Source: an uncultured Anaerolineae bacterium (lineage in GTDB: Bacteria; Chloroflexota; Anaerolineae; Anaerolineales; Villigracilaceae). From it: 64,000 nucleotides of DNA. Location: assembly GCA_903875215.1 (NCBI GenBank), contig CAIQVH010000003.1, positions 1-64,000 on the forward strand, in the 5' to 3' direction. The notes below the pieces were generated by a model. That model was given only the letters and a program-made list of their open reading frames with translations, was not told the DNA's origin and did no database searches. The position numbers and the translations under genes were made by a program. Each line of letters begins with the position of its first letter. The first letter of the stretch is position 1. Below, one piece after another: positions 1 to 64,000 of this stretch.

Positions 1-262
1 AATCAAAATGGATAAGATGCTTATGGTATGATTCGTCATGGTAATGGGTTCCTGTGAAATCAGTTTTGTCCAAAAACAAGATTATCACGTTTGGAACCCT
101 TTACCTTCTTTTTTATCCGAACGATTTAGCGGAAACTAAAGAGAAAGCCACCTGTGGGAATCCACAGGCATTGCCACCAGTGATGTTCAGGTAGATTCCA
201 CAGTTGAACAAGTTGGCGATTCAACCGAAAATGGTTTCAAATCTATTTTACGGAGAATCGCT
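1..262. other. AT-rich intergenic stretch at left edge
   Basis: No coding region is supported here. The only visible structure is a small hairpin near 151-168 (cctgtgg / ccacagg with a gaat loop). The stretch is AT-richer than the rest of the window and leads into the LysM gene, whose ribosome binding site (cggaga) lies just before 263. Confidence 0.5.
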
Positions 263-1573
263 ATGAGAAAAATGTATTACATTATCGGAGGATTGTTAGC
301 AACGCTCTTGGTTGCAATAATCGTGATTGTTAAACTGTCTGTGCAGAACGTAGAATCTACCCCATCAACACAAGCCAATCTAGCAATTGCGGCACACATT
401 AATACCACGCCTTCGCCAACTCAGGCGACGAATACGGAAGTCCCTCACGCCACGCAAACTAACTCGTTAAGTTCTACTACTGAGTATATTGTCAAAGCAG
501 GAGATACATGCGAAAAAATCGCTTCCGAGCATCATATTTCAGTAGAAAGTCTTATTGAAGCCAATAAACTTGCTTCCGATTGTAGCAACCTTGCTATTGA
601 CCAAAAACTGATAATCCCTACTATCAGCGATAATCTTCTGGTTGCTGACACGCCTAGTTCAACCTTAAACTGGCCAACATATACCCTTGAAACTGAATTT
701 CCTGATTCACCAGTGCAAATGTCTTTATACAAGCAGGTAGTTCCTGCTGAATGGCCAACAGACAAGCAAATTGCTGATTTAATGGTGCAACTAAAGATCA
801 CTGGCACAGTTTCGACAAGAACAAGTGAAGCAGGTAATACAACAATGGATATTACCAGTGATAAAAGCAGTGTGATGTTAGACTCTGTTGACCCGCTCAT
901 AATGGTGTTGAATACATCTCAAACGCCAGATAGTGGAACATCTACAAATATTTTACCGCCCGACAAACGAGTCCAAATCGCTGAAACATTTCTGAACGCC
1001 CGCAATTTACTTGATTTTCCATATATCATGGAGCCGCCACGTTTATCGCGTGATCGTGACCGCGCCATTCGCATTGTGCCATTGATTGACGGATATCCAT
1101 TGTATGATTACGACCCGCTAAATGGTCGCCTTCTAGTATGGTTTAATATAACGGGTGAAGTTTCTTCAGTCTTTTGGAGACCTCTAAAAATTATTGCTGG
1201 CAACTCTGTCAATATTCAGCCCGCTTCTACGGCATGGAAGCAATTTGTTAGCGGAAACACACCAAAGACAAATGGCATGGGGCAATGCTGGCAGATAATG
1301 ACGTTTGACCCAAAAGAACCTAATGCAACTGCACAGGTTACTTCTCCTTCTTGTGTCAGTTGGGGCGCAGGCGCAAACCTCCCTTACAACGCAGCAACTA
1401 TCAATGAAGTCAAACTTGTTTATTTCGCTCAAGATTTAAGTTTAGGTATGTCGCCTTTTGCTTTTCCAGCCGATTCGCCAGCGAGAGATGTTTTTCCTAT
1501 GTGGCAGTTTTCAGGAGTTACATCGGATGGGCGTGATTTGGTTGTACTCTGGTCAGCAATCATAGAACCTTAG
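263..1573 (+). CDS. Membrane-anchored LysM-domain protein
   Basis: The 436-residue protein starts with a short basic stretch and one hydrophobic segment (about residues 5-27), followed by a Ser/Thr/Pro-rich linker, so it is likely an exported protein with an uncleaved N-terminal anchor. Residues about 74-119 form a LysM module (EYIVKAGDTCEKIASEHHIS start, ending QKLIIP) that would bind peptidoglycan or similar glycans. The remaining 300 residues show no motif I recognise. The start is supported by the cggaga site seven bases upstream. Base composition (about 43 % GC in a sampled line) is well below the neighbours, which suggests an acquired or fast-evolving accessory gene. The LysM call is firm; the function beyond cell-wall binding is unknown. 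Confidence 0.8.
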   Translation: MRKMYYIIGGLLATLLVAIIVIVKLSVQNVESTPSTQANLAIAAHINTTPSPTQATNTEVPHATQTNSLSSTTEYIVKAGDTCEKIASEHHISVESLIEANKLASDCSNLAIDQKLIIPTISDNLLVADTPSSTLNWPTYTLETEFPDSPVQMSLYKQVVPAEWPTDKQIADLMVQLKITGTVSTRTSEAGNTTMDITSDKSSVMLDSVDPLIMVLNTSQTPDSGTSTNILPPDKRVQIAETFLNARNLLDFPYIMEPPRLSRDRDRAIRIVPLIDGYPLYDYDPLNGRLLVWFNITGEVSSVFWRPLKIIAGNSVNIQPASTAWKQFVSGNTPKTNGMGQCWQIMTFDPKEPNATAQVTSPSCVSWGAGANLPYNAATINEVKLVYFAQDLSLGMSPFAFPADSPARDVFPMWQFSGVTSDGRDLVVLWSAIIEP

Positions 1574-1744
1574 AACATTGGTTACAATTAACCACAACCC
1601 AACACCGCGTTCTCAGAAACCAGCCGGTGAGCAGAGCCATATCGAGAGAAGAAAACGGGCTTGATGCAATTCCGCGTCAATAGCCACCCAAATTCAGCCA
1701 AATGCTTAACCGAAAACAAGATGTTTCGCCCGCGCTGGCGAGTG

Positions 1745-1992
1745 CAGGTCAATAACATCACACCGCAAGAACGCAACATAGTCTCGTTGGATTGGAACAT
1801 AGGTCCGTTCGGTTGCAACATAGCTCCGTTGGATTGGAACATAGCTCCGTTGGCTTGCAACACAGCTCCGTTGGCTTGCAACATCGCACCGTAAGTCAAT
1901 AACATCGCACCGTAAGTCAGTAACATCGGGCCGTAAGTCAATAACATCGGGCCGTTATGCTTCAACGCAGCACCGTTCGCGGTCAATATCGC
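1745..1992. repeat. 21-bp tandem repeat (minisatellite), about 11.8 copies
   Basis: Eleven consecutive 21-bp units plus a partial twelfth begin at 1745, 1766, 1787 and so on. Each carries an aacat-like core and ends in ccg (for example ttggattggaacatagctcc then g). Units 3-7 belong to a ttgg-type subgroup and 8-10 to a taagtca-type subgroup. Because 21 is a multiple of three, both strands stay open. The minus strand could encode a heptapeptide repeat of the MLLTYGA / MLQANGA type from a TTG at 1986, and the plus strand an NIAPLDW-type repeat. Neither reading has a convincing ribosome binding site, so I annotate it as a repeat rather than a gene. Confidence 0.85.
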
Positions 1993-2050
1993 AAAAACCT
2001 TGATTCAGAAAAATTGCCTGGGCAGATTTTAAGAAAGCCGTGATTGCCCC

Positions 2051-2079
2051 AATGCCCGGCCGCATGCCAGCCGGGCATT
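2051..2079. terminator. Perfect 10-bp hairpin before thiolase
   Basis: aatgcccggc and gccgggcatt flank a 9-base loop. A weak T-rich stretch follows on the plus strand. It may end transcription from the left; the TATAAT of the thiolase gene lies directly after it. Confidence 0.45.
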
Positions 2080-2083
2080 GCTT

Positions 2084-2089
2084 TATAAT
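2084..2089 (+). promoter_or_regulatory. TATAAT -10 box for thiolase operon
   Basis: A perfect TATAAT lies 54 bases before the thiolase ATG. No good -35 hexamer is visible because the hairpin occupies that position. Confidence 0.45.
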
Positions 2090-2137
2090 TGAAGCGCCAA
2101 AGCAAGTAGCCTGTTTCCCAACACCAGAGGAGAAGCC

Positions 2138-3343
2138 ATGTCAAAAGAAACCGAAGCGGTGATTCTTTCCGCTGCGCGTACGCCCATTGGCAAGTTCCAG
2201 GGCGCACTCAGCGGAATCCCGGCCCCCAAACTGGGGGCGCTCGCCATCCAGGCGGCAGTTGAACGCGCCGGGTTGCCAAACCCCGCCGAAATCGACGAAG
2301 TCTTGATGGGCAATGTCATCCAGGCCGGGCAGGGCCAGGCCCCAGCCCGTCAGGCCATGATTTTCGCGGGACTGCCCGCCAGCGTCAGCGCCACCACCCT
2401 CAACAAAGTGTGCGGCTCCGGGTTGAAAGCTGCCATGTTTGCCGCGCAGGCCATCCGCGCGGGCGACGGGCAGCTTTTTGTATCCGGCGGCATGGAATCC
2501 ATGTCGCGCGCGCCCTACCTGGTCAATGGACGCAGCGGCGAACTGCGCTACGGGCACACCCAGCTGACCGACGCCCTGCTGCACGACGGCCTGTGGGATC
2601 CCTTCGAAGATTGGGGCATGGGCAACTCCGCCGATTTTATCGCCGAGGAATACCAGGTGACGCGCGAGGCCATGGATCGCTTCGCGCTGGAAAGCCATCA
2701 GAAAGCGGTGGCAGCCCAGGAGGCGGGCAAATTCAAAGCGGAGATTGCGCCGGTCGAATTGAAGGGCCGCAAGGGCGAGATTACGCTGTTTGACACGGAT
2801 GAAGGCCCGCGCCGCGACGCCTCGTTGGAAGGACTGGCCCGGCTCAAACCGGCCTTCCGTCCGGATGGCCGCGTCACTGCCGGGAACGCCTCCACGCTCA
2901 ACGACGGGGCGGCGGCGGCCGTTATCGCCAGCCGCGCCTATGCTGAAGCGCGCGGACTGAAACCGCTGGCGCGCATCGTGGCCTATGGACAGGCCGCGCT
3001 CGAATCCAAGCGCTTGTTCGCCGCCCCGGCCCAGGCCATCCCCAAAGTGCTCGCCAAAGCCGGTTGGACGCTGGCCGAAGTGGACCTGATCGAGCTGAAC
3101 GAGGCCTTCGCCGCGCAAGTCCTGTCCAACGGCTACGAACTGGCCGGTCAGGGCTGGGATTGGGCCAAAGTCAACGTGCACGGCGGCGGCATCTCGCTCG
3201 GGCATCCGATCGGCGCCAGCGGCGCGCGGCTGATTGCCACGCTGATCCATGCCCTGCAAGATCGCGGCCTGCGGCGCGGGCTGGCCAGCCTGTGCCTGGG
3301 CGGCGGTGAAGCCGTGGCCATGGCCATCGAAATCGAATCATAA
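2138..3343 (+). CDS. Acetyl-CoA acetyltransferase (thiolase)
   Basis: This 401-residue protein is a full-length thiolase, which condenses two acetyl-CoA or cleaves 3-ketoacyl-CoA in the cytosol. The catalytic triad is intact: Cys92 in [10 protein letters not shown], His356 in [10 protein letters not shown] and Cys386 in SLCLGGGEA. The ATG at 2138 follows an agaggag ribosome binding site, so the start is secure. It is followed after 31 bases by the DinB-like gene, with which it may be cotranscribed. Whether it serves biosynthesis or beta-oxidation cannot be told; no other fatty-acid oxidation gene is nearby. Confidence 0.95.
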
Positions 3344-3374
3344 AGACCTCGCAGCGCCAAACAGGAGCAACCCC

Positions 3375-3860
3375 ATGACCCCCGAAGAACGCGAACTCAA
3401 AATTGAACAGTATGGCGCCGGTTTTGCCCTGCTGGAAGAAACCCTGCAAGCCATTCCGCGCCAGGCCTGGCAGTTTAGACCCGCCCCAACCGAATGGAGC
3501 ATCCACGAAATCATCATCCACATCGCGGATAGCGAAGCCAACGCCGCGTTGCGCGCGCGCCTGCTGGCGGCTGAACCGGGCCGCGCGCTGATGGCCTACG
3601 ATCAAGACAAATGGGCGGTGGAACTCAATTATCACCAGCAGGATGTGGATGACGCCCTGCAATTGACCAAATACGCCCGGCTGACAACCTACAAATGGCT
3701 GAAAACGCTGCCCGAGGCGGTCTTTGAACACAGCGCCCTGCACCCCGAATACGACAAGCCCTACACCTTCAACCTGTGGCTGAATATCTACGCCGGACAC
3801 ATCCCCGGGCATGTCGAACAAATTAAAAACAATTACGCGCTGTATCAACAACGCACCTGA
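3375..3860 (+). CDS. DinB-like superfamily protein
   Basis: The 161-residue protein has the four-helix DinB/YfiT layout with three metal-ligand histidines: His49 in IIIHIADSE, and His142 and His146 in [10 protein letters not shown]. Members are metal-binding proteins, some of them thiol transferases, but the substrate here is unknown. The frame stays open upstream to 3249 inside the thiolase gene, but the ATG at 3375 has an aggag site and gives the normal family length, so that start is preferred. The stop is two bases from the following anti-sigma gene. Confidence 0.8.
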
Positions 3861-3862
3861 AA

Positions 3863-4273
3863 ATGCTGCAAACCACATCTGATATTCACAACCTGAACAC
3901 CATCCGCAACTTTGTCGAGACGTATGCTTCCGCATTAAGCATGTCACCAGAGGCGGTTTATGGCATCGTCCTGGCTGTTGATGAAGCGGTGACCAACATC
4001 ATCCTGCACGGTTATGGCGCAATTCAGGGGCCGGTAGAAATCGAACTGACTCATGACAGCCAAACCCTGACCATCTCACTGCGCGACCAGGCTCACCTTT
4101 TTGACCCAACCAAAGTTCCGCCCGCCAGCCTCTCAGGCAGCCTGGAAGAACGTCCACTGGGCGGCCTGGGGCTGCACTTTATCCGCCACTACACGGACGA
4201 ACTGATCCACCGCGCCCTTCCAGGCGGCGGCAACGAATTGATCTTAAGAAAACACCTTCAAGGAGAAAAATAA
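3863..4273 (+). CDS. RsbW-like anti-sigma factor / serine kinase
   Basis: The 136-residue protein is a single GHKL ATP-binding domain. Visible motifs are the N box (DEAVTNIILHGYG, about residues 40-52), the G1-type DQAHLFDP around residue 75 and the G2-type GGLGLHFIRHY at 100-110. Such proteins bind a sigma factor or phosphorylate a STAS-domain antagonist. The next gene, five bases downstream, is exactly such a STAS protein, so the pair forms a partner-switching module. No sigma factor is adjacent, so the target lies elsewhere. The start is two bases after the DinB-like stop. Confidence 0.88.
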   Translation: MLQTTSDIHNLNTIRNFVETYASALSMSPEAVYGIVLAVDEAVTNIILHGYGAIQGPVEIELTHDSQTLTISLRDQAHLFDPTKVPPASLSGSLEERPLGGLGLHFIRHYTDELIHRALPGGGNELILRKHLQGEK

Positions 4274-4278
4274 CCCCC

Positions 4279-4683
4279 ATGGATATCACCCTGACCACCG
4301 CCCAGGCCCGCATCCCGGTCACCGTACTGCACCTGCAGGGCAAGCTGGATGGCTCCAATTACAAAGAATTGATCAACAAAGCCCAGGAACTCATGCAAGG
4401 CGGCACACGCGCACTGCTGGTGGATCTGGCGGGCGTGGATTTCATGAGCAGCGCCGGCATGGTAGCCCTGCTCTCGATCGCCAAACTGCTCAAAGGCCAG
4501 ATCGTCGAAGAAGAAGGCTGGTCACTGCTGCATTCCGCCGGCCGCGAACTCAGCCATGGCCGCCAGAATCTATTGAAGCTGTGCAGCCCCCAGCCGCGCA
4601 TTGCCCAGGCGCTGGAAATCGCCGGTTTCGACCTGGTCTTTGATATTTTCAGCGATTCGTCCCAGGCGCTGGCAGCGTTTTAA
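4279..4683 (+). CDS. STAS-domain anti-anti-sigma factor
   Basis: This 134-residue protein is a single STAS domain. The signature VDLAGVDFMSSAGMVALL contains the phosphorylatable serine (Ser57 or Ser58), the position used by SpoIIAA/RsbV. It is the expected substrate and antagonist of the kinase encoded immediately upstream. A 20-residue stretch around residues 75-95 (EEGWSLLHSAGRELSHGRQN) is longer than in RsbV and replaces the usual short turn. The operon ends here, facing the convergent glycosyltransferase gene 23 bases away. Confidence 0.88.
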   Translation: MDITLTTAQARIPVTVLHLQGKLDGSNYKELINKAQELMQGGTRALLVDLAGVDFMSSAGMVALLSIAKLLKGQIVEEEGWSLLHSAGRELSHGRQNLLKLCSPQPRIAQALEIAGFDLVFDIFSDSSQALAAF

Positions 4684-4706
4684 GAGCCAGCGGCCCGCCC
4701 CAATTC

Positions 4707-5906
4707 TTAATTCAACACTTCCTTCAACTCGCCCCCGCGCGGGTCATAACGGCGGCCCTTCCAGGTCACACCGCGGCCCGAAAGCACTCTAAACGCCGAA
4801 GTCAGCATCATCGCGGCGAATATTCCCGCGCCCAACGGGGTGGTCAAAGCGTAGGCGCGGGGAATTTTCATTTGCGCATTAACCGACATGCGCATCCCCA
4901 GCAGTGCCGCCCAAACCAGCAGGGCCTGCGCCAGCACAACCAGCGCCGGCCAGCCGCCGCCCTGCAGGATCCAATATCCGCCGAGCAATGGCCAGGCCGG
5001 CAGGAACAGCGCCGCAACCAGCGCCAGGAAAGCCCCAAAAGCGCCCAGCAACAACATAGCCGGATGATCTGAAAGGCCCAGGTAAATATTTTTCGTCCAG
5101 CCTTCCCACATCTGCGCCAGCGAAGTATACATGCGCGTCTGGGCCACGCCGCGCCCATCGGCCACCACCAGGCGGTAACCACTCCACTTGACCAGTTCAG
5201 CCAGGGCCTTATCCTCGACAATATGATGCTTCAAACGCAGGTGCCCGCCCAACGCATCGTAGACTGCGCGCCGGATGAGAATGAACTGCCCATTGGCCAC
5301 CGCGTCCCGTTTCGAGGCATCATTCACCCGGCGCGGAGAAAACCCCACTGAAAGCGCCGTCATCACCAGCGGCATTACCACCCGCTCCCAAAAAGAACCG
5401 GTCACCTGCTCGGTCATCACGGTGAACAGGTCAGCGCCAGCCGCTTCGGCGGCGGCCAGCGCAGCCGATATCGCATTCGGCGCGAGAAACGTATCCGCAT
5501 CTACAAACAACAGCCATTCCCCCGAGGCGGCGCTGGCCGCCTGGTGCAAGGCATGCGGTTTTCCGGCCCAGCCGGGAGGCAGCTCGGCACCGTGCAGCAC
5601 GCCCAGGCGCGGGTCGTGCACAGACAGTTCAGCCAGAATGGCAGGGGTGGCATCTGTCGAGCGGTCTTCCAGCACCAACACTTCATAATTGGGATAATCC
5701 TGCGCCAGCAATGCCTGCGCGCAGTGACGGATATTGTGCGCTTCATTGCGCGCAGGCACCAGCACAGAAACGCGCGGCCCGGCTTGCGGTGCGCGCACCG
5801 CGGGAGTCTTGATGGCCAGGTACGCCTGGGTGTGCAGCCAGATCAGGATGGCCAGGGCGGCCATAAAAAGAACGCTGGAACCAGCCAGCAGAATAAGCGG
5901 CGTCAT
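4707..5906 (-). CDS. Family 2 glycosyltransferase, membrane-bound (CrtQ/HpnB-like)
   Basis: The 399-residue protein has an N-terminal membrane helix (about 5-27), a GT-A fold with EDRSTDAT (Asp81) and the metal-binding DAD at 136-138, a QMWEGW motif, and three or four C-terminal membrane helices. This is the layout of carotenoid (CrtQ-type) and hopanoid-associated transferases. It is the last gene of the crtI-carH operon, its ATG overlapping the GNAT stop by four bases, which favours a role in glycosylating a carotenoid. The exact acceptor is inferred only from context. Confidence 0.82.
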   Translation of the reverse strand: MTPLILLAGSSVLFMAALAILIWLHTQAYLAIKTPAVRAPQAGPRVSVLVPARNEAHNIRHCAQALLAQDYPNYEVLVLEDRSTDATPAILAELSVHDPRLGVLHGAELPPGWAGKPHALHQAASAASGEWLLFVDADTFLAPNAISAALAAAEAAGADLFTVMTEQVTGSFWERVVMPLVMTALSVGFSPRRVNDASKRDAVANGQFILIRRAVYDALGGHLRLKHHIVEDKALAELVKWSGYRLVVADGRGVAQTRMYTSLAQMWEGWTKNIYLGLSDHPAMLLLGAFGAFLALVAALFLPAWPLLGGYWILQGGGWPALVVLAQALLVWAALLGMRMSVNAQMKIPRAYALTTPLGAGIFAAMMLTSAFRVLSGRGVTWKGRRYDPRGGELKEVLN

Positions 5907-6406
5907 TTGATATCCTTGGTAAAAAAGATCAGCAGGTCATCATCCACCCTTACCTGCTGGCCGTAACGGCCAGGCTGGCCGTACGAAAACAGGCCGCTCC
6001 CTACGGGCAGGTAGCCGCGCCGCACATACAGGCGCAGGGCTGCGCCATAATCGGCTGTCAGGCCCACTCCCAGCGCCACAAGCGGGCTGACCTCGGCGGC
6101 GCGGCGCTCGGCCTCGTCCAGCAAGGCCGATCCAATTCCGCGCCGGCGGAATTGGGGCAGAACGTTGAAATCAGCAATTTCGGGCACAGGGGGAACAGCC
6201 AGCGCCGGATGGGAAGGCTGCCAGAGCAGAGTGACATAACCGGCAAATTCCCCCGCCCAGCGGGCGACAAGTACGGTACGCAGTCCACCCTCCTGCTCGG
6301 CGAGGTAGGTTTCATACTGGGTAAGGGGTTTATCCCATCCGAGGGCGGCAAATGCCGCGGCGATGACCGGCAGATCGGCAGCAGCCAGCAGGTTCAGAGT
6401 CAACAT
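5903..6406 (-). CDS. GNAT-family N-acetyltransferase
   Basis: This 167-residue protein carries the acetyl-CoA-binding signature QFRRRGIGSALLDEAERRA and a C-terminal LRLYVRRGYL strand-helix typical of GNAT enzymes. The frame is open further upstream but would lie inside the photolyase gene. The ATG at 6406, one base after the photolyase stop, gives the normal family length. It sits in the light-response operon between photolyase and glycosyltransferase. The substrate is unknown. Confidence 0.82.
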   Translation of the reverse strand: MLTLNLLAAADLPVIAAAFAALGWDKPLTQYETYLAEQEGGLRTVLVARWAGEFAGYVTLLWQPSHPALAVPPVPEIADFNVLPQFRRRGIGSALLDEAERRAAEVSPLVALGVGLTADYGAALRLYVRRGYLPVGSGLFSYGQPGRYGQQVRVDDDLLIFFTKDIK

Positions 6407-6407
6407 T

Positions 6408-7787
6408 TCAAACGGGAACGGGGGTTTTTTCCTGGCCGCCCGTGGAAAGCCACCTGGAGTTTTGGTAGGCTGCCAGGGCTCGATCGCGGGCCAGGCTGCG
6501 ATCCACGATCGGGCGCTCGGGGTAACCGGGCACGCGCAAGCCGGCTTCCCAGGGCGCATGAATAGCCGGGGTGGGCAGGCTTGCCAGTTCCGGCACCCAG
6601 CGGCGGATATAAGCACCAAGCGGATCGAACTTCTGGCTTTGCAGAACAGGATTGAAGATGCGGAAATACGGCGCGGCGTCCGTGCCGGTGCCGGCCGTCC
6701 ACTGCCAGCCACCGTTGTTGGCCGCCGGGTCGCCATCCAGTAGATTCTCCATGAACCAGCGTTCGCCCCACTGCCAGTTGATCAGCAAGTCCTTGACGAG
6801 GAAGGAGGCGGCGATCATGCGGGCGCGGTTGTGCATCCAGCCAGTGAGCGCCAGCTGGCGCATGGCGGCATCCACCACCGGCAGGCCAGTGCGTCCGGCT
6901 TTCCAGGCTTCAAAATCTTCCAGGTTGTCGCGCCAGGCAATCTGCGCCAGGGTGGGGTTAAAGGCCGTCCGGCTGACATGCGGAAAGTGATAGAGGATGT
7001 TTATGTAAAACTCACGCCAGATTAGTTCATTCAGCCAGGTATCCGCGCCGCTGCCGGGCCGGGCACGCAGGGCAACACTGGCAGCCTGGCGCATGGAGAG
7101 CATGCCAAAGCGCAGATAAGGCGAAAGCGCAGAGGTCCCCTCCAGGTCGAGGCGGTTGCGCGCGCTATCATACTGGTCTATTGGAGTGGACAGAAAGTGT
7201 TCGAGCCGGCGACCAGCTTCGCGCTCACCAGCCGGAAATCCGTGCGGGGGCGGCAGGCCTGGAAGTTCTTCAGAGCGCAGTAGCGGCGCCGGAGGAAAGT
7301 AGGGCGGCGCGGGCAGCGGAGTCAGGTCGGGGGGCAGGAGCGCTTTCCAGGCGCGGGAAAAAGGCGTGAAAACCGTGTAAGGTGCGCCATCCGCCTTGCG
7401 CAGCGCGGCAGGAGTGTGAACTGTTTGCCCATCCACAAGGGTCAGCGGCAGGGTCTGGGCAATCCGTTCATCGCGGGTGCGCGCATAGGGTGTGAAATCG
7501 GTTTCAGCATAGATGGCGCTTGCGCCGGCACTGGTCAACAGATTGAACAGGATAATTTCCGGGGGGCCGCGGCGGATGATCAGGCGTCCGCCCCGTTCGT
7601 GCAAGTCGGCGGCGAGCGCATGCAGACCACCAAACAGAAAAGCCTGGCGGCGTGCCGGGGTACGCTCAAGCAAGTGCGGGTCGAGGATAAAAACTGGCAG
7701 AACTGGCCCGCCATGCCGGAGAGCGGCCAGCAAGGTGGGATTGTCGGAAAGACGTAAATCGCGGCGAATCCACCAGAGAACGGTCAT
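6408..7787 (-). CDS. phr: Deoxyribodipyrimidine photolyase
   Basis: The 459-residue protein is a full-length photolyase, which uses light to reverse UV-made pyrimidine dimers in DNA. The N-terminal alpha/beta domain begins VLWWIRRDLRLSDNP. The FAD-binding helical domain holds ELIWREFYINIL, GLPVVDAAMRQL, MHNRARM and NNGGWQWTAGTG, the regions that bind FAD and the dimer. It resembles the class I CPD photolyases. Its start is three bases from the MFS stop, so it belongs to the crtI-carH operon, matching the known habit of CarH regulators to control photolyase and carotenoid genes. Confidence 0.94.
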   Translation of the reverse strand: MTVLWWIRRDLRLSDNPTLLAALRHGGPVLPVFILDPHLLERTPARRQAFLFGGLHALAADLHERGGRLIIRRGPPEIILFNLLTSAGASAIYAETDFTPYARTRDERIAQTLPLTLVDGQTVHTPAALRKADGAPYTVFTPFSRAWKALLPPDLTPLPAPPYFPPAPLLRSEELPGLPPPHGFPAGEREAGRRLEHFLSTPIDQYDSARNRLDLEGTSALSPYLRFGMLSMRQAASVALRARPGSGADTWLNELIWREFYINILYHFPHVSRTAFNPTLAQIAWRDNLEDFEAWKAGRTGLPVVDAAMRQLALTGWMHNRARMIAASFLVKDLLINWQWGERWFMENLLDGDPAANNGGWQWTAGTGTDAAPYFRIFNPVLQSQKFDPLGAYIRRWVPELASLPTPAIHAPWEAGLRVPGYPERPIVDRSLARDRALAAYQNSRWLSTGGQEKTPVPV

Positions 7788-7790
7788 GGC

Positions 7791-9014
7791 TTAGTCGGCA
7801 GCCACGGCAGGGGCAGCCGCCGTTCGGATGCGGATTTCTCCCAGCATGGGGTGGTTGTAAATTGTCAGCCAGACGTACAGGAATAAACCAGCCATGATCA
7901 AGGCTCCGAAGCCGCCCGGCGCCCAGCTGCCCCCCTGCTGCAGCAGCGCTCCGCCTGCCAGCGGGGCAAAGATACGCGTGGAACTTTCCACAGCAGTGGA
8001 CAGACCCAGGATGCCGCCGATTTCGTGCGGGGCAACGGCCTTGGTAAGCGTGGAAGACAACAGGGTGTTGAGCAGGCCGCCGGAAAGCGCGATCGGTACG
8101 AGCAGAATCAGCACCACCGGGAGGGAAGGCGCCAGTACCCAACCGAACAACGCCAGGGCCATGAGGCCGACGCTGACGACAATCAGGACATCCTCCCGTA
8201 CCCGGGCGGTGAGACGCCCAACCAGGAAGCCCTGTGTGAAGGCTGAAAGTATGCCGACGTAAGTCAGCACATAGCCGATCTGGACAGCGCTCAGATTGAA
8301 TTTTTGCAGGGCATAAAGCGAGAAAATGGTCTGAAAAGTGGCAAAAGCCAGGCCAAAGAAGAAGCGGCTGATCAACAGTGAGCCGGTGAACGGCCGTTGG
8401 ATGGCCACCAGCAATGCCTGCAAGGTCACCGCCGGTTTTTTCCCCGGTTGTTCAGAGCGTTTTTCCGCAGTGAGAGATTCGGGCAGCCAGAAGTAGATCA
8501 GCAGCAGGTTGGAGAAAGCCAGGGCAGCGGCGAAATAAGCCGGGACGTTGTAGCCCCACTGGCTCAAAAATCCGCCAGTAACCGGGCCAAAGATAAAGCC
8601 GACCCCGAAGGCGGCGCCGATCAAGCCGAGACCTTTGGCGCGGTTCCTGGCATCGGTCACATCGGCGATGTAAGCCTGGGCAACGCTCAGATTGCCGCCG
8701 GTCAACCCATCCAGAATGCGCGCGGCGAACAGGATCCAGAGTGAGTTTGCCAGCCCAAGCAAGATAAAACCGAGCAAGGTGCCGAAAACGGAAGCCAGGA
8801 GAACCGGGCGGCGGCCAAAACGATCGGAAAGGCGGCCAAGGAAGGGTGCGCCAATCAACTGCGCCAGCGCATAGGAGGCGATCAGCGCTCCGGTCAATAG
8901 CTGGCTGGCCTGAAAGGTCCTGGCATAATACGGCAGCAGAGGCAAAATCAGGCTGAATCCGAGCAAATCGATGAAAACAACCAACAAAATCGAGGTGAGG
9001 TATTTTTTATTCAT
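7791..9014 (-). CDS. MFS transporter, TetA-like
   Basis: The 407-residue protein has twelve predicted membrane helices and the MFS motif between helices 2 and 3 (GAPFLGRLSDRFGRRPVLL), closest in look to tetracycline/multidrug antiporters (DHA1 group). A helix-5 GPVTGG-type motif (FIFGPVTGGFLS) supports drug:proton antiport. Its place between carH and photolyase in a light-controlled operon is unusual; it may export a photo-damage product or pigment-related compound, but this is a guess. It is separated from carH by 28 bases holding a short taa-ggaaa-type repeat. Confidence 0.88.
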   Translation of the reverse strand: MNKKYLTSILLVVFIDLLGFSLILPLLPYYARTFQASQLLTGALIASYALAQLIGAPFLGRLSDRFGRRPVLLASVFGTLLGFILLGLANSLWILFAARILDGLTGGNLSVAQAYIADVTDARNRAKGLGLIGAAFGVGFIFGPVTGGFLSQWGYNVPAYFAAALAFSNLLLIYFWLPESLTAEKRSEQPGKKPAVTLQALLVAIQRPFTGSLLISRFFFGLAFATFQTIFSLYALQKFNLSAVQIGYVLTYVGILSAFTQGFLVGRLTARVREDVLIVVSVGLMALALFGWVLAPSLPVVLILLVPIALSGGLLNTLLSSTLTKAVAPHEIGGILGLSTAVESSTRIFAPLAGGALLQQGGSWAPGGFGALIMAGLFLYVWLTIYNHPMLGEIRIRTAAAPAVAAD

Positions 9015-9042
9015 AAGGTGTAGGGATTAAGGAAACAAGGAA

Positions 9043-10371
9043 TTACGGAAGCCGCAGCTGGGCGGCAAACCAGCTATCGAGCGGGCCAGCATGCTCAGCA
9101 AGCTGTTCGCGCACAATCATGGCGTAGGCCGTCAGGTAGTTGGTGATTGCATCCACCGGCTTATGGTGGCTTTTGAACAGTTGAGTCAGCCAGTTAATTT
9201 CATCGGTCATATACTCCAGGCTGCCAAGCTGCAGGCTGGCGCTGATATTATCCCCTGTAAAACGGATAGCCGCTTCCAGGTAGGTGGCCACATCCGCTGG
9301 GCCGCTGGCAAAATGGCGATACAGGGCCGCTTCGATCTGGGCGCGCTTTGCCTGGAAAGCCTGCAGCGTTTCCAAAAGATCCGTCACTGGGCTGGGCGCT
9401 GCAACGAAAGGCGGCTGAGTCTGCAACAGGGTTTCAACGTTCTCGATCACGCTTTCCAGCCGCTCACCGAGGAAATAGCCCTCAATCTGGCAGACCAGTT
9501 GTGGATACAGGCTGAAAATCCGTCCCCCAAACGCGATGCTGACGCCCTGCCGGGAGAGCATTCCGGCAGCCAGTTGCAGCGCAGCTGCCGTAGTCAACTG
9601 CTGAGCAGCCAGGATCACCAGGCGGGCATTGGCCGCCGAGACAGCCTCCATAAACCGGTCAACCGGGACGTTGGCACCGAGATACACCACGTTCAGTCCA
9701 CGGCGGCGCAGCAGCAGGTCAATCATCAGGGCAGTAAAAGCGTGCCATTCCCCCGGCGGACAACCTACAAGAATCGTGTACGGCCGTGTCGGCGCGGGCG
9801 AAGCCGATAGCAGCGCATCCAGGCGGCGCATGGCCAGCGCCGAAGCAAAATGCTCCTGTTGCACGCTGGCGCGCCCTTCATACCACAGCAGGCCCATTTC
9901 CGAAATCCCGCGCTGGAGCACTTCCATGCACACCGCCTCGACCGGATACATGCCAAAGGCCTGGTTTAATGCCTGTTCAGCGGCGACTTCGTTATAGTTC
10001 AAGCACGCCGCCAGCCAGTGCGAGCGGATCGCCTCCAGCGTGGTTTCGGGCGGATAATAAATAGCCTGCTGCAAAACCCGGCCAGATACAATAGTCTGCG
10101 GCAGTTTTTCCTCGAGCAGGTTTTTCCCGTGGGCACTCTGTTCGCGGAACATTTCCACCGCGCGGGAAATACTCATCCCCTCATTCTGACGCACCACCAG
10201 CCATTTGAGCAATGCAATATCAAATTCAGAATACAGGCGGTGACCACCCTGAGAACGCTCGGGAGTCGGGATCCCATAACGGCGCTCCCAGGCCCGCAGT
10301 ACATCAGGCTTTAATCCGGTTTCTTTCAGAACGACTTTCAGATTATAAATCGGGGTCTTACTCAAGGCCAT
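9043..10371 (-). CDS. carH: CarH-type B12-dependent light sensor and repressor, with extra C-terminal domain
   Basis: The 442-residue protein starts with a MerR winged helix (residues about 5-75, VLRAWERRYGIPTPERSQGG), then a helical cap carrying Trp163-x9-Glu173-His174, and a cobalamin-binding Rossmann domain with His210 in CPPGEWHAF. In CarH the W-x9-EH motif shields adenosylcobalamin and the histidine is the lower axial ligand, so the photosensory machinery looks complete. One deviation is Thr where the motif E-x-H-x-x-G has Gly. CarH proteins are usually near 290 residues; this one has about 120 extra helical residues (after 320) of unknown role. It sits 17 bases behind crtI, suggesting autoregulation. 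Confidence 0.9.
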   Translation of the reverse strand: MALSKTPIYNLKVVLKETGLKPDVLRAWERRYGIPTPERSQGGHRLYSEFDIALLKWLVVRQNEGMSISRAVEMFREQSAHGKNLLEEKLPQTIVSGRVLQQAIYYPPETTLEAIRSHWLAACLNYNEVAAEQALNQAFGMYPVEAVCMEVLQRGISEMGLLWYEGRASVQQEHFASALAMRRLDALLSASPAPTRPYTILVGCPPGEWHAFTALMIDLLLRRRGLNVVYLGANVPVDRFMEAVSAANARLVILAAQQLTTAAALQLAAGMLSRQGVSIAFGGRIFSLYPQLVCQIEGYFLGERLESVIENVETLLQTQPPFVAAPSPVTDLLETLQAFQAKRAQIEAALYRHFASGPADVATYLEAAIRFTGDNISASLQLGSLEYMTDEINWLTQLFKSHHKPVDAITNYLTAYAMIVREQLAEHAGPLDSWFAAQLRLP

Positions 10372-10388
10372 TTTGACTCCAGGACGGA

Positions 10389-11924
10389 TCAGGCTTCTGC
10401 AACTGTAACAGTTTTGACTATATTTTGTACAGCTATTGTACCATTTTCTTTCAAAATTCGCTCGGTGGTTAAGCGCGCAGAAAGTAAGACGATGGGAAGA
10501 CCCGTGCCCGGATGCGTGGAGGCGCCTGCAAAATACAAGTTTTTATACCTGGCGTGACGGTTTTGCGGGCGCAGATAACCGACCTGCCAGAAGTTGTGGC
10601 TCAGGCCAAAAGCCGCGCCCTTGACCAGATTAAATTGCTCCTTCCAGGTCAACGGGGTGTAGGGGATTTCGAACTTGATGTGTTCGCGCAAGTCTGTGAT
10701 GCCCATCTCCTGCTCAAGGCGGGCAAAGACCGTCTCGCGAGCGCGATTGACCATGACATCCCAATCCTGCTGCTTAGCCGGGTCCAGGTGGCCGACGGGC
10801 ACCAGCACATAGAGCGTATCCTGGCCGTCCGGGGCAGCGGCAGCATCCGTGCGGGCCGGGGCGTGGACGTAAAAACTCGGCTCAGTCGGCAGGTTGTGGT
10901 CGTTAAAAATCTGGTCGAACGAGCCCTTATAGTCGCCGCCCAGGAAAATATTATGGGTGGCAATCTGTTCGTAGCGTTTATCCACCCCCCAGTAAAACAT
11001 GATCGTGGAGCAGGTGTAAAGTTTGTCATCCAACTTTTTTGCTTCAGCCCGGTCGGGCAGGAGCTGGTCGTAGATGTAAGGAAGATCGGCGTTCCCAACG
11101 AATACATCGGCAGAATAGGTGCTGCCATCCTCCAACTCAACTGCGCTGACGCGGGAACCCTCCAGCTTCAGCTTTTTGACCGGGGCATTGTAGATAAACT
11201 TCACCCCGAGCTTTTCCGCCACCCGCACCAGGGCCTGGATCCCGGCATACATCCCGCCCAGCGGATACCACACCCCTTCCGCCAGTTCTGTGTACTGCAA
11301 CAGGGAATATGTCGCCGGGGCATCGTAGGGGCTCAGCCCCAGATACATGTTCTGAAAGGTGAAAGCCGCCTTGAGACGCTCGTCCTTAAAAAAACGCCCG
11401 GTATTGCGATAATGCTTGTCCAGCGCCTTAAGCTGGAAAATCAGCGGCAGATTGGTGAGCGAGAAATATTCAAAGATGTTGAAAAAATTACGCCCAACAA
11501 ATTTTTCGAGCGAAAGCTTGTAATGCTTCGCGCCTTCGGCTATGTAACTTAGAAAGCCGGTAAAAGCGCTCGGTTCCACCTTCTCCAATTGTCTTTGCAT
11601 TTCACCAATATTGGAAGTCAACTGCAACTGCAAACCATCCTTAAAGTGGACTTTGTAGGTCGGATCAATGCGGCGCAGGTCCAGATGCGCGCTCATGGTT
11701 TCGCCCAGGGCGGCAAAGGTTTCCTGCCAAACTTCGGGCATCAGAAACAGGGTCGGGCCGATGTCGAAACGGTGCCCATCACGGACGATCTGATTGCAGC
11801 GCCCGCCAGGGGTGGCATTTTTTTCCAACACGATCACGGCGAAGCCATTCTTCGCCAGCCGGGCCGCCGCGGCAATACCGCCGATGCCGGCCCCAATCAC
11901 AACTGCTGTCTGTTTTTGAGTCAT
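10389..11924 (-). CDS. crtI: Phytoene desaturase, CrtI family
   Basis: The 511-residue flavoprotein introduces double bases into phytoene or a related C30/C40 backbone at the membrane. It begins with the dinucleotide-binding motif VIGAGIGGIAAAARLA and the ATPGGR element, and ends with the carotenoid desaturase signature around GASTHPGTGLPIVLLSARL. The ATG at 11924 follows a ggagag site. It is the first gene of a six-gene minus-strand operon and faces crtB across a 190-bp region with two promoters. CrtI, CrtN and CrtO-like products cannot be separated by eye. Confidence 0.93.
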   Translation of the reverse strand: MTQKQTAVVIGAGIGGIAAAARLAKNGFAVIVLEKNATPGGRCNQIVRDGHRFDIGPTLFLMPEVWQETFAALGETMSAHLDLRRIDPTYKVHFKDGLQLQLTSNIGEMQRQLEKVEPSAFTGFLSYIAEGAKHYKLSLEKFVGRNFFNIFEYFSLTNLPLIFQLKALDKHYRNTGRFFKDERLKAAFTFQNMYLGLSPYDAPATYSLLQYTELAEGVWYPLGGMYAGIQALVRVAEKLGVKFIYNAPVKKLKLEGSRVSAVELEDGSTYSADVFVGNADLPYIYDQLLPDRAEAKKLDDKLYTCSTIMFYWGVDKRYEQIATHNIFLGGDYKGSFDQIFNDHNLPTEPSFYVHAPARTDAAAAPDGQDTLYVLVPVGHLDPAKQQDWDVMVNRARETVFARLEQEMGITDLREHIKFEIPYTPLTWKEQFNLVKGAAFGLSHNFWQVGYLRPQNRHARYKNLYFAGASTHPGTGLPIVLLSARLTTERILKENGTIAVQNIVKTVTVAEA

Positions 11925-11999
11925 TTTTCTCTCTCCGGTAAATTGTTTACTAAACGACCAGGCGCCACTTGCACCTTTCCCCGCCAGGTTGATACCGTT

Positions 12000-12028
12000 A
12001 GTATAGCATTTGTCGATATTTTGTCAAG
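12000..12028 (-). promoter_or_regulatory. crtI promoter with CarH-type operator
   Basis: Read on the minus strand there is TTGACA (12027-12022), a 16-base spacer and TATACT (12005-12000). Two adjacent 11-base units fit the published CarH half-site pattern nTnnACAnnnn: cttgacaaaat (12028-12018) and atcgacaaatg (12017-12007). A third, weaker unit (ctatactaacg) follows over the -10 box. Binding here would block polymerase in the dark. The first match is partly trivial because TTGACA itself fits the pattern; the second is not. Confidence 0.75.
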
Positions 12029-12045
12029 TTTAATTAGGAGATTTT

Positions 12046-12085
12046 CTGTACAATATATTGACAATTTCTGATTTATCAGTACAAT
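12046..12085 (+). promoter_or_regulatory. crtB promoter with CarH-type operator
   Basis: TTGACA (12058-12063), a 16-base spacer and TACAAT (12080-12085) make a strong promoter. Two adjacent 11-base units, ctgtacaatat (12046-12056) and attgacaattt (12057-12067), fit nTnnACAnnnn and overlap the -35 box. The 22-base pair of units matches the crtI operator at 16 of 22 positions by my alignment, so both divergent transcripts probably answer to the same repressor. Confidence 0.75.
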
Positions 12086-12114
12086 ATGGCCAAGACAAAA
12101 AAGGAGACGCACAT

Positions 12115-13071
12115 ATGCATGCACATTGGGAAAACAATCTGATCGCCCTGGCGGGCAATGTCACCCACCCTTCCATCCGCCCCGTGTTTTCGTACTGGGC
12201 CGGAGATGCCGCCCTGGCCAAAGCTTATGCACTGTGCGGAAAAGTGGCCGCGCATCACAGCAAATCTTTTTATCTGGCCAGCAGCCTGCTCCCCGAAGAA
12301 AAACGCTCGGCAGTCCGCGCGTTATATGCCTTCTGTCGTACCGTCGACGATATCGTCGACGAAGGATCGCTGGTTGGGCGTGCCGTTGAGCTGGATTACT
12401 GGCGCAGCATTGTTCAAGGTCTGCTTCACCCACGCCCCGACGACCTGGTCGCCCAGGCCTGGGTGGATGCACGCAGCCGCTATCACATTCCCACCCGCTA
12501 CGCCTTGCAGTTGATAGACGGCGTGGCCCGCGACCTGTCACAAAGCCGTTACAAAAACTTCGACGATCTGGCCACTTATTGTTATGGCGTCGCTTCCACG
12601 GTCGGACTGATGAGTATGTACATCGTCGGTTTCAAATCCAGCGAAGCCCTGCCCCATGCCATCAAGCTCGGGGTGGCCCTGCAGCTGACCAATATCCTGC
12701 GCGATATCGGCGAGGATTTCCGCAACGGCCGCCTCTACCTGCCGCTCGATGAGCTGAAAGCCTTCGGCCTGACTGAATCCGATCTCAAACACGGAAAAGT
12801 CACCGACCGCTGGCGCAGCTTCATGAAATTCCAGATCCAGCGCACCCGCAAGTTGTATGCCGAAGCCGAACAAGGCATCCAATTCCTCGAACGCGACGGG
12901 CAGCTGGCCATTGGCGCCGCCGCCGATTTTTACCAGCGCATCCTGGACGTGATCGAAACCAATGACTACGACGTCTTTACACAACGCGCCAGCCTGAGCA
13001 CCTGGGAAAAAATCCGCCAGGTTCCCAGCCTGTGGCTCCGCATGCTCAAACGCCCAGCCCCCCTGCAGTAA
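12115..13071 (+). CDS. crtB: Phytoene/squalene synthase family protein
   Basis: The 318-residue enzyme joins two prenyl diphosphates head to head to make phytoene (or dehydrosqualene). Both aspartate-rich motifs are present: CRTVDDIVDEG and LTNILRDIGEDF, with YLP following. The open frame reaches back to 12058, but that position lies in the -35 box. The ATG at 12115 has an aaggag site and lies about 22 bases after the predicted transcription start, so it is the start. It is transcribed alone and ends at a strong terminator. Confidence 0.93.
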   Translation: MHAHWENNLIALAGNVTHPSIRPVFSYWAGDAALAKAYALCGKVAAHHSKSFYLASSLLPEEKRSAVRALYAFCRTVDDIVDEGSLVGRAVELDYWRSIVQGLLHPRPDDLVAQAWVDARSRYHIPTRYALQLIDGVARDLSQSRYKNFDDLATYCYGVASTVGLMSMYIVGFKSSEALPHAIKLGVALQLTNILRDIGEDFRNGRLYLPLDELKAFGLTESDLKHGKVTDRWRSFMKFQIQRTRKLYAEAEQGIQFLERDGQLAIGAAADFYQRILDVIETNDYDVFTQRASLSTWEKIRQVPSLWLRMLKRPAPLQ

Positions 13072-13086
13072 ATCCACCCAACTCGA

Positions 13087-13122
13087 CCAAAGAGCGAACC
13101 GGGCAGGTTCGCTCTTTGGTTT
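13087..13122 (+). terminator. Intrinsic terminator after crtB
   Basis: A perfect 14-bp stem (ccaaagagcgaacc / ggttcgctctttgg, loop gggca) is followed by tttcc. Confidence 0.8.
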
Positions 13123-13139
13123 CCATGGCGCTCATCGGC

Positions 13140-13145
13140 TATAAT
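13140..13145 (+). promoter_or_regulatory. TATAAT -10 box before the PatB-like gene
   Basis: A perfect TATAAT lies 43 bases before the ATG at 13189; no clear -35 hexamer is visible. Confidence 0.45.
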
Positions 13146-13188
13146 CACGAATACCCCTGGTCTTAAATCCCGCCCCCTGGAGAACCCT

Positions 13189-14376
13189 ATGCCTTACGAT
13201 TTTGACCGCCTGATTGAACGCCGCCACACCAACAGCATCAAATGGACTTTATACCCGGCCGACGTGCTCCCGCTCTGGGTCGCCGACATGGATTTCCTCT
13301 CGCCCGAACCCATCACCCGCGCCCTGACCCGTGCCGTGGAACACGGCATCTTCGGCTACGAAATGCCCTCCAAAACCCTGCTCGAATCGGTTGCCGCGCG
13401 CATGCAAACGCTTTACCAGTGGGAAATCGACCCCGCCAGCGTCGTCGCTGTCACCGGCCTGGTGAGCGGATTTTACGCCGCTGCCAGCAGCCTCTGCCGC
13501 CCAGGAGATGGCTACCTGATTCAGCCGCCGGTCTACATGCCCTTCAACGACATCCAAAAACACCAGGGCGTACTCCGCCAGGAAGCCGCGCTGCGCCTGC
13601 AAACCGAAGGCCAGCGCCTGCATTACGAAATCGACTGGCAAGCCTTCGAAAACGCCTTCCACCACGGCGGCAGCCAGACGCGCATGTTCCTGCTCTGCAA
13701 CCCCCACAACCCCAGCGGCCAAATCTACACCCCTGCCGAACTGCAGCGCATGGCCGAAATCTGCCTGAAAAACGGCACCGTCATCGTCTCAGATGAAATT
13801 CACAGCGAACTGACCCTCGACCCCGGCCAGCCTCACACCCCAATCGCCACCCTGGCCCCGCACATCGCCGACCAGACCATCACCCTGATCGCGCCCTCCA
13901 AAACCTTCAACATCGCCGGCCTGTTCTGCGGCTTCGCCATCATCCCCAACCCCGACCTGCGCCGCCGCTACAAGGAACAGGTCGAACGCATGACCCTGCA
14001 TGTCAGCAGCCTGGCCCAGGTGGCCGCCCAGGCCGCCTTCTCCGGCGCCTGCGACGACTGGCTGGCCGAACTGCGCCTTTACCTGCGCGCCAACCGCGAT
14101 TACCTCGTCAACTTTGTCGAACAGGAACTGCCCGGCGTGCGCATCACCCAACCCGCCGCCACCTACCTGGCCTGGCTCGATTGCAGCGCCCTCGTCGCCA
14201 ACGGACAAATCCAGGGCAGCCCCAGCGAATTCTTCCTCCAAAAAGCCCGCGTCGCCCTCAATGACGGCGCCACCTTTGGCAGCGGCGGGCAAAATTTCGT
14301 CCGCCTGAACTTTGGCTGCCCCCGCTCCAGCCTCGAACAAGCCCTGCAACGCCTGAAAAACTCCCTGGCAGCCTGA
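13189..14376 (+). CDS. PatB/MalY-type PLP C-S lyase
   Basis: The 395-residue fold-type I enzyme opens with the PatB/MalY signature (RRHTNSIKWTLYPADVLPLWVADMDF region) and has CNPHNPSG at 170-177, SDEIHSEL at 201-208 and the PLP lysine Lys238 in APSKTFNIAG. Members are cystathionine beta-lyases that cleave C-S bonds in sulfur amino acids; some also act as regulators or aminotransferases. A ctggag site supports the start. The methyltransferase gene follows after two bases, so the two form an operon. Confidence 0.9.
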   Translation: MPYDFDRLIERRHTNSIKWTLYPADVLPLWVADMDFLSPEPITRALTRAVEHGIFGYEMPSKTLLESVAARMQTLYQWEIDPASVVAVTGLVSGFYAAASSLCRPGDGYLIQPPVYMPFNDIQKHQGVLRQEAALRLQTEGQRLHYEIDWQAFENAFHHGGSQTRMFLLCNPHNPSGQIYTPAELQRMAEICLKNGTVIVSDEIHSELTLDPGQPHTPIATLAPHIADQTITLIAPSKTFNIAGLFCGFAIIPNPDLRRRYKEQVERMTLHVSSLAQVAAQAAFSGACDDWLAELRLYLRANRDYLVNFVEQELPGVRITQPAATYLAWLDCSALVANGQIQGSPSEFFLQKARVALNDGATFGSGGQNFVRLNFGCPRSSLEQALQRLKNSLAA

Positions 14377-14378
14377 GC

Positions 14379-15227
14379 ATGAACCTGCGCCAACTCATCG
14401 AACGCAACACCGCCCCCCAGCCCTGGGCCGAAGGTGAAAAAATCCCCTGGAACGACCCGGATTTCAGCCGCCGCATGCTCAAAGAGCACCTCACCCAAAA
14501 ACACGATGCCGCCAGCCGAAAAATAACCAGCCAAAAAAAGCATGTTCAATGGATCCATGACCAGATCCTGGCCCAACACCCCGCCCGGATCCTCGACCTG
14601 GGTTGCGGCCCCGGTTTATACTGCGCCAGGCTGGCCGCGCTCGGGCATACCTGCCACGGAATCGACTTTTCACCCGCCTCGATTGAATACGCCGTTAACC
14701 ACAGCCCCGAGACCTGCTCCTACACTCTGGGCGACGTACGCACGACCGATTTTGGCCGCGGCTACGACCTGGTTCTCTTCATCTTCGGCGAATTCAACGT
14801 GTTCACCCCTGCCGACGCCCGCCACATTCTGCAAAAAGCCCAGGCCGCGCTCAACCCCGGCGGCCAGATTCTGCTCGAACTCTCCAGCCCCGATAGTGTT
14901 GACCAAATTGGCAACCAACCCGCCACCTGGTACTCCTCCCCGGCCGGTCTCTTCTCAGACCAGCCGCATTTGTGCCTGATGGAGTCCTTCTGGGATGAAG
15001 CTCAAACCGTCGCTACCGAACGGTATTGGATCATCACAACGAATGACAATTCGGTTACGCGCTATACTTCGAGTACACAGGCCTATTCCGAGGCGCAGAT
15101 TGCCGCGATGTTGGGCGAGGCAGGCTTCAGCGCGGTAAAAATCCACCCCACTTTAACGGGCAAACCTGCCGGCGACGTGGATGAATTTTTCGTGGTAACC
15201 GCCCGCCGTCCAGGGATCACAAAGTAA
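14379..15227 (+). CDS. Class I SAM-dependent methyltransferase
   Basis: The 282-residue protein has the SAM-binding motif I ILDLGCGPGL at 71-80, an acidic ribose contact (GIDFSP) and a motif IV-like LVLFIFGEF. An N-terminal segment of about 60 charged residues precedes the fold. It is coupled to the PatB/MalY-type gene. The substrate is unknown; a small-molecule target is more likely than nucleic acid from its look. Confidence 0.85.
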   Translation: MNLRQLIERNTAPQPWAEGEKIPWNDPDFSRRMLKEHLTQKHDAASRKITSQKKHVQWIHDQILAQHPARILDLGCGPGLYCARLAALGHTCHGIDFSPASIEYAVNHSPETCSYTLGDVRTTDFGRGYDLVLFIFGEFNVFTPADARHILQKAQAALNPGGQILLELSSPDSVDQIGNQPATWYSSPAGLFSDQPHLCLMESFWDEAQTVATERYWIITTNDNSVTRYTSSTQAYSEAQIAAMLGEAGFSAVKIHPTLTGKPAGDVDEFFVVTARRPGITK

Positions 15228-15235
15228 TTAAAAAG

Positions 15236-15260
15236 AACGGATGGGGGTCACCCATCCGTT
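15236..15260 (-). terminator. Hairpin with T tract on the minus strand
   Basis: aacggatggg and cccatccgtt pair over a 5-base loop. Only the minus-strand reading has a T tract (ctttttaatt) after the stem. Confidence 0.6.
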
Positions 15261-15648
15261 GTGTGGTGGATAATGTGCTTGAAGGCGATTACCGTAAAGC
15301 CCTTCAAGTTGTAGAGACAAACTTCGGTAATAGAGCCGAGGCGGCCGGAGAAACCAGTGGATCGTCTGGAGTACGTCTGGCGCGGGCGAAAGGGCCGTTA
15401 GGCCAGGAAAGAATTACGCCCCGATCACGCCTCTGGGAGTGCCAGCTGGATAGTTTGGGATGAGAATTATGACCTCCGTTCTGTAACCGACTGTCGTTGT
15501 CTGTTACTGAAATCAGCATACAACAAAATCAGGCCGCATACATTAAAATAACTCGTCACAATTGTAATGGGTTGTGTAGACAGAATTTTCGAGTTTCCGT
15601 TGTACAATAAATTTTAGGCTTTTGCAGGAGTGTTGCAACTATGGGAAG

Positions 15649-15674
15649 GGCGGCTTTTCAGCCGCCTTTTTTTT
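15649..15674 (+). terminator. Intrinsic terminator with eight T residues
   Basis: ggcggct / agccgcc with a tttc loop is followed by TTTTTTTT. It ends whatever is transcribed from the preceding gap (a TACAAT box lies at about 15603) and insulates the SH3 lipoprotein gene. Confidence 0.85.
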
Positions 15675-15710
15675 GTAAAACCCGCTGGAACGCTGCAGTG
15701 TTTTGGGGGA

Positions 15711-15716
15711 TATAAT
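15711..15716 (+). promoter_or_regulatory. TATAAT -10 box for the SH3 lipoprotein
   Basis: A perfect TATAAT lies just after the terminator, about 50 bases before the ATG at 15766. The -35 region is weak. Confidence 0.5.
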
Positions 15717-15765
15717 ATTCTTAATCGGTTTTTGTGATGTTGCGCAACACAAGAAGGGAGATAAA

Positions 15766-16509
15766 ATGCGCACTCGATTCGCTCGGTTGATTTCCCTGAT
15801 TTTTCTGGCGCTTTGCGCCTGTTCAAGGTCTGCACCATCTGCCCTGCCAACGATGACGCCCGGCCTGCCACCCGCGCCGCGGGTCGGGTTGACAGATGCA
15901 CCCCTGGCCCAGGTTACAGCCAGCCTGCCAACTGCCAGCCCGACGCCGTTTGCCAGTTTCGAGGTACAGCCGGAGGTGGCAGGTCTGAAGCTGCGCGTGG
16001 GGCCAGGGTATTTGTTCGATGCGCTGCGGCTGCTGGAGGCGGAGGCGGTGCTGAAGGTGCAGGGCAAAGCTCCCGGCGGTGAGTGGATTAAGGTGGTGAC
16101 GGCGGATGAGACTGCCGGCTGGGTATTTGCCAAAATGGTGAAGACCAGCGTTGATTTGCAGGCCATTCCGGTCGTCGAGCCGCAGGGGATTTTAATGGTA
16201 AGGGGATCGGTACAGGATGCGCAAGGGACACCGATCTCAGGAGTGGGGTTTGAAGCCGTTCCCGAGGGCGGCACACCTGCCGATGGAAATGTGGCTTTCA
16301 GTGACAGCGCAGGGGCCTTCTATCTGTTTCTGCCGATCACTGCCAGCGGAACCTGGACAGTGACCCAAACAGCCCTCGACTGCCAGAGCAATATCTGGGC
16401 GGATATGACTTGCAGCAATTACAAGGCCGGATATTCCGGCACCGTGGAGCCTGTCAGCCGCCTTGTGCTGTTGCCGCAAAGCGGGGAATTAAGCTTTCTT
16501 TTCAAATAA
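15766..16509 (+). CDS. SH3-domain lipoprotein
   Basis: The 247-residue protein has a basic start, a hydrophobic core and a plausible lipobox (LCAC, Cys near residue 19), then a Pro/Thr-rich linker. Residues about 64-125 resemble a bacterial SH3 module (LKLRVGPGYLFDALRLL to GWVFAKMV), which usually binds cell-wall peptides. The C-terminal part looks like a carboxypeptidase-regulatory-like beta fold (VRGSVQDAQGTPISGVGF). The ATG at 15766 with its agaaggga site is preferred over the in-frame codon at 15703, which would place the signal peptide internally. Confidence 0.8.
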   Translation: MRTRFARLISLIFLALCACSRSAPSALPTMTPGLPPAPRVGLTDAPLAQVTASLPTASPTPFASFEVQPEVAGLKLRVGPGYLFDALRLLEAEAVLKVQGKAPGGEWIKVVTADETAGWVFAKMVKTSVDLQAIPVVEPQGILMVRGSVQDAQGTPISGVGFEAVPEGGTPADGNVAFSDSAGAFYLFLPITASGTWTVTQTALDCQSNIWADMTCSNYKAGYSGTVEPVSRLVLLPQSGELSFLFK

Positions 16510-16822
16510 CAAAGGCGGATGGGGAAATCCCCATCCGCCAGGCGACGTACAAACTTGCGGGAGATATACGCGATAAAACCAGTTTATCGTCCTGGCGGAC
16601 GCCCGGCAGGTTCACAGTGGAGGCTGCCAGCGGTTCGTTTATGCGCGCTTTCTCCTGATGTGCTTCGGTTCCATATTTAAGATGATGAACCTCCTTCTGT
16701 GGTTGGAAGCGCCACTGGAGTTAGTGTATGACATTTCAAGCGGGGGAAAATTAAAGGAAGTATAGAAACTGCCTACGGCTGGGGTACGATTGCCCTACGA
16801 ATGGCACAGGCCGGGGAACCCG
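16510..16822. other. 313-bp gap without a supported gene
   Basis: Apart from the hairpin at 16514-16539, the minus strand shows a strong aaggagg sequence near 16690 followed by an 11-codon reading frame that is too distant for good initiation. I see nothing else in it. Confidence 0.5.
16514..16539 (-). terminator. 11-bp hairpin after the SH3 lipoprotein
   Basis: ggcggatgggg / ccccatccgcc with an aaat loop. A T-rich tail (tttgttatttg) exists only on the minus strand, so it may serve a minus-strand transcript, while also following the plus-strand gene. Confidence 0.55.
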
Positions 16823-17332
16823 TCATAATTCCAACTGGTACAACAGAATTTCGGGCGCGGTATCCGCCAGGCGCACCCGGCCGGCGGGTTGAAAACCCAA
16901 TTTTTTTAGCAACGAAATGGAGGGCTGATTATCGGGATTGACCACTGCCGCCAGGCGTTCCAGCCCAAAGACAGCACGCGCACCGAGCGTGACAGCCTGC
17001 GCAGCTTCAAAGGCGTAGCCCTGGCCCCAATAGCGTTCCAGCAGGGCGTAACCCAGGTCAACAGCGCCCAGCACTGGCCGCTTGAGCAATCCACAAATTC
17101 CGATTGGCAGGCTGGTATCTTTCAGCTCCACCAGAAACAGGCCGAAGCCCAGGCGTTCGTAGCTCGCGAGCGGACCCTGCTCGAGGTAAGCGCGGGCATC
17201 TGCCAGTGTGTGAACGCCCCGGTCGCCGATATGGCGCAGAAAAGGTGGCTCGTTGAGCAGCTGCAAAATCAGGGCTGCATCATCCAGGGTCAGGCGGCGC
17301 AAAGTCAAACGATCAGTTTCAAACTGGGACAT
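16823..17332 (-). CDS. GNAT acetyltransferase, RimJ/RimL-like
   Basis: The 169-residue protein follows the RimJ/RimL pattern: it begins FETDRLTLRRLTLDDA, carries the acetyl-CoA-binding YALLERYWGQGYAFEAA and ends with NPDNQPSISLLKKLGF. These enzymes acetylate protein N termini, antibiotics or small amines; the target is unknown. The open frame extends to 17401, but the ATG at 17332 matches the family start. It is divergent from the PLP enzyme at 17478. Confidence 0.86.
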   Translation of the reverse strand: MSQFETDRLTLRRLTLDDAALILQLLNEPPFLRHIGDRGVHTLADARAYLEQGPLASYERLGFGLFLVELKDTSLPIGICGLLKRPVLGAVDLGYALLERYWGQGYAFEAAQAVTLGARAVFGLERLAAVVNPDNQPSISLLKKLGFQPAGRVRLADTAPEILLYQLEL

Positions 17333-17427
17333 TTTTCGGCACTCCAAAAGCCGCCCGCTGAGTATACTCTGCCAGAATTGGCCAGACAACCAGTGAAGCA
17401 ATTACCGCATACGACGCGGAAAACGCG

Positions 17428-17448
17428 TATAATAGAGTTGTCTGACAA
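17428..17448 (+). promoter_or_regulatory. TATAAT box and adjoining palindrome
   Basis: TATAAT at 17428-17433 is followed by the palindrome gttgtc-t-gacaac at 17436-17448, where transcription would start. A repressor bound there would cover the initiation site of the PLP enzyme gene. The regulator is unknown. Confidence 0.45.
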
Positions 17449-17477
17449 CTTTCTCCCATCTAAAGGAGTTTCTAGAA

Positions 17478-18944
17478 ATGACGACCATCGATCTCACTCT
17501 TCACCCTGAGCGCCGCAAACGCGCCATCCAGCGCGCCCGCGAGCGCAATATTATCATCCCCACCTATGCCCAGATGAAAGACCCGGCGAAAATTCCTGCC
17601 AAAGTAAAGGAAGAATTGGCCAAAATCGGGTTGTGGGATATTCACCCTCGCAATCTGTTCCGCATCAACTGGCACAACGAACCCAAAAGCTCCGGCGGCG
17701 GATTTGGCGGAGTTAACTACATTGAGCTGCCTTCCACTTTGACGGGAGTTCCCGCCCGGATCATTGCCATCGTTGGAAAGTGGTTCCCCACCGGGGCGCA
17801 CAAGGTTGGGGCGGCGTTTTCGTGCCTGGTGCCGCGTCTCGTTACCGGGCAGTTTGACCCGACCACGCAGAAAGCTGTCTGGCCCTCCACTGGCAATTAC
17901 TGCCGCGGCGGGGCATATGATTCAGCGTTGTTAAGCTGCGAATCGATCGCGATCTTGCCCGAGGGCATGAGCCGCGAACGCTTTGAGTGGCTGGCAAAAG
18001 TGGCCGGGGAAACGATCAAAACCCCAGGGTCAGAATCCAACGTCAAAGAAATTTTCGACAAATGCAAAGAACTGCGCAATTCCGGCCAGGATTTGATGAT
18101 TTTCGACCAGTTCCAGGAATTCCCCAACTACCTGTGGCACTACGAAGTCACCGGCCACGCCATGGAAGAAGTTTTCAAACAAATTGCGCGCCCCGGCGAT
18201 GAATTCCGTGGCATCACATCTGCCACCGGTTCTGCCGGGTCGATTGCCAGCGGCGATTACATGAAGCAGGTTTTCCCCAACAGCAAAATCGCGGCCAGCG
18301 AAGCGTTGCAATGCCCAACGCTGCTGGAAAATGGTTTCGGCGCACACCGCATCGAGGGCATCGGCGACAAGCACGTGCCGTGGATCCACAACACCAAGAA
18401 CACCGACCTGGTGGTTGCCATCGACGATAATGCCGTGGTCAACCTGGCGCGCCTGTTCAACGAAGAAGATGGCCGCGCCTACCTGGCCGAGAAGGGCGTG
18501 CCCGAAGCGGTCATCGCCAAGCTCGATCTGCTCGGTTTCTCGGGCATTTCCAACGTCCTGACGGCCGTCAAGATGGCGAAATACTATGAGATGGACGAGC
18601 ACGATGTCATTTTCACCATCGCCACCGATTCGATGGACCTGTACCACAGCCGCATTCACGAAATGCGCCAGGAAATGGGCGAATACTCGGCCCGCAGCGC
18701 CGCCGCCGATTACGCGCGCTGGATGCTGGGACAATCCACAGATAACATGCTCGAACTGCGCTACGCCGACCGCCGCCGCGTTCACAACCTGAAGTATTAC
18801 ACCTGGGTCGAACAGCAGGGCAAAACCTACGAGGAAATCCAGGCCATGTGGAACGAGCGCGACTACTGGACCAGCGTCCAGAAGCAGGCCGATGAGATTG
18901 ATGCGCTGATCACCGAGTTCAATGCGGAAGTCGGAATTAGCTAG
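17478..18944 (+). CDS. PLP-dependent fold-type II enzyme of unknown substrate
   Basis: The 488-residue protein has the hallmarks of the TrpB/cysteine-synthase superfamily: the PLP lysine Lys109 in PTGAHKVGAAF, a substrate loop STGN at 137-140, and a Gly-rich phosphate loop SATGSAGSIASGDY. It is longer than cysteine synthases (about 310 residues), with an extra N-terminal segment and about 120 extra C-terminal residues rich in Asp/Tyr/Arg. I cannot match it to threonine synthase, TrpB or OrtB. A taaaggag site supports the start, and a hairpin follows the stop. It appears to be a single-gene transcript. Confidence 0.75.
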   Translation: MTTIDLTLHPERRKRAIQRARERNIIIPTYAQMKDPAKIPAKVKEELAKIGLWDIHPRNLFRINWHNEPKSSGGGFGGVNYIELPSTLTGVPARIIAIVGKWFPTGAHKVGAAFSCLVPRLVTGQFDPTTQKAVWPSTGNYCRGGAYDSALLSCESIAILPEGMSRERFEWLAKVAGETIKTPGSESNVKEIFDKCKELRNSGQDLMIFDQFQEFPNYLWHYEVTGHAMEEVFKQIARPGDEFRGITSATGSAGSIASGDYMKQVFPNSKIAASEALQCPTLLENGFGAHRIEGIGDKHVPWIHNTKNTDLVVAIDDNAVVNLARLFNEEDGRAYLAEKGVPEAVIAKLDLLGFSGISNVLTAVKMAKYYEMDEHDVIFTIATDSMDLYHSRIHEMRQEMGEYSARSAAADYARWMLGQSTDNMLELRYADRRRVHNLKYYTWVEQQGKTYEEIQAMWNERDYWTSVQKQADEIDALITEFNAEVGIS

Positions 18945-18953
18945 AGGATATGA

Positions 18954-18994
18954 AGAGGAGGAGACCAGCATTCTTTGATCTCCTCCTCTCGTTT
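18954..18994 (+). terminator. Terminator after the PLP enzyme
   Basis: An 11-bp stem (agaggaggaga / tctcctcctct) with a 14-base loop is followed by cgttt. Confidence 0.65.
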
Positions 18995-19011
18995 ATCATC
19001 AATAGATCTGC

Positions 19012-19614
19012 ATGAATCTGCTCCCCGCCCTGGCCTTTGCCATTTTCGCCTACCTGCTTGGCTCACTGACGCCCTCCATCTGGATCACGCGCCGGGTCAA
19101 AGGCGTGGATGTGCGCGACAGCGGCTCGGGTCACGCCACGACGACAAACACCATCCGCCAGGCCGGGTTTGGCTGGGGAGCACTGGTGTTCGCGCTCGAT
19201 GTCAGCAAAGGTTTTTTACCGGTTTGGCTGGCGCTGAAATTTGCCCCAGAGATCTGGATTGTGCCGCTGACCGCCGCCTGCGCCGTCATCGGTCACTGCT
19301 GGCCGGTCTTTGCCGAGTTTCGCGGCGGGATGGGCCTCGCCACTGCCGCCGGAACGATCCTGGCCGCCAACTGGCTGGGATTGGCGCTCGGGTTGGGGCT
19401 GCTGATCGCGCTGATGCTGATCCTTAAACACAGCGCTCGAGCCAGCGTGCTGACCGGCATTCTGCTCACTCCGCTGCTGGCCCTGTGCGGGCTGCGCGGC
19501 ACAATCTTGTGGATCGCGGTCGCCATTGGGCTGGTTATCTCATTCCGGTTTCTGATCGACTGGAATCGCCAATACCGCGAGCTCTGGTTGGATCGCGAGC
19601 AGCCCGGCGCGTAG
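19012..19614 (+). CDS. plsY: PlsY-like glycerol-3-phosphate acyltransferase, divergent
   Basis: The 200-residue, multi-helix protein aligns with PlsY, which transfers acyl phosphate to glycerol-3-phosphate in the membrane. The three loop motifs are recognisable but changed. Motif 1 reads SGSGHATTTN where SGNIGATN is usual, motif 2 DVSKG is intact (63-67), and motif 3 reads RGGMGLAT in place of GGKGVAT. The lost Asn and Lys are near the phosphate site, so activity or donor may differ. The start at 19012 is right behind the preceding terminator with no obvious ribosome binding site. Confidence 0.8.
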   Translation: MNLLPALAFAIFAYLLGSLTPSIWITRRVKGVDVRDSGSGHATTTNTIRQAGFGWGALVFALDVSKGFLPVWLALKFAPEIWIVPLTAACAVIGHCWPVFAEFRGGMGLATAAGTILAANWLGLALGLGLLIALMLILKHSARASVLTGILLTPLLALCGLRGTILWIAVAIGLVISFRFLIDWNRQYRELWLDREQPGA

Positions 19615-19663
19615 GAAGACAATCTGGTATACTTCCGCCCATCAAAATTTTACGGAGGAACCC

Positions 19664-19837
19664 ATGGCTTTTATCACTGAAAGACTGCGCGAAATTAAAC
19701 GCCGCCGCCATCGCAAGGCAAAACTGGCAAAACTGAAGGCCAAGTACCTGGCCGCCAACAGCAAAGCGGACAAGGAAAAGTTTGCCGCCAAAATCAAGCG
19801 CATCAGCTTCTACATGGAATTGCCCACCGCGAAATAA
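19664..19837 (+). CDS. Small basic helical protein, DUF6800-like
   Basis: This 57-residue protein is mostly one Lys/Arg/Ala-rich helix (RLREIKRRRHRKAKLAKLKA near the N terminus) ending RISFYMELPTAK. The pattern recalls small proteins grouped as DUF6800, but that match is from memory of the pattern. The start has a cggagga site and a TATACT box at about 19629; a strong hairpin follows the stop. The charge suggests binding to nucleic acid or ribosomes, which is inference. Confidence 0.7.
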   Translation: MAFITERLREIKRRRHRKAKLAKLKAKYLAANSKADKEKFAAKIKRISFYMELPTAK

Positions 19838-19852
19838 ACCGCGCGGAACTTG

Positions 19853-19891
19853 GAAAAGTGGAAAGCAGCCCCAACCTGCTTTCCACTTTTC
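19853..19891. terminator. Bidirectional terminator
   Basis: A 16-bp perfect stem (gaaaagtggaaagcag / ctgctttccacttttc, loop ccccaac) lies between the small basic gene and the convergent membrane-protein gene, overlapping the stop of the latter by one base. Confidence 0.8.
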
Positions 19892-20538
19892 TATTCAGCC
19901 TGCCGCCCAGCCCAGACATTCAGACCAACCGCCAGAAGCACCAGCCCCATCATCTGGATAACATGAAAGACGCCATTATTATCAAAATACCAGAATATCG
20001 CCTGACCTGAATGCCCGCTGGCCTGCACCACAGCGGCCAGCAGGGTCACCAACACCGCGGCCGTCATCCAACCCGCCCCCGGCAGGGTCTTGCGATAGGC
20101 AAGGTAGCCGTAAACACCCAGGGCAAACAACATCGCCAGGGCTTCATAAGCAATGAAGGTCAGAAAAGTATCCGGAATCAGCACCGTGACACCGAAAAAG
20201 ACCACGCCCAGGACAATCATCAGCGGCAAAATCCGGCGGGCAGCCGCTTCCCCAGCCAGGTCAAACACCGCGCCAACGACAAACAGCCCCAGCGTCAGCC
20301 CCAACGCCAGGTTCAGCGGCTTCCAGATCAAGGCATTAACTTCCGCAGACATCTCCAGCCCGTGCGCCACCACCCCCAAAAAAGAAGCCACCGCCAGCAG
20401 ACCGCAAACCCACTTCCAGGTGGCAGCCTTGAAACCAGGCAATCTCAAATATTTCCACGGGATGTAAAGCACCAGCAGGCCGAGTAAAAAATCCGTCCCG
20501 GCGGTCACCAGTTCAATTGGACTTTGGTTCAGTGTCAT
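19891..20538 (-). CDS. Seven-helix membrane protein of unknown function
   Basis: The 215-residue protein is almost entirely membrane helices (about seven). Polar residues within helices include His in VVAHGLEMS, a Glu in FIAYEALAM, a His in QASGHSGQ and DNNGVFHVIQ near the last helix. Its layout resembles the lipoprotein-like membrane protein at 62148, which has a similar ENDVLHL motif in the same place. The ATG at 20538 has a gaggag site and is preferred over the codon at 20601. I do not recognise a functional family. Confidence 0.7.
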   Translation of the reverse strand: MTLNQSPIELVTAGTDFLLGLLVLYIPWKYLRLPGFKAATWKWVCGLLAVASFLGVVAHGLEMSAEVNALIWKPLNLALGLTLGLFVVGAVFDLAGEAAARRILPLMIVLGVVFFGVTVLIPDTFLTFIAYEALAMLFALGVYGYLAYRKTLPGAGWMTAAVLVTLLAAVVQASGHSGQAIFWYFDNNGVFHVIQMMGLVLLAVGLNVWAGRQAE

Positions 20539-20591
20539 CTTTTCGCTCCTCGTTTTTTTAATGGAAACCCCGTTTCCCTCGAAACGACGCG

Positions 20592-20597
20592 TATAAT
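20592..20597 (+). promoter_or_regulatory. TATAAT box giving a leaderless transcript
   Basis: TATAAT ends six bases before the ATG at 20604, so transcription would start at or next to the start codon. No ribosome binding site is present. Confidence 0.6.
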
Positions 20598-20603
20598 TCA
20601 TCC

Positions 20604-21188
20604 ATGCTGGAAAACACCTCGTTCGTCCTCGTCTGCCTGCTCCCCACCCCGCGCGACCTGGAACTGGCCCGCCTGCTGGGCTGGTACCGCATCCCGTTCA
20701 AATCCGCGCCAAAAGTGATCGCCGTCGACTACCTGGCCTTTTACCAGCCCGCCAGCTTTGGCGAAATGGGTGGACAAATCCGCTACATCGCCGCGGTGCG
20801 CGGACACGAACTCACCACCCGCGCCGAACTCCTGCGCGACGAACCCGGCCACCCGCGCGCGCACGAAGAATACTTCAAACTCCAGCTGGGCGCACTCGAA
20901 AAACTCAAAAACCCCGTCAAAGCTGACAAATGGAAGCGCATCACCTTCTTCTACACCACCGGCGAATACCTGCTGCGCGCCCAAAGCCTCAACGATTTGA
21001 TCATCGCCGGCGAAGAGCGCCAGATGCTCTGGCATTCCCTGCGCGAACGCGCCGAAAATGACTCACTCTACCACACCGAGCTTCCCCCAGCCGACCTGCC
21101 GCCCGAAGTGCTGATTGCCCTACTGGGCATCCACGAACTCCAGGCCCCCTACCCAGATAAGGAACAACCCCATGCCCATTCTGATTAA
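20604..21188 (+). CDS. Uncharacterised cytoplasmic protein
   Basis: The 194-residue protein has no membrane segment or recognised motif. It has a TPRDLELARLLGWYRIP start, a beta-rich middle (DYLAFYQPASFG, QIRYIAAVRGHEL) and a KRITFFYTTGEYLLRAQSLNDL segment. The gene appears leaderless (TATAAT at 20592-20597). Its last 17 bases overlap the start of the dihydropyrimidinase gene, so the two are cotranscribed and perhaps coupled. Function unknown. Confidence 0.75.
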   Translation: MLENTSFVLVCLLPTPRDLELARLLGWYRIPFKSAPKVIAVDYLAFYQPASFGEMGGQIRYIAAVRGHELTTRAELLRDEPGHPRAHEEYFKLQLGALEKLKNPVKADKWKRITFFYTTGEYLLRAQSLNDLIIAGEERQMLWHSLRERAENDSLYHTELPPADLPPEVLIALLGIHELQAPYPDKEQPHAHSD

Positions 21189-22593
21189 AAATGGCACCCT
21201 AATCACCGCCTCAGAAACCTATCAGGCCGATCTCCTCATCCAGGGAGAAAAAATCCACCTGATCGGAGACAGCCTGCCCGCCCCCGCCGGCTGCACCGTG
21301 ATCGACGCCACCGGCAAATTCCTCACCCCTGGCGGAATTGACCCCCACTGCCACTTTGACCTGCCAATGTTTGGCACCGTCTCCTCCGACGACCACTACA
21401 CCGGCCACAAAGCCGCCGCGTTCGGCGGCACAACCACCGTCATGGATTTTGCCCCCCAACACACCGGGCCAGACGGGTTCAAATCAGGCATGGAAGAATG
21501 GCTCAAAAAAGCCCAAAAAGCCGCCATCGACTACTCCTTCCACATGAACCTGACCCGTTTCGACGACACCGTCGCCGCCGAAATCCCGGCCCTGGTTGAA
21601 ATGGGCGTCACCACGCTGAAAGTCTTCACCGCCTATAACGGCCGCCTGCGCCTCGACGACGGCGGCATCTTCCGCGCCTTGCGGGTCGCCAAAGAACATG
21701 GCATGCTGGTAATGGCGCACTGTGAAAACGGCGATGTCATCGAAACCCTGATTCCCGAAGCGCTGGCCGCCGGGCATACCACGCCCGAATGGCACGCCCG
21801 CACTCGCCCGGCCTGGGGCGCAGTCGAATCAACCCTGCGGCTGGCCGCCATGGCCCAGGAAACCAAAGCCCCGGTCTACATCGTTCACATGAACGTCGGC
21901 GGTGAAGCGGATATGCTCAAATATGCGCGCGAACGCGGCGTGCCCGTGATGGGTGAAACCTGCCCACCCTATCTTTTCTTCTCCATCGAACACCTGATGA
22001 GACCCGACGGCGCCAAGTGGATTTGCTCGCCGCCGATGCGTTCCCCCGCCGACAACCTGCGCCTGTGGCAAGGTCTGGCCGAAGGCAGCATCCAGACCAT
22101 CGGCACCGACCACTGCCCCTTCTTTTTCGACGGGACACAACCCATCCGCTACGAAGGACGCGAAATCGCCATCCCCGGCAAGGAACTGGGCCGGGACGAC
22201 TTCACCAAAATTCCCAACGGCCTGCCGGGCGTTCAAGACCGCCTGCCCATCTTGTGGACCTATGGTGTGCGCGCCGGAAAACTGAGTGCCAATCAATTCG
22301 TGGCGCTGACGAGCACCAACGCGGCGAAAATTTTCGGGTTGTATCCACGCAAAGGCGCGCTGCTGCCCGGCGCCGATGCCGATCTTGTCATTTGGGATCC
22401 GGAGAAAAAGGTGACTTATGGCGTTGCCAACAGCCACCAGCGCACAGATTACAATTTATACGAGGGCTGGGAACTGGTTGGTTACCCGGAAAAAGTCTTC
22501 CTGCGCGGCACGATGATCGTTGATGGTGAAAAGTGGTTTGGGAAAGCGGGCGATGGTCAATTCCTTAAGCGCAAAGCCGGAGAAATCTTGTAA
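21172..22593 (+). CDS. Dihydropyrimidinase / hydantoinase
   Basis: The 473-residue amidohydrolase opens the ring of dihydropyrimidines or hydantoins. Metal ligands are visible: His59 and His61 in DPHCHFD, Lys150 in TTLKVFTAY (the carbamylated lysine), His in MAHCEN and Asp in GTDHCPF. The frame is open from 21115, but ATG 21172 with its aagga site fits the family start (PILIKNGTLITA). It overlaps the preceding gene by 17 bases. No other pyrimidine-degradation gene is adjacent, so its physiological substrate is open. Confidence 0.92.
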   Translation: MPILIKNGTLITASETYQADLLIQGEKIHLIGDSLPAPAGCTVIDATGKFLTPGGIDPHCHFDLPMFGTVSSDDHYTGHKAAAFGGTTTVMDFAPQHTGPDGFKSGMEEWLKKAQKAAIDYSFHMNLTRFDDTVAAEIPALVEMGVTTLKVFTAYNGRLRLDDGGIFRALRVAKEHGMLVMAHCENGDVIETLIPEALAAGHTTPEWHARTRPAWGAVESTLRLAAMAQETKAPVYIVHMNVGGEADMLKYARERGVPVMGETCPPYLFFSIEHLMRPDGAKWICSPPMRSPADNLRLWQGLAEGSIQTIGTDHCPFFFDGTQPIRYEGREIAIPGKELGRDDFTKIPNGLPGVQDRLPILWTYGVRAGKLSANQFVALTSTNAAKIFGLYPRKGALLPGADADLVIWDPEKKVTYGVANSHQRTDYNLYEGWELVGYPEKVFLRGTMIVDGEKWFGKAGDGQFLKRKAGEIL

Positions 22594-22611
22594 TCGGCCG
22601 CGTACCGGCGC

Positions 22612-24174
22612 TCAGGCAATTTTTTCCTGGGGCCGCGGAATGGTCAACATGCCAAACCACTGGATAAAGAACGGGGGTTCGGCAGCGCGTAACGGGGCAT
22701 GGTGCACGCCCAGCGCGCGAAGTCGCTCCAGGAACGGCTCCAGCCGGGCACGAAAATCGAAGTAATTTTTCTGTTCGCGTGGAGTCCAGGCTGTTTCGGC
22801 GTAGGCGGGCAGGCGAGGGTAGACCTGGTAATCGAGCCGGGCTTTGGAACGCACAAATTCAGCCCAGAGGGGGGCCTCCAGGCCGAGGATGCGGCTGGCG
22901 GCGGCTGGGCTGAGGGTAGGATCCACTGGCTCATAACGGTAGGCTCGGCTGAGGGGAGTCAGGGCGTGGGAATGATCCAGGTAGGTCTCTAAATAAGCGG
23001 AGAGAATCCCTTCGTGCCCGGCTTCCAGCGCGTTCAGGAAATCCTTTTTATTGAAGGCCCACCATTGGGCAATCGCGCTGGTTTCGAGGTGGCTGCCAAG
23101 AATCTGGTTCCAGCCGACAATACGGCGCCCACGGGACGTCAGGTAGGAGGCAATGCGGTTGGTGAAATAAACTTGCAGGTCATTTTCATCCCGCAGGCCT
23201 TCGGTGCGCAGGCGTTCCTGGCATTTGGGGCAAGCTTTCCAGCGTTGCTTGGGGGCTTCGTCGCCGCCGATGTGGATGTAGGGGGATGGAAAAAGCGCCA
23301 GGATTTCATCGAGCACGCCTTCGAGAAAGGCGAAGACCTGTTCGTTGCCGGCGCAGTAGAGTTCAGGCAGAATGCCGAAATGGGTGCAGACTTCGAAGGG
23401 GCCGCCGGTGCAGGAGAGTTCGGGATAGGCCGCCAGCGCGGCCAGGCTATGCCCGGGGAATTCGATTTCGGGTACGACCAGGATGTTGCGCACGGCGGCG
23501 TATTCCACAATTTCGCGGATTTCCTGCTGGGTGTAGAAGCCTCCATGCGGAATGCCGTTATGCTCGCCGCTGAATCCTCGGCTGGTGCCTTTGCGGGTGG
23601 ATCCGATTTCGGTGAGACGGGGGTAGCGTTGGATTTCGATGCGCCAGCCCTGGTCTTCGGTCAGATGCCAATGAAAGACGTTTAGTTTTTGCAAGGCCAA
23701 CTGGTCGAGCAGCTGCAGGACGGTTTCGCGGCCCATGAAGTGCCGACCTTCATCGAGCATGAAACCACGCCAGGCAAACCGCGGCCAATCGAGGATGGCG
23801 CAGGCGGGGACGTGCCGGGCGCCAGGCTTGAACGGGAGTAACTGCCGCAGGGATTGCAGGCCGTAGAAGACGCCAGCCGGTTCTGGTGCGATGATCTCGA
23901 TCCGGCCAGGGGCCACCGTCAGCTGATAGGCTTCGCGTCCCAGCCGGGCTCGTTCGCCGCCCATTTTCAGCAGGATGACCGAGTGGCTGCCGGTATCGCT
24001 TTCGGCCTGCGGGAGGGGGCAGCCAGTCAGCGGGGCGAAGACTTTTTGTAAAAAGGCGGCATTCCACTGGTTCAACTGATCGGCGACGATGACCGTTGCA
24101 GGAGTAAACTGGAAAACACCGGGAGCGGGTAGGAATTGTACAGGGCGGGGAATGATCGGGGAATCGGTGGGCAT
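22612..24174 (-). CDS. GH20 beta-N-acetylhexosaminidase
   Basis: The 520-residue protein has an N-terminal GH20b domain (about 1-130) and a catalytic barrel with the Asp305-Glu306 pair in IHIGGDEAPKQ, plus HWHLTEDQGWR and VPEIEFPGHS motifs. It removes terminal GlcNAc/GalNAc. There is no signal peptide, so it should act inside the cell, perhaps on recycled wall fragments or glycolipid. It is the last gene of the acyltransferase-KDSR-SPT operon, 18 bases after the Gre-like gene, so a link to glycolipid turnover is possible. Confidence 0.9.
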   Translation of the reverse strand: MPTDSPIIPRPVQFLPAPGVFQFTPATVIVADQLNQWNAAFLQKVFAPLTGCPLPQAESDTGSHSVILLKMGGERARLGREAYQLTVAPGRIEIIAPEPAGVFYGLQSLRQLLPFKPGARHVPACAILDWPRFAWRGFMLDEGRHFMGRETVLQLLDQLALQKLNVFHWHLTEDQGWRIEIQRYPRLTEIGSTRKGTSRGFSGEHNGIPHGGFYTQQEIREIVEYAAVRNILVVPEIEFPGHSLAALAAYPELSCTGGPFEVCTHFGILPELYCAGNEQVFAFLEGVLDEILALFPSPYIHIGGDEAPKQRWKACPKCQERLRTEGLRDENDLQVYFTNRIASYLTSRGRRIVGWNQILGSHLETSAIAQWWAFNKKDFLNALEAGHEGILSAYLETYLDHSHALTPLSRAYRYEPVDPTLSPAAASRILGLEAPLWAEFVRSKARLDYQVYPRLPAYAETAWTPREQKNYFDFRARLEPFLERLRALGVHHAPLRAAEPPFFIQWFGMLTIPRPQEKIA

Positions 24175-24192
24175 GCTGGCTTCCTGTGGAGT

Positions 24193-24639
24193 CTATCTCT
24201 TGTCTGGAGGTTCTTTTTCGCCCGTTTCCCATTGAGACGGGTCGAGTTTATCGATATCGTAATCCCCCCATTTGCTGTTGACGGCGCCCGCGAAAATCAT
24301 GGCATTGACATAATCAGAATGTTTGACAGCCCGCGCCAGCGCCGCCTGCCGCTGAGCGGCGGCGGTTTCGGCCTGGCCGGTTGGGCCAGCAGCCTGCACG
24401 GAAAGAATTCGGACGCTTTTCAGGTCACCGACGTGATACGGCAGCTGGGCTCCAGCCATTTTTCCAAGCAGGGTACGCGCCAGGGGGGTGGAAAGCCCAA
24501 GGAAACCGGATTCAAAATCCGCCTGATGGTCTTCCACCAGGGTGAAGGAAAGGCTTTCGCAGGTGCCATCCTGGCGAACCAGTTGCACTTCAACCAGGCA
24601 ACCTGATCTCACCGTGATTTTTTGACTCGGATCAGCCAT
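24193..24639 (-). CDS. Gre-factor C-terminal-domain protein
   Basis: The 148-residue protein contains the FKBP-like C-terminal domain of GreA/GreB (VEDHQADFESGFLGLSTPLAR followed by LLGKMAGAQLPYHVG, about residues 33-75). The N-terminal coiled coil that enters the RNA polymerase channel is absent, so it cannot stimulate cleavage like GreA. A hydrophilic tail of about 55 residues follows. It resembles Rnk-type or nucleotide-kinase-regulator-like relatives. It lies between the SPT-like and GH20 genes. Confidence 0.7.
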   Translation of the reverse strand: MADPSQKITVRSGCLVEVQLVRQDGTCESLSFTLVEDHQADFESGFLGLSTPLARTLLGKMAGAQLPYHVGDLKSVRILSVQAAGPTGQAETAAAQRQAALARAVKHSDYVNAMIFAGAVNSKWGDYDIDKLDPSQWETGEKEPPDKR

Positions 24640-24653
24640 GTGTCTGCCCTGGG

Positions 24654-25832
24654 CTAGATGATGCCCATCTGCCGGCCAATTTTTTCGAAAAGTTCTAACG
24701 CCCGGTCAATCTGCGCGTCGGTATGGGTGGCCATGTAACTGGTGCGCAGCAGCTGACTGCCTTCTGGCACGGCAGGAGAAAGCACCGGGTTGACAAATAA
24801 CCCGGCTTCGAAAAGCGCCTTCCAGGTATAGATGGTACGCATGTCATCACCAATCAGGATGGGAACTATGGGCGTTTGCGAGTTGCCGATATCGAATCCC
24901 AGGCGTCGCAGTTCGTCGCGGACTCGCCCGGCAATGGCGTTGACGCGTTGGGCTCGTTCCGGTTCGGCGCGCATCACTTCGAGAGCTGCCAGCGCGGCCG
25001 CCGCCGAGGGAGCCGGAATGCTGGCGCTAAAAATCAGGGCGCGGGCGTGATGCTTGATGTAGCTGATCACTTCCGCATCCCCGGCAATGAACCCGCCGAG
25101 CGAGGCAAAGGATTTACTGAAAGTGGACATGATCAGATCCACCCCATCGGTCAACCCAAAGTGGGCAGCGGAGCCGCGCCCGCCCCCCAGCACGCCCATG
25201 GCATGGGCATCATCCACCATCAAGCGGGCGGCATATTTCTTGCAGAGAGGGATGATTTCAGGAAGAGGAGCGATATCCCCTTCCATGCTAAACAAACCAT
25301 CCACCACGACCAGCCTGCCCTTCCCATCCGGGATGGCGGAAAGCACGCGCTCCAGGTCGGCTATATCCGAATGGCGAAAGCGTTTCGTCTCGCCCCAGCT
25401 CAATCGCGCCCCGTCGACGATACTGGCATGGTCAAGCTTATCCAGTACCAATACATCGGCGCGATCAATCAGCGCGCTAATGACGCCCAGATTGGTCTGC
25501 ATGCCGGTTGAAAAAACCAGCGCCGCAGGTTTGCCAACCCAGTCAGCCAGTTCGCTCTCCAGGCGCTCATGCAATTCAAGCGTCCCATTGAGAAAACGCG
25601 ACCCGGTGCAGCTCGTTCCGTAGCGATTAACTGCATCAATGGCCGCCTGCTTGACGCTGGGATGCGTCGTCAACCCAAGATAATTATTCGAACCGCACAT
25701 CAACAGACGATGTCCCTGGTACATGACCTCGGTGCCCTCATTTTCATTGAGGGCAATGAAGTAGGGGTAATAACCCTGTTCCACCGCTTCTTTGACGGCT
25801 GTATATTCTGCACATTTCTTAAAAATATCCAT
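24654..25832 (-). CDS. Serine palmitoyltransferase-like alpha-oxoamine synthase
   Basis: The 392-residue PLP enzyme belongs to the alpha-oxoamine synthases (SPT, KBL, BioF). Motifs are CGSNNYLGLTTHP (46-58), His135 stacking on PLP, DDAHAMGVLG (207-216) and the PLP lysine Lys240 in STFSKSFASLGGF. The TFSKSFAS form is closer to SPT than to BioF or KBL. It would condense serine (or another amino acid) with a fatty acyl thioester to start sphingoid-base synthesis. Its ATG overlaps the stop of the KDSR-like gene by one base, which strengthens this reading. BioF remains an alternative, but no biotin genes are present. Confidence 0.82.
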   Translation of the reverse strand: MDIFKKCAEYTAVKEAVEQGYYPYFIALNENEGTEVMYQGHRLLMCGSNNYLGLTTHPSVKQAAIDAVNRYGTSCTGSRFLNGTLELHERLESELADWVGKPAALVFSTGMQTNLGVISALIDRADVLVLDKLDHASIVDGARLSWGETKRFRHSDIADLERVLSAIPDGKGRLVVVDGLFSMEGDIAPLPEIIPLCKKYAARLMVDDAHAMGVLGGGRGSAAHFGLTDGVDLIMSTFSKSFASLGGFIAGDAEVISYIKHHARALIFSASIPAPSAAAALAALEVMRAEPERAQRVNAIAGRVRDELRRLGFDIGNSQTPIVPILIGDDMRTIYTWKALFEAGLFVNPVLSPAVPEGSQLLRTSYMATHTDAQIDRALELFEKIGRQMGII

Positions 25833-26677
25833 CAGGCCTCCGAGGGTTGATTGTTTTTCTGACCCATTTTTGCCATGCCATCCAGAACGGCAAAAACCAG
25901 TGCTTTTGGCAGGAATTTATTCAGAAGATAAAACAGACGCACATCAAACGAGGTAAAGATGGAATATCTGCCGCGCGCGGCCTGCCGTAAAACGACCTCG
26001 GCAACCTGCTCGGCTGACAATGCGCTGGCGCTCCCGGAAATGGCTTTGGTTTCGGGTGGCTTGAACTGGTTTTCATAATCCAGCTGTGGAGTCTGGGTAT
26101 CGGATGGGTAAACAATTGAGACACGGATGTTGTGTCGCTGCATTTCTGCGCGCAAAGCTTCGGAGAATCCCATTATGGCAAATTTGGTCGCGCCATAGGC
26201 GGTATAACCAAAAACTCCCAGGAACCCGGCGGCTGACGAAATGTTGACGATCTGTCCGCTACGGCGCGCAATCATCCCGGGGAGAACAGCCTTGGTGGCG
26301 TGGATGGTGGTGAAGTAATTGGCGTCCATCATCCAATGGAAAATATCCGGGCTGAGTGATTCCACGTAACCGGGATGCGCCGCCCCGGCTGAATTGATCA
26401 GTACATCGGGAACACCTGCCTGCTGAATGAGCGTTTCGCAGGCCGCAAATGCCTGCTGCGGGTCGCTCAGGTCAACGCTAATGAAACCAAACTGCTGATC
26501 TTCATGCTGCGCGGCGGCCCTGACCTGAGCCAACGCCGTTTCCAACAACTCCGGGCGGCGAGCGGCAAGCCAGACATGCGCCCCGCGCGCTGCCAGAGCG
26601 CGGGCGATGGCCAGGCCAATACCACTCGAGCCACCAGTGACTAGGACTGTTTTCTGGTTCCAGTAGGATGCGGTCAT
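25832..26677 (-). CDS. 3-ketodihydrosphingosine reductase-like SDR
   Basis: The 281-residue short-chain dehydrogenase has the cofactor loop TGGSSGIG (14-21), the ARR that favours NADPH (39-41), and the catalytic Ser148, Tyr161 and Lys165. Beyond the core, YPSDTQTPQLDYEN followed by FKPPETKAIS (190-214) closely follows the eukaryotic KDSR/Tsc10 pattern, which supports reduction of 3-ketosphinganine. A hydrophobic C-terminal stretch (FYLLNKFLPKALVFAVL) suggests membrane association, as in Tsc10. It is cotranscribed with the SPT-like gene directly downstream. Confidence 0.82.
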   Translation of the reverse strand: MTASYWNQKTVLVTGGSSGIGLAIARALAARGAHVWLAARRPELLETALAQVRAAAQHEDQQFGFISVDLSDPQQAFAACETLIQQAGVPDVLINSAGAAHPGYVESLSPDIFHWMMDANYFTTIHATKAVLPGMIARRSGQIVNISSAAGFLGVFGYTAYGATKFAIMGFSEALRAEMQRHNIRVSIVYPSDTQTPQLDYENQFKPPETKAISGSASALSAEQVAEVVLRQAARGRYSIFTSFDVRLFYLLNKFLPKALVFAVLDGMAKMGQKNNQPSEA

Positions 26678-26728
26678 GAGATTCCCTTTTCCAGTGGTGA
26701 GGTAGAGTCTGCCAGCCGGCAGAATGTT

Positions 26729-27409
26729 TTAACGATCGGAGGAAAGATGCTCGGCCAACAGTGTTTGCAGTCTCAGATGCCCGGCGTAGAAACCGCGATA
26801 CCGTTCGGGCAGGAGGGCTGCAATCTGGCACATGATCTCGTCTGTGGCGGTTTGTAGGGCCGCATCGCGGTTTTCTTTTGGCAGAGGAGGAATGTAGAAG
26901 GGCGCCCCGGCGGTTACGGTTACGGGTGAGCGGCGCAGTCTTTTGAGATTGGCCAGCAAAACCCGGTCTTCGGTGCCGGTGATCGCCACCGGGATGACCG
27001 AGTAGCCGGAGCGCGCTGCCAGGTAGGCGACACCTGGTTTGCCCTCGATCAGCGCTCCGCTGCGGGAGCGGGTACCCTCGGGAGCGATGACCAGGGCGTT
27101 GCCAGCTTCCATCAACCCGATCATTTTCCGCAGGGCTTTCAAATCGGGATTGAAGCGGTCTACAAAGATAAAGTTGAAATACCGGCCCAGGAAGCGGATC
27201 CAGCCGGTTTTTTCCCACTTTTCAGCAACCGGAATAAACATATCGAAACGATCAAAAACGTAGTGGAACAAGCCGATGTCGATAATCCCGATGTGATTGG
27301 TGGCAATGACATAGCCCCCCTGGGCCGGCACGTTTGCACTACCTGTGACCTGCACCACGGCAATCAGGTTGAAAATAAACCGGAGCAAACCTTTTAGAAA
27401 ATTACGCAC
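26729..27409 (-). CDS. PlsC-like 1-acyl-glycerophosphate acyltransferase (1)
   Basis: The 226-residue protein has the acyltransferase motifs HX4D (HIGIID), FVDR and APEGTRS, with a short N-terminal membrane segment. PlsC enzymes acylate lysophosphatidate; a relative could also acylate a sphingoid base. It overlaps the second acyltransferase by eight bases and precedes the KDSR-like gene by 51 bases. Adjacent paralogs suggest distinct acceptors. Confidence 0.88.
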   Translation of the reverse strand: MRNFLKGLLRFIFNLIAVVQVTGSANVPAQGGYVIATNHIGIIDIGLFHYVFDRFDMFIPVAEKWEKTGWIRFLGRYFNFIFVDRFNPDLKALRKMIGLMEAGNALVIAPEGTRSRSGALIEGKPGVAYLAARSGYSVIPVAITGTEDRVLLANLKRLRRSPVTVTAGAPFYIPPLPKENRDAALQTATDEIMCQIAALLPERYRGFYAGHLRLQTLLAEHLSSDR

Positions 27410-28061
27410 CCAATAAGTCCTTCAGCAAGGGATGGTCAGCATAGACACCGCGATATTTGGGCGGCAGGTTGAGGGCAATGCGGCACATAATCTCATCTGC
27501 CGCGGCTTGCAGAGCCTCTTCGCGCTCCAACGTTTCATCCAACTCAAGGGTAACCGGTATCCCGGCGTGAACAACAATATGGGAGCGGCGGAAATGTTTG
27601 AGATTTTCAACCACCTGACGATCTTCCGTGCCGGTCAATGCAATCGGCACAACGGGTACACGGGTTTTGACGGCAAAAAACGCCACGCCTGAGTGGGCTT
27701 TCTGGAGTGCTTCGGTCTTGGAGCGCGTTCCCTCGGGGGCGATGACAAAAATCCCGCCTTTTTTCATGCGCCGTAACACTTCACGGATAGCGGACACATC
27801 GGCGTTGAAACGGTCAATGAAGAAGCCGCCCAGCGCGCGCACCAGCGGGCCAAACAGCCAGTGATGTTTATATTTTTCGGCAACTGGCATGATGGTGTCT
27901 TCGCGGTCGATGACGTAGTAGAGAATGGCTGAATCAAGCCGCCCGAGGTGGTTGGAAGCCAGAATAAAGCCTCCAGCGGGGAGGTTTTCCAGGCCAAACA
28001 CTTCCACACGGGCAATGATGCGAAGGACGATGCGAACGAAGATACGGAATTTTTTTTGCAT
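27402..28061 (-). CDS. PlsC-like acyltransferase (2)
   Basis: The 219-residue paralog has HLGRLD (HX4D), FIDRFN and APEGTRSK motifs and a hydrophobic N terminus. It is the first gene of the operon that continues through the KDSR- and SPT-like genes. The ATG at 28061 was chosen because it begins MQKKFRIFVRIV like its neighbour; a TTG at 28097 is also in frame. No strong ribosome binding site is seen for either. Confidence 0.86.
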   Translation of the reverse strand: MQKKFRIFVRIVLRIIARVEVFGLENLPAGGFILASNHLGRLDSAILYYVIDREDTIMPVAEKYKHHWLFGPLVRALGGFFIDRFNADVSAIREVLRRMKKGGIFVIAPEGTRSKTEALQKAHSGVAFFAVKTRVPVVPIALTGTEDRQVVENLKHFRRSHIVVHAGIPVTLELDETLEREEALQAAADEIMCRIALNLPPKYRGVYADHPLLKDLLGA

Positions 28062-28121
28062 AGTGTGAATTTTATGCCACTTCTGGCAGCAAGGCAATCA
28101 TTGAGAGTATCTTTTCAGTGC

Positions 28122-28146
28122 AAAAAAAACCGCGCCAAAAGCGCGG
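28122..28146 (-). terminator. Terminator after the minus-strand pstB
   Basis: On the minus strand ccgcgc / gcgcgg with a ttttg loop is followed by TTTTTTTTG. Confidence 0.8.
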
Positions 28147-28159
28147 AGATAACTTTATG

Positions 28160-28924
28160 TCAGCCAAGTTTGCCGGTAATATAGGATTCGGTCAATTCTT
28201 CTTTGGGGCGGGTGAACATTTCGGTGGTGGGAGAAAATTCCACCAGCTCGCCAAGCCAGAACAAACCGGTGAGATCTGAGATACGGGCGGCTTGCTGCAT
28301 GTTGTGAGTGACAATGACGATGGTGTAATCTTTTTTCAGGTCGGAAATCAGGTCTTCGATGCGGCCGGTGGCGATCGGGTCGAGGGCCGAGGTGGATTCA
28401 TCCATCAGGATGACTTCGGGCCGGGTGGCGAGCACCCTGGCGATGCACAGGCGCTGCTGCTGACCAAGGGAAAGGCTAAGGGCGTCTCCATTCAGGTTGT
28501 CTTTGACGTCATCCCACAGGGCGGCAGCTTTCAGGCTGGTTTCAACTGTTTCGGACAGATCAGACTTTCCGGCGGCGACGCCGAGAACCCGCGGACCGAA
28601 GGCAACGTTGTCGAAAATGGATTGAGGAAACGGGTTGGGTTTTTGAAAAACCATCCCCACGCGTTTGCGCAGGTCGACCACGTCCACATCTTCAGCGTAG
28701 ATGTCTTGTCCATCCAGCAGAATCTGGCCCTCGACGCGCGTTCCAGTGATTGTGTCGTTCATGCGGTTGAGACAGCGCAGGAAAGTAGATTTCCCGCACC
28801 CGGAAGGGCCAATTAATGCGGTCACCATGCGCGGCTGAATATCAATGTTGATATTGGTCAGCGCCTTTTTGGCGCCGTAGTAAAAGTCAAGCTTTTGGAC
28901 GGAGAAAACGGGGGATACGCTCAT
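28160..28924 (-). CDS. pstB: Phosphate ABC transporter ATPase PstB (first copy)
   Basis: The 254-residue protein has Walker [10 protein letters not shown], signature [13 protein letters not shown] (one Gly replaced by Leu, as in many PstB) and Walker B VILMDEST. It powers phosphate import through PstCA. It is divergent from pstS by only 53 bases, so both promoters share that gap. A second PstB is encoded in the pstSCAB operon opposite, so there are two ATPases for one permease. Confidence 0.92.
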
Positions 28925-28963
28925 AACGTGAATTTTACTTGATTAACCAGCGCATGTTAACGA

Positions 28964-28969
28964 TATAAT
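28964..28969 (+). promoter_or_regulatory. TATAAT box giving a leaderless pstS transcript
   Basis: TATAAT ends eight bases before the pstS ATG; no ribosome binding site lies between. TTGATT at 28939-28944 could be a poorly spaced -35. The Pho-type regulator site, if any, was not identified. Confidence 0.55.
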
Positions 28970-28977
28970 TTGGGCCG

Positions 28978-29853
28978 ATGAACCGATTCCTATTTTTCCT
29001 CCTGCTGTTGATGACATTGTTTATATCTGGCTGCGGAGCGAGCGCATCAGCCCAACCGGAAGTTGCCTCCGCGTATATCGAAAACAAGGGTTCCGATACA
29101 ATTGTGAACCTGGCGCTGGCCTGGGCCGAGCAATACCAGGCTGAACACCCGGATGTGCGGATTTCTGTGACCGGCGGCGGATCGGGTACCGGCATCGCGG
29201 CGCTGATCAACGGGACGGTGGGCATTGCCAACGCTTCGCGCAAGATCAGCGCTGATGAATTGACGCAGGCTGAGGCCAAGGGCATTCAACCGGTGGAGCA
29301 CATCATTGCCCGCGACGCGATCGCCGTAATCGTCAACCCGGAGAATCCGGTCAGCCAGTTGACCCTGCAGCAGATTTCTGACATGTACAGCGGAAAGATT
29401 AGTAACTGGAAAGAGGTCGGCGGCGAAGACCGGCCGATTGTGCGTCTTTCGCGTGAAACCAATTCTGGCACGCATGTTTATTTTCTTGAAACTGTATTGC
29501 GACTGGGGGATAAGAAAAGTAAAACGCTTTTCTCCATGGATACGCTGCTGCTGCCGTCTTCGGAAGGCATTGTCAACGAGCTGCGCCAGAATCCAAACGC
29601 AATTGGGTATGACGGGCTGGGCTATGTTCCCAAGGATTTGAAAGTGCTGGCGGTTGCCAAAAAAGAAGGCGAGGCCTACGTCCTACCGACGATTGCAACC
29701 GTCAACGATAAAACGTATGCCATCGCGCGCGATCTTTACATGTATACCGCCGGGGAAGCCACCGGCGCCGAGAAAGCTTATTTGGATTGGATCATCTCAG
29801 ACGCGGCGCAGCAGATTGTGGCAAAATTGGGTTTTGTGCCCATTTTGAAATAA
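28978..29853 (+). CDS. pstS: Phosphate-binding lipoprotein PstS
   Basis: The 291-residue substrate-binding protein has a signal peptide with a lipobox ending at Cys19 (LFISGCG). It carries the phosphate-site patterns GSDTIVNL, GGGSGTGI and SRETNSGTHVYF, the loops that hold phosphate in the PstS family. It captures phosphate outside the membrane and delivers it to PstCA. It begins the pstS-pstC-pstA-pstB-phoU operon. Confidence 0.94.
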   Translation: MNRFLFFLLLLMTLFISGCGASASAQPEVASAYIENKGSDTIVNLALAWAEQYQAEHPDVRISVTGGGSGTGIAALINGTVGIANASRKISADELTQAEAKGIQPVEHIIARDAIAVIVNPENPVSQLTLQQISDMYSGKISNWKEVGGEDRPIVRLSRETNSGTHVYFLETVLRLGDKKSKTLFSMDTLLLPSSEGIVNELRQNPNAIGYDGLGYVPKDLKVLAVAKKEGEAYVLPTIATVNDKTYAIARDLYMYTAGEATGAEKAYLDWIISDAAQQIVAKLGFVPILK

Positions 29854-29887
29854 GCGCTGCGCACAAACACTTTGAACGCGAGAATTT

Positions 29888-30784
29888 ATGGAATCTAACC
29901 TAGGCTGGAAAGAATACCTCATCACCCGCGCCATCCGTGTGGCAGGATATTCCGCCATCGTATTTGTGACGCTGATTTTTTACTTTCTGCTGCGTGAAGG
30001 CCTGCCCACCCTGGCGGAAGTCAAGCTGACAGAGCTGTTTGCGCTACGCTGGTATCCGATCGAAAAGTATTTTGGCATTCTGCCGCTGATCAGCGGCTCG
30101 CTGATTGTGACCCTTGGCGCGGCTTTGATTGCGATCCCTTTTGGGATTGGAACAGCAGTTTTCATCTCTGAAATTGCTCCGCGCTGGGCGCGCGAAATTC
30201 TCAAGCCGCTGGTCGAATTGCTGGGCGGTTTACCTTCAGTCGTGCTCGGATTTCTCGGTATTCTGGTTCTGGCGCCCAAACTGCGGCTGCTGCTCAATCT
30301 GCCCACCGGGCTGACGGCACTGACCGGTTCGCTGCTGCTGGGCGCGATTGCCGTACCAACGGTAGTTTCGGTGGCGGAAGATGCGCTCGACTCCGTTCCG
30401 CGCTCTTACCGCGAGGGCGCCTGGGCGCTCGGGGCCACGCGCTGGCAGACCATCTGGCGGGTGACGCTCCCGGCCGCCCGTTCCGGCGTGCTGACGGCGG
30501 TCATGCTGGGCGTGGGCCGCGCCATCGGTGAGACGATGACCGTCATGATGGTCACCGGCAATGCCCCGGTGCTGGTCACCTCCCTGGGCGGCCTGTTTTC
30601 CCCCGTCCGCACCATGACCGCCACCATCGCCGCCGAAATGGGCGAGGTGGCCAATGGCAGCGTCCACTATCACACCCTGTTTTTTATCGGCATGGTGCTT
30701 TTCATCATCTCGCTGATCGTCAACGTGACAGCATCAGCGGTTGTTTTCCGGTCACAAAAGCGCGCTGAGAGGGTTTTATCCTGA
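29888..30784 (+). CDS. pstC: Phosphate ABC permease PstC
   Basis: The 298-residue permease has six membrane helices and the EAA loop ALGATRWQTIWRVTLPAA that docks onto PstB. The N-terminal helix plus long periplasmic segment is typical of PstC. It lies 34 bases after pstS and overlaps pstA by one base (tgatg). Confidence 0.94.
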   Translation: MESNLGWKEYLITRAIRVAGYSAIVFVTLIFYFLLREGLPTLAEVKLTELFALRWYPIEKYFGILPLISGSLIVTLGAALIAIPFGIGTAVFISEIAPRWAREILKPLVELLGGLPSVVLGFLGILVLAPKLRLLLNLPTGLTALTGSLLLGAIAVPTVVSVAEDALDSVPRSYREGAWALGATRWQTIWRVTLPAARSGVLTAVMLGVGRAIGETMTVMMVTGNAPVLVTSLGGLFSPVRTMTATIAAEMGEVANGSVHYHTLFFIGMVLFIISLIVNVTASAVVFRSQKRAERVLS

Positions 30785-31635
30785 TGAAACTCAATCGCAA
30801 TCTCTCGCAACGCCTGGGCTTTGGCCTGATCAGCCTGATGGCCACGCTGACCGTCATCCCAATCATCGTCGTGGTGATTTACATCATCACCCAGGGCGGC
30901 GGAGCCATCTCGCTTCAGTTTTTGAGCGGCTTTCCGCACGACGGCATGCGCCAGGGCGGCATCATGCCCGCCATTGTCGGAACTTTCTACCTGACGCTGG
31001 GAACTGCCATCTTCTCGGTGCCACTCGGTGTTGCGGCGGCCATCTACCTGGCTGAATACGCCGCCGACAACTGGCTGACGCGCACCATCCGCATTGCGAT
31101 CATCAATCTCTCCGGCATTCCTTCGGTGGTATACGGATTATTTGGGCTGGGCTTGTTCGTGCTCTTTCTCAAATTCGGCACGAGCATTCTTTCGGCTTCG
31201 CTGACGCTTTCGATCATGACTCTGCCGGTCATCATTTCCACCTCCGAGGAAGCGCTGCGCGCCGTCCCGCAGGCCTTTCGCACCGTTTCGATCAGCCTGG
31301 GCGCCACCCGCTGGCAAACCATCCGCCGGATTGTGCTGCCCGAGGCTTTGCCCGGCATCATCACCGGCGTCATTCTCGGCCTGGAACGCGCCGCCGGTGA
31401 AACCGCCCCGATTCTTTTTACCGGTGCGGCGTTTTTCCTGCCACGTTTACCCAATTCCGTTTTCGATGCGACCATGGCCCTGCCCTATCACCTGTTCGTC
31501 ATTTCCACCCAGGTACCGGAGATGCCCTTCCAGATCCAGTATGGCACGGCGCTGGTACTGATCGCCTTCGTGCTGGGGATGAATCTCATCGCAACAGTGG
31601 TCCGCTCCAGGGCGCGGGCGCGGAGGCAGTGGTAA
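30784..31635 (+). CDS. pstA: Phosphate ABC permease PstA
   Basis: The 283-residue permease partner has six helices, the PstA-type YIITQGGGAISLQFL start and the EAA loop SLGATRWQTIRRIVLPEA. Start is coupled to the pstC stop, and pstB begins directly after its own stop. Confidence 0.94.
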   Translation: MKLNRNLSQRLGFGLISLMATLTVIPIIVVVIYIITQGGGAISLQFLSGFPHDGMRQGGIMPAIVGTFYLTLGTAIFSVPLGVAAAIYLAEYAADNWLTRTIRIAIINLSGIPSVVYGLFGLGLFVLFLKFGTSILSASLTLSIMTLPVIISTSEEALRAVPQAFRTVSISLGATRWQTIRRIVLPEALPGIITGVILGLERAAGETAPILFTGAAFFLPRLPNSVFDATMALPYHLFVISTQVPEMPFQIQYGTALVLIAFVLGMNLIATVVRSRARARRQW

Positions 31636-32391
31636 ATGAACAAAATCGAAATCGAAAATCTCACCCTGCAATACTCCGACGGCAATGAATCGCTGCGCAA
31701 CGTCAGCATGGGAATTCGGGAAAACGCCATCACGGTGCTGTTTGGCCCGGCAGGCGGCGGAAAATCGTCGCTGCTGCGCTGTTTGAACCGGCTCAATGAT
31801 ATGGCGGATGTTCAAACCGCGGTCGGGCGCATCATGCTGGATGGTGAGAATATCCTCGACCCCAAAACGGATGTGATCGCCTTGCGCCGCAAGGTGGGGA
31901 TGGTTTTCGCCCGCCCGGTCGTGCTGCCCCTGTCCATTCGCGGCAACTTAACTTACGGGTTGGAAGTGATGGGCGAGAGTCGCCGCTCGAAGCTGGATGA
32001 TGCGGTCGAACGTTCCCTGAAACAGGCTGCGCTGTGGGATGAAGTCAAGGATCGCCTGGACGATCAGGCCATCGCCCTTTCTGGCGGACAGCAGCAGCGG
32101 TTGTGCGTGGCGCGTTCGCTGGCGCTGGAACCGGAAGTCATTTTGCTCGATGAACCAACCTCGGGCCTCGACCCGATTTCCACCGCCAAAGTGGAAGCTT
32201 CTCTGCAAGAGCTCAAAAAAGATTACACCATTATCCTGGTGCCGCACTCGGTTCAACAAGCCGCGCGCGCCGCCGATTTCGCCGCTTTCTTCCTGCAAGG
32301 TGAACTGGTAGAATATGCGGAAGGGAAGTCCATCTTCACCACCCCGGTCAATAAACGTACTGAAGATTATGTTACTGGCAGATTCGGTTAA
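31636..32391 (+). CDS. pstB: Phosphate ABC transporter ATPase PstB-like (second copy)
   Basis: The 251-residue ATPase has Walker A GPAGGGKSS, signature LSGGQQQRLC, Walker B VILLDEPTSG and an H-loop VPHSVQQ where PstB usually reads THNMQQ. Its start codon directly follows the pstA stop. Compared with the minus-strand copy it has diverged in the H-loop neighbourhood and Q-loop (VFARPVVLP in place of VFQKPNPFP), where the Q-loop glutamine is replaced. That suggests altered coupling or regulation. Confidence 0.9.
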   Translation: MNKIEIENLTLQYSDGNESLRNVSMGIRENAITVLFGPAGGGKSSLLRCLNRLNDMADVQTAVGRIMLDGENILDPKTDVIALRRKVGMVFARPVVLPLSIRGNLTYGLEVMGESRRSKLDDAVERSLKQAALWDEVKDRLDDQAIALSGGQQQRLCVARSLALEPEVILLDEPTSGLDPISTAKVEASLQELKKDYTIILVPHSVQQAARAADFAAFFLQGELVEYAEGKSIFTTPVNKRTEDYVTGRFG

Positions 32392-32432
32392 ATTTGTCCG
32401 CTCTTAAATCAGGAAGGAAATAGAGGTGCCTT

Positions 32433-33101
32433 ATGTTACGCAAAACCTTTGAAACCGAAATCCAGCAGATGAAGGATGAGATCATTTTGCTCGGAAGCAT
32501 GGTCGAACAAAATGTCCTGGATTCAGTCGAAGCGCTGAAAAAACGGGATATGGAAGCTTCGCGCAAGATTGTTGCGCTGGATAAGCTGATTAATGACAAG
32601 CGTTTTGCGCTTGAAAACCAGGTGATGATTATCATCGCAACCCAGCAGCCGATGGCGCATGATCTGCGCCTGCTGGCTTCGTTCTTTGAAATCATCAGCG
32701 AATTGGAACGCATGGGCGACTATGCCAAGGGCATCGGCGTGATCAACATTCGCATGGGCGATCAGCCTTTGCTGAAGCCGCTGATCGATATTCCGCGCAT
32801 GGCCCAAAAAGGGGCGGATATGCTGCACCGTGCCCTGGCCGCTTTCGTCAACGAGGATGCTGAAGCCGCCCGCCTGATCCCGGCGGAGGACGACGAAGTG
32901 GATCAGCTCTACGAACAGATTTACCGCGAATTGATGACTTACATCATGGCCGATCCGCGAAACATTGAGCGCGCCAACTGGCTTTTGTGGGTGGCCCACA
33001 ACCTCGAGAGATTCGCCGATCGCGTCACCAACATTTGCGAGCGGACGGTGTTCATCGTGACCGGCGAATTGACCGAAATCAACGATATGAAAGACGGCTA
33101 A
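32433..33101 (+). CDS. phoU: PhoU phosphate signalling protein
   Basis: The 222-residue all-helical protein has two PhoU three-helix repeats with the metal-binding DxxxD/ExxxD-type acidic motifs (ELERMGDYAKG and LERFADRVTNICE). PhoU ties PstSCAB activity to the PhoR/PhoB system and limits phosphate uptake. A histidine kinase pair is not adjacent. The his promoter starts about 30 bases later. Confidence 0.93.
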   Translation: MLRKTFETEIQQMKDEIILLGSMVEQNVLDSVEALKKRDMEASRKIVALDKLINDKRFALENQVMIIIATQQPMAHDLRLLASFFEIISELERMGDYAKGIGVINIRMGDQPLLKPLIDIPRMAQKGADMLHRALAAFVNEDAEAARLIPAEDDEVDQLYEQIYRELMTYIMADPRNIERANWLLWVAHNLERFADRVTNICERTVFIVTGELTEINDMKDG

Positions 33102-33129
33102 TCAATGGTTGTCGAGCAAGATCGAGACA

Positions 33130-33158
33130 TTGACGAATTTTGACACCGCGAGTAAAAT
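33130..33158 (+). promoter_or_regulatory. his operon promoter
   Basis: TTGACG (33130-33135), a 17-base spacer and TAAAAT (33153-33158). The predicted transcription start is 33164-33169, at the ATG of the leader peptide, so the leader would be leaderless or nearly so. A second TTGACA at 33140 is poorly spaced. Confidence 0.7.
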
Positions 33159-33168
33159 GACGCCCATT

Positions 33169-33237
33169 ATGAAACTGACCTTCTCCCTGCACCATCACCA
33201 TCTGATCTGCCCCCTGCCTGACCGGAGAGCAGGTTAG
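33169..33237 (+). CDS. hisL: Histidine leader peptide
   Basis: A 22-codon reading frame begins ATG AAA CTG and holds four consecutive His codons (33190-33201, CAC CAT CAC CAT) before ending in TAG. It is too short for ordinary gene calling. It lies directly upstream of an attenuator and hisG, as the HisL peptide does in enteric bacteria. An in-frame ATG at 33157 is possible but lies in the -10 box. Confidence 0.85.
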   Translation: MKLTFSLHHHHLICPLPDRRAG

Positions 33238-33304
33238 TTTCGTTTCCACCCAAACTAACCACCCAGTAATCTCAGCTCCCGGTCACATGACCGGGGGCTT
33301 TTTG
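33213..33304 (+). promoter_or_regulatory. his transcription attenuator
   Basis: Three competing segments are visible: B, tgaccgg at 33219-33225; C, ccggtca at 33279-33285; D, tgaccgg at 33288-33294. C with D makes the terminator (12-bp stem agctcccggtca / tgaccgggggct, then TTTTT at 33299-33303). B, identical to D, can pair with C as antiterminator. A small stem cctgc (33213-33217) / gcagg (33229-33233) encloses B. A ribosome stalled at the His codons leaves B free; one reaching the stop at 33237 covers B. A further stem (ggttagttt / aaactaacc, 33232-33260) sits between. Confidence 0.82.
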
Positions 33305-33331
33305 TTTACGTTCCCGTAGAAAAGGATTTTT

Positions 33332-34324
33332 ATGCCACGAACCGAACTGCGTCTCTCGATCCCCTCCAAAGGCCGTCTCTCCGAGGATACGGTGGCTTTT
33401 CTCGCCGCCTGCGGCATCGATATTTACAAGCCGAATCCGCGCCAGTACGAGGCCACCATCCCCTCGATGCCGGGCGTGACGGTGCTTTTTCAGCGCCCGA
33501 CCGACATTGTCATCTCCGTCCGCAACGGTTCGGTGGATTTCGGCATCACCGGGCTGGATGTGCTGGAGGAGCATCGCGGCGAAAATGGCGATATTCTCGT
33601 GCTGCACGATGCGCTGGGATATGGCAAGTGCGCGCTGGCGCTGGCAGTGCCCGAGAGCTGGGATTCCGTCGAAACGGTGGCAGATTTACGGGGTCAGGCT
33701 GAATCCCTGCGCCGACCGCTCAAAGTGGCCACCAAATTCCCGGAGTTGACCTCCCGCTTCCTCGCCACGCAGCAAATCCCCTTTGAAATTGTCAGCGCGG
33801 AAGGGACGCTCGAAATCGCGCCTGCGATTGGTTTCGCTGATCTGATTTCTGACCTGGTCTCGAGCGGGCAAACTCTGCGCGACAACCGCCTGCGCCCGCT
33901 GACGGATGGCACCATCCAGCCTTCACAGGCGGCGCTGATTGCGAATCGCGCGGCGCTGCAAAATCCGTCTGCGCTGGCAGTGGCGCGCCAACTGCTGGAG
34001 TTTTTCGAGGCGTATTTGCGGGCGCATAACAACCTGTCGATTTTTGCGAACATGCGCGGAGAAAGCCCGCAGGCGATTGCCGGGCGCATTTTTGCCCAGA
34101 AGACCATCGGCGGGCTGAACGGGCCGACCATCAGCCACATCATCCACCGCGATGGCGACCCCAACTGGTATGCGCTGCATATCATCGTCCACCGCAACGA
34201 GTTGTTCAGCGCCATCAACGAACTGCGCGCCATCGGCGGCAGCGGCGTGGTGGTGGCGCCCGTCACTTATATTTTTGAAGAAGAGCCGCCCAGATATAAG
34301 GCGATGCTGGATGCTTTGCGCTAA
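33332..34324 (+). CDS. hisG: ATP phosphoribosyltransferase HisG (long form)
   Basis: The 330-residue protein catalyses the first step of histidine synthesis. The catalytic half has IPSKGRLSE at the start and the PRPP-site region SAEGTLEIAPAIGFADLISDLVS. The C-terminal 80-90 residues form the ACT-like domain that binds histidine, so this is the feedback-inhibited HisG-L type that does not need HisZ. It directly follows the attenuator, so both transcription and enzyme are controlled by histidine. Confidence 0.95.
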   Translation: MPRTELRLSIPSKGRLSEDTVAFLAACGIDIYKPNPRQYEATIPSMPGVTVLFQRPTDIVISVRNGSVDFGITGLDVLEEHRGENGDILVLHDALGYGKCALALAVPESWDSVETVADLRGQAESLRRPLKVATKFPELTSRFLATQQIPFEIVSAEGTLEIAPAIGFADLISDLVSSGQTLRDNRLRPLTDGTIQPSQAALIANRAALQNPSALAVARQLLEFFEAYLRAHNNLSIFANMRGESPQAIAGRIFAQKTIGGLNGPTISHIIHRDGDPNWYALHIIVHRNELFSAINELRAIGGSGVVVAPVTYIFEEEPPRYKAMLDALR

Positions 34325-34334
34325 AAGCCATTAG

Positions 34335-34383
34335 GACACGGATTACACAGATTTTCACGGATAAACCATAGAAGAATCCGTGT
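34335..34383. repeat. cacggat-type repeat in hisG-hisD gap
   Basis: The gap is built from cacggat / atccgtg words (acacggattacacag, tcacggata, aatccgtgta). The same word family recurs in the hisB-hisA gap. Confidence 0.7.
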
Positions 34384-34402
34384 ACAAAGAAAGGAAAATA
34401 AC

Positions 34403-35749
34403 ATGATTAAAATTTTCGATGTTGAAACCGCTAAAAAATCCATCCTGAAACGGATCCCGCCAGATGAAACTGCCGTTCCGCCAGTTGTCCTCGACCGCAT
34501 CGAAGCCACTTTCGGCGAGCGGATTTCTGCCGAGGAGGCCGTGCGCCGCATTTTGCGGGATGTCCGCGACCGGGGCGATGCCGCGCTGATGGAGTGGAGC
34601 GGGAAACTGGACGCTTTCCCGGCTGACGCACCAATCCGCGTCCCCGCCGAGGCCTTATCCGCCGCCCTGGAAGCGCTCGACCCTGAAACGCGCGCCGCGC
34701 TCGAAGTCGCTGCGGATCGCATCCGCGAGTTTTACCGCCGCCAGCCGCTGACCAGCTGGTTCACCAACGACCTGGGCGGCACGCTCGGACAGTTCATCCG
34801 TCCACATGCCCGCGTTGGTCTGTACGTCCCCGGCGGCACCGCGCCGCTGCCCTCCTCCGTGCTGATGTCCGCCATTCCGGCGCAGGTGGCGGGCGTCAAA
34901 GACATTGTCATCGTCAGCCCTCCATTACGAATACCAAATGACCAATCTCACCAATTTACCATTTCCCCAGTGATTCTGGCTGCCTGCGCCCTGGTCGGAG
35001 TGACGGAAGTCTACGCCCTGGGCGGCGCGCAAGCCATCGCCGCGCTGGCCTACGGCACCGAATCCGTTCCGGCGGTGGATAAAATCTTCGGCCCCGGCAA
35101 CCTGTTCGTGACCCTCGCCAAGCGCCAGGTCTTTGGCGCGGTCGGCATCGACGGGCTGGCTGGTCCCACCGAAACCGTCGTCATCGCCGACGACAGCGCC
35201 AGACCGGCCTGGGTCGCCGCGGATTTGCTCGCGCAGGCCGAACATGACGTGCTCGCCAGCGCCATCCTGCTGACTCCGTCTCAAAAGCTGGCCGAAGCCG
35301 TGCAGGTTGAAGTGGGCCGCCAAATGGAAACCCTGCCGCGCGCCGAGATCCTGGCCCAATCGCTGCCCGGACAGAGCGGCATCGTCATCACCAAAGACCT
35401 GGACGAAGCCGCCGCGCTCAACAACGCCTACGCCCCCGAGCATCTCTGCCTGGCGGTGGCCGATCCCTGGGCAATAAGCGAGAAAATCAGCAACGCGGGC
35501 GGCATCTTCATGGGCGAGCACTCTTTCGAAGTGCTCGGCGATTACGTCGCCGGGCCCAGTCACGTTATGCCGACTGGCGGCAGCGCCCGCTTCGCCTCGC
35601 CGCTCAACGTCTGGGATTTTGTTCACATCATCAGCCTGATCGCCCTCAACCCGGCCACCACTGCCCAGATCGCCCCGCTCGCGGCCAAAATCGCCCGCGC
35701 GGAAGGGTTGGAAGCGCACGCGAGGTCGGCGGACTATCGAAGCCGGTAA
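34403..35749 (+). CDS. hisD: Histidinol dehydrogenase HisD
   Basis: The 448-residue zinc enzyme oxidises histidinol to histidine in the last two steps. Visible signatures are [30 protein letters not shown]-type core (split by eye around residues 230-255), LLAQAEHD (zinc/base) and NAYAPEHL, with [10 protein letters not shown] near the end. A 13-residue stretch around residues 177-189 ([13 protein letters not shown]) is encoded by the accaa-type repeat at 34931-34969, which appears inserted in frame on the protein surface before the SPVILAA helix. Confidence 0.95.
34931..34969. repeat. accaa-type repeat inside hisD
   Basis: Four accaa(t) words spaced 8-9 bases (ataccaaatg, accaatctc, accaattt, acc) lie in frame within hisD and are AT-rich in a GC-rich gene. 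The same words fill the hisD-hisC gap and recur in hisC. Confidence 0.7.
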
Positions 35750-35870
35750 ATTGGTAGGATGGGAAATTGGTAGCCTGGGACAAGGTAAATTGGTTCAACC
35801 CAATCCCTAAGCTTCCACACCCATCCGCCAACCTCCCAAACCACCAACTTACCAATCTACCAACCTGCCA
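35750..35870. repeat. accaa-type repeats filling the hisD-hisC gap
   Basis: The left part carries attggtag words (minus-strand orientation), the right part ccaactta, ccaatcta, ccaacctg and ccaatgta at 8-base spacing, so the two sides can fold into a hairpin. The hisC start codon is formed by the last unit. Confidence 0.75.
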
Positions 35871-36950
35871 ATGTACCCACTACCATCTCACATCCAATCC
35901 CTCCCGCCCTACACGCCGATTGAGCCCTTCGACGTGCTCTCGCAAAAAGTTGGCCGCCGCCCCGAGGACATCATCAAACTCGACGCCAACGAGAATCCCT
36001 ACGGCATGTCGCCGCGCGCCCGCGAGGCTCTCGCCAACCTCGCCTACGGACACATCTACCCCGATCCCGAGTCCCGCGCGCTGCGCGCCGCCCTCAGCCG
36101 CTTCACCGGCGCGCCCGCCGAAAACCTGCTGCCCGGCTCCGGCGCCGATGAGCTGATCGACCTGATCATGCGCGTCACGCTCGCTCCTGGCGATGCCATC
36201 CTGAACTGCCCGCCCACCTTCGGCATGTACGCCTTCGACGCCGACCTGAACAACGCCCGCGTCATCAACGTACCGCGAAAAGCTGATTTTTCCCTGGATG
36301 TGGATGGGATTTTGGAGGCGACTGAGAAGTTTTCCCCAAAACTGATCTTCGTCACCTCCCCGAACAATCCCGACGGATCACTCATCCCGGCGCCGGTCCT
36401 GCAAAAACTATTGACATTGCCCGCGCTGATTGTCCTCGACGAAGCCTACATCGAGTTCTCCGGCGTAGAATCCCAAATTACCAATGTACCAATTACCAAT
36501 AACTTAATCGTTCTTCGCACCTTCAGCAAACTGGCCGGGCTGGCCGGGCTGCGCGTCGGCTACGGCGCCTTCCCCAACTGGCTGATGCCGACACTCTGGA
36601 AAGCCAAACAGCCCTATAATGTCAACGTCGCAGCCAGCGTTGCCGCGATTGCCTCGCTCGACGACCCGCAGTATCTCGATTGGACGGTCAAAACCCTGGT
36701 GGCTGAAAGGAATCGCCTTTTCGACGGCCTTTCCCGCCTGCCCTGGCTTTCCCCCTACCCTTCAAGCGCCAACTTCCTCCTGTGCCGCGTCGCCCCTGAA
36801 GTGGACGCCGCCCAACTCAAAGCGGATTTGGCCCAAAAGCACGGCATCTTCATCCGCTACTTCAACAAACCCGGCCTGACGGACTGCATCCGCATTTCGG
36901 TCGGCAAGCCGGAGCAGACGGATGCGCTCCTCAGGGCGATTAGTAATTGA
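35871..36950 (+). CDS. hisC: Histidinol-phosphate aminotransferase HisC
   Basis: The 359-residue PLP enzyme has DANENPYG near the start, TSPNNPDGS, LDEAYIEF and the PLP lysine in RTFSKLAGLAGLR. A segment within the DEAYIEFSG-to-LIVLRTFSK interval is encoded by the repeat at 36472-36503 (ITNVPITNN), an in-frame insertion compared with usual spacing. The ATG lies in a repeat and lacks a ribosome binding site; coupling to hisD is prevented by 121 bases, so initiation is unusual. Confidence 0.94.
   Translation: MYPLPSHIQSLPPYTPIEPFDVLSQKVGRRPEDIIKLDANENPYGMSPRAREALANLAYGHIYPDPESRALRAALSRFTGAPAENLLPGSGADELIDLIMRVTLAPGDAILNCPPTFGMYAFDADLNNARVINVPRKADFSLDVDGILEATEKFSPKLIFVTSPNNPDGSLIPAPVLQKLLTLPALIVLDEAYIEFSGVESQITNVPITNNLIVLRTFSKLAGLAGLRVGYGAFPNWLMPTLWKAKQPYNVNVAASVAAIASLDDPQYLDWTVKTLVAERNRLFDGLSRLPWLSPYPSSANFLLCRVAPEVDAAQLKADLAQKHGIFIRYFNKPGLTDCIRISVGKPEQTDALLRAISN
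36472..36503. repeat. attacca-type repeat inside hisC
   Basis: Words attacca, atgtacca, attacca, ataac lie in frame and encode Ile/Thr/Asn/Pro residues in a loop. Confidence 0.7.
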
Positions 36951-36959
36951 TAAATAGTA

Positions 36960-36987
36960 ATTACCAATCGCCAATTACCAATTACCC
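36960..36987. repeat. Exact 7-base repeat between hisC and hisB
   Basis: Four heptamers in a row: attacca, atcgcca, attacca, attaccc. Confidence 0.8.
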
Positions 36988-36998
36988 CAAGGAATTTT

Positions 36999-37589
36999 AT
37001 GCGTACATCATCCATCACCCGCACCACCAACGAAACCCAAATCACCATCGCACTCAACCTCGACGGCTCCGGCCAGCACGACATCGCCACCGGCGTGGGC
37101 TTTCTCGATCACATGCTGACGCACATCGCCGTGCATGGATTGTTCGACCTGACCGTGAAGGCCACCGGCGACCTGCACATCGACGTGCATCACACCGTTG
37201 AAGATGTGGCGCTGGTGCTTGGCTCGGCCTTCGATCAGGCACTCGGCGACCGCAAAGGGATTGTCCGCATGGCCAGTTTTTACGTCCCGATGGATGAAAG
37301 CCTGGCCTTTGTGGCGCTCGATTTATCGGGACGCCCCTACAGCGTGATCGACGCCGAATGGGGTCAAGCCCCGGTCGGGCAGATTCCCACCAGCCTGTTC
37401 CCACACTTTTTCGAGAGTTTCGCCGTCACCAGCCGCAGCAATCTCCACGCCCGTGTTCTCTACGGCCGCGACGACCACCACAAGGCCGAGGCGCTGTTTA
37501 AGGCGCTGGCGCGGGCGCTGGACGCGGCGACGATGCTGGATGAAAGACGAAAGAGTGTGCCAAGCACAAAGGGCACTTTGACAAATTAA
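36999..37589 (+). CDS. hisB: Imidazoleglycerol-phosphate dehydratase HisB
   Basis: The 196-residue manganese enzyme has the pseudo-repeated metal motifs [13 protein letters not shown] / [13 protein letters not shown] and, later, [10 protein letters not shown] / [13 protein letters not shown]. It is the monofunctional dehydratase, without the phosphatase domain of enteric HisB; no histidinol phosphatase is in this operon. Confidence 0.95.
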
Positions 37590-37600
37590 AAATCAGTACA

Positions 37601-37666
37601 AGGATTTACACGGAAAATTTTAAGAAAAATCCGTGTCAATCCGTGTGTTCCGTGTAATCCGTGTCC
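37601..37666. repeat. atccgtgt-type repeats in hisB-hisA gap
   Basis: aatccgtgt occurs four times in close succession (one as gttccgtgt) at 37628-37666, with an inverted copy (tttacacgg) at 37604-37612. Confidence 0.75.
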
Positions 37667-37678
37667 AGAAAGATTTTT

Positions 37679-38404
37679 ATGCCAGAATTTACCATCTTCC
37701 CCGCCTTAGACCTCCGCAACGGTAAAATCGTCCGCCTCGCACAGGGCGACCCAAACCGCCAGACGGCCTACGGCGACAATCCACGCGCGCAGGCTGAGCA
37801 GTTCAAAGCCGAAGGCGCCGAATGGATTCACGTCATAAACCTGAGCGGCGCGTTTGGCGAGGAGGCCTCGGCCAACCTGAAAGCCCTCGAAACGGTACTC
37901 AGCGTCGGCCTGAAGGTTGAGTTCGGCGGCGGCATCCGCGACGAGGAAACCATCAAAATCCCGCTCGAAATGGGCGCGGAACGCGTTTTTCTGGGCACCG
38001 CCGCCATTCAAAACCCGGCGCTCTTGGATTGGGCCGTGGCCCGCTACGGCTCCGCCCGCATCGCCGCCGATATCGGCGTCCGCGACGGGCTGGTGATGGT
38101 CAAAGGCTGGCAGGAATCGACGCCGCTGAGCATGCTGGAGGCCGGGAAACGTTTCCGCGCCCAGGGGCTGGCGTGGTGCGTTCTGACGGATGTCCGCCGC
38201 GACGGCGTCGGCAGCGGCGTCAGCGTGGAGGCCGCCGTCGAGCTGCAAACCGCTACCGGGTTGAAAGTGGTCGCCTCGGGCGGCGTTTCCAGCCTGGAGG
38301 ATGTCCGCCGCGTCAAAAAGGCCGGGCTGGCGGGAGTCATCATCGGCCGGGCGCTGTATGAAGGGAATTTGACGATGGCAGAATGTAGAATGGTGACGGA
38401 ATAA
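37679..38404 (+). CDS. hisA: ProFAR isomerase HisA
   Basis: The 241-residue beta/alpha barrel has the two half-barrel phosphate/catalytic regions FPALDLRNGKIVRLAQGD and VLTDVRRDGVGSG, with catalytic Asp near residue 8 and in DVRRDG. It isomerises ProFAR to PRFAR. The ATG at 37679 was chosen over an in-frame codon at 37661 because it fits the family start (EFTIFPALDL). Confidence 0.94.
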   Translation: MPEFTIFPALDLRNGKIVRLAQGDPNRQTAYGDNPRAQAEQFKAEGAEWIHVINLSGAFGEEASANLKALETVLSVGLKVEFGGGIRDEETIKIPLEMGAERVFLGTAAIQNPALLDWAVARYGSARIAADIGVRDGLVMVKGWQESTPLSMLEAGKRFRAQGLAWCVLTDVRRDGVGSGVSVEAAVELQTATGLKVVASGGVSSLEDVRRVKKAGLAGVIIGRALYEGNLTMAECRMVTE

Positions 38405-38429
38405 CCGGAAGACTGGAGCACTGGAAAAC

Positions 38430-39056
38430 ATGATTACATTAGTCGATTACAAAGCCGGTAACCTGACCTCCGTCCGGCGCGCGCTCGACCACCTCGGCAT
38501 TCCCTGCCAGATATCCGCCGACCCGGATGTGGTGCGCCGCGCCGAGAAACTCATCTTTCCCGGCGTAGGGGCCGCGGGCGCGGCGATGGCTGTGCTCAAA
38601 GAGCGCGGGCTGGATGCGGCGCTGAAAGAGGCCTTCAAAGCCGGGATTCCGATTTTGGGGATTTGCATCGGCTGCCAGATTATCTTGACTCATTCGGAGG
38701 AGGATGACGCCGATTGCCTGGGGCTGCTGGCGGGGACAACGGTGAAATTCCGTCAACCTGTAGGGGCGACCCATTGGGTCGCCCCTACCCTGAAAATCCC
38801 GCACATGGGCTGGAACGGGGTGACCGTTACCCGGCCTCATCCCCTGCTGAGTCATCTCCGCCCCGGCGACGAGTTCTACTTCGTTCACTCTTTCTACCCC
38901 CAACCGGCGGATTCCGCGCAAATCCATGCCGTCAGCGATTACGGCGGTCAATTCCCCGTGGCAATTGGCAAAGACAACCTGTTCGCCGTCCAATTCCACG
39001 CGGAAAAAAGCGGGACAGTGGGGTTGCAGGTGTTGGAGAATTTTAGTAAATGGTAG
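38430..39056 (+). CDS. hisH: Imidazoleglycerol-phosphate synthase glutaminase HisH
   Basis: The 208-residue class I glutamine amidotransferase has PGVGAAG, the nucleophile Cys in LGICIGCQI, and the His-Glu pair in VQFHAEKSG. It supplies ammonia to HisF. A palindrome at 38760-38788 is inserted in frame and encodes VGATHWVAPT before the conserved KIPHMGWN; ordinary HisH has fewer residues there. Confidence 0.94.
   Translation: MITLVDYKAGNLTSVRRALDHLGIPCQISADPDVVRRAEKLIFPGVGAAGAAMAVLKERGLDAALKEAFKAGIPILGICIGCQIILTHSEEDDADCLGLLAGTTVKFRQPVGATHWVAPTLKIPHMGWNGVTVTRPHPLLSHLRPGDEFYFVHSFYPQPADSAQIHAVSDYGGQFPVAIGKDNLFAVQFHAEKSGTVGLQVLENFSKW
38760..38788. repeat. 14-bp-arm palindrome inside hisH
   Basis: gtaggggcgaccca and tgggtcgcccctac form a nearly continuous palindrome with a one-base centre, within the coding region. 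This looks like an intergenic-type palindromic repeat that has settled inside a gene. Confidence 0.8.
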
Positions 39057-39059
39057 ACA

Positions 39060-39105
39060 AGTAAGCAGGGAAACAAGCACTTGTCTACTTGTTTCCCTGC
39101 TTACT
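39060..39105. repeat. 18-bp hairpin between hisH and hisF
   Basis: agtaagcagggaaacaag pairs perfectly with cttgtttccctgcttact across a 10-base loop, directly before the hisF ribosome binding site. No T tract follows, so it may stabilise or process the mRNA and need not be a terminator. Confidence 0.8.
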
Positions 39106-39119
39106 CCAAAGGAGCCCCC

Positions 39120-39908
39120 ATGTTATCCAAAAGAATCATCTCCTGCCTCGACGTCCGCGATGGCAAACTGGCCAAATCGGTCAAATTTGTGGACACAAAA
39201 GATATCGGCGACCCGGTGGTGAAGGCGCGCGAATATTACGCCCAGGGCCTCGATGAACTGGTCTTTTACGACATCACCGCATCCAGCGACAATCGCGGGA
39301 TTATGCTGGATGTGGTCAGCCGCGTGGCCGAGCAGGTTTTCATCCCCTTTTCGGTGGGCGGCGGCCTTCGGACAGTAGACGATTGCAGCCGCGTGCTGCT
39401 CGCCGGGGCAGAAAAAGTCAACGTCAACAGCGCGGCGGTCAAAAATCCGGGTTTGATTGCCGAAGCGTCGAAAGCGTTCGGGGCGCAGGCCGTCGTCCTT
39501 TCGATGGATGTGCTCAAAGTTCCCCAATCCGCCCAAATCCCGAACGGATATGAAATCGTCATCAACGGCGGGCGTACCCCAATGGGCCTGGATGCCATCG
39601 CATGGGCCAAACGCGGGCAGGAACTGGGCGCAGGCGAGCTGGTGGTCAACTCGATCGACGCCGACGGCACCAAGGAAGGTTACGAACTGACCCTGACGCG
39701 CCTGGTAGCCGAAGCGGTCACCATCCCGGTGATTGCATCCGGCGGAGGCGGAAAGCCCGAGCACCTGTATGACGTGCTGACCGAGGGCAAAGCCGATGCC
39801 GCGCTGGTCGCGTCGATGCTGCATTTTGGCGAGTACACGGTCGGGCAGATTAAGGAATATTTGGCCGGGCGGGGGATTAAAGTCAGAATTCAGAAGGATG
39901 AAGGATGA
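39120..39908 (+). CDS. hisF: Imidazoleglycerol-phosphate synthase cyclase HisF
   Basis: The 262-residue barrel has catalytic Asp11 in [10 protein letters not shown] and a second Asp in [15 protein letters not shown]. The usual GVNFxxLRD segment reads [14 protein letters not shown], a known variant type. The aaaggag site fixes the start. The last codons (QKDEG) and the first codons of hisI are made of a 7-base repeat. Confidence 0.94.
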
Positions 39909-39912
39909 AAAC
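39892..39912. repeat. 7-base repeat at hisF-hisI junction
   Basis: agaagga, tgaagga, tgaaaac: three heptamers that supply the hisF stop and the hisI start (ATGA overlap). Confidence 0.6.
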
Positions 39913-40255
39913 AGAACAACTGAAATACGATTCCAACGGACTGATTACCGCCGTCGTACAAGATTCCATCACCAAAAACGTGCTGATGGTGGCCTGGATG
40001 AATGCCGATTCGCTGCAAAAGACGCTCGAAAGCGGCGAAACCTGGTTCTGGAGCCGCTCGCGGCAGGAACTCTGGCACAAGGGCGGGACGAGCGGCAACG
40101 TGCAAAAGGTGGTCGAAATCCGCTATGACTGCGACGCCGATACGCTGCTGGTGCTGGTCAATCCCGCCGGGCCAGCCTGCCACACGGGCGAAATGACGTG
40201 CTTTTATCGAAAAATCGAGTCAAAAGTCGAGAGTCAAAAGTCATCCGGTTCTTGA
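39905..40255 (+). CDS. hisI: Phosphoribosyl-AMP cyclohydrolase HisI
   Basis: The 116-residue enzyme has [12 protein letters not shown], the zinc/magnesium region [11 protein letters not shown] and [12 protein letters not shown]. It is the separate cyclohydrolase form, with hisE as its own gene. The C-terminal tail ([14 protein letters not shown]) is encoded by the gtcaaaa repeat, beyond the conserved domain. Confidence 0.94.
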
Positions 40256-40277
40256 CCTTCGACTATTGACTCTCGAC
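40213..40277. repeat. gtcaaaa/gtcgaga heptamers and inverted copy, hisI-hisE
   Basis: gtcaaaa, gtcgaga, gtcaaaa, gtcatcc run at 7-base spacing at the end of hisI. gtcgagagtcaa (40226-40237) and ttgactctcgac (40266-40277) form a 12-bp inverted pair across the stop. Confidence 0.75.
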
Positions 40278-40300
40278 AAAATATACGCAAAGGAACTCAC

Positions 40301-40576
40301 ATGAACCTGAACGATCTTTATGCCCTGATCCTCGATCGCAAACTGACCCCCAAACCCGGTTCCTACACCAATTCATTGTTCGATTCCGGCCTGCCGCGTA
40401 TGGCCCAAAAAGTGGGCGAGGAGGGCACCGAAGTGGTAGTGGCCGCCCTCGCGCAGGACTCGCCCCGGCTGGTGGAAGAAATCGCCGATTTGACCTATCA
40501 CGTGCTCGTGCTGATGGCCGCCAAAGGGCTGACTCCCGCCGATATCCTGTCCGAGCTGGAAAAACGCCACAAATAA
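40301..40576 (+). CDS. hisE: Phosphoribosyl-ATP pyrophosphatase HisE
   Basis: The 91-residue helical protein has GSYTNSLFDSG, KVGEEGTEVVVAAL (metal-binding Glu residues) and EIADLTYHVLVLM. It completes the operon; only the histidinol phosphatase is missing. The start has aaggaa upstream. Confidence 0.93.
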   Translation: MNLNDLYALILDRKLTPKPGSYTNSLFDSGLPRMAQKVGEEGTEVVVAALAQDSPRLVEEIADLTYHVLVLMAAKGLTPADILSELEKRHK

Positions 40577-40586
40577 CGGCGAGAAA

Positions 40587-41930
40587 TTACCAGACTCGCT
40601 CCAGGTTGGGGTTATCGAGCGGCTTGCGGCCCACCTTGGCCATATCCACCCACTCGCCGTGGACTTTGACGCGCACCACGTCCGCCGTGAAATCGGTGAC
40701 GGTGGAACCGTTGTTATTGAACAGATACGAACCGACCGCGTAAATATCCACCGGAACACCCAGTTTTTCAAATTTGCGGATTTTCTCCGGGGCGAATCCG
40801 CCAGAAACGACAATTTTGACGCTGTGACAGAATTCCCGCGCCCGCTCCTGCCAGGCCGAATCCAGATCCCAGCGTTCCCAGGCCGAATCCAGCCCCTGGC
40901 GGACGTTGAACACCAACCGGGGCGTGACTCCCAGGTCGAGCGCCTGATCTCCCAGCGGCGTGACCGATTTGTCGCGCAGGCTGCTGCTCGTATCCAGGCG
41001 CACACCGTACAGCTTGTATTTCTCCGCTTCGGTTTCGTCACCGGCATCCTTCAGTTGGCGATATCTGGCGAACATCGCATCCAGCACCCGCAATGAATCC
41101 AGCACCGAATCGTTGTTAAAATCCACCAGCGCAATGCGCGGAATATTGACCGGTAAAACCCGCGAGAAGGCCATCATCGCCTCGGCAGTATCGCCCAGGA
41201 AACTGGCAATCGCGGCGTGCGCCACCGTTCCGCCGCCCGCGCCGCCCCACCAGTCACCCTGGGCATCGGTCGAAATGAACGCGCCCAGTTCTTTGGCATG
41301 GTCGACATTAAAGCGTTGCAGCGCGATATTGTAAGCATACCCATCCGCCGCCTGGACTTCGTGCAGGTCAAAGCGCGCCGGGAAAAACAAGACCGGCTTG
41401 CCACGCGCCGCGACAAAAGTCTCGTAAACATTGGTGGCGATGCGGCTGGAGCGGGTCAGAATCCCAAGTGTGGGCGTTTCGAGCAGCGCGAAATCACGAT
41501 AGCGACCTCGCACCCGCATCACCGGCTGGATATTGAGCGGATCGCCATCTGAAGCAACCACCGAACCATCATGCACCGCCCAGACCTCCAGCCGGTCAGC
41601 CGTTTCGACAAAATTTCCACCCTCAAAATAACCGGTGCAGAGCTTGAGCATCTCCAGCGCCTTATCCACGCCAACCACGATGCTGGTGCCAATGCGCCGG
41701 GTAAACCACTGCATTTCAACTTCCAGGTCACCAACGGCGATATTTTCGAGGGAAATGTTTTTGGGAAGGTTAGGGTATTCGCCAGTGTAGGTGTAACCCT
41801 CGGCCGCCAGCGCCGTCAGCATGAGGTTGATATTGGCAAAATACTTGTCAGAATACCAACCATGGCGCATTCGCTCAATATCGAGCTTGAAGGTTTGATT
41901 GGTCAATCGCTTGTGATCGAAAAATGACAT
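40587..41930 (-). CDS. pncB: Nicotinate phosphoribosyltransferase
   Basis: The 447-residue enzyme makes nicotinate mononucleotide from nicotinate and PRPP. Recognisable elements are the QWFTRRIGTSIVVGV region, RFDLHEVQAADGYAYN, GAFISTDAQGDWWGG and, late, IVVSGGFAPEKIRKFEKLGVP followed by YAVGSYLF, the phosphate-binding region of this family. It ends ten bases from the convergent hisE stop and is cotranscribed with the nicotinamidase gene 48 bases upstream. Confidence 0.9.
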   Translation of the reverse strand: MSFFDHKRLTNQTFKLDIERMRHGWYSDKYFANINLMLTALAAEGYTYTGEYPNLPKNISLENIAVGDLEVEMQWFTRRIGTSIVVGVDKALEMLKLCTGYFEGGNFVETADRLEVWAVHDGSVVASDGDPLNIQPVMRVRGRYRDFALLETPTLGILTRSSRIATNVYETFVAARGKPVLFFPARFDLHEVQAADGYAYNIALQRFNVDHAKELGAFISTDAQGDWWGGAGGGTVAHAAIASFLGDTAEAMMAFSRVLPVNIPRIALVDFNNDSVLDSLRVLDAMFARYRQLKDAGDETEAEKYKLYGVRLDTSSSLRDKSVTPLGDQALDLGVTPRLVFNVRQGLDSAWERWDLDSAWQERAREFCHSVKIVVSGGFAPEKIRKFEKLGVPVDIYAVGSYLFNNNGSTVTDFTADVVRVKVHGEWVDMAKVGRKPLDNPNLERVW

Positions 41931-41978
41931 TTTATTCCAAAATCCGGGGACTGCAAAAGAATAGGGAGAGACGGGAAT

Positions 41979-42989
41979 TTACATCCAGGACTGAGAATCA
42001 GCAGCGCGAACGATCCTGATCCCAGCCTGGGCAAACCGGGCGTAAGCTGCATCCGCCGCCTCGCTGTGATCGAGCACTCCGGGCACCACCACGGGCGAAG
42101 AACAATCTTCGAGCAGGAAAATCTTCTGCGCGAGAGCCGGGTCGGTAGCCTGCAAGTCATCCAGCAAATCACTTACAGTCCAGGCGACACAATGACTCTT
42201 GGCCTGCCCGGCAATCAGCAACCGATCAACCTGCTGTAATTGCTGCAAAAACTTGGGATTGCGCGCGCCAAGCGATTCGCCGCGCGGGCCAATCAGCACT
42301 TCTGGGCCCACCGCAGAGTAGAATTCGGTAAATGGTTGTTCGCCCTTCAGCTCAAAATCGGGCTGGTCGAGGCGGGCGAGTGAATGATAGAAAATGGCTT
42401 CTTCCACCGCAGAAACCATTGCATGCCCTATGCCGCCCAGCATGGCATGATAAGGCCAGATTGTCAGCGCGTATTTTCCGGTTTGAAGCAGGGTTTCGGC
42501 GTAGTGCAGCATCATTTTTTGGCCATAAGCCGGCGAAATGCCAAAGCGCGGTGCCAGGGCCGGATTGAAGCTCCACTTGCCGGAGGAAAGATCGTCAAGA
42601 TAGATATTGGTGTAAGGCGTGGGATGATTTCCGGATGAATCTACAAAGAAAACGGGGAAAAATACTTGCTGGGAAAAGTGAGTATCCAGCGTGGCAGTGA
42701 TATGGGTCAGGCTATCCAGGTGACGGTAAATGAATTCGGTCAGACGGCGGTTGTCTTCCACTGCGCCATTCCCCGAACGCCCGCCGACGAACAATTCAAA
42801 GCCAGGAATGCAAAAGGTATTTTGAACATCCACCAGCAGCAGCCAGGTTTTTTGGCGATCAGCACTGGCAGGTTGAAGATTGTAGGTTTGACGGCAATCA
42901 AAGGCTAGGGCGGAGAGTTCTGCGTAATCGACCCGGTAAACGGACCCAACTTCTTTCGGGTCGTAAAACTCGGGAAGCGGTAATGTCAT
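41979..42989 (-). CDS. Nicotinamidase-like cysteine hydrolase (isochorismatase family)
   Basis: The 336-residue protein has the catalytic Asp54 in LLVDVQNTFC, metal residues Asp102/His104 in TLDTHFSQ and the nucleophile Cys267 in AGQAKSHCVAW. It is much longer than PncA (about 200 residues), with extra segments at both ends and in the middle. Adjacent pncB makes nicotinamide deamidation the likely role, forming a two-step NAD salvage unit. An aaggaga site supports the start. Confidence 0.85.
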   Translation of the reverse strand: MTLPLPEFYDPKEVGSVYRVDYAELSALAFDCRQTYNLQPASADRQKTWLLLVDVQNTFCIPGFELFVGGRSGNGAVEDNRRLTEFIYRHLDSLTHITATLDTHFSQQVFFPVFFVDSSGNHPTPYTNIYLDDLSSGKWSFNPALAPRFGISPAYGQKMMLHYAETLLQTGKYALTIWPYHAMLGGIGHAMVSAVEEAIFYHSLARLDQPDFELKGEQPFTEFYSAVGPEVLIGPRGESLGARNPKFLQQLQQVDRLLIAGQAKSHCVAWTVSDLLDDLQATDPALAQKIFLLEDCSSPVVVPGVLDHSEAADAAYARFAQAGIRIVRAADSQSWM

Positions 42990-43001
42990 TTTGTCTCCTT
43001 G

Positions 43002-43022
43002 ATAGTGTATGTTTTACACTAT
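43002..43022 (-). promoter_or_regulatory. Palindrome upstream of the NAD salvage operon
   Basis: atagtgta and tacactat flank a five-base centre, 13 bases before the nicotinamidase ATG. The position (5' UTR or promoter) and the NAD genes suggest an operator for an NAD regulator such as NrtR or NiaR. The assignment is inference. A possible promoter (TTGACA, then TAAAAT) lies further upstream near 43095-43070. Confidence 0.55.
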
Positions 43023-43104
43023 TTTTGCGAAGAAAATAGAAAGCGGGGCCGCGGCTTTTCATGTTGGGTTTGATTTTACCGTTGCATTATAGCCTGTCAA
43101 GGGA

Positions 43105-43133
43105 TTGTATTTTGGCGACAATTTTTGTATACT
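43105..43133 (+). promoter_or_regulatory. Promoter of the 43164 lipoprotein
   Basis: TTGTAT (43105-43110), a 17-base spacer and TATACT (43128-43133), 31 bases before the ATG. Confidence 0.6.
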
Positions 43134-43163
43134 GGACTAAATTTACCCAGGAGGAGTAACATC

Positions 43164-43838
43164 ATGAAAAAGTCACTGTTGTTGGCGCTGGCAGCCCTTG
43201 TGCTGGCCAGCCTGGCCTGTAATATGAGCGGGCTAGGGCTGCCAGGTAGCGCCCCCGCCGAGGATTCAGGGATTTTGTTTCAGGACGATTTTTCCAGTGC
43301 AACCAGCGGCTGGGACAGCGTGCGAGACAACGAGGCCATCACAGATTATGAGAATGGCAGTTACCGCATCTGGGTTAACAAGACCAATTACAATTATTGG
43401 GCCAACCCGGGGCTGGGCGATAAACTACCAGGCGATGTGAGCGTGGAGGTGGAGGCTTTCAAACTGGCCGGACCGGACGTGAACAGCTATGGGGTGATGT
43501 GCCGCTATACCGTGGTCAATGACATGTCGAATTTCTACTATTTTGCGGTCAGTAGCGACGGTTATGAGGGCATCTTCAAGGTACAGAACAGCGAGGAGTC
43601 CCTGCTTTCAGATGGCAAGGGCATGAAGCCATCCAGCCAGGTGCACCCCGGCGCGGCGATGAATCGCATCCGCGCGGTTTGCGTTGGCAACACACTGACG
43701 TTGTACGTCAACGGTCAGCAAGTGGATAGCGTAACGGATGATTCGTTGAGCAACGGCGATGCGGGATTGATCGCAGGCAGCTATGATGAGGTCGGCGTGG
43801 ATGTTTCCTTCGACAATTTTAAAGTGACGAAGCCCTGA
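43164..43838 (+). CDS. Lipoprotein with LamG-like beta-sandwich domain
   Basis: The 224-residue protein has a signal peptide with a lipobox (LASLAC, Cys about residue 18). A concanavalin-A/LamG-like domain follows: DDFSSATSGWD, a region repeating aromatic strands (YWANPGLG, NFYYFAVSSDGYEGIFKV), and NTLTLYVNGQQVDSVTDDSL with a final FDNFKV strand. Such domains bind sugars or serve as surface modules. The ATG at 43164 with ggaggag is clear; a frame open to 43125 is not used. It is monocistronic. Confidence 0.85.
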   Translation: MKKSLLLALAALVLASLACNMSGLGLPGSAPAEDSGILFQDDFSSATSGWDSVRDNEAITDYENGSYRIWVNKTNYNYWANPGLGDKLPGDVSVEVEAFKLAGPDVNSYGVMCRYTVVNDMSNFYYFAVSSDGYEGIFKVQNSEESLLSDGKGMKPSSQVHPGAAMNRIRAVCVGNTLTLYVNGQQVDSVTDDSLSNGDAGLIAGSYDEVGVDVSFDNFKVTKP

Positions 43839-43858
43839 CGCGTCGCTCAATGCGACAG

Positions 43859-43895
43859 AAAAAAAGGATGAGTCGGTCTGACCCATCCTTTTTTT
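43859..43895. terminator. Bidirectional terminator between lipoprotein and pullulanase
   Basis: aaaaaaaggatg / catccttttttt with an inner gtc/gac stem. A-tract and T-tract flank it, so it works on both strands. Confidence 0.85.
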
Positions 43896-43909
43896 CTATT
43901 AGACTGAAT

Positions 43910-46900
43910 TCAACCAGCTGTTTTGCGGAATAGCAGCTGGAGCACGGCAACCAGCAGGGAGAGGCCGCCAAACAATCCCAAAACTTGCAGGCCAGGCGCC
44001 GGTTCAGGCGCGCCGGGTAAAACGAAAACGGCAGTGGTACGCCCGGGCACGCTGAATGTTCCGGTGGCGCTTTCGAAGCCGGCAGACCGGACGATTGCAT
44101 CAGTCGAGGCAGCCTGAACAGGGTGTAATTGGTATTGTTTCCCAATCAGGGTGGAGGCAGAGAAATTGACCGGGGCGGGGCTGGCATTGAATAGGAGGAT
44201 GATTTCATTGTAAACAGGATCATCGTTGCCGGTATCAGCCAATTGCATGACAATCAGCCCGGGGATTTGCGCAGGGCCGGTATTCAAAAAGCTGACCGAC
44301 TGCTGGATTTGGGAGGCGGTTTTCATTCGGAAAAGCGGCGAGCTTTTGCGGATTTGCAGGTACTCCCTGAAAACTTCGGAAGCGAAGGTGATTTCGGGTT
44401 TGCCAGGTTTGAGCGCCGGGTTGGCCAGCAACGGGCGGAAAATATCCCATTTGTCATGGCCTTCGACAGGCAGGCCAACGCCCCAGTTGTTGCCGGCATA
44501 GGTCCAATCGAGTTTGTTGAACCAGTCTCCAGAGTTGTAGGAGTTGCGGTCAAGCGATTTCGAGCGCAGGATATCGTCGCCGGCGTGGAAGAACGGCACA
44601 CCCTGGCTGAAAGCGACCAGGCTGAGGGCCAGGTTATTCATCCGCACCCGCTCGGCGAGCGTGGTCTGCGAGGCAGATTTGACCTGGAGAATGTCCCAGA
44701 GCGTTTCATTGTCATGTGCCGAGACGTAAACCACGTTTTCACGCGGATTCTGAGTGTAGCCGGCCGCTGAACCGTTATACAGCACCAGCCTGGCGGGGAC
44801 AGTGTCACCGTTAGCGCGCACAATCTCGAAGTTCTGCAATCCGCCAGCCAGTGTGATGCGAATCCAGTCGGTATAGTCGAGCAATTTCGCTTGCTGGGCT
44901 GACGGATCGCGTTTTTCATTCACATTAGGCTGAAAATACAAACCCGTCGCCAGGCCTTGCTCACGAATCTCGCCGAAAGGCCCGCCGCCGCGTACCGCAT
45001 CGCGCAGGCGGTCGTTAAAAGCGCCAATCCCCGTCCCGCCGATGTTCAGCTGGGTGGCATTCACGCCACGCGCATTCCCGGCTACTTCGCCAAAATTCCA
45101 GCCTTCCCCATAAATATAGATCGACCTGCCATCGACGCCATCCTTCAACAGCGTCAGACTGTCGAGCGCAGTACGCACTGCCTGCATATCAGCCAGCATA
45201 TGATGCCCCATCAGGTCAAACCGGAAGCCATCCACTTTGTAGGCGGTAGCCCAGGTCAAGACCGAATCGACCATCAACTTGCGCATCATGTTGTGCTCGG
45301 TGGCGGTATTCGCGCAACAGGTGCTGGTTTCCACCGCTCCTTCACCGTTGAGGCGATGATAATAGCCCGGCACCACCTTATCGAGTACCGATTTTTCGTT
45401 TTGCCCGCTGGCGTTGGTGTGATTGTAGACCACGTCCATCACCACCCGCAGCCCCGCCTGGTTGAGAGCCTGCACCATTTCACGAAACTCGACAATGCGC
45501 GGCGTGCCCAGCGGATCGGAGGCATAACTCCCCTCCGGCACGGTGTAGTGATAAGGGTCGTAGCCCCAGTTAAACCCATCGTTTCCGGCAATGGCGCTGA
45601 CCGCCAGCTGCTGCTGATCCGAATCCGGCGCGAAAGCTGCCAGCCGGGCTTCATCAACGCCCTGCCATTTGCTTCTGTCTTCGTCGACACTGGCAATATC
45701 GAATGCCGGCATCAGGTGAACATGCGTCAGGCCGGCCTGCGCCAACGCGCGTAAATGTTTCATTCCAGCCGATTCGGCTACCGTGAAGGCCTGATACGTC
45801 CCTCGCATGGCTTCCGGCACAGTCTGGTCGGAAATGCTGAAATCACGGATGTGCAGTTCGTACAGAACAACATCTTCATAAGCCGGCTTCTGTAATGCAT
45901 CCCAGCCACGCGGCTTTAGCGCCCCGGCACGCAGATCAACGATCTGGCTGCGCTGGCTATTGGTTGAAAGGCTGAAAGAATAGGGATCGGTGACTAGATT
46001 TTTGAGAATGGATGATTCTTCCGGTACGTAGACTTCAACCTCGTACAGGTAAAATTTCCCGGCCCAATCCGGCTCCCCCGCGATACTCCACACCCCGGAA
46101 GCAGAGTCCCATTTCATCGGCAGATTCTGCGCTTCGTCACCAGTCGGGCTGTTAAACAACAGCAGGGTCACCGCCCTGGCGGTCGGGGCCCACAGCCGCA
46201 GCGTGGGAATTTCCCGGTCGAAAGTCACACCCAACGGGCCGGAATAGGTGTACAGGTCATCGAGCACGCCCGGGATTTGAACGCCGGTCACATCCACCAT
46301 TTTGCCTTCTTCATCGCGGACAGCGACGGCAACCTGGCTCTTAACCGCCTCCGGCACCCTGGCCAGATCCGCCGCGGAGAGTTTGAGCGTGGTAAAGGAT
46401 GCCAGGTGTGGGAAACGCGCCTGGAGGGCAGCCGGGGCACCCGCCGGCTCATACGTCAACGGGAGTTCAATCCCGCCGCTGATGCCATCAGCACTCAATT
46501 CCAGTGCCGCTTCTGGCGAATAAAAGAGGGAATAAGTGTAGCGGGGCGAACCGGTCGTGTTCCACAACAATGTATCGCGGCTGACCCAATGAGCCTTGAG
46601 TTTGGCCAGGTTGCCTTTCGGCGCGCCCTGGGTGCTGAGGGTAAATTCGTTTTTCACGGGATCGTATCCAAAGTAGATTTCATCGCCGTCTTTTTGGACG
46701 GTAAAGGGTTGTGAAACGACAGGCGCGTCCAGCGTCGATTCGTTCCGGGTGAGCTGGAAGGTATAGCTGCCAGTTTTCAGGGCGCGGGTGGTGAAGGTGA
46801 AAAGCCCATCGCCATCGGGGTCTTCCAACCAGGAGCGCAGACACCCGGGGTCATCATTAGCTTGGCAGCCAAGTTGTTGTTGAAAATCGCCACTGGCCAC

Positions 46901-47323
46901 AAAAATCGGGGTATTGAAATTATCAGCGATCCAATGGGTTTTGTGATCATAATAGAATTTGACCTTTGTCGCCTGGCTGACAACCAAAGGAATATCGGCT
47001 CCATTGCGGGTGGCCTTCAGGCCATAATTCTCATCCCAGCTTCCATTGAGGGCCACCTTGTAGCGTGGGCCTTTTTTGTCCGCATCATTGGCAGGTTGAA
47101 TTTCAAAGTCAGCCTGCCAGACATCGTCTTCGGGGTCGTAACTCAGCAGGGTTTTTTCACAATCGGGCTGCCATTCACCAGAACAGCCCAATTCGTCCTG
47201 GTGCGTGCCAGGCAGGCTGACTTTCTCCGGCAAAGCGGCCGCTTCGGCGCTGGCACGGGAGACGGGCAGGAAAAACTGAAAGAAAATGGCCAGGATCAGG
47301 AAGATTCGATTGGTGCGCGCCAT
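43910..47323 (-). CDS. Secreted pullulanase-type alpha-1,6-glucosidase (GH13)
   Basis: The 1137-residue protein has a signal peptide (ending RASA, about residue 26) and two N-terminal pullulanase-type beta modules with the DELGCSGEWQPDC and QLGCQANDDPGC repeats. A CBM48-like region (PTLRLWAPTARAVTLLLF) precedes the GH13 barrel, whose core reads VVMDVVYNHT, GFRFDLMGHH and YIYGEGWNFGE (nucleophile Asp, then Glu). The C terminus carries a proline-rich linker and one membrane helix before RKTAG, so the enzyme is probably tethered outside the cell. It debranches pullulan or starch. ATG 47323 with an aaggga site gives the signal peptide; the upstream codon at 47383 does not. Confidence 0.93.
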   Translation of the reverse strand: MARTNRIFLILAIFFQFFLPVSRASAEAAALPEKVSLPGTHQDELGCSGEWQPDCEKTLLSYDPEDDVWQADFEIQPANDADKKGPRYKVALNGSWDENYGLKATRNGADIPLVVSQATKVKFYYDHKTHWIADNFNTPIFVASGDFQQQLGCQANDDPGCLRSWLEDPDGDGLFTFTTRALKTGSYTFQLTRNESTLDAPVVSQPFTVQKDGDEIYFGYDPVKNEFTLSTQGAPKGNLAKLKAHWVSRDTLLWNTTGSPRYTYSLFYSPEAALELSADGISGGIELPLTYEPAGAPAALQARFPHLASFTTLKLSAADLARVPEAVKSQVAVAVRDEEGKMVDVTGVQIPGVLDDLYTYSGPLGVTFDREIPTLRLWAPTARAVTLLLFNSPTGDEAQNLPMKWDSASGVWSIAGEPDWAGKFYLYEVEVYVPEESSILKNLVTDPYSFSLSTNSQRSQIVDLRAGALKPRGWDALQKPAYEDVVLYELHIRDFSISDQTVPEAMRGTYQAFTVAESAGMKHLRALAQAGLTHVHLMPAFDIASVDEDRSKWQGVDEARLAAFAPDSDQQQLAVSAIAGNDGFNWGYDPYHYTVPEGSYASDPLGTPRIVEFREMVQALNQAGLRVVMDVVYNHTNASGQNEKSVLDKVVPGYYHRLNGEGAVETSTCCANTATEHNMMRKLMVDSVLTWATAYKVDGFRFDLMGHHMLADMQAVRTALDSLTLLKDGVDGRSIYIYGEGWNFGEVAGNARGVNATQLNIGGTGIGAFNDRLRDAVRGGGPFGEIREQGLATGLYFQPNVNEKRDPSAQQAKLLDYTDWIRITLAGGLQNFEIVRANGDTVPARLVLYNGSAAGYTQNPRENVVYVSAHDNETLWDILQVKSASQTTLAERVRMNNLALSLVAFSQGVPFFHAGDDILRSKSLDRNSYNSGDWFNKLDWTYAGNNWGVGLPVEGHDKWDIFRPLLANPALKPGKPEITFASEVFREYLQIRKSSPLFRMKTASQIQQSVSFLNTGPAQIPGLIVMQLADTGNDDPVYNEIILLFNASPAPVNFSASTLIGKQYQLHPVQAASTDAIVRSAGFESATGTFSVPGRTTAVFVLPGAPEPAPGLQVLGLFGGLSLLVAVLQLLFRKTAG

Positions 47324-47408
47324 AGAGATGGTTCCCTTCACGGCAGTTTTACCACAAATTTTGAAAAACTCCCTGCTGGGCATCGCCTTAGCAGGGAGTT
47401 TTCAAGAG

Positions 47409-48233
47409 CTAGCGTGCCTGAGGCTCCGGAGCCCCAGCCTGCCTGTGGCTTGTCCACAGGCTGAACAGGATGACGGCGAAATATGCCAGGTAAGCGCAGA
47501 CTTCGAGCAGCGCCGGGCTGGGATTGTAGCCAAACAAAGCCTTGAGTGTTTCTCCCAGAGTGGAGGATTCGCCAATCACAAAATTAAAATCCCAGACGTG
47601 CTCCACCAGAGCAGGAAGCCAACCGATTTCGATGAATTCATGAAACCCGCGTGCGACCAGCCCCGCAGCAAAGAGGATCAACAAAACGCCGGTCACCTGG
47701 AAAAACCGCACCAGGTCCAGCTTGTAGGTCGAAGCAAACAGGGACCATCCAAGCAAAATGGCAATCAAGAGCCCGAAAAGCGTCCCAAAGAGGGTTTGCA
47801 TGCTGTCCGAGGCAAAGGCGGATGCAGTTAAGAACAAAGCCAGCTCAATGCCCTCCCGCACCACGGCAATGAAGGCCAGGAAAAACAAGGCGCGGCCACT
47901 CTGCCCTGCCGCCTTCCGAACCTCGGTTTCCAGGTCGCCTTTCATTGTTCTGGACTGGCGGCTCATCCAGAATATCATCCAACTCAAGATGCCCGCGGCC
48001 AAAAACATCGTGGTACCTTCAAAAATCTGCTCGTAAGGCGCCTCAAGACTGAGCCCAAGCCAGGTCAGCAAACCCGCCGAGCCCAGGCTGAGCAGGCTTG
48101 CTGCGGCCACCCCCCACCACAGGGAGGCAGCCAATTCTTCTCGACGCATCTGTCGCAACGCACCGAGTACAATGCCGACGATCAGGGCTGCTTCAAGGCC
48201 CTCGCGCATGGAAAGGAGAAGGGATGGGAGCAT
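47409..48233 (-). CDS. FTR1-family iron permease
   Basis: The 274-residue membrane protein has the two iron-binding REGLE motifs (REGLEAALI at 10-18 and REGIELALF at 126-134) and about seven helices, the FTR1/EfeU layout. It imports ferric or ferrous iron. No EfeO/EfeB partner is adjacent, so it resembles stand-alone FTR1 permeases. The promoter region has a palindrome at 48279-48294. Confidence 0.9.
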   Translation of the reverse strand: MLPSLLLSMREGLEAALIVGIVLGALRQMRREELAASLWWGVAAASLLSLGSAGLLTWLGLSLEAPYEQIFEGTTMFLAAGILSWMIFWMSRQSRTMKGDLETEVRKAAGQSGRALFFLAFIAVVREGIELALFLTASAFASDSMQTLFGTLFGLLIAILLGWSLFASTYKLDLVRFFQVTGVLLILFAAGLVARGFHEFIEIGWLPALVEHVWDFNFVIGESSTLGETLKALFGYNPSPALLEVCAYLAYFAVILFSLWTSHRQAGAPEPQAR

Positions 48234-48278
48234 TGAGAGATATCCTTATCAGATCATCTATATGTACTAATAATATAA

Positions 48279-48294
48279 ATTAGCCTACGCTAAT
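48279..48294 (-). promoter_or_regulatory. Palindrome upstream of the iron permease
   Basis: attagc-ctac-gctaat lies 46-61 bases before the FTR1 start in AT-rich DNA. The ttagc/gctaa halves are reminiscent of DtxR/MntR-type metal operators (ttagg/cctaa), but the match is partial. Confidence 0.45.
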
Positions 48295-48371
48295 ATGAAG
48301 TATATCACGCTTTTTCCCACATAAGGCTCTCCACCCTGTCACCCCAAATAAGCATCAACCAGAAAAATTTT

Positions 48372-48623
48372 TCAACGAATGGTGTTGGACTTGAATCCCG
48401 AACTGCGAGTTGCGGATAATTCTTCACGCACCACGCGACGGACGATTTCCTCGAGAGATTGTTCGCGGCCCAGAACATATTCCCGCAGCGCGCGATTGAT
48501 CAGCGTCTGGTAACTGCCTCTACCCGCGGCTTCCACCCGGGTGCGGAACCAGTCCAGCACATCATCATCGAGGCGGATAGTGATTCGAGTTTTATTTCCA
48601 GCGGAAGGGGTTGGATTTTTCAT
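48372..48623 (-). CDS. BrnA-like antitoxin / ribbon-helix-helix repressor, orphan
   Basis: The 83-residue protein has the BrnA pattern: ITIRLDDDVLDWFRTRVEAAG, then SYQTLINRALREYV, the ribbon-helix-helix DNA-binding core. In type II modules brnT lies just upstream on the same strand, but here the upstream DNA has no room for it (a 16-bp palindrome at 48635-48650 then the end of other genes). The ATG at 48623 fits the family. It may be a stand-alone repressor or an orphaned antitoxin. Confidence 0.78.
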   Translation of the reverse strand: MKNPTPSAGNKTRITIRLDDDVLDWFRTRVEAAGRGSYQTLINRALREYVLGREQSLEEIVRRVVREELSATRSSGFKSNTIR

Positions 48624-48634
48624 TGCCTTATGAT

Positions 48635-48650
48635 ATGCACAAATGTGCAT
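48635..48650 (-). promoter_or_regulatory. Palindromic operator of the BrnA-like gene
   Basis: atgcaca-aa-tgtgcat, a two-fold symmetric site 12 bases before the start codon, as expected for autoregulation by a ribbon-helix-helix protein. Confidence 0.7.
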
Positions 48651-48723
48651 TTCTGCAAGGGCCAGTTTGTTCGCCAATACGCGTGGGCGGCCGCGGTTCC
48701 GGCCGCATAGGCTGGGGCCTGGT

Positions 48724-49524
48724 CTATAAATTCCGCAAAAAAGCTTCCGGGTTTTGGAGAAAATCGCGGGTCAGACGGACATGTTCGAGCTCATCAAATC
48801 TGGCAGCGCCAATGCGGCCCTGGGCAAAATGCAGCAATTCCGCATCAGGAAAAGCCATCAGGAGTGGCGAGTGCGTGGCGATGATAAACTGCGCATCCTG
48901 GGCAATCATCTGCTTGATGGCAGAAATCAGCGCCAACTGGCGCAGGGGCGAAAGCGGTGCTTCGGGCTCATCGAGCAGGTAAAGGCCGCCAGGCACAAAA
49001 CGCGATTGAAAAAGGAGTAGAAAACTCTCGCCATGAGAGCGGGCGTCCAGGCCTTCGCCATATTGCCGGCTCATCTCATGGAGCTGACCCGCTGTGCTCA
49101 TGGCTGCCAACGAGCGGGCATAATTGGAGCGACCCATAAATTCGCGGTCAATATCGCGCAGATCAGCTTCCATTTCAGCGCGCAACTGATTCTGACGCTT
49201 GGCATACCCAAAAAAATCCTCGGCGCGCAGAAAAAAACCTTTCCGGGTGCGCTTTGTCCAGCCCAGGCGCAGGTATTTTGCCAACTCCCGCGCATACACC
49301 AGGCTTTGATCCGTGCGGACGCTTTCACTCCCCACGGTGACCATTTCCGCGGCGCAGGCCAGGGCTTCGATCAGCGTTGATTTCCCCGTGCCATTCTCAC
49401 CCACAAAAAACGTGACTGGCGCGGTAAATTTCAACTCGTCCAACGCCTGGATAATTGGCAGACTGAAAGGAAAAGCCGGGGTTTCGGGCAGCGGGCGCCG
49501 GACGATGGACTGGAGATGGATCAT
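48724..49524 (-). CDS. AAA/ABC-type predicted ATPase
   Basis: The 266-residue protein is a SMC/ABC-like ATPase of the COG3910 type: Walker A GENGTGKST (42-50), a signature-like HGESFLLLF, Walker B GGLYLLDEPEAPL and an H-loop IIATHSPLL. The helical insert is short. Members are stand-alone ATPases, sometimes in defence or DNA-repair settings, with unknown role. It lies downstream of the helicase-loader gene by 23 bases and may be cotranscribed. Confidence 0.85.
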   Translation of the reverse strand: MIHLQSIVRRPLPETPAFPFSLPIIQALDELKFTAPVTFFVGENGTGKSTLIEALACAAEMVTVGSESVRTDQSLVYARELAKYLRLGWTKRTRKGFFLRAEDFFGYAKRQNQLRAEMEADLRDIDREFMGRSNYARSLAAMSTAGQLHEMSRQYGEGLDARSHGESFLLLFQSRFVPGGLYLLDEPEAPLSPLRQLALISAIKQMIAQDAQFIIATHSPLLMAFPDAELLHFAQGRIGAARFDELEHVRLTRDFLQNPEAFLRNL

Positions 49525-49547
49525 CACAAGCCAGATTTCACCGATGC

Positions 49548-51071
49548 TCAGGATGTCTTGCCCTTGCGGGCCCGGACTTTCTGGCGGCGATAGGGCGGCA
49601 TATCAATCGAATAGACCTGGCATTTGGTCGGGTCGAGCAGCTTGTTCCACAGGCTGGGATGACTCACAGCAAAGCTGTCCGGATCCAGCGCGGAGGTGAT
49701 CACGGTCGGAAGGTTGTCATAGTAGCGGTAATTCAGAATCTGGTAGAGCTTGTCTTCCGCCCAGGCTGAGTTCATATTGCTTTCTTTGAAGCCATCCAGG
49801 ATCAACAATGGCGCGGTCCGTATTTCAAAAAAACGCCGGTCAAAGGATACATCTGCATTCGGGCGGAAGGTCTGCTTAAGGTAATCTAGCAGCACCGAAA
49901 TATCGGTCATAATGGCCTGTCCGCCCATCCCGGCCCGATAATGCCCGACCGCCGCGGCCAAATGTGTCTTGCCGCAGTAGGACGGGCCGAGCAGCGCCAG
50001 CCAGCCGCGAGGGTTTTCGGCAAAATCTGCGGCAGCGTCATGCGCTTTTTTCAGACGGACAATGTGCTCGGCGGTGACCTTTTCGCGCGCAATTTCCTTG
50101 TCCTTGACCGTGTACCCGCCCGCATTTTTGCGCTCGGTGGTCGTAACGGTAACAATTTCCTGGCCGATTTCGTTTTGTCGATCCTGCCAGTTGAGAAAAG
50201 TCATCTCCTTGATATCGCGCAGCGCCAACATGGACAGGCCCGGGTTGCTGGTTTCCTCCGGGTGGCGGTAATCCAGCGTCAGCAGGCGGATGCGCCTGAC
50301 GAGGTCCTCATCCTGCAACCGCGAGCGGATACGGCTTTCGATTTCATCCAGCACCAGGTTGGTGGTGACCACCGTCGGCAGCTTGTTAATATAGCGATAA
50401 TTGATGATCTGAAAGAGCTTTTCCTGCGCCCAGCCGGTGGCGTTATGCGTCCCAAAATCATCCATCACCAACAGGCTGGCCCCGCGGATATCTTCAAAAC
50501 GCGCTTCAAAGGTCGTTTCGGGGCTGTTGTAGGCAAAACGCAGGCTGTCGAGCAAGTCCGGCACGGTGATGAAGAGAGTCGGCACCCCGCGCGCCACCGC
50601 GGCATTAGCAATGGCCGCGGCCAGGTGGGTTTTTCCACAACCGTAAGACCCTTCCAGCAGTACCCAGCCGTTCAACTGCGCAGAAAAATCCTGACAAAAA
50701 TTCTTTGCAACCTGCAGGCTATCCTTTTCAATTTGCGTAATGGCATGCCTGGCCTTCAAATTGCCCGCAACACTAAAATTCTCAAAAGTCAGATGACTCA
50801 ACCGCTCAAGACTGCTCAGGGTATACAACCGGCTACGCGCTTTGGCAGCTACATCCTGGCTGCGACAAACACACAATTCAATTTTGCCGAACTTCTCATG
50901 GCCGAGCGGCACATCATAACGCACATATCCCACCCCATGACAGTATGGGCAATCCGGATTCCCGAGCGGCGTCACCCCTTTAAGCTCCATCACCGTCGAA
51001 GTATTCTGCGAACTGGCTGTTTGAATATCGCTCTGGACTTTTCCCAGGGTTGTGCTTATTTTTTCCTTCAT
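49548..51071 (-). CDS. DnaC/IstB-like helicase loader with two tandem ATPase domains
   Basis: The 507-residue protein has a cysteine cluster (Cys41, Cys44, Cys67, Cys69) followed by two successive DnaC-type ATPase domains. Domain 1: Walker A GSYGCGKT (141-148), Walker B LLVMDDFG (201-207), then TGWAQEKLFQIINYRY. Domain 2: Walker A GPSYCGKT (362-369), Walker B reduced to LLILDGF (422-428), then SAWAEDKLYQILNYRY. The second domain lacks the second acidic Walker B residue, so it may bind but not hydrolyse ATP. The ATG at 51071 has a ggagg site. It overlaps the DnaD-like gene by 92 bases. Its place beside dnaD- and dnaB-like genes points to loading of the replicative helicase. Confidence 0.85.
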   Translation of the reverse strand: MKEKISTTLGKVQSDIQTASSQNTSTVMELKGVTPLGNPDCPYCHGVGYVRYDVPLGHEKFGKIELCVCRSQDVAAKARSRLYTLSSLERLSHLTFENFSVAGNLKARHAITQIEKDSLQVAKNFCQDFSAQLNGWVLLEGSYGCGKTHLAAAIANAAVARGVPTLFITVPDLLDSLRFAYNSPETTFEARFEDIRGASLLVMDDFGTHNATGWAQEKLFQIINYRYINKLPTVVTTNLVLDEIESRIRSRLQDEDLVRRIRLLTLDYRHPEETSNPGLSMLALRDIKEMTFLNWQDRQNEIGQEIVTVTTTERKNAGGYTVKDKEIAREKVTAEHIVRLKKAHDAAADFAENPRGWLALLGPSYCGKTHLAAAVGHYRAGMGGQAIMTDISVLLDYLKQTFRPNADVSFDRRFFEIRTAPLLILDGFKESNMNSAWAEDKLYQILNYRYYDNLPTVITSALDPDSFAVSHPSLWNKLLDPTKCQVYSIDMPPYRRQKVRARKGKTS

Positions 51072-51651
51072 AGCCTTCCTCCTTCCAGCGCCGCAAAATC
51101 GCCGCAATATATTTCCAATTGCGCTTGTTGCGTTCCACCGCAATCGAAATCGCCTCGGCCAACCAGTCTGCCGGGAAATCCTTCTCGGCATCCTGCAACG
51201 TATCCGCCATCAGCGGTGTCAGCGGACCAATATTTTCTTCATACAACTTGAAGAGATTCGGGCGCGGCTCAGGCGCTGTCGCCGGGAGACGGGCGGCAGC
51301 CTGCCAGCTGCCATTTTTCAACGCTTCAGCAGATGCCCGGCCGCGAGGAGAATTCAAGAAAAAGCAGCCGCCCGACTCATCCGCCACGGTCAGCAGGATA
51401 CCGCGCCGGAGAGCTTTTTCCAGCCCAGACTCAACCTGCGCCGCAGAAAACTGCGCCATAAACCCGGCATCCTCGAGGATCTCGCGCCGGCGGAGATAGC
51501 GAAACCGCCCCTCGATGTGCTCAATCCGCCAGAGCACATAGAACGTCACCTTTAATTCATCCAGGTCAGAGATGTCATTCATCAGCCGGAACAACGAATC
51601 GGGCACCTGGGTGAAGGTTTCAGAGGAGGTGAAGCCGGGAAATTGATTCAT
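50980..51651 (-). CDS. DnaD-like primosomal protein
   Basis: The 223-residue protein has an N-terminal winged-helix-like part (FRLMNDISDLDELKVTFYVLWR) and a C-terminal DnaD/DnaB domain ending with the conserved NWKYIAAILRRWKEEGY. In Firmicutes such proteins take part in primosome assembly at origins and stalled forks. It starts 16 bases after the dnaB stop and overlaps the helicase-loader start by 92 bases in another reading frame. Confidence 0.82.
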   Translation of the reverse strand: MNQFPGFTSSETFTQVPDSLFRLMNDISDLDELKVTFYVLWRIEHIEGRFRYLRRREILEDAGFMAQFSAAQVESGLEKALRRGILLTVADESGGCFFLNSPRGRASAEALKNGSWQAAARLPATAPEPRPNLFKLYEENIGPLTPLMADTLQDAEKDFPADWLAEAISIAVERNKRNWKYIAAILRRWKEEGYEGKNKHNPGKSPERYSNSQFAEYFDGDGA

Positions 51652-51667
51652 GCGCGCTCATTACACT

Positions 51668-53047
51668 CTAAATCTTATCCAAATCCACCGTACGAGTGGC
51701 GGCATTTTCAAACCGGGTCAGGTTGCTGCGGAAGATCAAATCGATGTTGCCGACCGGCCCGTTGCGGTGCTTGGCCACCTTCAGGTGGGTAACATTCTGC
51801 ATGGCCGGGTCTTTGTCGTCGCGGTAGATAAACATGACAATATCGGCATCCTGCTCAAGCGAGCCGGATTCGCGCAGGTCGGAGAGCTGGGGTTCCTTGT
51901 CGGCGCGCTGTTCAACGGCGCGTGAGAGCTGGGCAGCCGCCAGTAAGGGGACATTCAATTCACGGGCCAGCTGTTTCAGGCTGCGGGAAATATAAGAGAC
52001 TTCCTGCACGCGGTTATCGGTGCGGCTTTCTGAACTCATCAACTGGATGTAGTCCAGGATGACCAAATCCAGGCCCTGATCCATGTGCAGGCGGCGCAGC
52101 TTGGTGCGCAGTTGCAGCGGCGAGAGGCTGGGAGTATCGTCGAGGAAGATTTTGGTGTCGCCAAGCACTTCGATGGCGTGGTTGAATAAATCCAGGTCTT
52201 CGGGGCTGAGCTTGCCGGTGCGTAGTTTCTGCGAGTCGATGCCGGTCTGCTGGGCGATCAGACGCTGAACAACCTGCTCATTGGACATTTCCAGTGAGAA
52301 GACGGCCACCCGCTTTTTATGCAGCAGCGCGGCGTTGTTGGCAACCGTCAGCATCCAGGCGGTTTTGCCCTGGCCAGGGCGGCCAGCCACAATCAGCAAG
52401 TCGGAGGGCTGCAGGCCGCCGGTCATCTTATCGAGGTCGATAAAGCCGGTCGGTACGCCGACAACATCGTCGGCGCGGCGCATGAGGGTTTCGATATGAT
52501 CATAATAATCGGAAAGCACCTCGCGGATCGGGCGGACGTCGTGGCGCGTGCGGCGCTCGCCGACATTGAAGATGGCTTTTTCTGCCTCGCCCATGACCGT
52601 GTCGATGGCTTCTTTTTCGTCGTAGGCCAGGGTGGCAATGGAGTTGGCGGCGGTCAGCAATTTTCGCCGGATGGAGGCGGCTTCGATGATTTTGCCGTAG
52701 GCTTCAGCGTGCAGCGAAGTGGGCACCTGGTTGAGCAGGGCTGTTAGAAAGGCCGGGCCTCCAATTTCATCCAGGCGGCCCATATCAGCCAATTCTTCCG
52801 AGACGGTGAGCGTATCCACCGGAACGCGGCGCTCATGCAGGCGCGTATATGCCTCCCACACAAAGCGCAGACGATGGATGTAGAAATCATCGGCCAAAAG
52901 AAATTGCGCCAGGTCGTAATAGACTTCGGGGTTGATGAGCACGGCGCCGATGACGGCTTCTTCGGCCTCGCGGCTGTGCGGCAACCCGGCGGATGTTTTT
53001 TCATCCCCATAAGGGGGGTCGTTGGAAATGAAGTCGGGCATAGGCAT
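51668..53047 (-). CDS. dnaB: Replicative DNA helicase DnaB
   Basis: The 459-residue protein has the N-terminal primase-interaction domain (PHSREAEEAVIGAVLINPEVYY) and the RecA-like motor with Walker A VAGRPGQGKTAW, Walker B DLVILDYIQLM and RESGSLEQDADIVMFIYRD. It unwinds DNA at the fork. No intein is visible. The gene precedes the DnaD- and DnaC-like genes, so the helicase and its loaders form one transcript. Confidence 0.96.
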   Translation of the reverse strand: MPMPDFISNDPPYGDEKTSAGLPHSREAEEAVIGAVLINPEVYYDLAQFLLADDFYIHRLRFVWEAYTRLHERRVPVDTLTVSEELADMGRLDEIGGPAFLTALLNQVPTSLHAEAYGKIIEAASIRRKLLTAANSIATLAYDEKEAIDTVMGEAEKAIFNVGERRTRHDVRPIREVLSDYYDHIETLMRRADDVVGVPTGFIDLDKMTGGLQPSDLLIVAGRPGQGKTAWMLTVANNAALLHKKRVAVFSLEMSNEQVVQRLIAQQTGIDSQKLRTGKLSPEDLDLFNHAIEVLGDTKIFLDDTPSLSPLQLRTKLRRLHMDQGLDLVILDYIQLMSSESRTDNRVQEVSYISRSLKQLARELNVPLLAAAQLSRAVEQRADKEPQLSDLRESGSLEQDADIVMFIYRDDKDPAMQNVTHLKVAKHRNGPVGNIDLIFRSNLTRFENAATRTVDLDKI

Positions 53048-53067
53048 CTCGAAAAAAAGGGAAAAAG

Positions 53068-53108
53068 AAAGGACACGGCCTGATTTATTTTACATCGGCG
53101 TGTCCTTT
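53068..53108 (-). terminator. Terminator between the BFN gene and dnaB
   Basis: aaaggacacg / cgtgtccttt with a 21-base loop; on the minus strand it is followed by TTTCTTTTTCCC. Confidence 0.7.
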
Positions 53109-53127
53109 TTGGTGCGCGTGAATTGGG

Positions 53128-53742
53128 CTAATTTTTCTTAGCGCTGTCGCCTTCGTCGTCATCCTGCTTTTTTTCGGGATCGAGCTTGCTCAGAAAGTCC
53201 TCGAAAATAGACAGGCGCGAGGCTTCGTCGGGATTGACAGGCCGGGCAGCAGGAGCCGGGGCTGGTTTGGCAGCCAGCGAATCGTCTTTTTTGGCGGCCG
53301 GGCTTTTGGGTGGCATCTGGGCGCGCAGGTCTTCTTCCGGGGCAATCCCCGCGGCGGTCATCACCGCCGGGTCGACCAGGATGGGGACATGGGCGCGGAC
53401 TGCCAGGGCAATGGCATCTGACGGGCGGGAATCAATGTTGATGGTCTGGCCACCCGCTTCGGCCACGATGTTGCCGTAGAAAATATCCTCGCGCAGGGCG
53501 ACGATTTCAACCCGCTTGATTTGGGCGTTGAAGGTCGTGAACAGGTTCTTGAGCAGGTCATGCGTCAACGGGCGATGCATTTCAATTTCTTGCAAGGCCA
53601 CCGTGATTGCTTCGGCTTCATAAGGGCCGACCCAGATCGGCAGATAGCGGTCCGCTTCAGACTGGCGCAAGACCACCAGCCGCTGCGGCGACATCAGGCT
53701 GACCCGAACACTATCGATAACAACTTCCACCATTTCGGACAT
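53128..53742 (-). CDS. BFN-domain (bifunctional nuclease) protein
   Basis: The 204-residue protein carries the DUF151/BFN fold: RYLPIWVGPYEAEAITVAL, RPLTHDLLKN and, in the middle, INIDSRPSDAIALAVRAHVPI. Homologs have nuclease activity. The C-terminal 60 residues are Lys/Ala/Pro-rich, ending in an acidic and basic tail (PEKKQDDDEGDSAKKN), not part of the domain. It is followed by a terminator. Confidence 0.88.
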   Translation of the reverse strand: MSEMVEVVIDSVRVSLMSPQRLVVLRQSEADRYLPIWVGPYEAEAITVALQEIEMHRPLTHDLLKNLFTTFNAQIKRVEIVALREDIFYGNIVAEAGGQTINIDSRPSDAIALAVRAHVPILVDPAVMTAAGIAPEEDLRAQMPPKSPAAKKDDSLAAKPAPAPAARPVNPDEASRLSIFEDFLSKLDPEKKQDDDEGDSAKKN

Positions 53743-53831
53743 AAGCGCTCCTGTAAAGTAAACTTATTTTAACACAGGATGCAAGGGAGGTGATTCAAAT
53801 CACGTTAGAGAATTGAATAAAATCAGCCCAA

Positions 53832-54938
53832 TCAGCCAAGGTGCGCTTCGGCAAAGGCAAATCCGCGCACGCGCTGCTCGTCAACGGTCACGCCCAGACC
53901 GGGGCCAGTGGGCACGTCGATAGTGCTGTCGGCGTTGAGGGTGAAGGTTTCGCGGGTCACGTCCTGGCGATAGTAACGGTCAGAAGCGGAGATATCGCCT
54001 GGCAGGGTGAAGCCCGGCAGCGCGGCAATCGCCAGGTTCGAGGCGCGCCCAATATTGGTCTCCAGCATGCCGCCACACCAGACCGGCAGACCGGCCTGCC
54101 GGCACAGGTGATGAATCTCCAGCCCCTGGCTCAAGCCGCCGACCCGACCCGGTTTGATGTTGATAATGCGGCAGGCCTCCATTTCGATGGCGTAACGCGC
54201 ATGACGAGGGGAAATGACGCTCTCATCGAGACAGATGGGGGTGCGCAGTTGCCGCTGAAACAGGCGGTGATCCCAGATGTCATCTTCAAAGAGCGGCTGT
54301 TCGATCAGAAGCAGGTCCAGGTCATCCAGCGGGCGCAGGATGTGGGCAGTTTCCAGGCTGTAGGCAGAATTGGCATCCACCTGGAGTTTAATATCCGGGA
54401 AAGCAGCGCGCACCGCCCGGGCTTCGCTGACATCGCGCCCGGGCTTGATCTTGATCTTGATGCGGCGGTAGCCTTTTTGGATGTACCCTGCGACGACGCG
54501 AACCAGGTCCGCCGTGGTATCCTGCAGCCCGACGGAGACGCCAACCTCGACACGCTCACGCACGCCGCCGAATAGTTCGCTCAGCGACTGGCCGCTGCGT
54601 TTCCCCAATAGATCCCAGAGCGCCATTTCCACGCCAGCCTTGGCGAGATGATGCCCGCGTACCGGCGCCACCCGGCGTTGAAAATCGGCGGCATCGGCCA
54701 CATCCTGCCCAAGCAGCAGCGGGCCAACAAATTCCTTCAGAACATGCATGACCGTCCCTGTGGTTTCATAGCTATAGCCAGGGTCGCGGTCGGCGGTGCA
54801 TTCGCCCCAGCCGGTCAGTCCTTCGGCTTCCAGCCTGACCAGGACACATTCGCGTTCGTAGATACGGCCAAATGAAGTCTCAAAATGGGCAACCAGCGGC
54901 ATGCGCAAAGAATACAAGGTGATGGAAGATATTTTCAT
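53832..54938 (-). CDS. Enolase-superfamily enzyme, MenC-like (OSBS / N-acylamino acid racemase)
   Basis: The 368-residue protein has the muconate-lactonizing-type barrel with the catalytic lysines in KIKIKPG (Lys161/Lys163) and Lys262 in IKPGRVGG, and metal ligands Asp188, Glu213 and Asp238. This is the pattern of o-succinylbenzoate synthase of the MenC type 2 group and of N-succinylamino acid racemase. No other menaquinone gene is adjacent, so the two activities cannot be separated. A gaggag site and a TATACT box (about 54962) precede it. Confidence 0.87.
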   Translation of the reverse strand: MKISSITLYSLRMPLVAHFETSFGRIYERECVLVRLEAEGLTGWGECTADRDPGYSYETTGTVMHVLKEFVGPLLLGQDVADAADFQRRVAPVRGHHLAKAGVEMALWDLLGKRSGQSLSELFGGVRERVEVGVSVGLQDTTADLVRVVAGYIQKGYRRIKIKIKPGRDVSEARAVRAAFPDIKLQVDANSAYSLETAHILRPLDDLDLLLIEQPLFEDDIWDHRLFQRQLRTPICLDESVISPRHARYAIEMEACRIINIKPGRVGGLSQGLEIHHLCRQAGLPVWCGGMLETNIGRASNLAIAALPGFTLPGDISASDRYYRQDVTRETFTLNADSTIDVPTGPGLGVTVDEQRVRGFAFAEAHLG

Positions 54939-55145
54939 CGCTTAGGCTCCTCTGAGGGCAGAGTATAGCGCATCAAAAGCAGATTCAACAGCCTGTTCAG
55001 GCTTCCAGAAAAAGCCAGCCGGAGAAGACGGGGAAATTGGATAATTTGTGGTTATAATTAAAACTTCAGAAGAGCTACATCCTAACCCCGGTTCTTCTCT
55101 TGATCAACATTCGGGGAAGTTTGATATTCCACCTGGCTGGTAGGC
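54939..55145. other. Promoter region between MenC-like and hybrid kinase genes
   Basis: This 207-bp divergent gap contains TATACT for the minus-strand gene (near 54962) and TATAAT at 55053-55058 for the kinase gene. No repeat or hairpin stands out. Confidence 0.5.
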
Positions 55146-58100
55146 ATGACACAAGATCACTCACTTAAAACCGAAAATGAAGCCCTGCGGCAACGGGTTG
55201 CCGACCTGGAGGCACAGTTGTTGTGGCAGACTGGCCCGGAGGCGCAACACCTGGGAGCGCTGCTGAAACACGCCCCGGGAGGCATAACGCTTTTCAGCGC
55301 AGATGGCCGGTTGAAATTCGTCAGTGCGTCGATCAAACAGATTTTGGGCTATGAGCCGGAGGAAATGCATGCGGGGGACCCGGACCGGTTTATTCATCCA
55401 GAAGACCTGCCCCAGGTTAGAACCCTGTTCCACTCTTTGTCCCAAATGCCGGGGAAAACGGGAAACGCCGAATATCGCATGTTGCACAAGGATGGTTCCT
55501 GGCACTGGATGGAAAGTACCGGTCTCAATCTACTCCACCAACCGACTGTGAATGCGCTGGCCTTTATTTTTCAGGATATCACTGCCCTAAAAAAGACCCA
55601 GGAGCGCCTGTTGGAGTTGAACCAGACGCTGGAAGCGCGCTTGTCAGAACATACGCACGAGATCGAGGATCTCTATAACAATGCGCCCTGCGGCTATCAT
55701 TCGCTGGATGCCAGCGGAAATTTTGTACACATCAACCAGACTGAACTGAACTGGCTGGGGTATCGCCATGAGGAAATGGTTGGGCGGATGAATATCACGC
55801 AATTGCTGACGTCTGCCGGCCTGGAGACCTTCCGCGAGAATTACCCCAAATTGATAAAAAACGGGATAGTGGCTGACCTGGAATTTGATTTCCGTCGCAA
55901 AGATGGCAGCCTGCTGCCAGTGTTGGTTAATGCCACGGCATTTTACGACGAGCAGGGCCACTACCTGAAAAGCCGCTCCACGGTGATCGACAACAGCAAG
56001 CGCAAAATGAACGAACTGGCCCTGCGAGAAAGCGAGGAAACGTATCGCGCCCTGTTTAATGATGCCAGCGATGCGATTTTCCTCTTCACGCCAGACGGAA
56101 CACTGGTACGCACCAACTCGCGCAGCGCTGAATTAATTGGTTTTACTGCCGAGGAAATGGTCGGCCATAGCGTGGCGGAATTCATCCTGCCGGCTGATAA
56201 GGAAGATGGCGAAAAACGAGTGCGCCATGTCGTGGCCGGGCAGAATGTTCCAGTGTACGAGCGCACGATGAAGCGCAAGGATGGAACCCTGATCGAGACG
56301 GAAATCCGCCTATCGCTGCTGAAGGATGGCGCCGGACAGCCCAAACTCATCCAGAGCCTGGTGCGCGATATTACCGCGCGCAAGCAGGCCGAAGCCGAGC
56401 TGAAAATTTCCGAAGCGCGCCTGCGCTCCATCCTGGAAAATGCCCCGGCCACCATCCTGGAAATCGATTCATCCGGGCTGATCCTGACACAGAATCGGCC
56501 GCTGAGGGGCGCCCAGCTAGAGGATCTTGTTGGGCACAACCTGATGGAACTGAACCCGGCAGAAAGCCAGTCCACTCTAAAAGAAGTCATGCAGACCGTT
56601 TTTACCCAGCAACAGCGCTACTCGTCCGAATTCGACGTCCCGAAAGGCCCATTGGCCGGGCATTACTTCCTGGTTTTTGTCGGCCCGGTGACCGAAGGCG
56701 AACAAGTGACGATGGCGATTGTAATTCTGCTCGACATCACCGAATTCAAAAAAGCCGAAATCGAATTGAACGCGCAGCGTGATTTTACGCGCCAGATCGT
56801 CGAGACCATGGGGCAAGGCCTGGTGGTCAGCGACGAACATGCACGAGTCGAGTACATCAATCCCCACATGGCAAGACTGATCGGCGTTCCGCAGGAAAAA
56901 TTGATCGGATCTGACGCCGAGGGTTATGTCGTGCCGGAGGATATGCCCATTTTGAATCACTTCATCAGCGCGGGGATGCAGGGCACCTCAAACCAATACG
57001 AATTCCGCCTGCGCACCACCACCGGGGAGATCCGTCACATGCTGATTACCTCCACGCCACGCCTGCGCAGCGGACAGGTGATTGGGCGGATCGCCCTGTT
57101 CACCGATATCACCCGTGATAAGGAGCTCGAAGCGCGCCTGCGGCAAAACCGCGATGAGTTAATCTCGGCCAACGCCCAACTCGAAAAAGCCGCCCGCATG
57201 AAAGATGAATTCCTGGCCAGCATGAGCCACGAACTACGCACTCCGCTGACGGGCATCCTGGGGCTCTCTGAAGCGCTGATGCTGAACAATTACGGCCCGT
57301 TGAATGAGAAGCAACTCAAGGCCCTGACCAACATCCAGCATAGTGGTCAGCATTTACTGGAATTGATCAACGACATCCTGGACCTCTCTAAAATAGAAGC
57401 TGGCAAGTTCGAACTTCAGATCGAACCCTGTTTGCTGAGCGACATCTGCAATGCCAGCCTGCAACTCATCAAGGGGATGGCGCAGAAAAAAAACCAGCAG
57501 GTTCACTTCTCCAGCGTGGCTGAGGGCACCCTCCTGCGCGCCGATGCCCGCCGGCTCAAACAAATGCTGCTCAATTTGCTCAGCAATGCAGTGAAATTCA
57601 CCCCGGAGGCGGGAACGATTGGATTGGATGTCAAAGCCAACCCGCTCGAAGGCCGCATTGAGTTGACGGTCTGGGATACAGGCATCGGCATTTCGGCCAA
57701 CAACATCAAGCGTTTGTTTAAGCCCTTTGTACAACTCGACAGCAGCCTGACACGCCAACATTCCGGCACCGGACTGGGGCTTTCACTGGTGCATCGCATG
57801 GCTGAACTGCACGGCGGCAGCCTGCTGATCGAAAGCACCTTGAACGAAGGCAGCCGCTTTACCATCCTCCTGCCATGGGCTCCACAGGGAACAACGCCCG
57901 CTTCGGCGCAGGTACACAAAAAGGATCGAGCCCTTAAATCTTCCCTGACCGTGGATGACAACGAAATCGACACTGCCCAGATTTCACGTTACCTGGAGCA
58001 GATGGAAATCCTGAACAACGTGCTTTTCAAGGGCGAAAACGCCGTCTCAATGGCAGCCCAAACCCAGCCAGGAATCATCCTGCTCGACCTGCATCTTCCC

Positions 58101-58721
58101 GATAAATCTGGCTTTGAAATATTGACCGAGCTGAAAGCCAATGTCGACACCCGGAATATTCCCGTGGTGATTATCTCGGTGCAGGACAGCCGCGCCGAGG
58201 CGCAGAAATATGGTGCAGCCGGCTACCTGCTGAAGCCCTTTTCCCTGGCAGAAATGCGCGCCGAAATCAACCGTGTGATGGCTGAGCAAAAACGAGGCGC
58301 TTCAGCCCTGACGATCGCCACCCCGCCCCAGGGCCCAACGATCCTGGTGATGGATGACAATGAAACCAGCCTCGAGATTATCACTGATTACCTCTCCGAA
58401 CACCATCTGAACGTGGTGACTGCCGGAGCAGGAGCAATCAACCTGGTCCAGGAATACCAACCGCACCTGATCCTGTTGGATATCCAAAGATCCGGCATCA
58501 ACAGCGCTGAAACGATCCAGCGCCTGCGGAAATTAACCGAGGCTCCGATTATCGCCATCACCTCCCTGGTCATGCCCGGCGACCGCGAGGCATGCCTGGC
58601 CGCCGGCGCCAGCGATTACTGGATCAAGCCGCTCCAATTGCAGAATCTGCTGGAGACCCTGCAGCGCACGGGCCCAAAAACAGACCCGAATGTTCCGCAG
58701 CCCCGCGCCGCCGCAAAATAG
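55146..58721 (+). CDS. Multi-PAS hybrid sensor histidine kinase with two receiver domains
   Basis: The 1191-residue cytosolic protein begins with a short coiled coil and has about five PAS domains (starting near residues 30, 170, 290, 420 and 540). Next come a HisKA domain with the phospho-acceptor His695 in SMSHELRTPL, a HATPase domain (NLLSNAVKF, DTGIG, GTGLGLSL) and two receiver domains with Asp981 (LLDLHLPD) and Asp1112 (LLDIQRSG). No membrane segment is seen, so it senses a cytosolic cue. The next gene, 42 bases downstream, is an HD-GYP response regulator, its likely partner. Confidence 0.93.
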   Translation: MTQDHSLKTENEALRQRVADLEAQLLWQTGPEAQHLGALLKHAPGGITLFSADGRLKFVSASIKQILGYEPEEMHAGDPDRFIHPEDLPQVRTLFHSLSQMPGKTGNAEYRMLHKDGSWHWMESTGLNLLHQPTVNALAFIFQDITALKKTQERLLELNQTLEARLSEHTHEIEDLYNNAPCGYHSLDASGNFVHINQTELNWLGYRHEEMVGRMNITQLLTSAGLETFRENYPKLIKNGIVADLEFDFRRKDGSLLPVLVNATAFYDEQGHYLKSRSTVIDNSKRKMNELALRESEETYRALFNDASDAIFLFTPDGTLVRTNSRSAELIGFTAEEMVGHSVAEFILPADKEDGEKRVRHVVAGQNVPVYERTMKRKDGTLIETEIRLSLLKDGAGQPKLIQSLVRDITARKQAEAELKISEARLRSILENAPATILEIDSSGLILTQNRPLRGAQLEDLVGHNLMELNPAESQSTLKEVMQTVFTQQQRYSSEFDVPKGPLAGHYFLVFVGPVTEGEQVTMAIVILLDITEFKKAEIELNAQRDFTRQIVETMGQGLVVSDEHARVEYINPHMARLIGVPQEKLIGSDAEGYVVPEDMPILNHFISAGMQGTSNQYEFRLRTTTGEIRHMLITSTPRLRSGQVIGRIALFTDITRDKELEARLRQNRDELISANAQLEKAARMKDEFLASMSHELRTPLTGILGLSEALMLNNYGPLNEKQLKALTNIQHSGQHLLELINDILDLSKIEAGKFELQIEPCLLSDICNASLQLIKGMAQKKNQQVHFSSVAEGTLLRADARRLKQMLLNLLSNAVKFTPEAGTIGLDVKANPLEGRIELTVWDTGIGISANNIKRLFKPFVQLDSSLTRQHSGTGLGLSLVHRMAELHGGSLLIESTLNEGSRFTILLPWAPQGTTPASAQVHKKDRALKSSLTVDDNEIDTAQISRYLEQMEILNNVLFKGENAVSMAAQTQPGIILLDLHLPDKSGFEILTELKANVDTRNIPVVIISVQDSRAEAQKYGAAGYLLKPFSLAEMRAEINRVMAEQKRGASALTIATPPQGPTILVMDDNETSLEIITDYLSEHHLNVVTAGAGAINLVQEYQPHLILLDIQRSGINSAETIQRLRKLTEAPIIAITSLVMPGDREACLAAGASDYWIKPLQLQNLLETLQRTGPKTDPNVPQPRAAAK

Positions 58722-58763
58722 CCTGCCTTATTCCTGCCCAACCATCAACAAGGAATTTCTGCC

Positions 58764-59756
58764 ATGTCTGGCCAACCGGTAATTCTGATCATCGACGACG
58801 AACCCATCGCCCGCGCCACCCTCGAGGCGTTGCTCAGCAAGGAACCCTATCAGGTTCATTTTGCAGAAGATGGGATGGATGGCCTGACCCGGGCAGTCGA
58901 ACTGCAACCGGACGTGATCCTGTTGGATGTGATGATGCCCAGGCTGGATGGTTATGAAGTCTGCCGCCGAATTCGGGCTGACCACGCCCTGAGCGAGGTA
59001 CCCATCCTTTTAATCACCGCCCTCGATGACCGCAATTCGCGTCTCGCCGGTCTGAGCGCCGGCGCAGATGACTTCATTACCAAACCCTTCGACAGCTTTG
59101 AACTGCTGGTCCGCCTGCGCGGTGTCACCCGCCTGAACCGCTATCGCCGCATCGCCGAACAACGCCACGAACTGGAAACGCTACACAACGAACTGCTCTC
59201 CGCCTACGATGAAACCATCCAGGGCTGGTCGCAAGCGCTCGAACTGCGTGACAAAGAAACCAAAGGCCACACCCTGCGCGTGACCCAAAAAACCGTCACT
59301 CTCGCCCAGCTTTCCGGGTTGGGCGAGGAAACGCTCAAGCACATCTGGCGGGGCGCCATGCTGCACGATATTGGCAAAATGGGCATCCCGGATGCAATTC
59401 TACGAAAGACCGGGAAACTAACCGAGGCTGAATGGCAAATCATGCGCCAGCATCCCATCTACGCTTATGAATGGCTCTCGCCGATCGCGTTTTTGCGCCC
59501 GGCGCTGGAGATCCCCTACTCTCACCATGAAAAATGGGATGGCAGCGGGTACCCGCGCGGGCTGAAAGGGGAGGAAATTCCGATCGCGGCACGCTTGTTT
59601 GCCATTATCGATGTCTGGGACGCTCTGACTTCCGACAGACCCTACCGCCCGGCAACGGAATTTGAGGAAGCCTTCCAGTACGTCCTGTCTCAATCCGGTA
59701 AGCATTTTGATCCGCAGATCGTCGATTTGTTCATCAAGCACATCACCGAGCTGTAA
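58764..59756 (+). CDS. Response regulator with HD-GYP phosphodiesterase domain
   Basis: The 330-residue protein has a receiver domain (phospho-acceptor Asp55 in LLDVMMPRLDGYE) and an HD-GYP domain with His201-Asp202 in MLHDIGKMGIP and the GYP triad at 262-264 in WDGSGYPRGL. It would degrade c-di-GMP when activated, probably by the hybrid kinase upstream. No GGDEF protein is encoded nearby. The gene ends in a short duplication (tcaccgagctgta at 59744 and again at 59761). Confidence 0.93.
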   Translation: MSGQPVILIIDDEPIARATLEALLSKEPYQVHFAEDGMDGLTRAVELQPDVILLDVMMPRLDGYEVCRRIRADHALSEVPILLITALDDRNSRLAGLSAGADDFITKPFDSFELLVRLRGVTRLNRYRRIAEQRHELETLHNELLSAYDETIQGWSQALELRDKETKGHTLRVTQKTVTLAQLSGLGEETLKHIWRGAMLHDIGKMGIPDAILRKTGKLTEAEWQIMRQHPIYAYEWLSPIAFLRPALEIPYSHHEKWDGSGYPRGLKGEEIPIAARLFAIIDVWDALTSDRPYRPATEFEEAFQYVLSQSGKHFDPQIVDLFIKHITEL

Positions 59757-60024
59757 AAACTCACCGAGCTGTACTCGTTCACGGGCCAGTACAGTCGCCT
59801 CGCGCAGCGCCGCGGCGGTCAATGGTCATCAGTCATGTAGGCTGCAATCCCCTTGAAAAACAACCCAATAAAACAGGCGATGATCAGCCCAGTTTTGCGG
59901 CTGGATATTTTCACTGCTACCCAGGAGATTTTCTGCACAGAGGCCGCATCCGTTGCGAAAAAACTAAAAAATAACCGCCAAAGGCCAACACAACCACGGT
60001 CACTGCCAGAAATCCCCCGCCGAT

Positions 60025-60052
60025 CCTCCTTCATCCTTCCCCCTTCATCCTT
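60025..60052. repeat. 7-base repeat directly upstream of the ruvB -10 box
   Basis: cctcctt, catcctt, ccccctt, catcctt (four heptamers), then TATAATC in the same phase. Confidence 0.7.
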
Positions 60053-60058
60053 TATAAT
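60053..60058 (+). promoter_or_regulatory. TATAAT box giving a leaderless ruvB transcript
   Basis: TATAAT ends six bases before the ruvB ATG at 60065; no ribosome binding site lies between. The -35 position falls in the heptamer repeat. Confidence 0.6.
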
Positions 60059-60064
60059 CACAGC

Positions 60065-61093
60065 ATGACCGACCCGAAAGATCGCCCCGTGACGCCCGAA
60101 GCCAAACCCGATGACCGCGTCGACCACGCCCTGCGCCCGCAGAAGCTGACCGATTTAATCGGCCAGGACCAGGTCAAGGAAAACCTGGCCATTTTGATCG
60201 CCGCCGCCCGGCAGCGCGGCGAAGCGCTCGACCACGTCCTGTTCTATGGCCCGCCAGGATTGGGCAAAACCACCCTGGCTAACGTGCTCGCCAACGAAAT
60301 GGGCGTCAACATCAAGACCACCTCCGGCCCGGCCATTGAACGCGCCGGTGATCTGGCTGCCATTCTCACCAACCTGCGCGCGGGCGACATTCTCTTCATT
60401 GATGAAATCCACCGGTTGGGGCGGGCGGTGGAAGAAGTGCTCTACCCGGCCATGGAAGACTTCGCCCTCGACATTATCATCGGCAAGGGGCCTTCGGCGC
60501 GTTCGATCCGGCTCAAGCTGCCGCGTTTTTCCGTTGTCGGGGCCACCACCCGGCTGGCGCTGGTCACCGCGCCCCTGCGCGCCCGCTTCGGCGCGGTCTA
60601 CCGTCTGGATTATTACGACGAAGCCGCCATGCGGAAAATTGTCAGCCGCGCCGCCGGGATGCTGAAAGTCCCGGCCGATGAAGACGGTATCAACGAAGTG
60701 GCGCGCCGCGCGCGCGGCACTCCGCGTATAGCCCTGCGCCTGCTGCGCCGCGTGCGCGACTTTGCCCAGGTGCGCGGCACCGGCCAGGTGACCCGCGAGA
60801 TGGCATCTGCCGCGCTTGACCTGTTGCAGGTCGATCCGCTCGGTCTGGACGATGTTGACCGCCGCGTATTGCGCGCCATCATCGAAAAATTCAGCGGCGG
60901 GCCGGTCGGCCTGAACACCATCGCCGCCGCCATCAGCGAAGAAGCCGATACCATCATGGATGTGGTGGAACCCTACCTGCTCCAGCTCGGCTTCCTCGAC
61001 CGTACACCGCAGGGTCGGGTCGCCACCCGCACTGCCTACGCCCATCTGGGCTTTGCCTACCCCGAAAACGGCGAACAGCCGAGATTGTTATAG
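60065..61093 (+). CDS. ruvB: Holliday junction branch migration ATPase RuvB
   Basis: The 342-residue AAA+ motor has Walker A GPPGLGKT (62-69), Walker B FIDEIH (111-116), the sensor 1 region [17 protein letters not shown] and the C-terminal DNA-binding winged helix. It drives branch migration with RuvA. The gene is the first of an operon with DUF2905, hydrolase, a membrane lipoprotein and queA; ruvB-queA adjacency is common in bacteria. Confidence 0.97.
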
Positions 61094-61094
61094 G

Positions 61095-61322
61095 ATGGAA
61101 AACCTCGGCCGCCTGCTCATGCTTGCCGCGCTTGTCCTGTTCCTGGCTGGCGGGGCTATCTTCCTGGCAGGGAAATTTGGCCTGCCGCTTGGCCGCCTGC
61201 CGGGCGATATCCGTCTCGAGGGGCAGAACGGCTCCTTTTATTTTCCGCTCACCACTTCCATCCTGGTTTCGATCCTGTTGACCCTTGTGCTCAATCTGAT
61301 TGGCCGCTTCCTGAATAAATAA
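61095..61322 (+). CDS. DUF2905 small membrane protein
   Basis: The 75-residue protein has two membrane helices flanking the signature PLGRLPGDIRLEGQNGSFYFPLTTS (split: GRLPGDI, then FYFPLTTS), as in DUF2905. The ATG at 61095 lies one base after the ruvB stop, so it is cotranscribed. Function unknown. Confidence 0.88.
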   Translation: MENLGRLLMLAALVLFLAGGAIFLAGKFGLPLGRLPGDIRLEGQNGSFYFPLTTSILVSILLTLVLNLIGRFLNK

Positions 61323-61332
61323 TGTTCTCCCC

Positions 61333-62148
61333 ATGCTGCGCGAAACCCCGCTGACGACTGACACGCTGACTCTCAACCTTGCCGAAGGCCCGCACAACGG
61401 GCCTTTGCTTGTGCTGCTGCATGGCTTTACCAACCGCTGGCAGGTTTTCCTGCCGATTTTGCCCACGCTGCTGGAAAAGTGGCATGTCCTGGCCTTTGAT
61501 TTTCGCGGGCACGGCAAATCCGATCATCATCCCGGCGGCTACAGCGCGGACGGTTTCTACCGCGATGGCGCCGCCGTGCTGAAATCGCTCGGCGCGCAGC
61601 CCGCTGTCCTGCTCGGCCATTCGATGGGCGGCTCGATCGCCCTGCATCTGGCGCAAAACTTCCCCGAGCAGGTCAAAGCCGTGGTGACCGGCGACACCTC
61701 CTTCAACCTGGCCATGCACATCGACGTGATGAACAGCCGTCGCAACACGAAGTTGTTTGGCCTGCGCCGCAAACTGGCCGGGCGGCCCGTGGATGAACTG
61801 CTGCGCCGCGGCCTGCCGCCCGAATCCGCCGAGGAAATGTCCCAACTCGACCCGGCGGTGATGGACTATCACGCCGAAGGCCGCGTCGAAGGTTTTTTCG
61901 CGGACATCCAGGAGATCGACTTCGACCGGATTCTCTGCCCGCTGCTGCTAACCCAGGCCAGCCCCGAAAAAGGCGGTATTTTGCAAGACGCGGAAGTCGC
62001 GCCGCTTTTGACGGCGCACCCGGAATTCCATTTCCGGCGCTTTGAGATGGGCCACGACCTGGAGATTGACAAAGGCCCGGACTCGCCGTTTTTCCAGGCG
62101 GCGCTCGCTTTTCTGGATGACCTGCACGCTTCGATCAAGGAGACCTGA
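61333..62148 (+). CDS. Alpha/beta hydrolase
   Basis: The 271-residue protein has the alpha/beta-hydrolase nucleophile elbow GHSMGG (Ser97) and the oxyanion-hole LLHGFTNRW. A plausible acid is in the C-terminal strand region and the catalytic His is near MGHDLEID. It lies 11 bases after DUF2905 and its stop overlaps the next ATG by one base. The substrate is unknown. Confidence 0.87.
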   Translation: MLRETPLTTDTLTLNLAEGPHNGPLLVLLHGFTNRWQVFLPILPTLLEKWHVLAFDFRGHGKSDHHPGGYSADGFYRDGAAVLKSLGAQPAVLLGHSMGGSIALHLAQNFPEQVKAVVTGDTSFNLAMHIDVMNSRRNTKLFGLRRKLAGRPVDELLRRGLPPESAEEMSQLDPAVMDYHAEGRVEGFFADIQEIDFDRILCPLLLTQASPEKGGILQDAEVAPLLTAHPEFHFRRFEMGHDLEIDKGPDSPFFQAALAFLDDLHASIKET

Positions 62149-63002
62149 TGAAACGCCTTCTGCCCCTGCTCGCCCTGCTGCTGGCGCTGACCGCCTGCGG
62201 ACGCCTCGATTCCATTCCCTACAACCCGCCGCAAACCGCCGAAACCTGGCTCCAAATCCAACCGTATGCGCAGTTTCAGCTGGGCGGGCAGACCGTCATC
62301 CTGATGCAGCCCAGCACCACGGCCATCGTCTACCTGCTCGGCCTGCTGACGATTGGCATCGGTATCTACTTTCTGCGCATCCGCGGCACGGATCGCTCGC
62401 GCCTGTGGTGGGGCATCTCGCTGATTTTGTGGGGGCTGGGCGCTTTGCTGGCCGGGACAAGCTACGAAGCCTTCAGCTACAACATCAAGTGCGCCGGGCG
62501 TGAGGCCTGCCTGTGGACCAGTTGGTGGGAGATTGCTTATCTGCTGACCACCGTCTGGAGCATCGACGCGATGACGCTGGCAATGGCTTTTTCCAGCACG
62601 ACGGGCAAGGGACGCCAGGCGCTCTCCATCTACGCCTGGGCCAATGCCGTGCTCTACACCGTGCTGGTGCTGGTGGGCGTTTTTATGCCAGTCAAGGCGC
62701 TGATTTCGTTCGAGTTTTTGCTCGCCATCGGCGCTCCGGCCTTCCTGATTTTCTTTGTCATCAATCTGGGGCGCTATCTCAAACTCAAAACCCGCGCCGA
62801 CCTGGTGCTGATGGGCGCCTGGTTGTGGATGGCCGTGACGGTCGCCGCATATTTCCTGTACTATCTCTCCGGCCTGACGGATGTGTTCTGGGCCAAAGGC
62901 CAGTGGTTCTCGGAAAATGACGTGCTGCACCTGTGCCTGATCGTCTGGATGCTGTACATTGGCTGGTTCGTGGCTCCGCGCACAGCCGACCTGACTGCAT
63001 GA
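62148..63002 (+). CDS. Multi-helix membrane lipoprotein of unknown function
   Basis: The 284-residue protein has a signal peptide with lipobox (LALTACG, Cys about residue 17), then about seven membrane helices. A loop CAGREACLWTSWWE sits between helices, and the last helix is preceded by SENDVLHLCLIVW. This helix pattern and the D-V-x-H motif recall the 19891 membrane protein. A lipid anchor on a polytopic protein is uncommon. Function unknown. Confidence 0.7.
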   Translation: MKRLLPLLALLLALTACGRLDSIPYNPPQTAETWLQIQPYAQFQLGGQTVILMQPSTTAIVYLLGLLTIGIGIYFLRIRGTDRSRLWWGISLILWGLGALLAGTSYEAFSYNIKCAGREACLWTSWWEIAYLLTTVWSIDAMTLAMAFSSTTGKGRQALSIYAWANAVLYTVLVLVGVFMPVKALISFEFLLAIGAPAFLIFFVINLGRYLKLKTRADLVLMGAWLWMAVTVAAYFLYYLSGLTDVFWAKGQWFSENDVLHLCLIVWMLYIGWFVAPRTADLTA

Positions 63003-64000
63003 AAACTGCCGATTTCGATTACGACCTGCCCGAAGCCTTTATCGCGCAGACGCCCGTCGAGCCGCGCGATTCTTCCCGTTTAATGGTGCTGGACCGCGCT
63101 GCGGGAACGCTGGCGCACCGTCAGTTCCGTGACCTGGGCGAGTACCTGCATCCCGGCGATTTGCTGGTGGTCAACCAGACGCGCGTCATCCCGGCGCGGC
63201 TGAAAGCCTGGAAGCCGACCGGCGGCAAAGCGGAAATCCTGCTTTTGCGGCGCGAGTCGGACACGGTGTGGGAATGCCTGGTGGGCGGAAAAGGCCTGGG
63301 CGAGGGGAAAATTCTCAAGCTGGAAGATGGTCTCGAAGCGGAGATCGTAACCAGCCTGGAAGGTTCCCGCCGCCGGGTGCGGTTCGCTGAACCAGTGGAG
63401 AATCATCTCCAAAAAGACGGGCAAATGCCGCTGCCCCCGTACATCCACGAAAAACTGACTGATCCGGAGCGCTACCAGACGGTCTATGCCAAAACGCCCG
63501 GCTCTGCCGCCGCGCCGACCGCCGGGCTGCATTTTACGCCGCGCCTGATGGCTGAACTGCGCGAAAAGGGCGTGCAGTTTGCCGAAGTGACGCTGCACGT
63601 CGGGCTGGATACGTTTGCGCCGGTGACGGAGACCGACCCGCGTGAGCATCAGATCCACACCGAGTGGTGCGAGCTGACGCCCGCCGTGGCCGAAAAAATC
63701 AATGCGGCGCGCGCAGCGGGAGGGCGAATTATCGGTGTAGGCACGACCAGTGTGCGCACGCTGGAGAGCGCCGCCCAGCATTCACTCGTCACTGATCACT
63801 CATCACCGATCACTGCCTTTTCCGGCCCGACATCGATTTACATTTTGCCCGGCTACCAATACCGGGTGGTGGACGCCATCATCACCAACTTTCACCTGCC
63901 GAAATCGACCCTGATCATGATGATCAGCGCTTTTGCCGGGCGCGAGACGGTTTTGAGCGCCTACGAAACCGCCAAGCGCGAAGGCTATCGTTTCTTCTCG
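62999..64000 (+). CDS. queA: S-adenosylmethionine:tRNA ribosyltransferase-isomerase QueA (3' end cut by window)
   Basis: This frame of 334 codons, open to the right edge, encodes QueA, which adds the epoxycyclopentyl group to preQ1 in tRNA during queuosine synthesis. Visible motifs are DFDYDLPEAFIAQ, VNQTRVIPARL, SAAAPTAGLHFTP, HVGLDTFAPV, VGTTSVRTLES and TNFHLPKSTL. The ATG overlaps the previous stop (atga). A segment between AAQ and AFSGPT is encoded by the heptamer repeat at 63782-63816 and is inserted in frame. Confidence 0.94.
   Translation, partial: MKTADFDYDLPEAFIAQTPVEPRDSSRLMVLDRAAGTLAHRQFRDLGEYLHPGDLLVVNQTRVIPARLKAWKPTGGKAEILLLRRESDTVWECLVGGKGLGEGKILKLEDGLEAEIVTSLEGSRRRVRFAEPVENHLQKDGQMPLPPYIHEKLTDPERYQTVYAKTPGSAAAPTAGLHFTPRLMAELREKGVQFAEVTLHVGLDTFAPVTETDPREHQIHTEWCELTPAVAEKINAARAAGGRIIGVGTTSVRTLESAAQHSLVTDHSSPITAFSGPTSIYILPGYQYRVVDAIITNFHLPKSTLIMMISAFAGRETVLSAYETAKREGYRFFS
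63782..63816. repeat. Five heptamer repeats inside queA
   Basis: tcactcg, tcactga, tcactca, tcaccga, tcactgc run in exact 7-base phase within the reading frame. Confidence 0.8.

Follow-up and report, generated by a model that had tools for sequence, protein, structure and literature searches.

In Escherichia coli and Salmonella, the his operon is described as being controlled by an attenuator: a leader peptide with a run of consecutive His codons, an RNA that can fold in alternative ways, and a terminator in front of the first structural gene (PMC3896937). The ilvBNC transcript of Corynebacterium glutamicum has been reported to begin a single nucleotide away from the start codon of its leader, and the first hairpin of this leader was argued to block leaderless initiation (PMC11857589). 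The 5' end of the Sinorhizobium meliloti trpL RNA is given as the leader ATG (PMC7298713). Mycobacterial polycysteine ORFs (Canestrari 2020, cited in PMC9031893) are portrayed as leaderless and short, with contiguous Cys codons, and as controlling downstream genes. Outside the Proteobacteria, His-leader attenuators were predicted comparatively in Firmicutes (PMC9413887), and a survey detected leaderless genes in 4 of 12 Chloroflexi genomes, on average 4.7% (PMC3160421). A literature search, which covered a minority of subscription journals, revealed among the papers listed no leaderless attenuator for his or for Chloroflexota, and no his attenuator of this phylum.

The window, i.e. the whole stretch of DNA analyzed here, comprises 64,000 nt (positions 1-64,000 of the forward strand of contig CAIQVH010000003.1, assembly GCA_903875215.1) and originates from an uncultured Anaerolineae bacterium (GTDB Chloroflexota; Anaerolineae; Anaerolineales; Villigracilaceae). 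The leader parts and hisG described below lie on its forward strand. We conclude, with a probability of approximately 0.86, that its his operon is governed by a ribosome-mediated transcription attenuator, whose sensor peptide would be made from a leaderless transcript with a 5' UTR of 0-4 nt. As far as a sequence can say, this supports the earlier note, which had read the region as a classical his attenuator with a leaderless leader: the attenuator of the window appears to be real, conserved in the clade and very probably leaderless.

The locus shares with the his attenuator of E. coli and Salmonella, as described, the His-codon leader peptide, the alternative structures and the terminator before the first gene. 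Unlike the latter, it has no evident Shine-Dalgarno (SD) sequence, almost no predicted 5' UTR, four instead of seven consecutive His codons, nested antiterminator helices and no Rfam family at gathering score anywhere in the window. The reported first hairpin of C. glutamicum ilvBNC resembles a helix of the window that covers the AUG (A:B, see below); this system differs in that it concerns branched-chain amino acids and another phylum. A leader ATG at or near the RNA 5' end, as predicted for the window, is also ascribed to S. meliloti trpL, a Trp leader of the Proteobacteria. The mycobacterial ORFs have in common with the window a short reading frame containing contiguous codons of the amino acid, leaderless in mycobacteria and predicted to be so in the window; their amino acid is Cys, and PMC9031893 speaks of translation of the downstream genes. 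The Firmicutes his attenuators belong to another phylum, and the word "leaderless" is absent from the main text of PMC9413887. Leaderless attenuators are already known for trp, ilv and Cys. What is new is the his variant in Chloroflexota, a phylum from which, judging by the papers listed, perhaps no his attenuator has been described before. To our knowledge, the his leader of Anaerolineae would be the most widely conserved leaderless attenuator.

A scan of both strands of the region 33000-33400 disclosed a sole promoter-like site, the sigma-70-type element TTGACG-17-TAAAAT (33130-33158). Its boxes, TTGACG at 33130 and TAAAAT at 33153-33158, gave 10 out of 12 consensus matches (shuffle mean 0.3), and a similar element is in place in most relatives. 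At the usual spacing from a -10 box, transcription is predicted to start within 33165-33167. Because 10 nt separate the -10 box from the ATG at 33169, this start would lie about 2-4 nt 5' of the codon. The earlier note had let transcription begin at the leader ATG; the predicted start lies near this codon, not exactly on it. The predicted 5' UTR amounts to approximately 3 nt in the window and to 0 nt in relatives with a 7-nt gap. Another in-frame ATG at 33157 was rejected as leader start since it overlaps the -10 box and cannot be contained in transcripts from this promoter. An alternative -35 sequence TTGACA at 33140, located 19 nt from CATTAT, was also discarded, as the relatives retain the promoter with 17-nt spacing.

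The leader ORF MKLTFSLHHHHLICPLPDRRAG (33169-33237) encodes a peptide of 22 codons, ends with the stop codon TAG (33235-33237) and contains the four tandem His codons CAC CAT CAC CAT (33190-33201). No evident SD sequence precedes it; the SD-like pairing energy is -2.5 at the leader vs. -5.4 at the hisG start, in agreement with the earlier statement that the peptide would be translated without a ribosome binding site. Profile matches identified the following genes as hisG (33332-34324), a long form with a C-terminal domain, and then hisD, hisC and hisB. The C-terminal domain of HisG matched TIGR03455 with 55.2 bits (cut-off 40.05), so that the domain previously called the feedback domain is indeed present. 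From this domain we infer that control may comprise two layers, attenuation and HisG feedback.

Folding and pairing computations assigned several segments to the leader RNA. Segment A (33169-33186), which includes the AUG, pairs in the window fold with segment B (33224-33243) at 33224-33228 and 33231-33243 and thereby covers the start codon. This anti-antiterminator A:B was found by folding and duplex tests. Segment B holds the stop codon and, by its stretch GGTTAGTTT at 33232-33240, can alternatively pair with segment C, AAACTAACC (33252-33260), as indicated by pair probabilities. The antiterminator is made up by segment D, TGACCGG (33219-33225), and segment E, CCGGTCA (33279-33285), their pairing being supported by sequence, duplex tests and pair probabilities; the antiterminator helices are nested, with B:C inside D:E. 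E resides in the 5' arm of the terminator hairpin (33274-33299, 11 pairs, detected by terminator scan and folding), whose 3' arm harbors F, again TGACCGG (33288-33294), and which leads into a T5 tract (33299-33303). Finally, a pairing computation allows a C-tract, GCCCCC at 33209-33214, to bind GGGGGC (33293-33298) in the terminator 3' arm. The earlier note had named the four His codons, TGACCGG at 33219 and 33288, a single CCGGTCA and the five Ts, all of which were recovered in place, the single CCGGTCA at 33279; A:B, B:C and the pairing of the C-tract with the terminator 3' arm are parts beyond its two competing 7-mers. Two terminator-like sites were found within 33000-33400 (shuffle mean 0.4), and the leader showed a folding energy z of -4.96, reached by none of 200 shuffles. 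The Rfam family His_leader, presumably RF00514, was absent from nine weak matches in 33100-33340. A T-box riboswitch was rejected too, there being no Rfam T-box match in the window or among these weak matches.

The start of the transcript, the loading of the ribosome and the response to histidine would be expected to work together as follows. A ribosome would load on the nascent RNA at the AUG of its 5' end. When charged tRNA-His is short, it would stall on the His codons and hide A, whereupon B:C and D:E could form, aided by the C-tract taking F; no terminator would arise and the his genes would be transcribed. When His is plentiful, the ribosome would reach the UAG inside B and cover both D and B, leaving E:F to terminate transcription. 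If no ribosome had loaded, A:B would form over the AUG and E:F would again terminate.

Pair probabilities were computed for the RNA left free by the ribosome, the footprint edges being approximate. In the window, the first His codon in the A site (RNA free from 33203) yielded 0.99 for D:E and 0.004 for E:F. With the ribosome at the stop codon (free from 33248), E:F rose to 0.988, and the full leader without ribosome gave 0.998 for A:B and 0.988 for E:F. In silico, the window thus behaves as if a mutually exclusive antiterminator were switched by ribosome position. When the A site held the fourth His codon (free from 33212), equilibrium favored the terminator (E:F 0.98), so antitermination at this codon would rest on folding order; in the growing RNA, the same stall gave 0.97 for D:E at 33292. 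Without ribosome, A:B formed first in the growing RNA (0.999 at 33260), D:E then reached equilibrium values of 0.96 at 33286 and 0.86 at 33292, and later A:B and E:F won. Since D:E is briefly favored here, early termination of untranslated RNA needs A:B to persist kinetically. The same computation on 34 loci showed that a stall at the first His codon put the terminator below 0.5 in 17 of them, compared with 1.4 of 34 for shuffles of the intervening RNA. The other 17 loci, including the nearest relative L002, did not switch at equilibrium. Without ribosome the terminator was at least 0.5 in 29/34 loci (not in L006, L007, L008, L016 and L034). With the ribosome at the stop codon this value was attained in 34/34 loci, a nearly trivial result because little other RNA remains free.

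We also determined which relatives possess the leader. A search yielded 29 named loci, 28 of which are labelled Anaerolineae, Anaerolineales, Chloroflexi, Chloroflexota or a genus thereof, the remaining one (L030) being labelled Brocadiia. Three loci (L013, L017, L030) begin inside hisG; each of the other 26, for which upstream sequence is available, carries a His-rich leader ahead of this gene. phoU-like sequence occurs upstream in 8 of these 26, five loci having less than 2000 nt upstream. In a sample of the class, hisG was detected in 51 of 160 genomes (E <= 1e-40), and 50 of these (without G154) were examined, two loci (L033, L049) being cut off at the contig end. In 13 of the 50, three or more His of a leader fall into a stretch of six residues, and two further leaders with two His were recognized by eye (L035, L037). 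The leader scan showed no His leader in the remaining genomes of this sample; a match in L043 appears to be part of a longer coding region and was not counted. A search of the phylum matched 96 of 151 genomes, 84 of them outside the class. From the other Chloroflexota classes, 20 hisG upstream regions were taken, one per family. None of the 20 showed the leaderless layout, and 18 lacked a His-rich ORF in the 420 nt upstream of hisG. The His-rich match in L167 looks like chance. L168 may contain a led His leader before hisG, with a GTG start, the sequence HHHH and a gap of 57 or 66.

To compare the layouts, we let the leader start at the earliest in-frame ATG downstream of the promoter box and sought the best promoter from -120 to +30 around the leader ATG. 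In 31 out of 35 loci, which are related and therefore no independent trials, 6-11 nt separate the -10 box from this ATG (10 nt in 18 loci, 7 in nine, 9 in two, 8 and 6 in one each). Such a gap was obtained in 4.8% of dinucleotide shuffles (n = 2100) and, by the identical scan, before hisG itself in 4/35 loci. The 35 include L035, whose two His codons are separated and which was recognized by eye; leaving this locus out gives 30/34. L037 (two His, gap 7 by eye) entered no count. Taking the last ATG before the His run as start, 27/34 loci (L035 left out) still had a gap of 6-11 nt; a later in-frame ATG is present in L008, L036 and L048 and, among the new loci mentioned below, in L138, L139 and L144. 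SD-like energies of -4 or lower were calculated for 2/35 leaders (L003, L023) vs. 22/35 hisG starts. Four loci are exceptions. The close relative L003 has a gap of 44 and AAGGA upstream and thus an apparently SD-led leader, indicating that a leaderless start is not obligatory. L005 has its ATG at 36, or an in-frame TTG at 9; the leader ATG of L027 lies 47 nt from the box and looks led; and in L031 the scan finds no promoter in place, where TAAAAT plus 11 can be seen by eye.

An RNA model was built from 15 leaders, whose rows start 3-4 nt before the ATG except for L005. It gave 19 matches, of which five (L131, L132, L133, L135, L142) are the window, known loci or a near copy; three others without a His leader (L145-L147) are probably false and were excluded. 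The 11 new leaders have gaps of 7-11 nt in 11/11 cases by the first ATG and in 9/11 by the last. The earlier note had suggested looking for the same layout in related genomes, and had named a start far upstream as the case against it. His-rich leaders in 26/26 relatives and gaps of 6-11 nt in 31/35 loci affirm the former, while promoters that end 6-11 nt before the ATG in 31/35 and 11/11 loci predict nearby starts. The gap is exactly 7 or 10 nt in 27/35 and 8/11 loci, a three-base step; this preference agrees with transcription starting uniformly 8 nt past the box, which would give 5' UTRs of 0 or 3 nt. Because L003 seems to be SD-led, it offers a natural comparison to ask how a 5' UTR as short as 0 or 3 nt affects a ribosome-coupled switch. 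We suggest that annotation which depends on ribosome binding sites readily overlooks such leader ORFs. One genome harbors two His leaders, both with a 10-nt gap, L143 before hisG and L149 ahead of a gene that by eye resembles hisD.

Conservation of the RNA parts was assessed locus by locus. Near copies (L015, L025, L028, L029, L064) were left out of the terminator, duplex and promoter-gap counts, and for L003, L005, L007, L008, L018, L024 and L026 the hairpin was entered by hand in the duplex and switching tests. A script found a terminator in 32/34 loci, at the wrong place in L007. The hairpin of L005 and that of L018 come with TTT only. The D region paired with the terminator 5' arm with a mean z of -2.19, below -2 in 21/34 loci, and the best D duplex started 10-21 nt past the His codons in 32/34 loci. 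In L034, L036, L038, L040, L042 and L056 the sequence of D:E is changed and the pairing is kept. Compared with TGACCGG/CCGGTCA in the window, D and its partner read GGTCGGG/CCCGACC in L034 and GATCGAAGG/CCTTCGATC in L040. D:E failed (z > -1) in L019-L023 and L048. For A:B the mean z was -1.85, below -2 in 16/34 loci. Lack of conservation of the segments, the other objection raised in the earlier note, is hardly compatible with these values for D:E and A:B and with the covariation. In a swap control, own D/terminator pairs averaged -15.8 and swapped ones -12.2 kcal/mol. The own terminator was the best partner of the own D region in 8/34 rows, and in 10 rows at least 10 foreign terminators paired better. 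Sequence common to close relatives accounts for this in part, not for L020, L021 and L023. Over all loci, the B:C hairpin was no better than shuffles (mean z -0.34; below -2 in 2/34), and segments similar to C were seen, by eye, in close relatives only.

RNAalifold, applied to a 15-row alignment in which segment C is misaligned, returned the terminator and otherwise just a small hairpin, CCUGC/GCAGG. Therefore, the named pairs were counted and the per-locus duplex tests used. In the alignment, 88.5% of the cells of the named pairs were paired vs. 84.3% in shuffles (0/500), and slid versions reached at most 57.7%. Cells with double changes numbered 8 vs. 2.9 in shuffles (0/500). Pairs changed on both sides (3 vs. 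2.2; 193/500) and further pair types (13 vs. 11.7; 128/500) did not stand out from the shuffles. In L006, L011 and L031 another peptide frame follows the His codons and the nucleotides are still alike, which points to a constraint at the RNA level. The parts of the attenuator, their conservation and the in-silico switch can be read from the sequences themselves.

Upstream of the leader, phoU (profile match) ends at 33101, and a terminator scan disclosed none between this gene and the his leader, including 33102-33129. Read-through from pst-phoU into the leader is therefore possible, and the leader AUG would then be internal. An ordinary his attenuator on a longer transcript, originating from such read-through or from an undetected promoter and translated from a weak or SD-independent internal start, would also suit L003 and L027, which look led. 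We regard it as unlikely, because the first ATG follows the box by 6-11 nt in 31/35 and 11/11 loci, mostly without an SD sequence, and phoU-like sequence lies upstream in only 8/26 relatives. Another idea takes the leader, which comes after phoU and has a strong terminator, for an insulator or constitutive terminator at the end of the pst-phoU unit, with incidental His codons and repeats. The His-rich leader stands before hisG in 26/26 relatives, phoU-like sequence was seen in the available upstream DNA of only 8 of these, and the paired segments covary; we give this idea hardly any credence. Action chiefly in trans, by a small leaderless mRNA or by the peptide as with rnTrpL/peTrpL, finds a parallel in Sinorhizobium, where a leaderless attenuator is reported to yield such products (PMC7298713). 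From one relative to the next, however, the peptide ends differ and change frame, and the RNA stays conserved. This favors action in cis and makes the trans explanation very unlikely.

Going beyond the cis-acting leaderless attenuator preferred here, the switch might itself depend on leaderless initiation, which would have been retained for this reason in much of the class. As the AUG would be the 5' end and become hidden on formation of A:B, the antiterminator would be set only by a ribosome arriving promptly on a transcript of the dedicated promoter. Read-through RNA from upstream genes, with the leader AUG inside, would end at the terminator. Charged tRNA-His, the promoter of origin and the supply of 70S ribosomes would then be sensed jointly by the attenuator, and in this lineage the same design would serve aromatic amino acids. 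We put this extension forward tentatively and consider it possible, rather doubtful than probable.

The genome of the window was also searched for the pattern TTGAC-18-TANNNT-(6-10)-ATG, which yielded 16 sites vs. 3 for the reversed pattern. At L093 (1501-1757; contig C31 near 165618) one of these sites opens the Phe/Tyr-rich MKTTFRYFAFYFYYGSRLPAAGGDA, which is followed by a terminator and by aroH, encoding chorismate mutase (TIGR01796); the next gene reads by eye as DAHP synthase. L093 is a second leaderless-looking candidate attenuator of this genome, with its Phe/Tyr-rich peptide before aroH. Out of 30 aroH loci, the start was located in 27; a Phe/Tyr-rich short ORF lies upstream in 20 of these and none in 7. 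Among five look-alikes measured, the gap of the aroH leader is 10 in the own genome, L103, L104 and L105, and 9 in L115. A search of the own genome with TIGR00564 disclosed no trpE. At L100 (contig C31, 151500-153100), an Ile/Leu/Val-rich leader and a terminator precede a gene that reads by eye as ilvD and lies upstream of ilvB (TIGR00118). The ATG of this leader is situated 20 nt past the -10 box without an evident SD sequence, and an in-frame TTG at 11.
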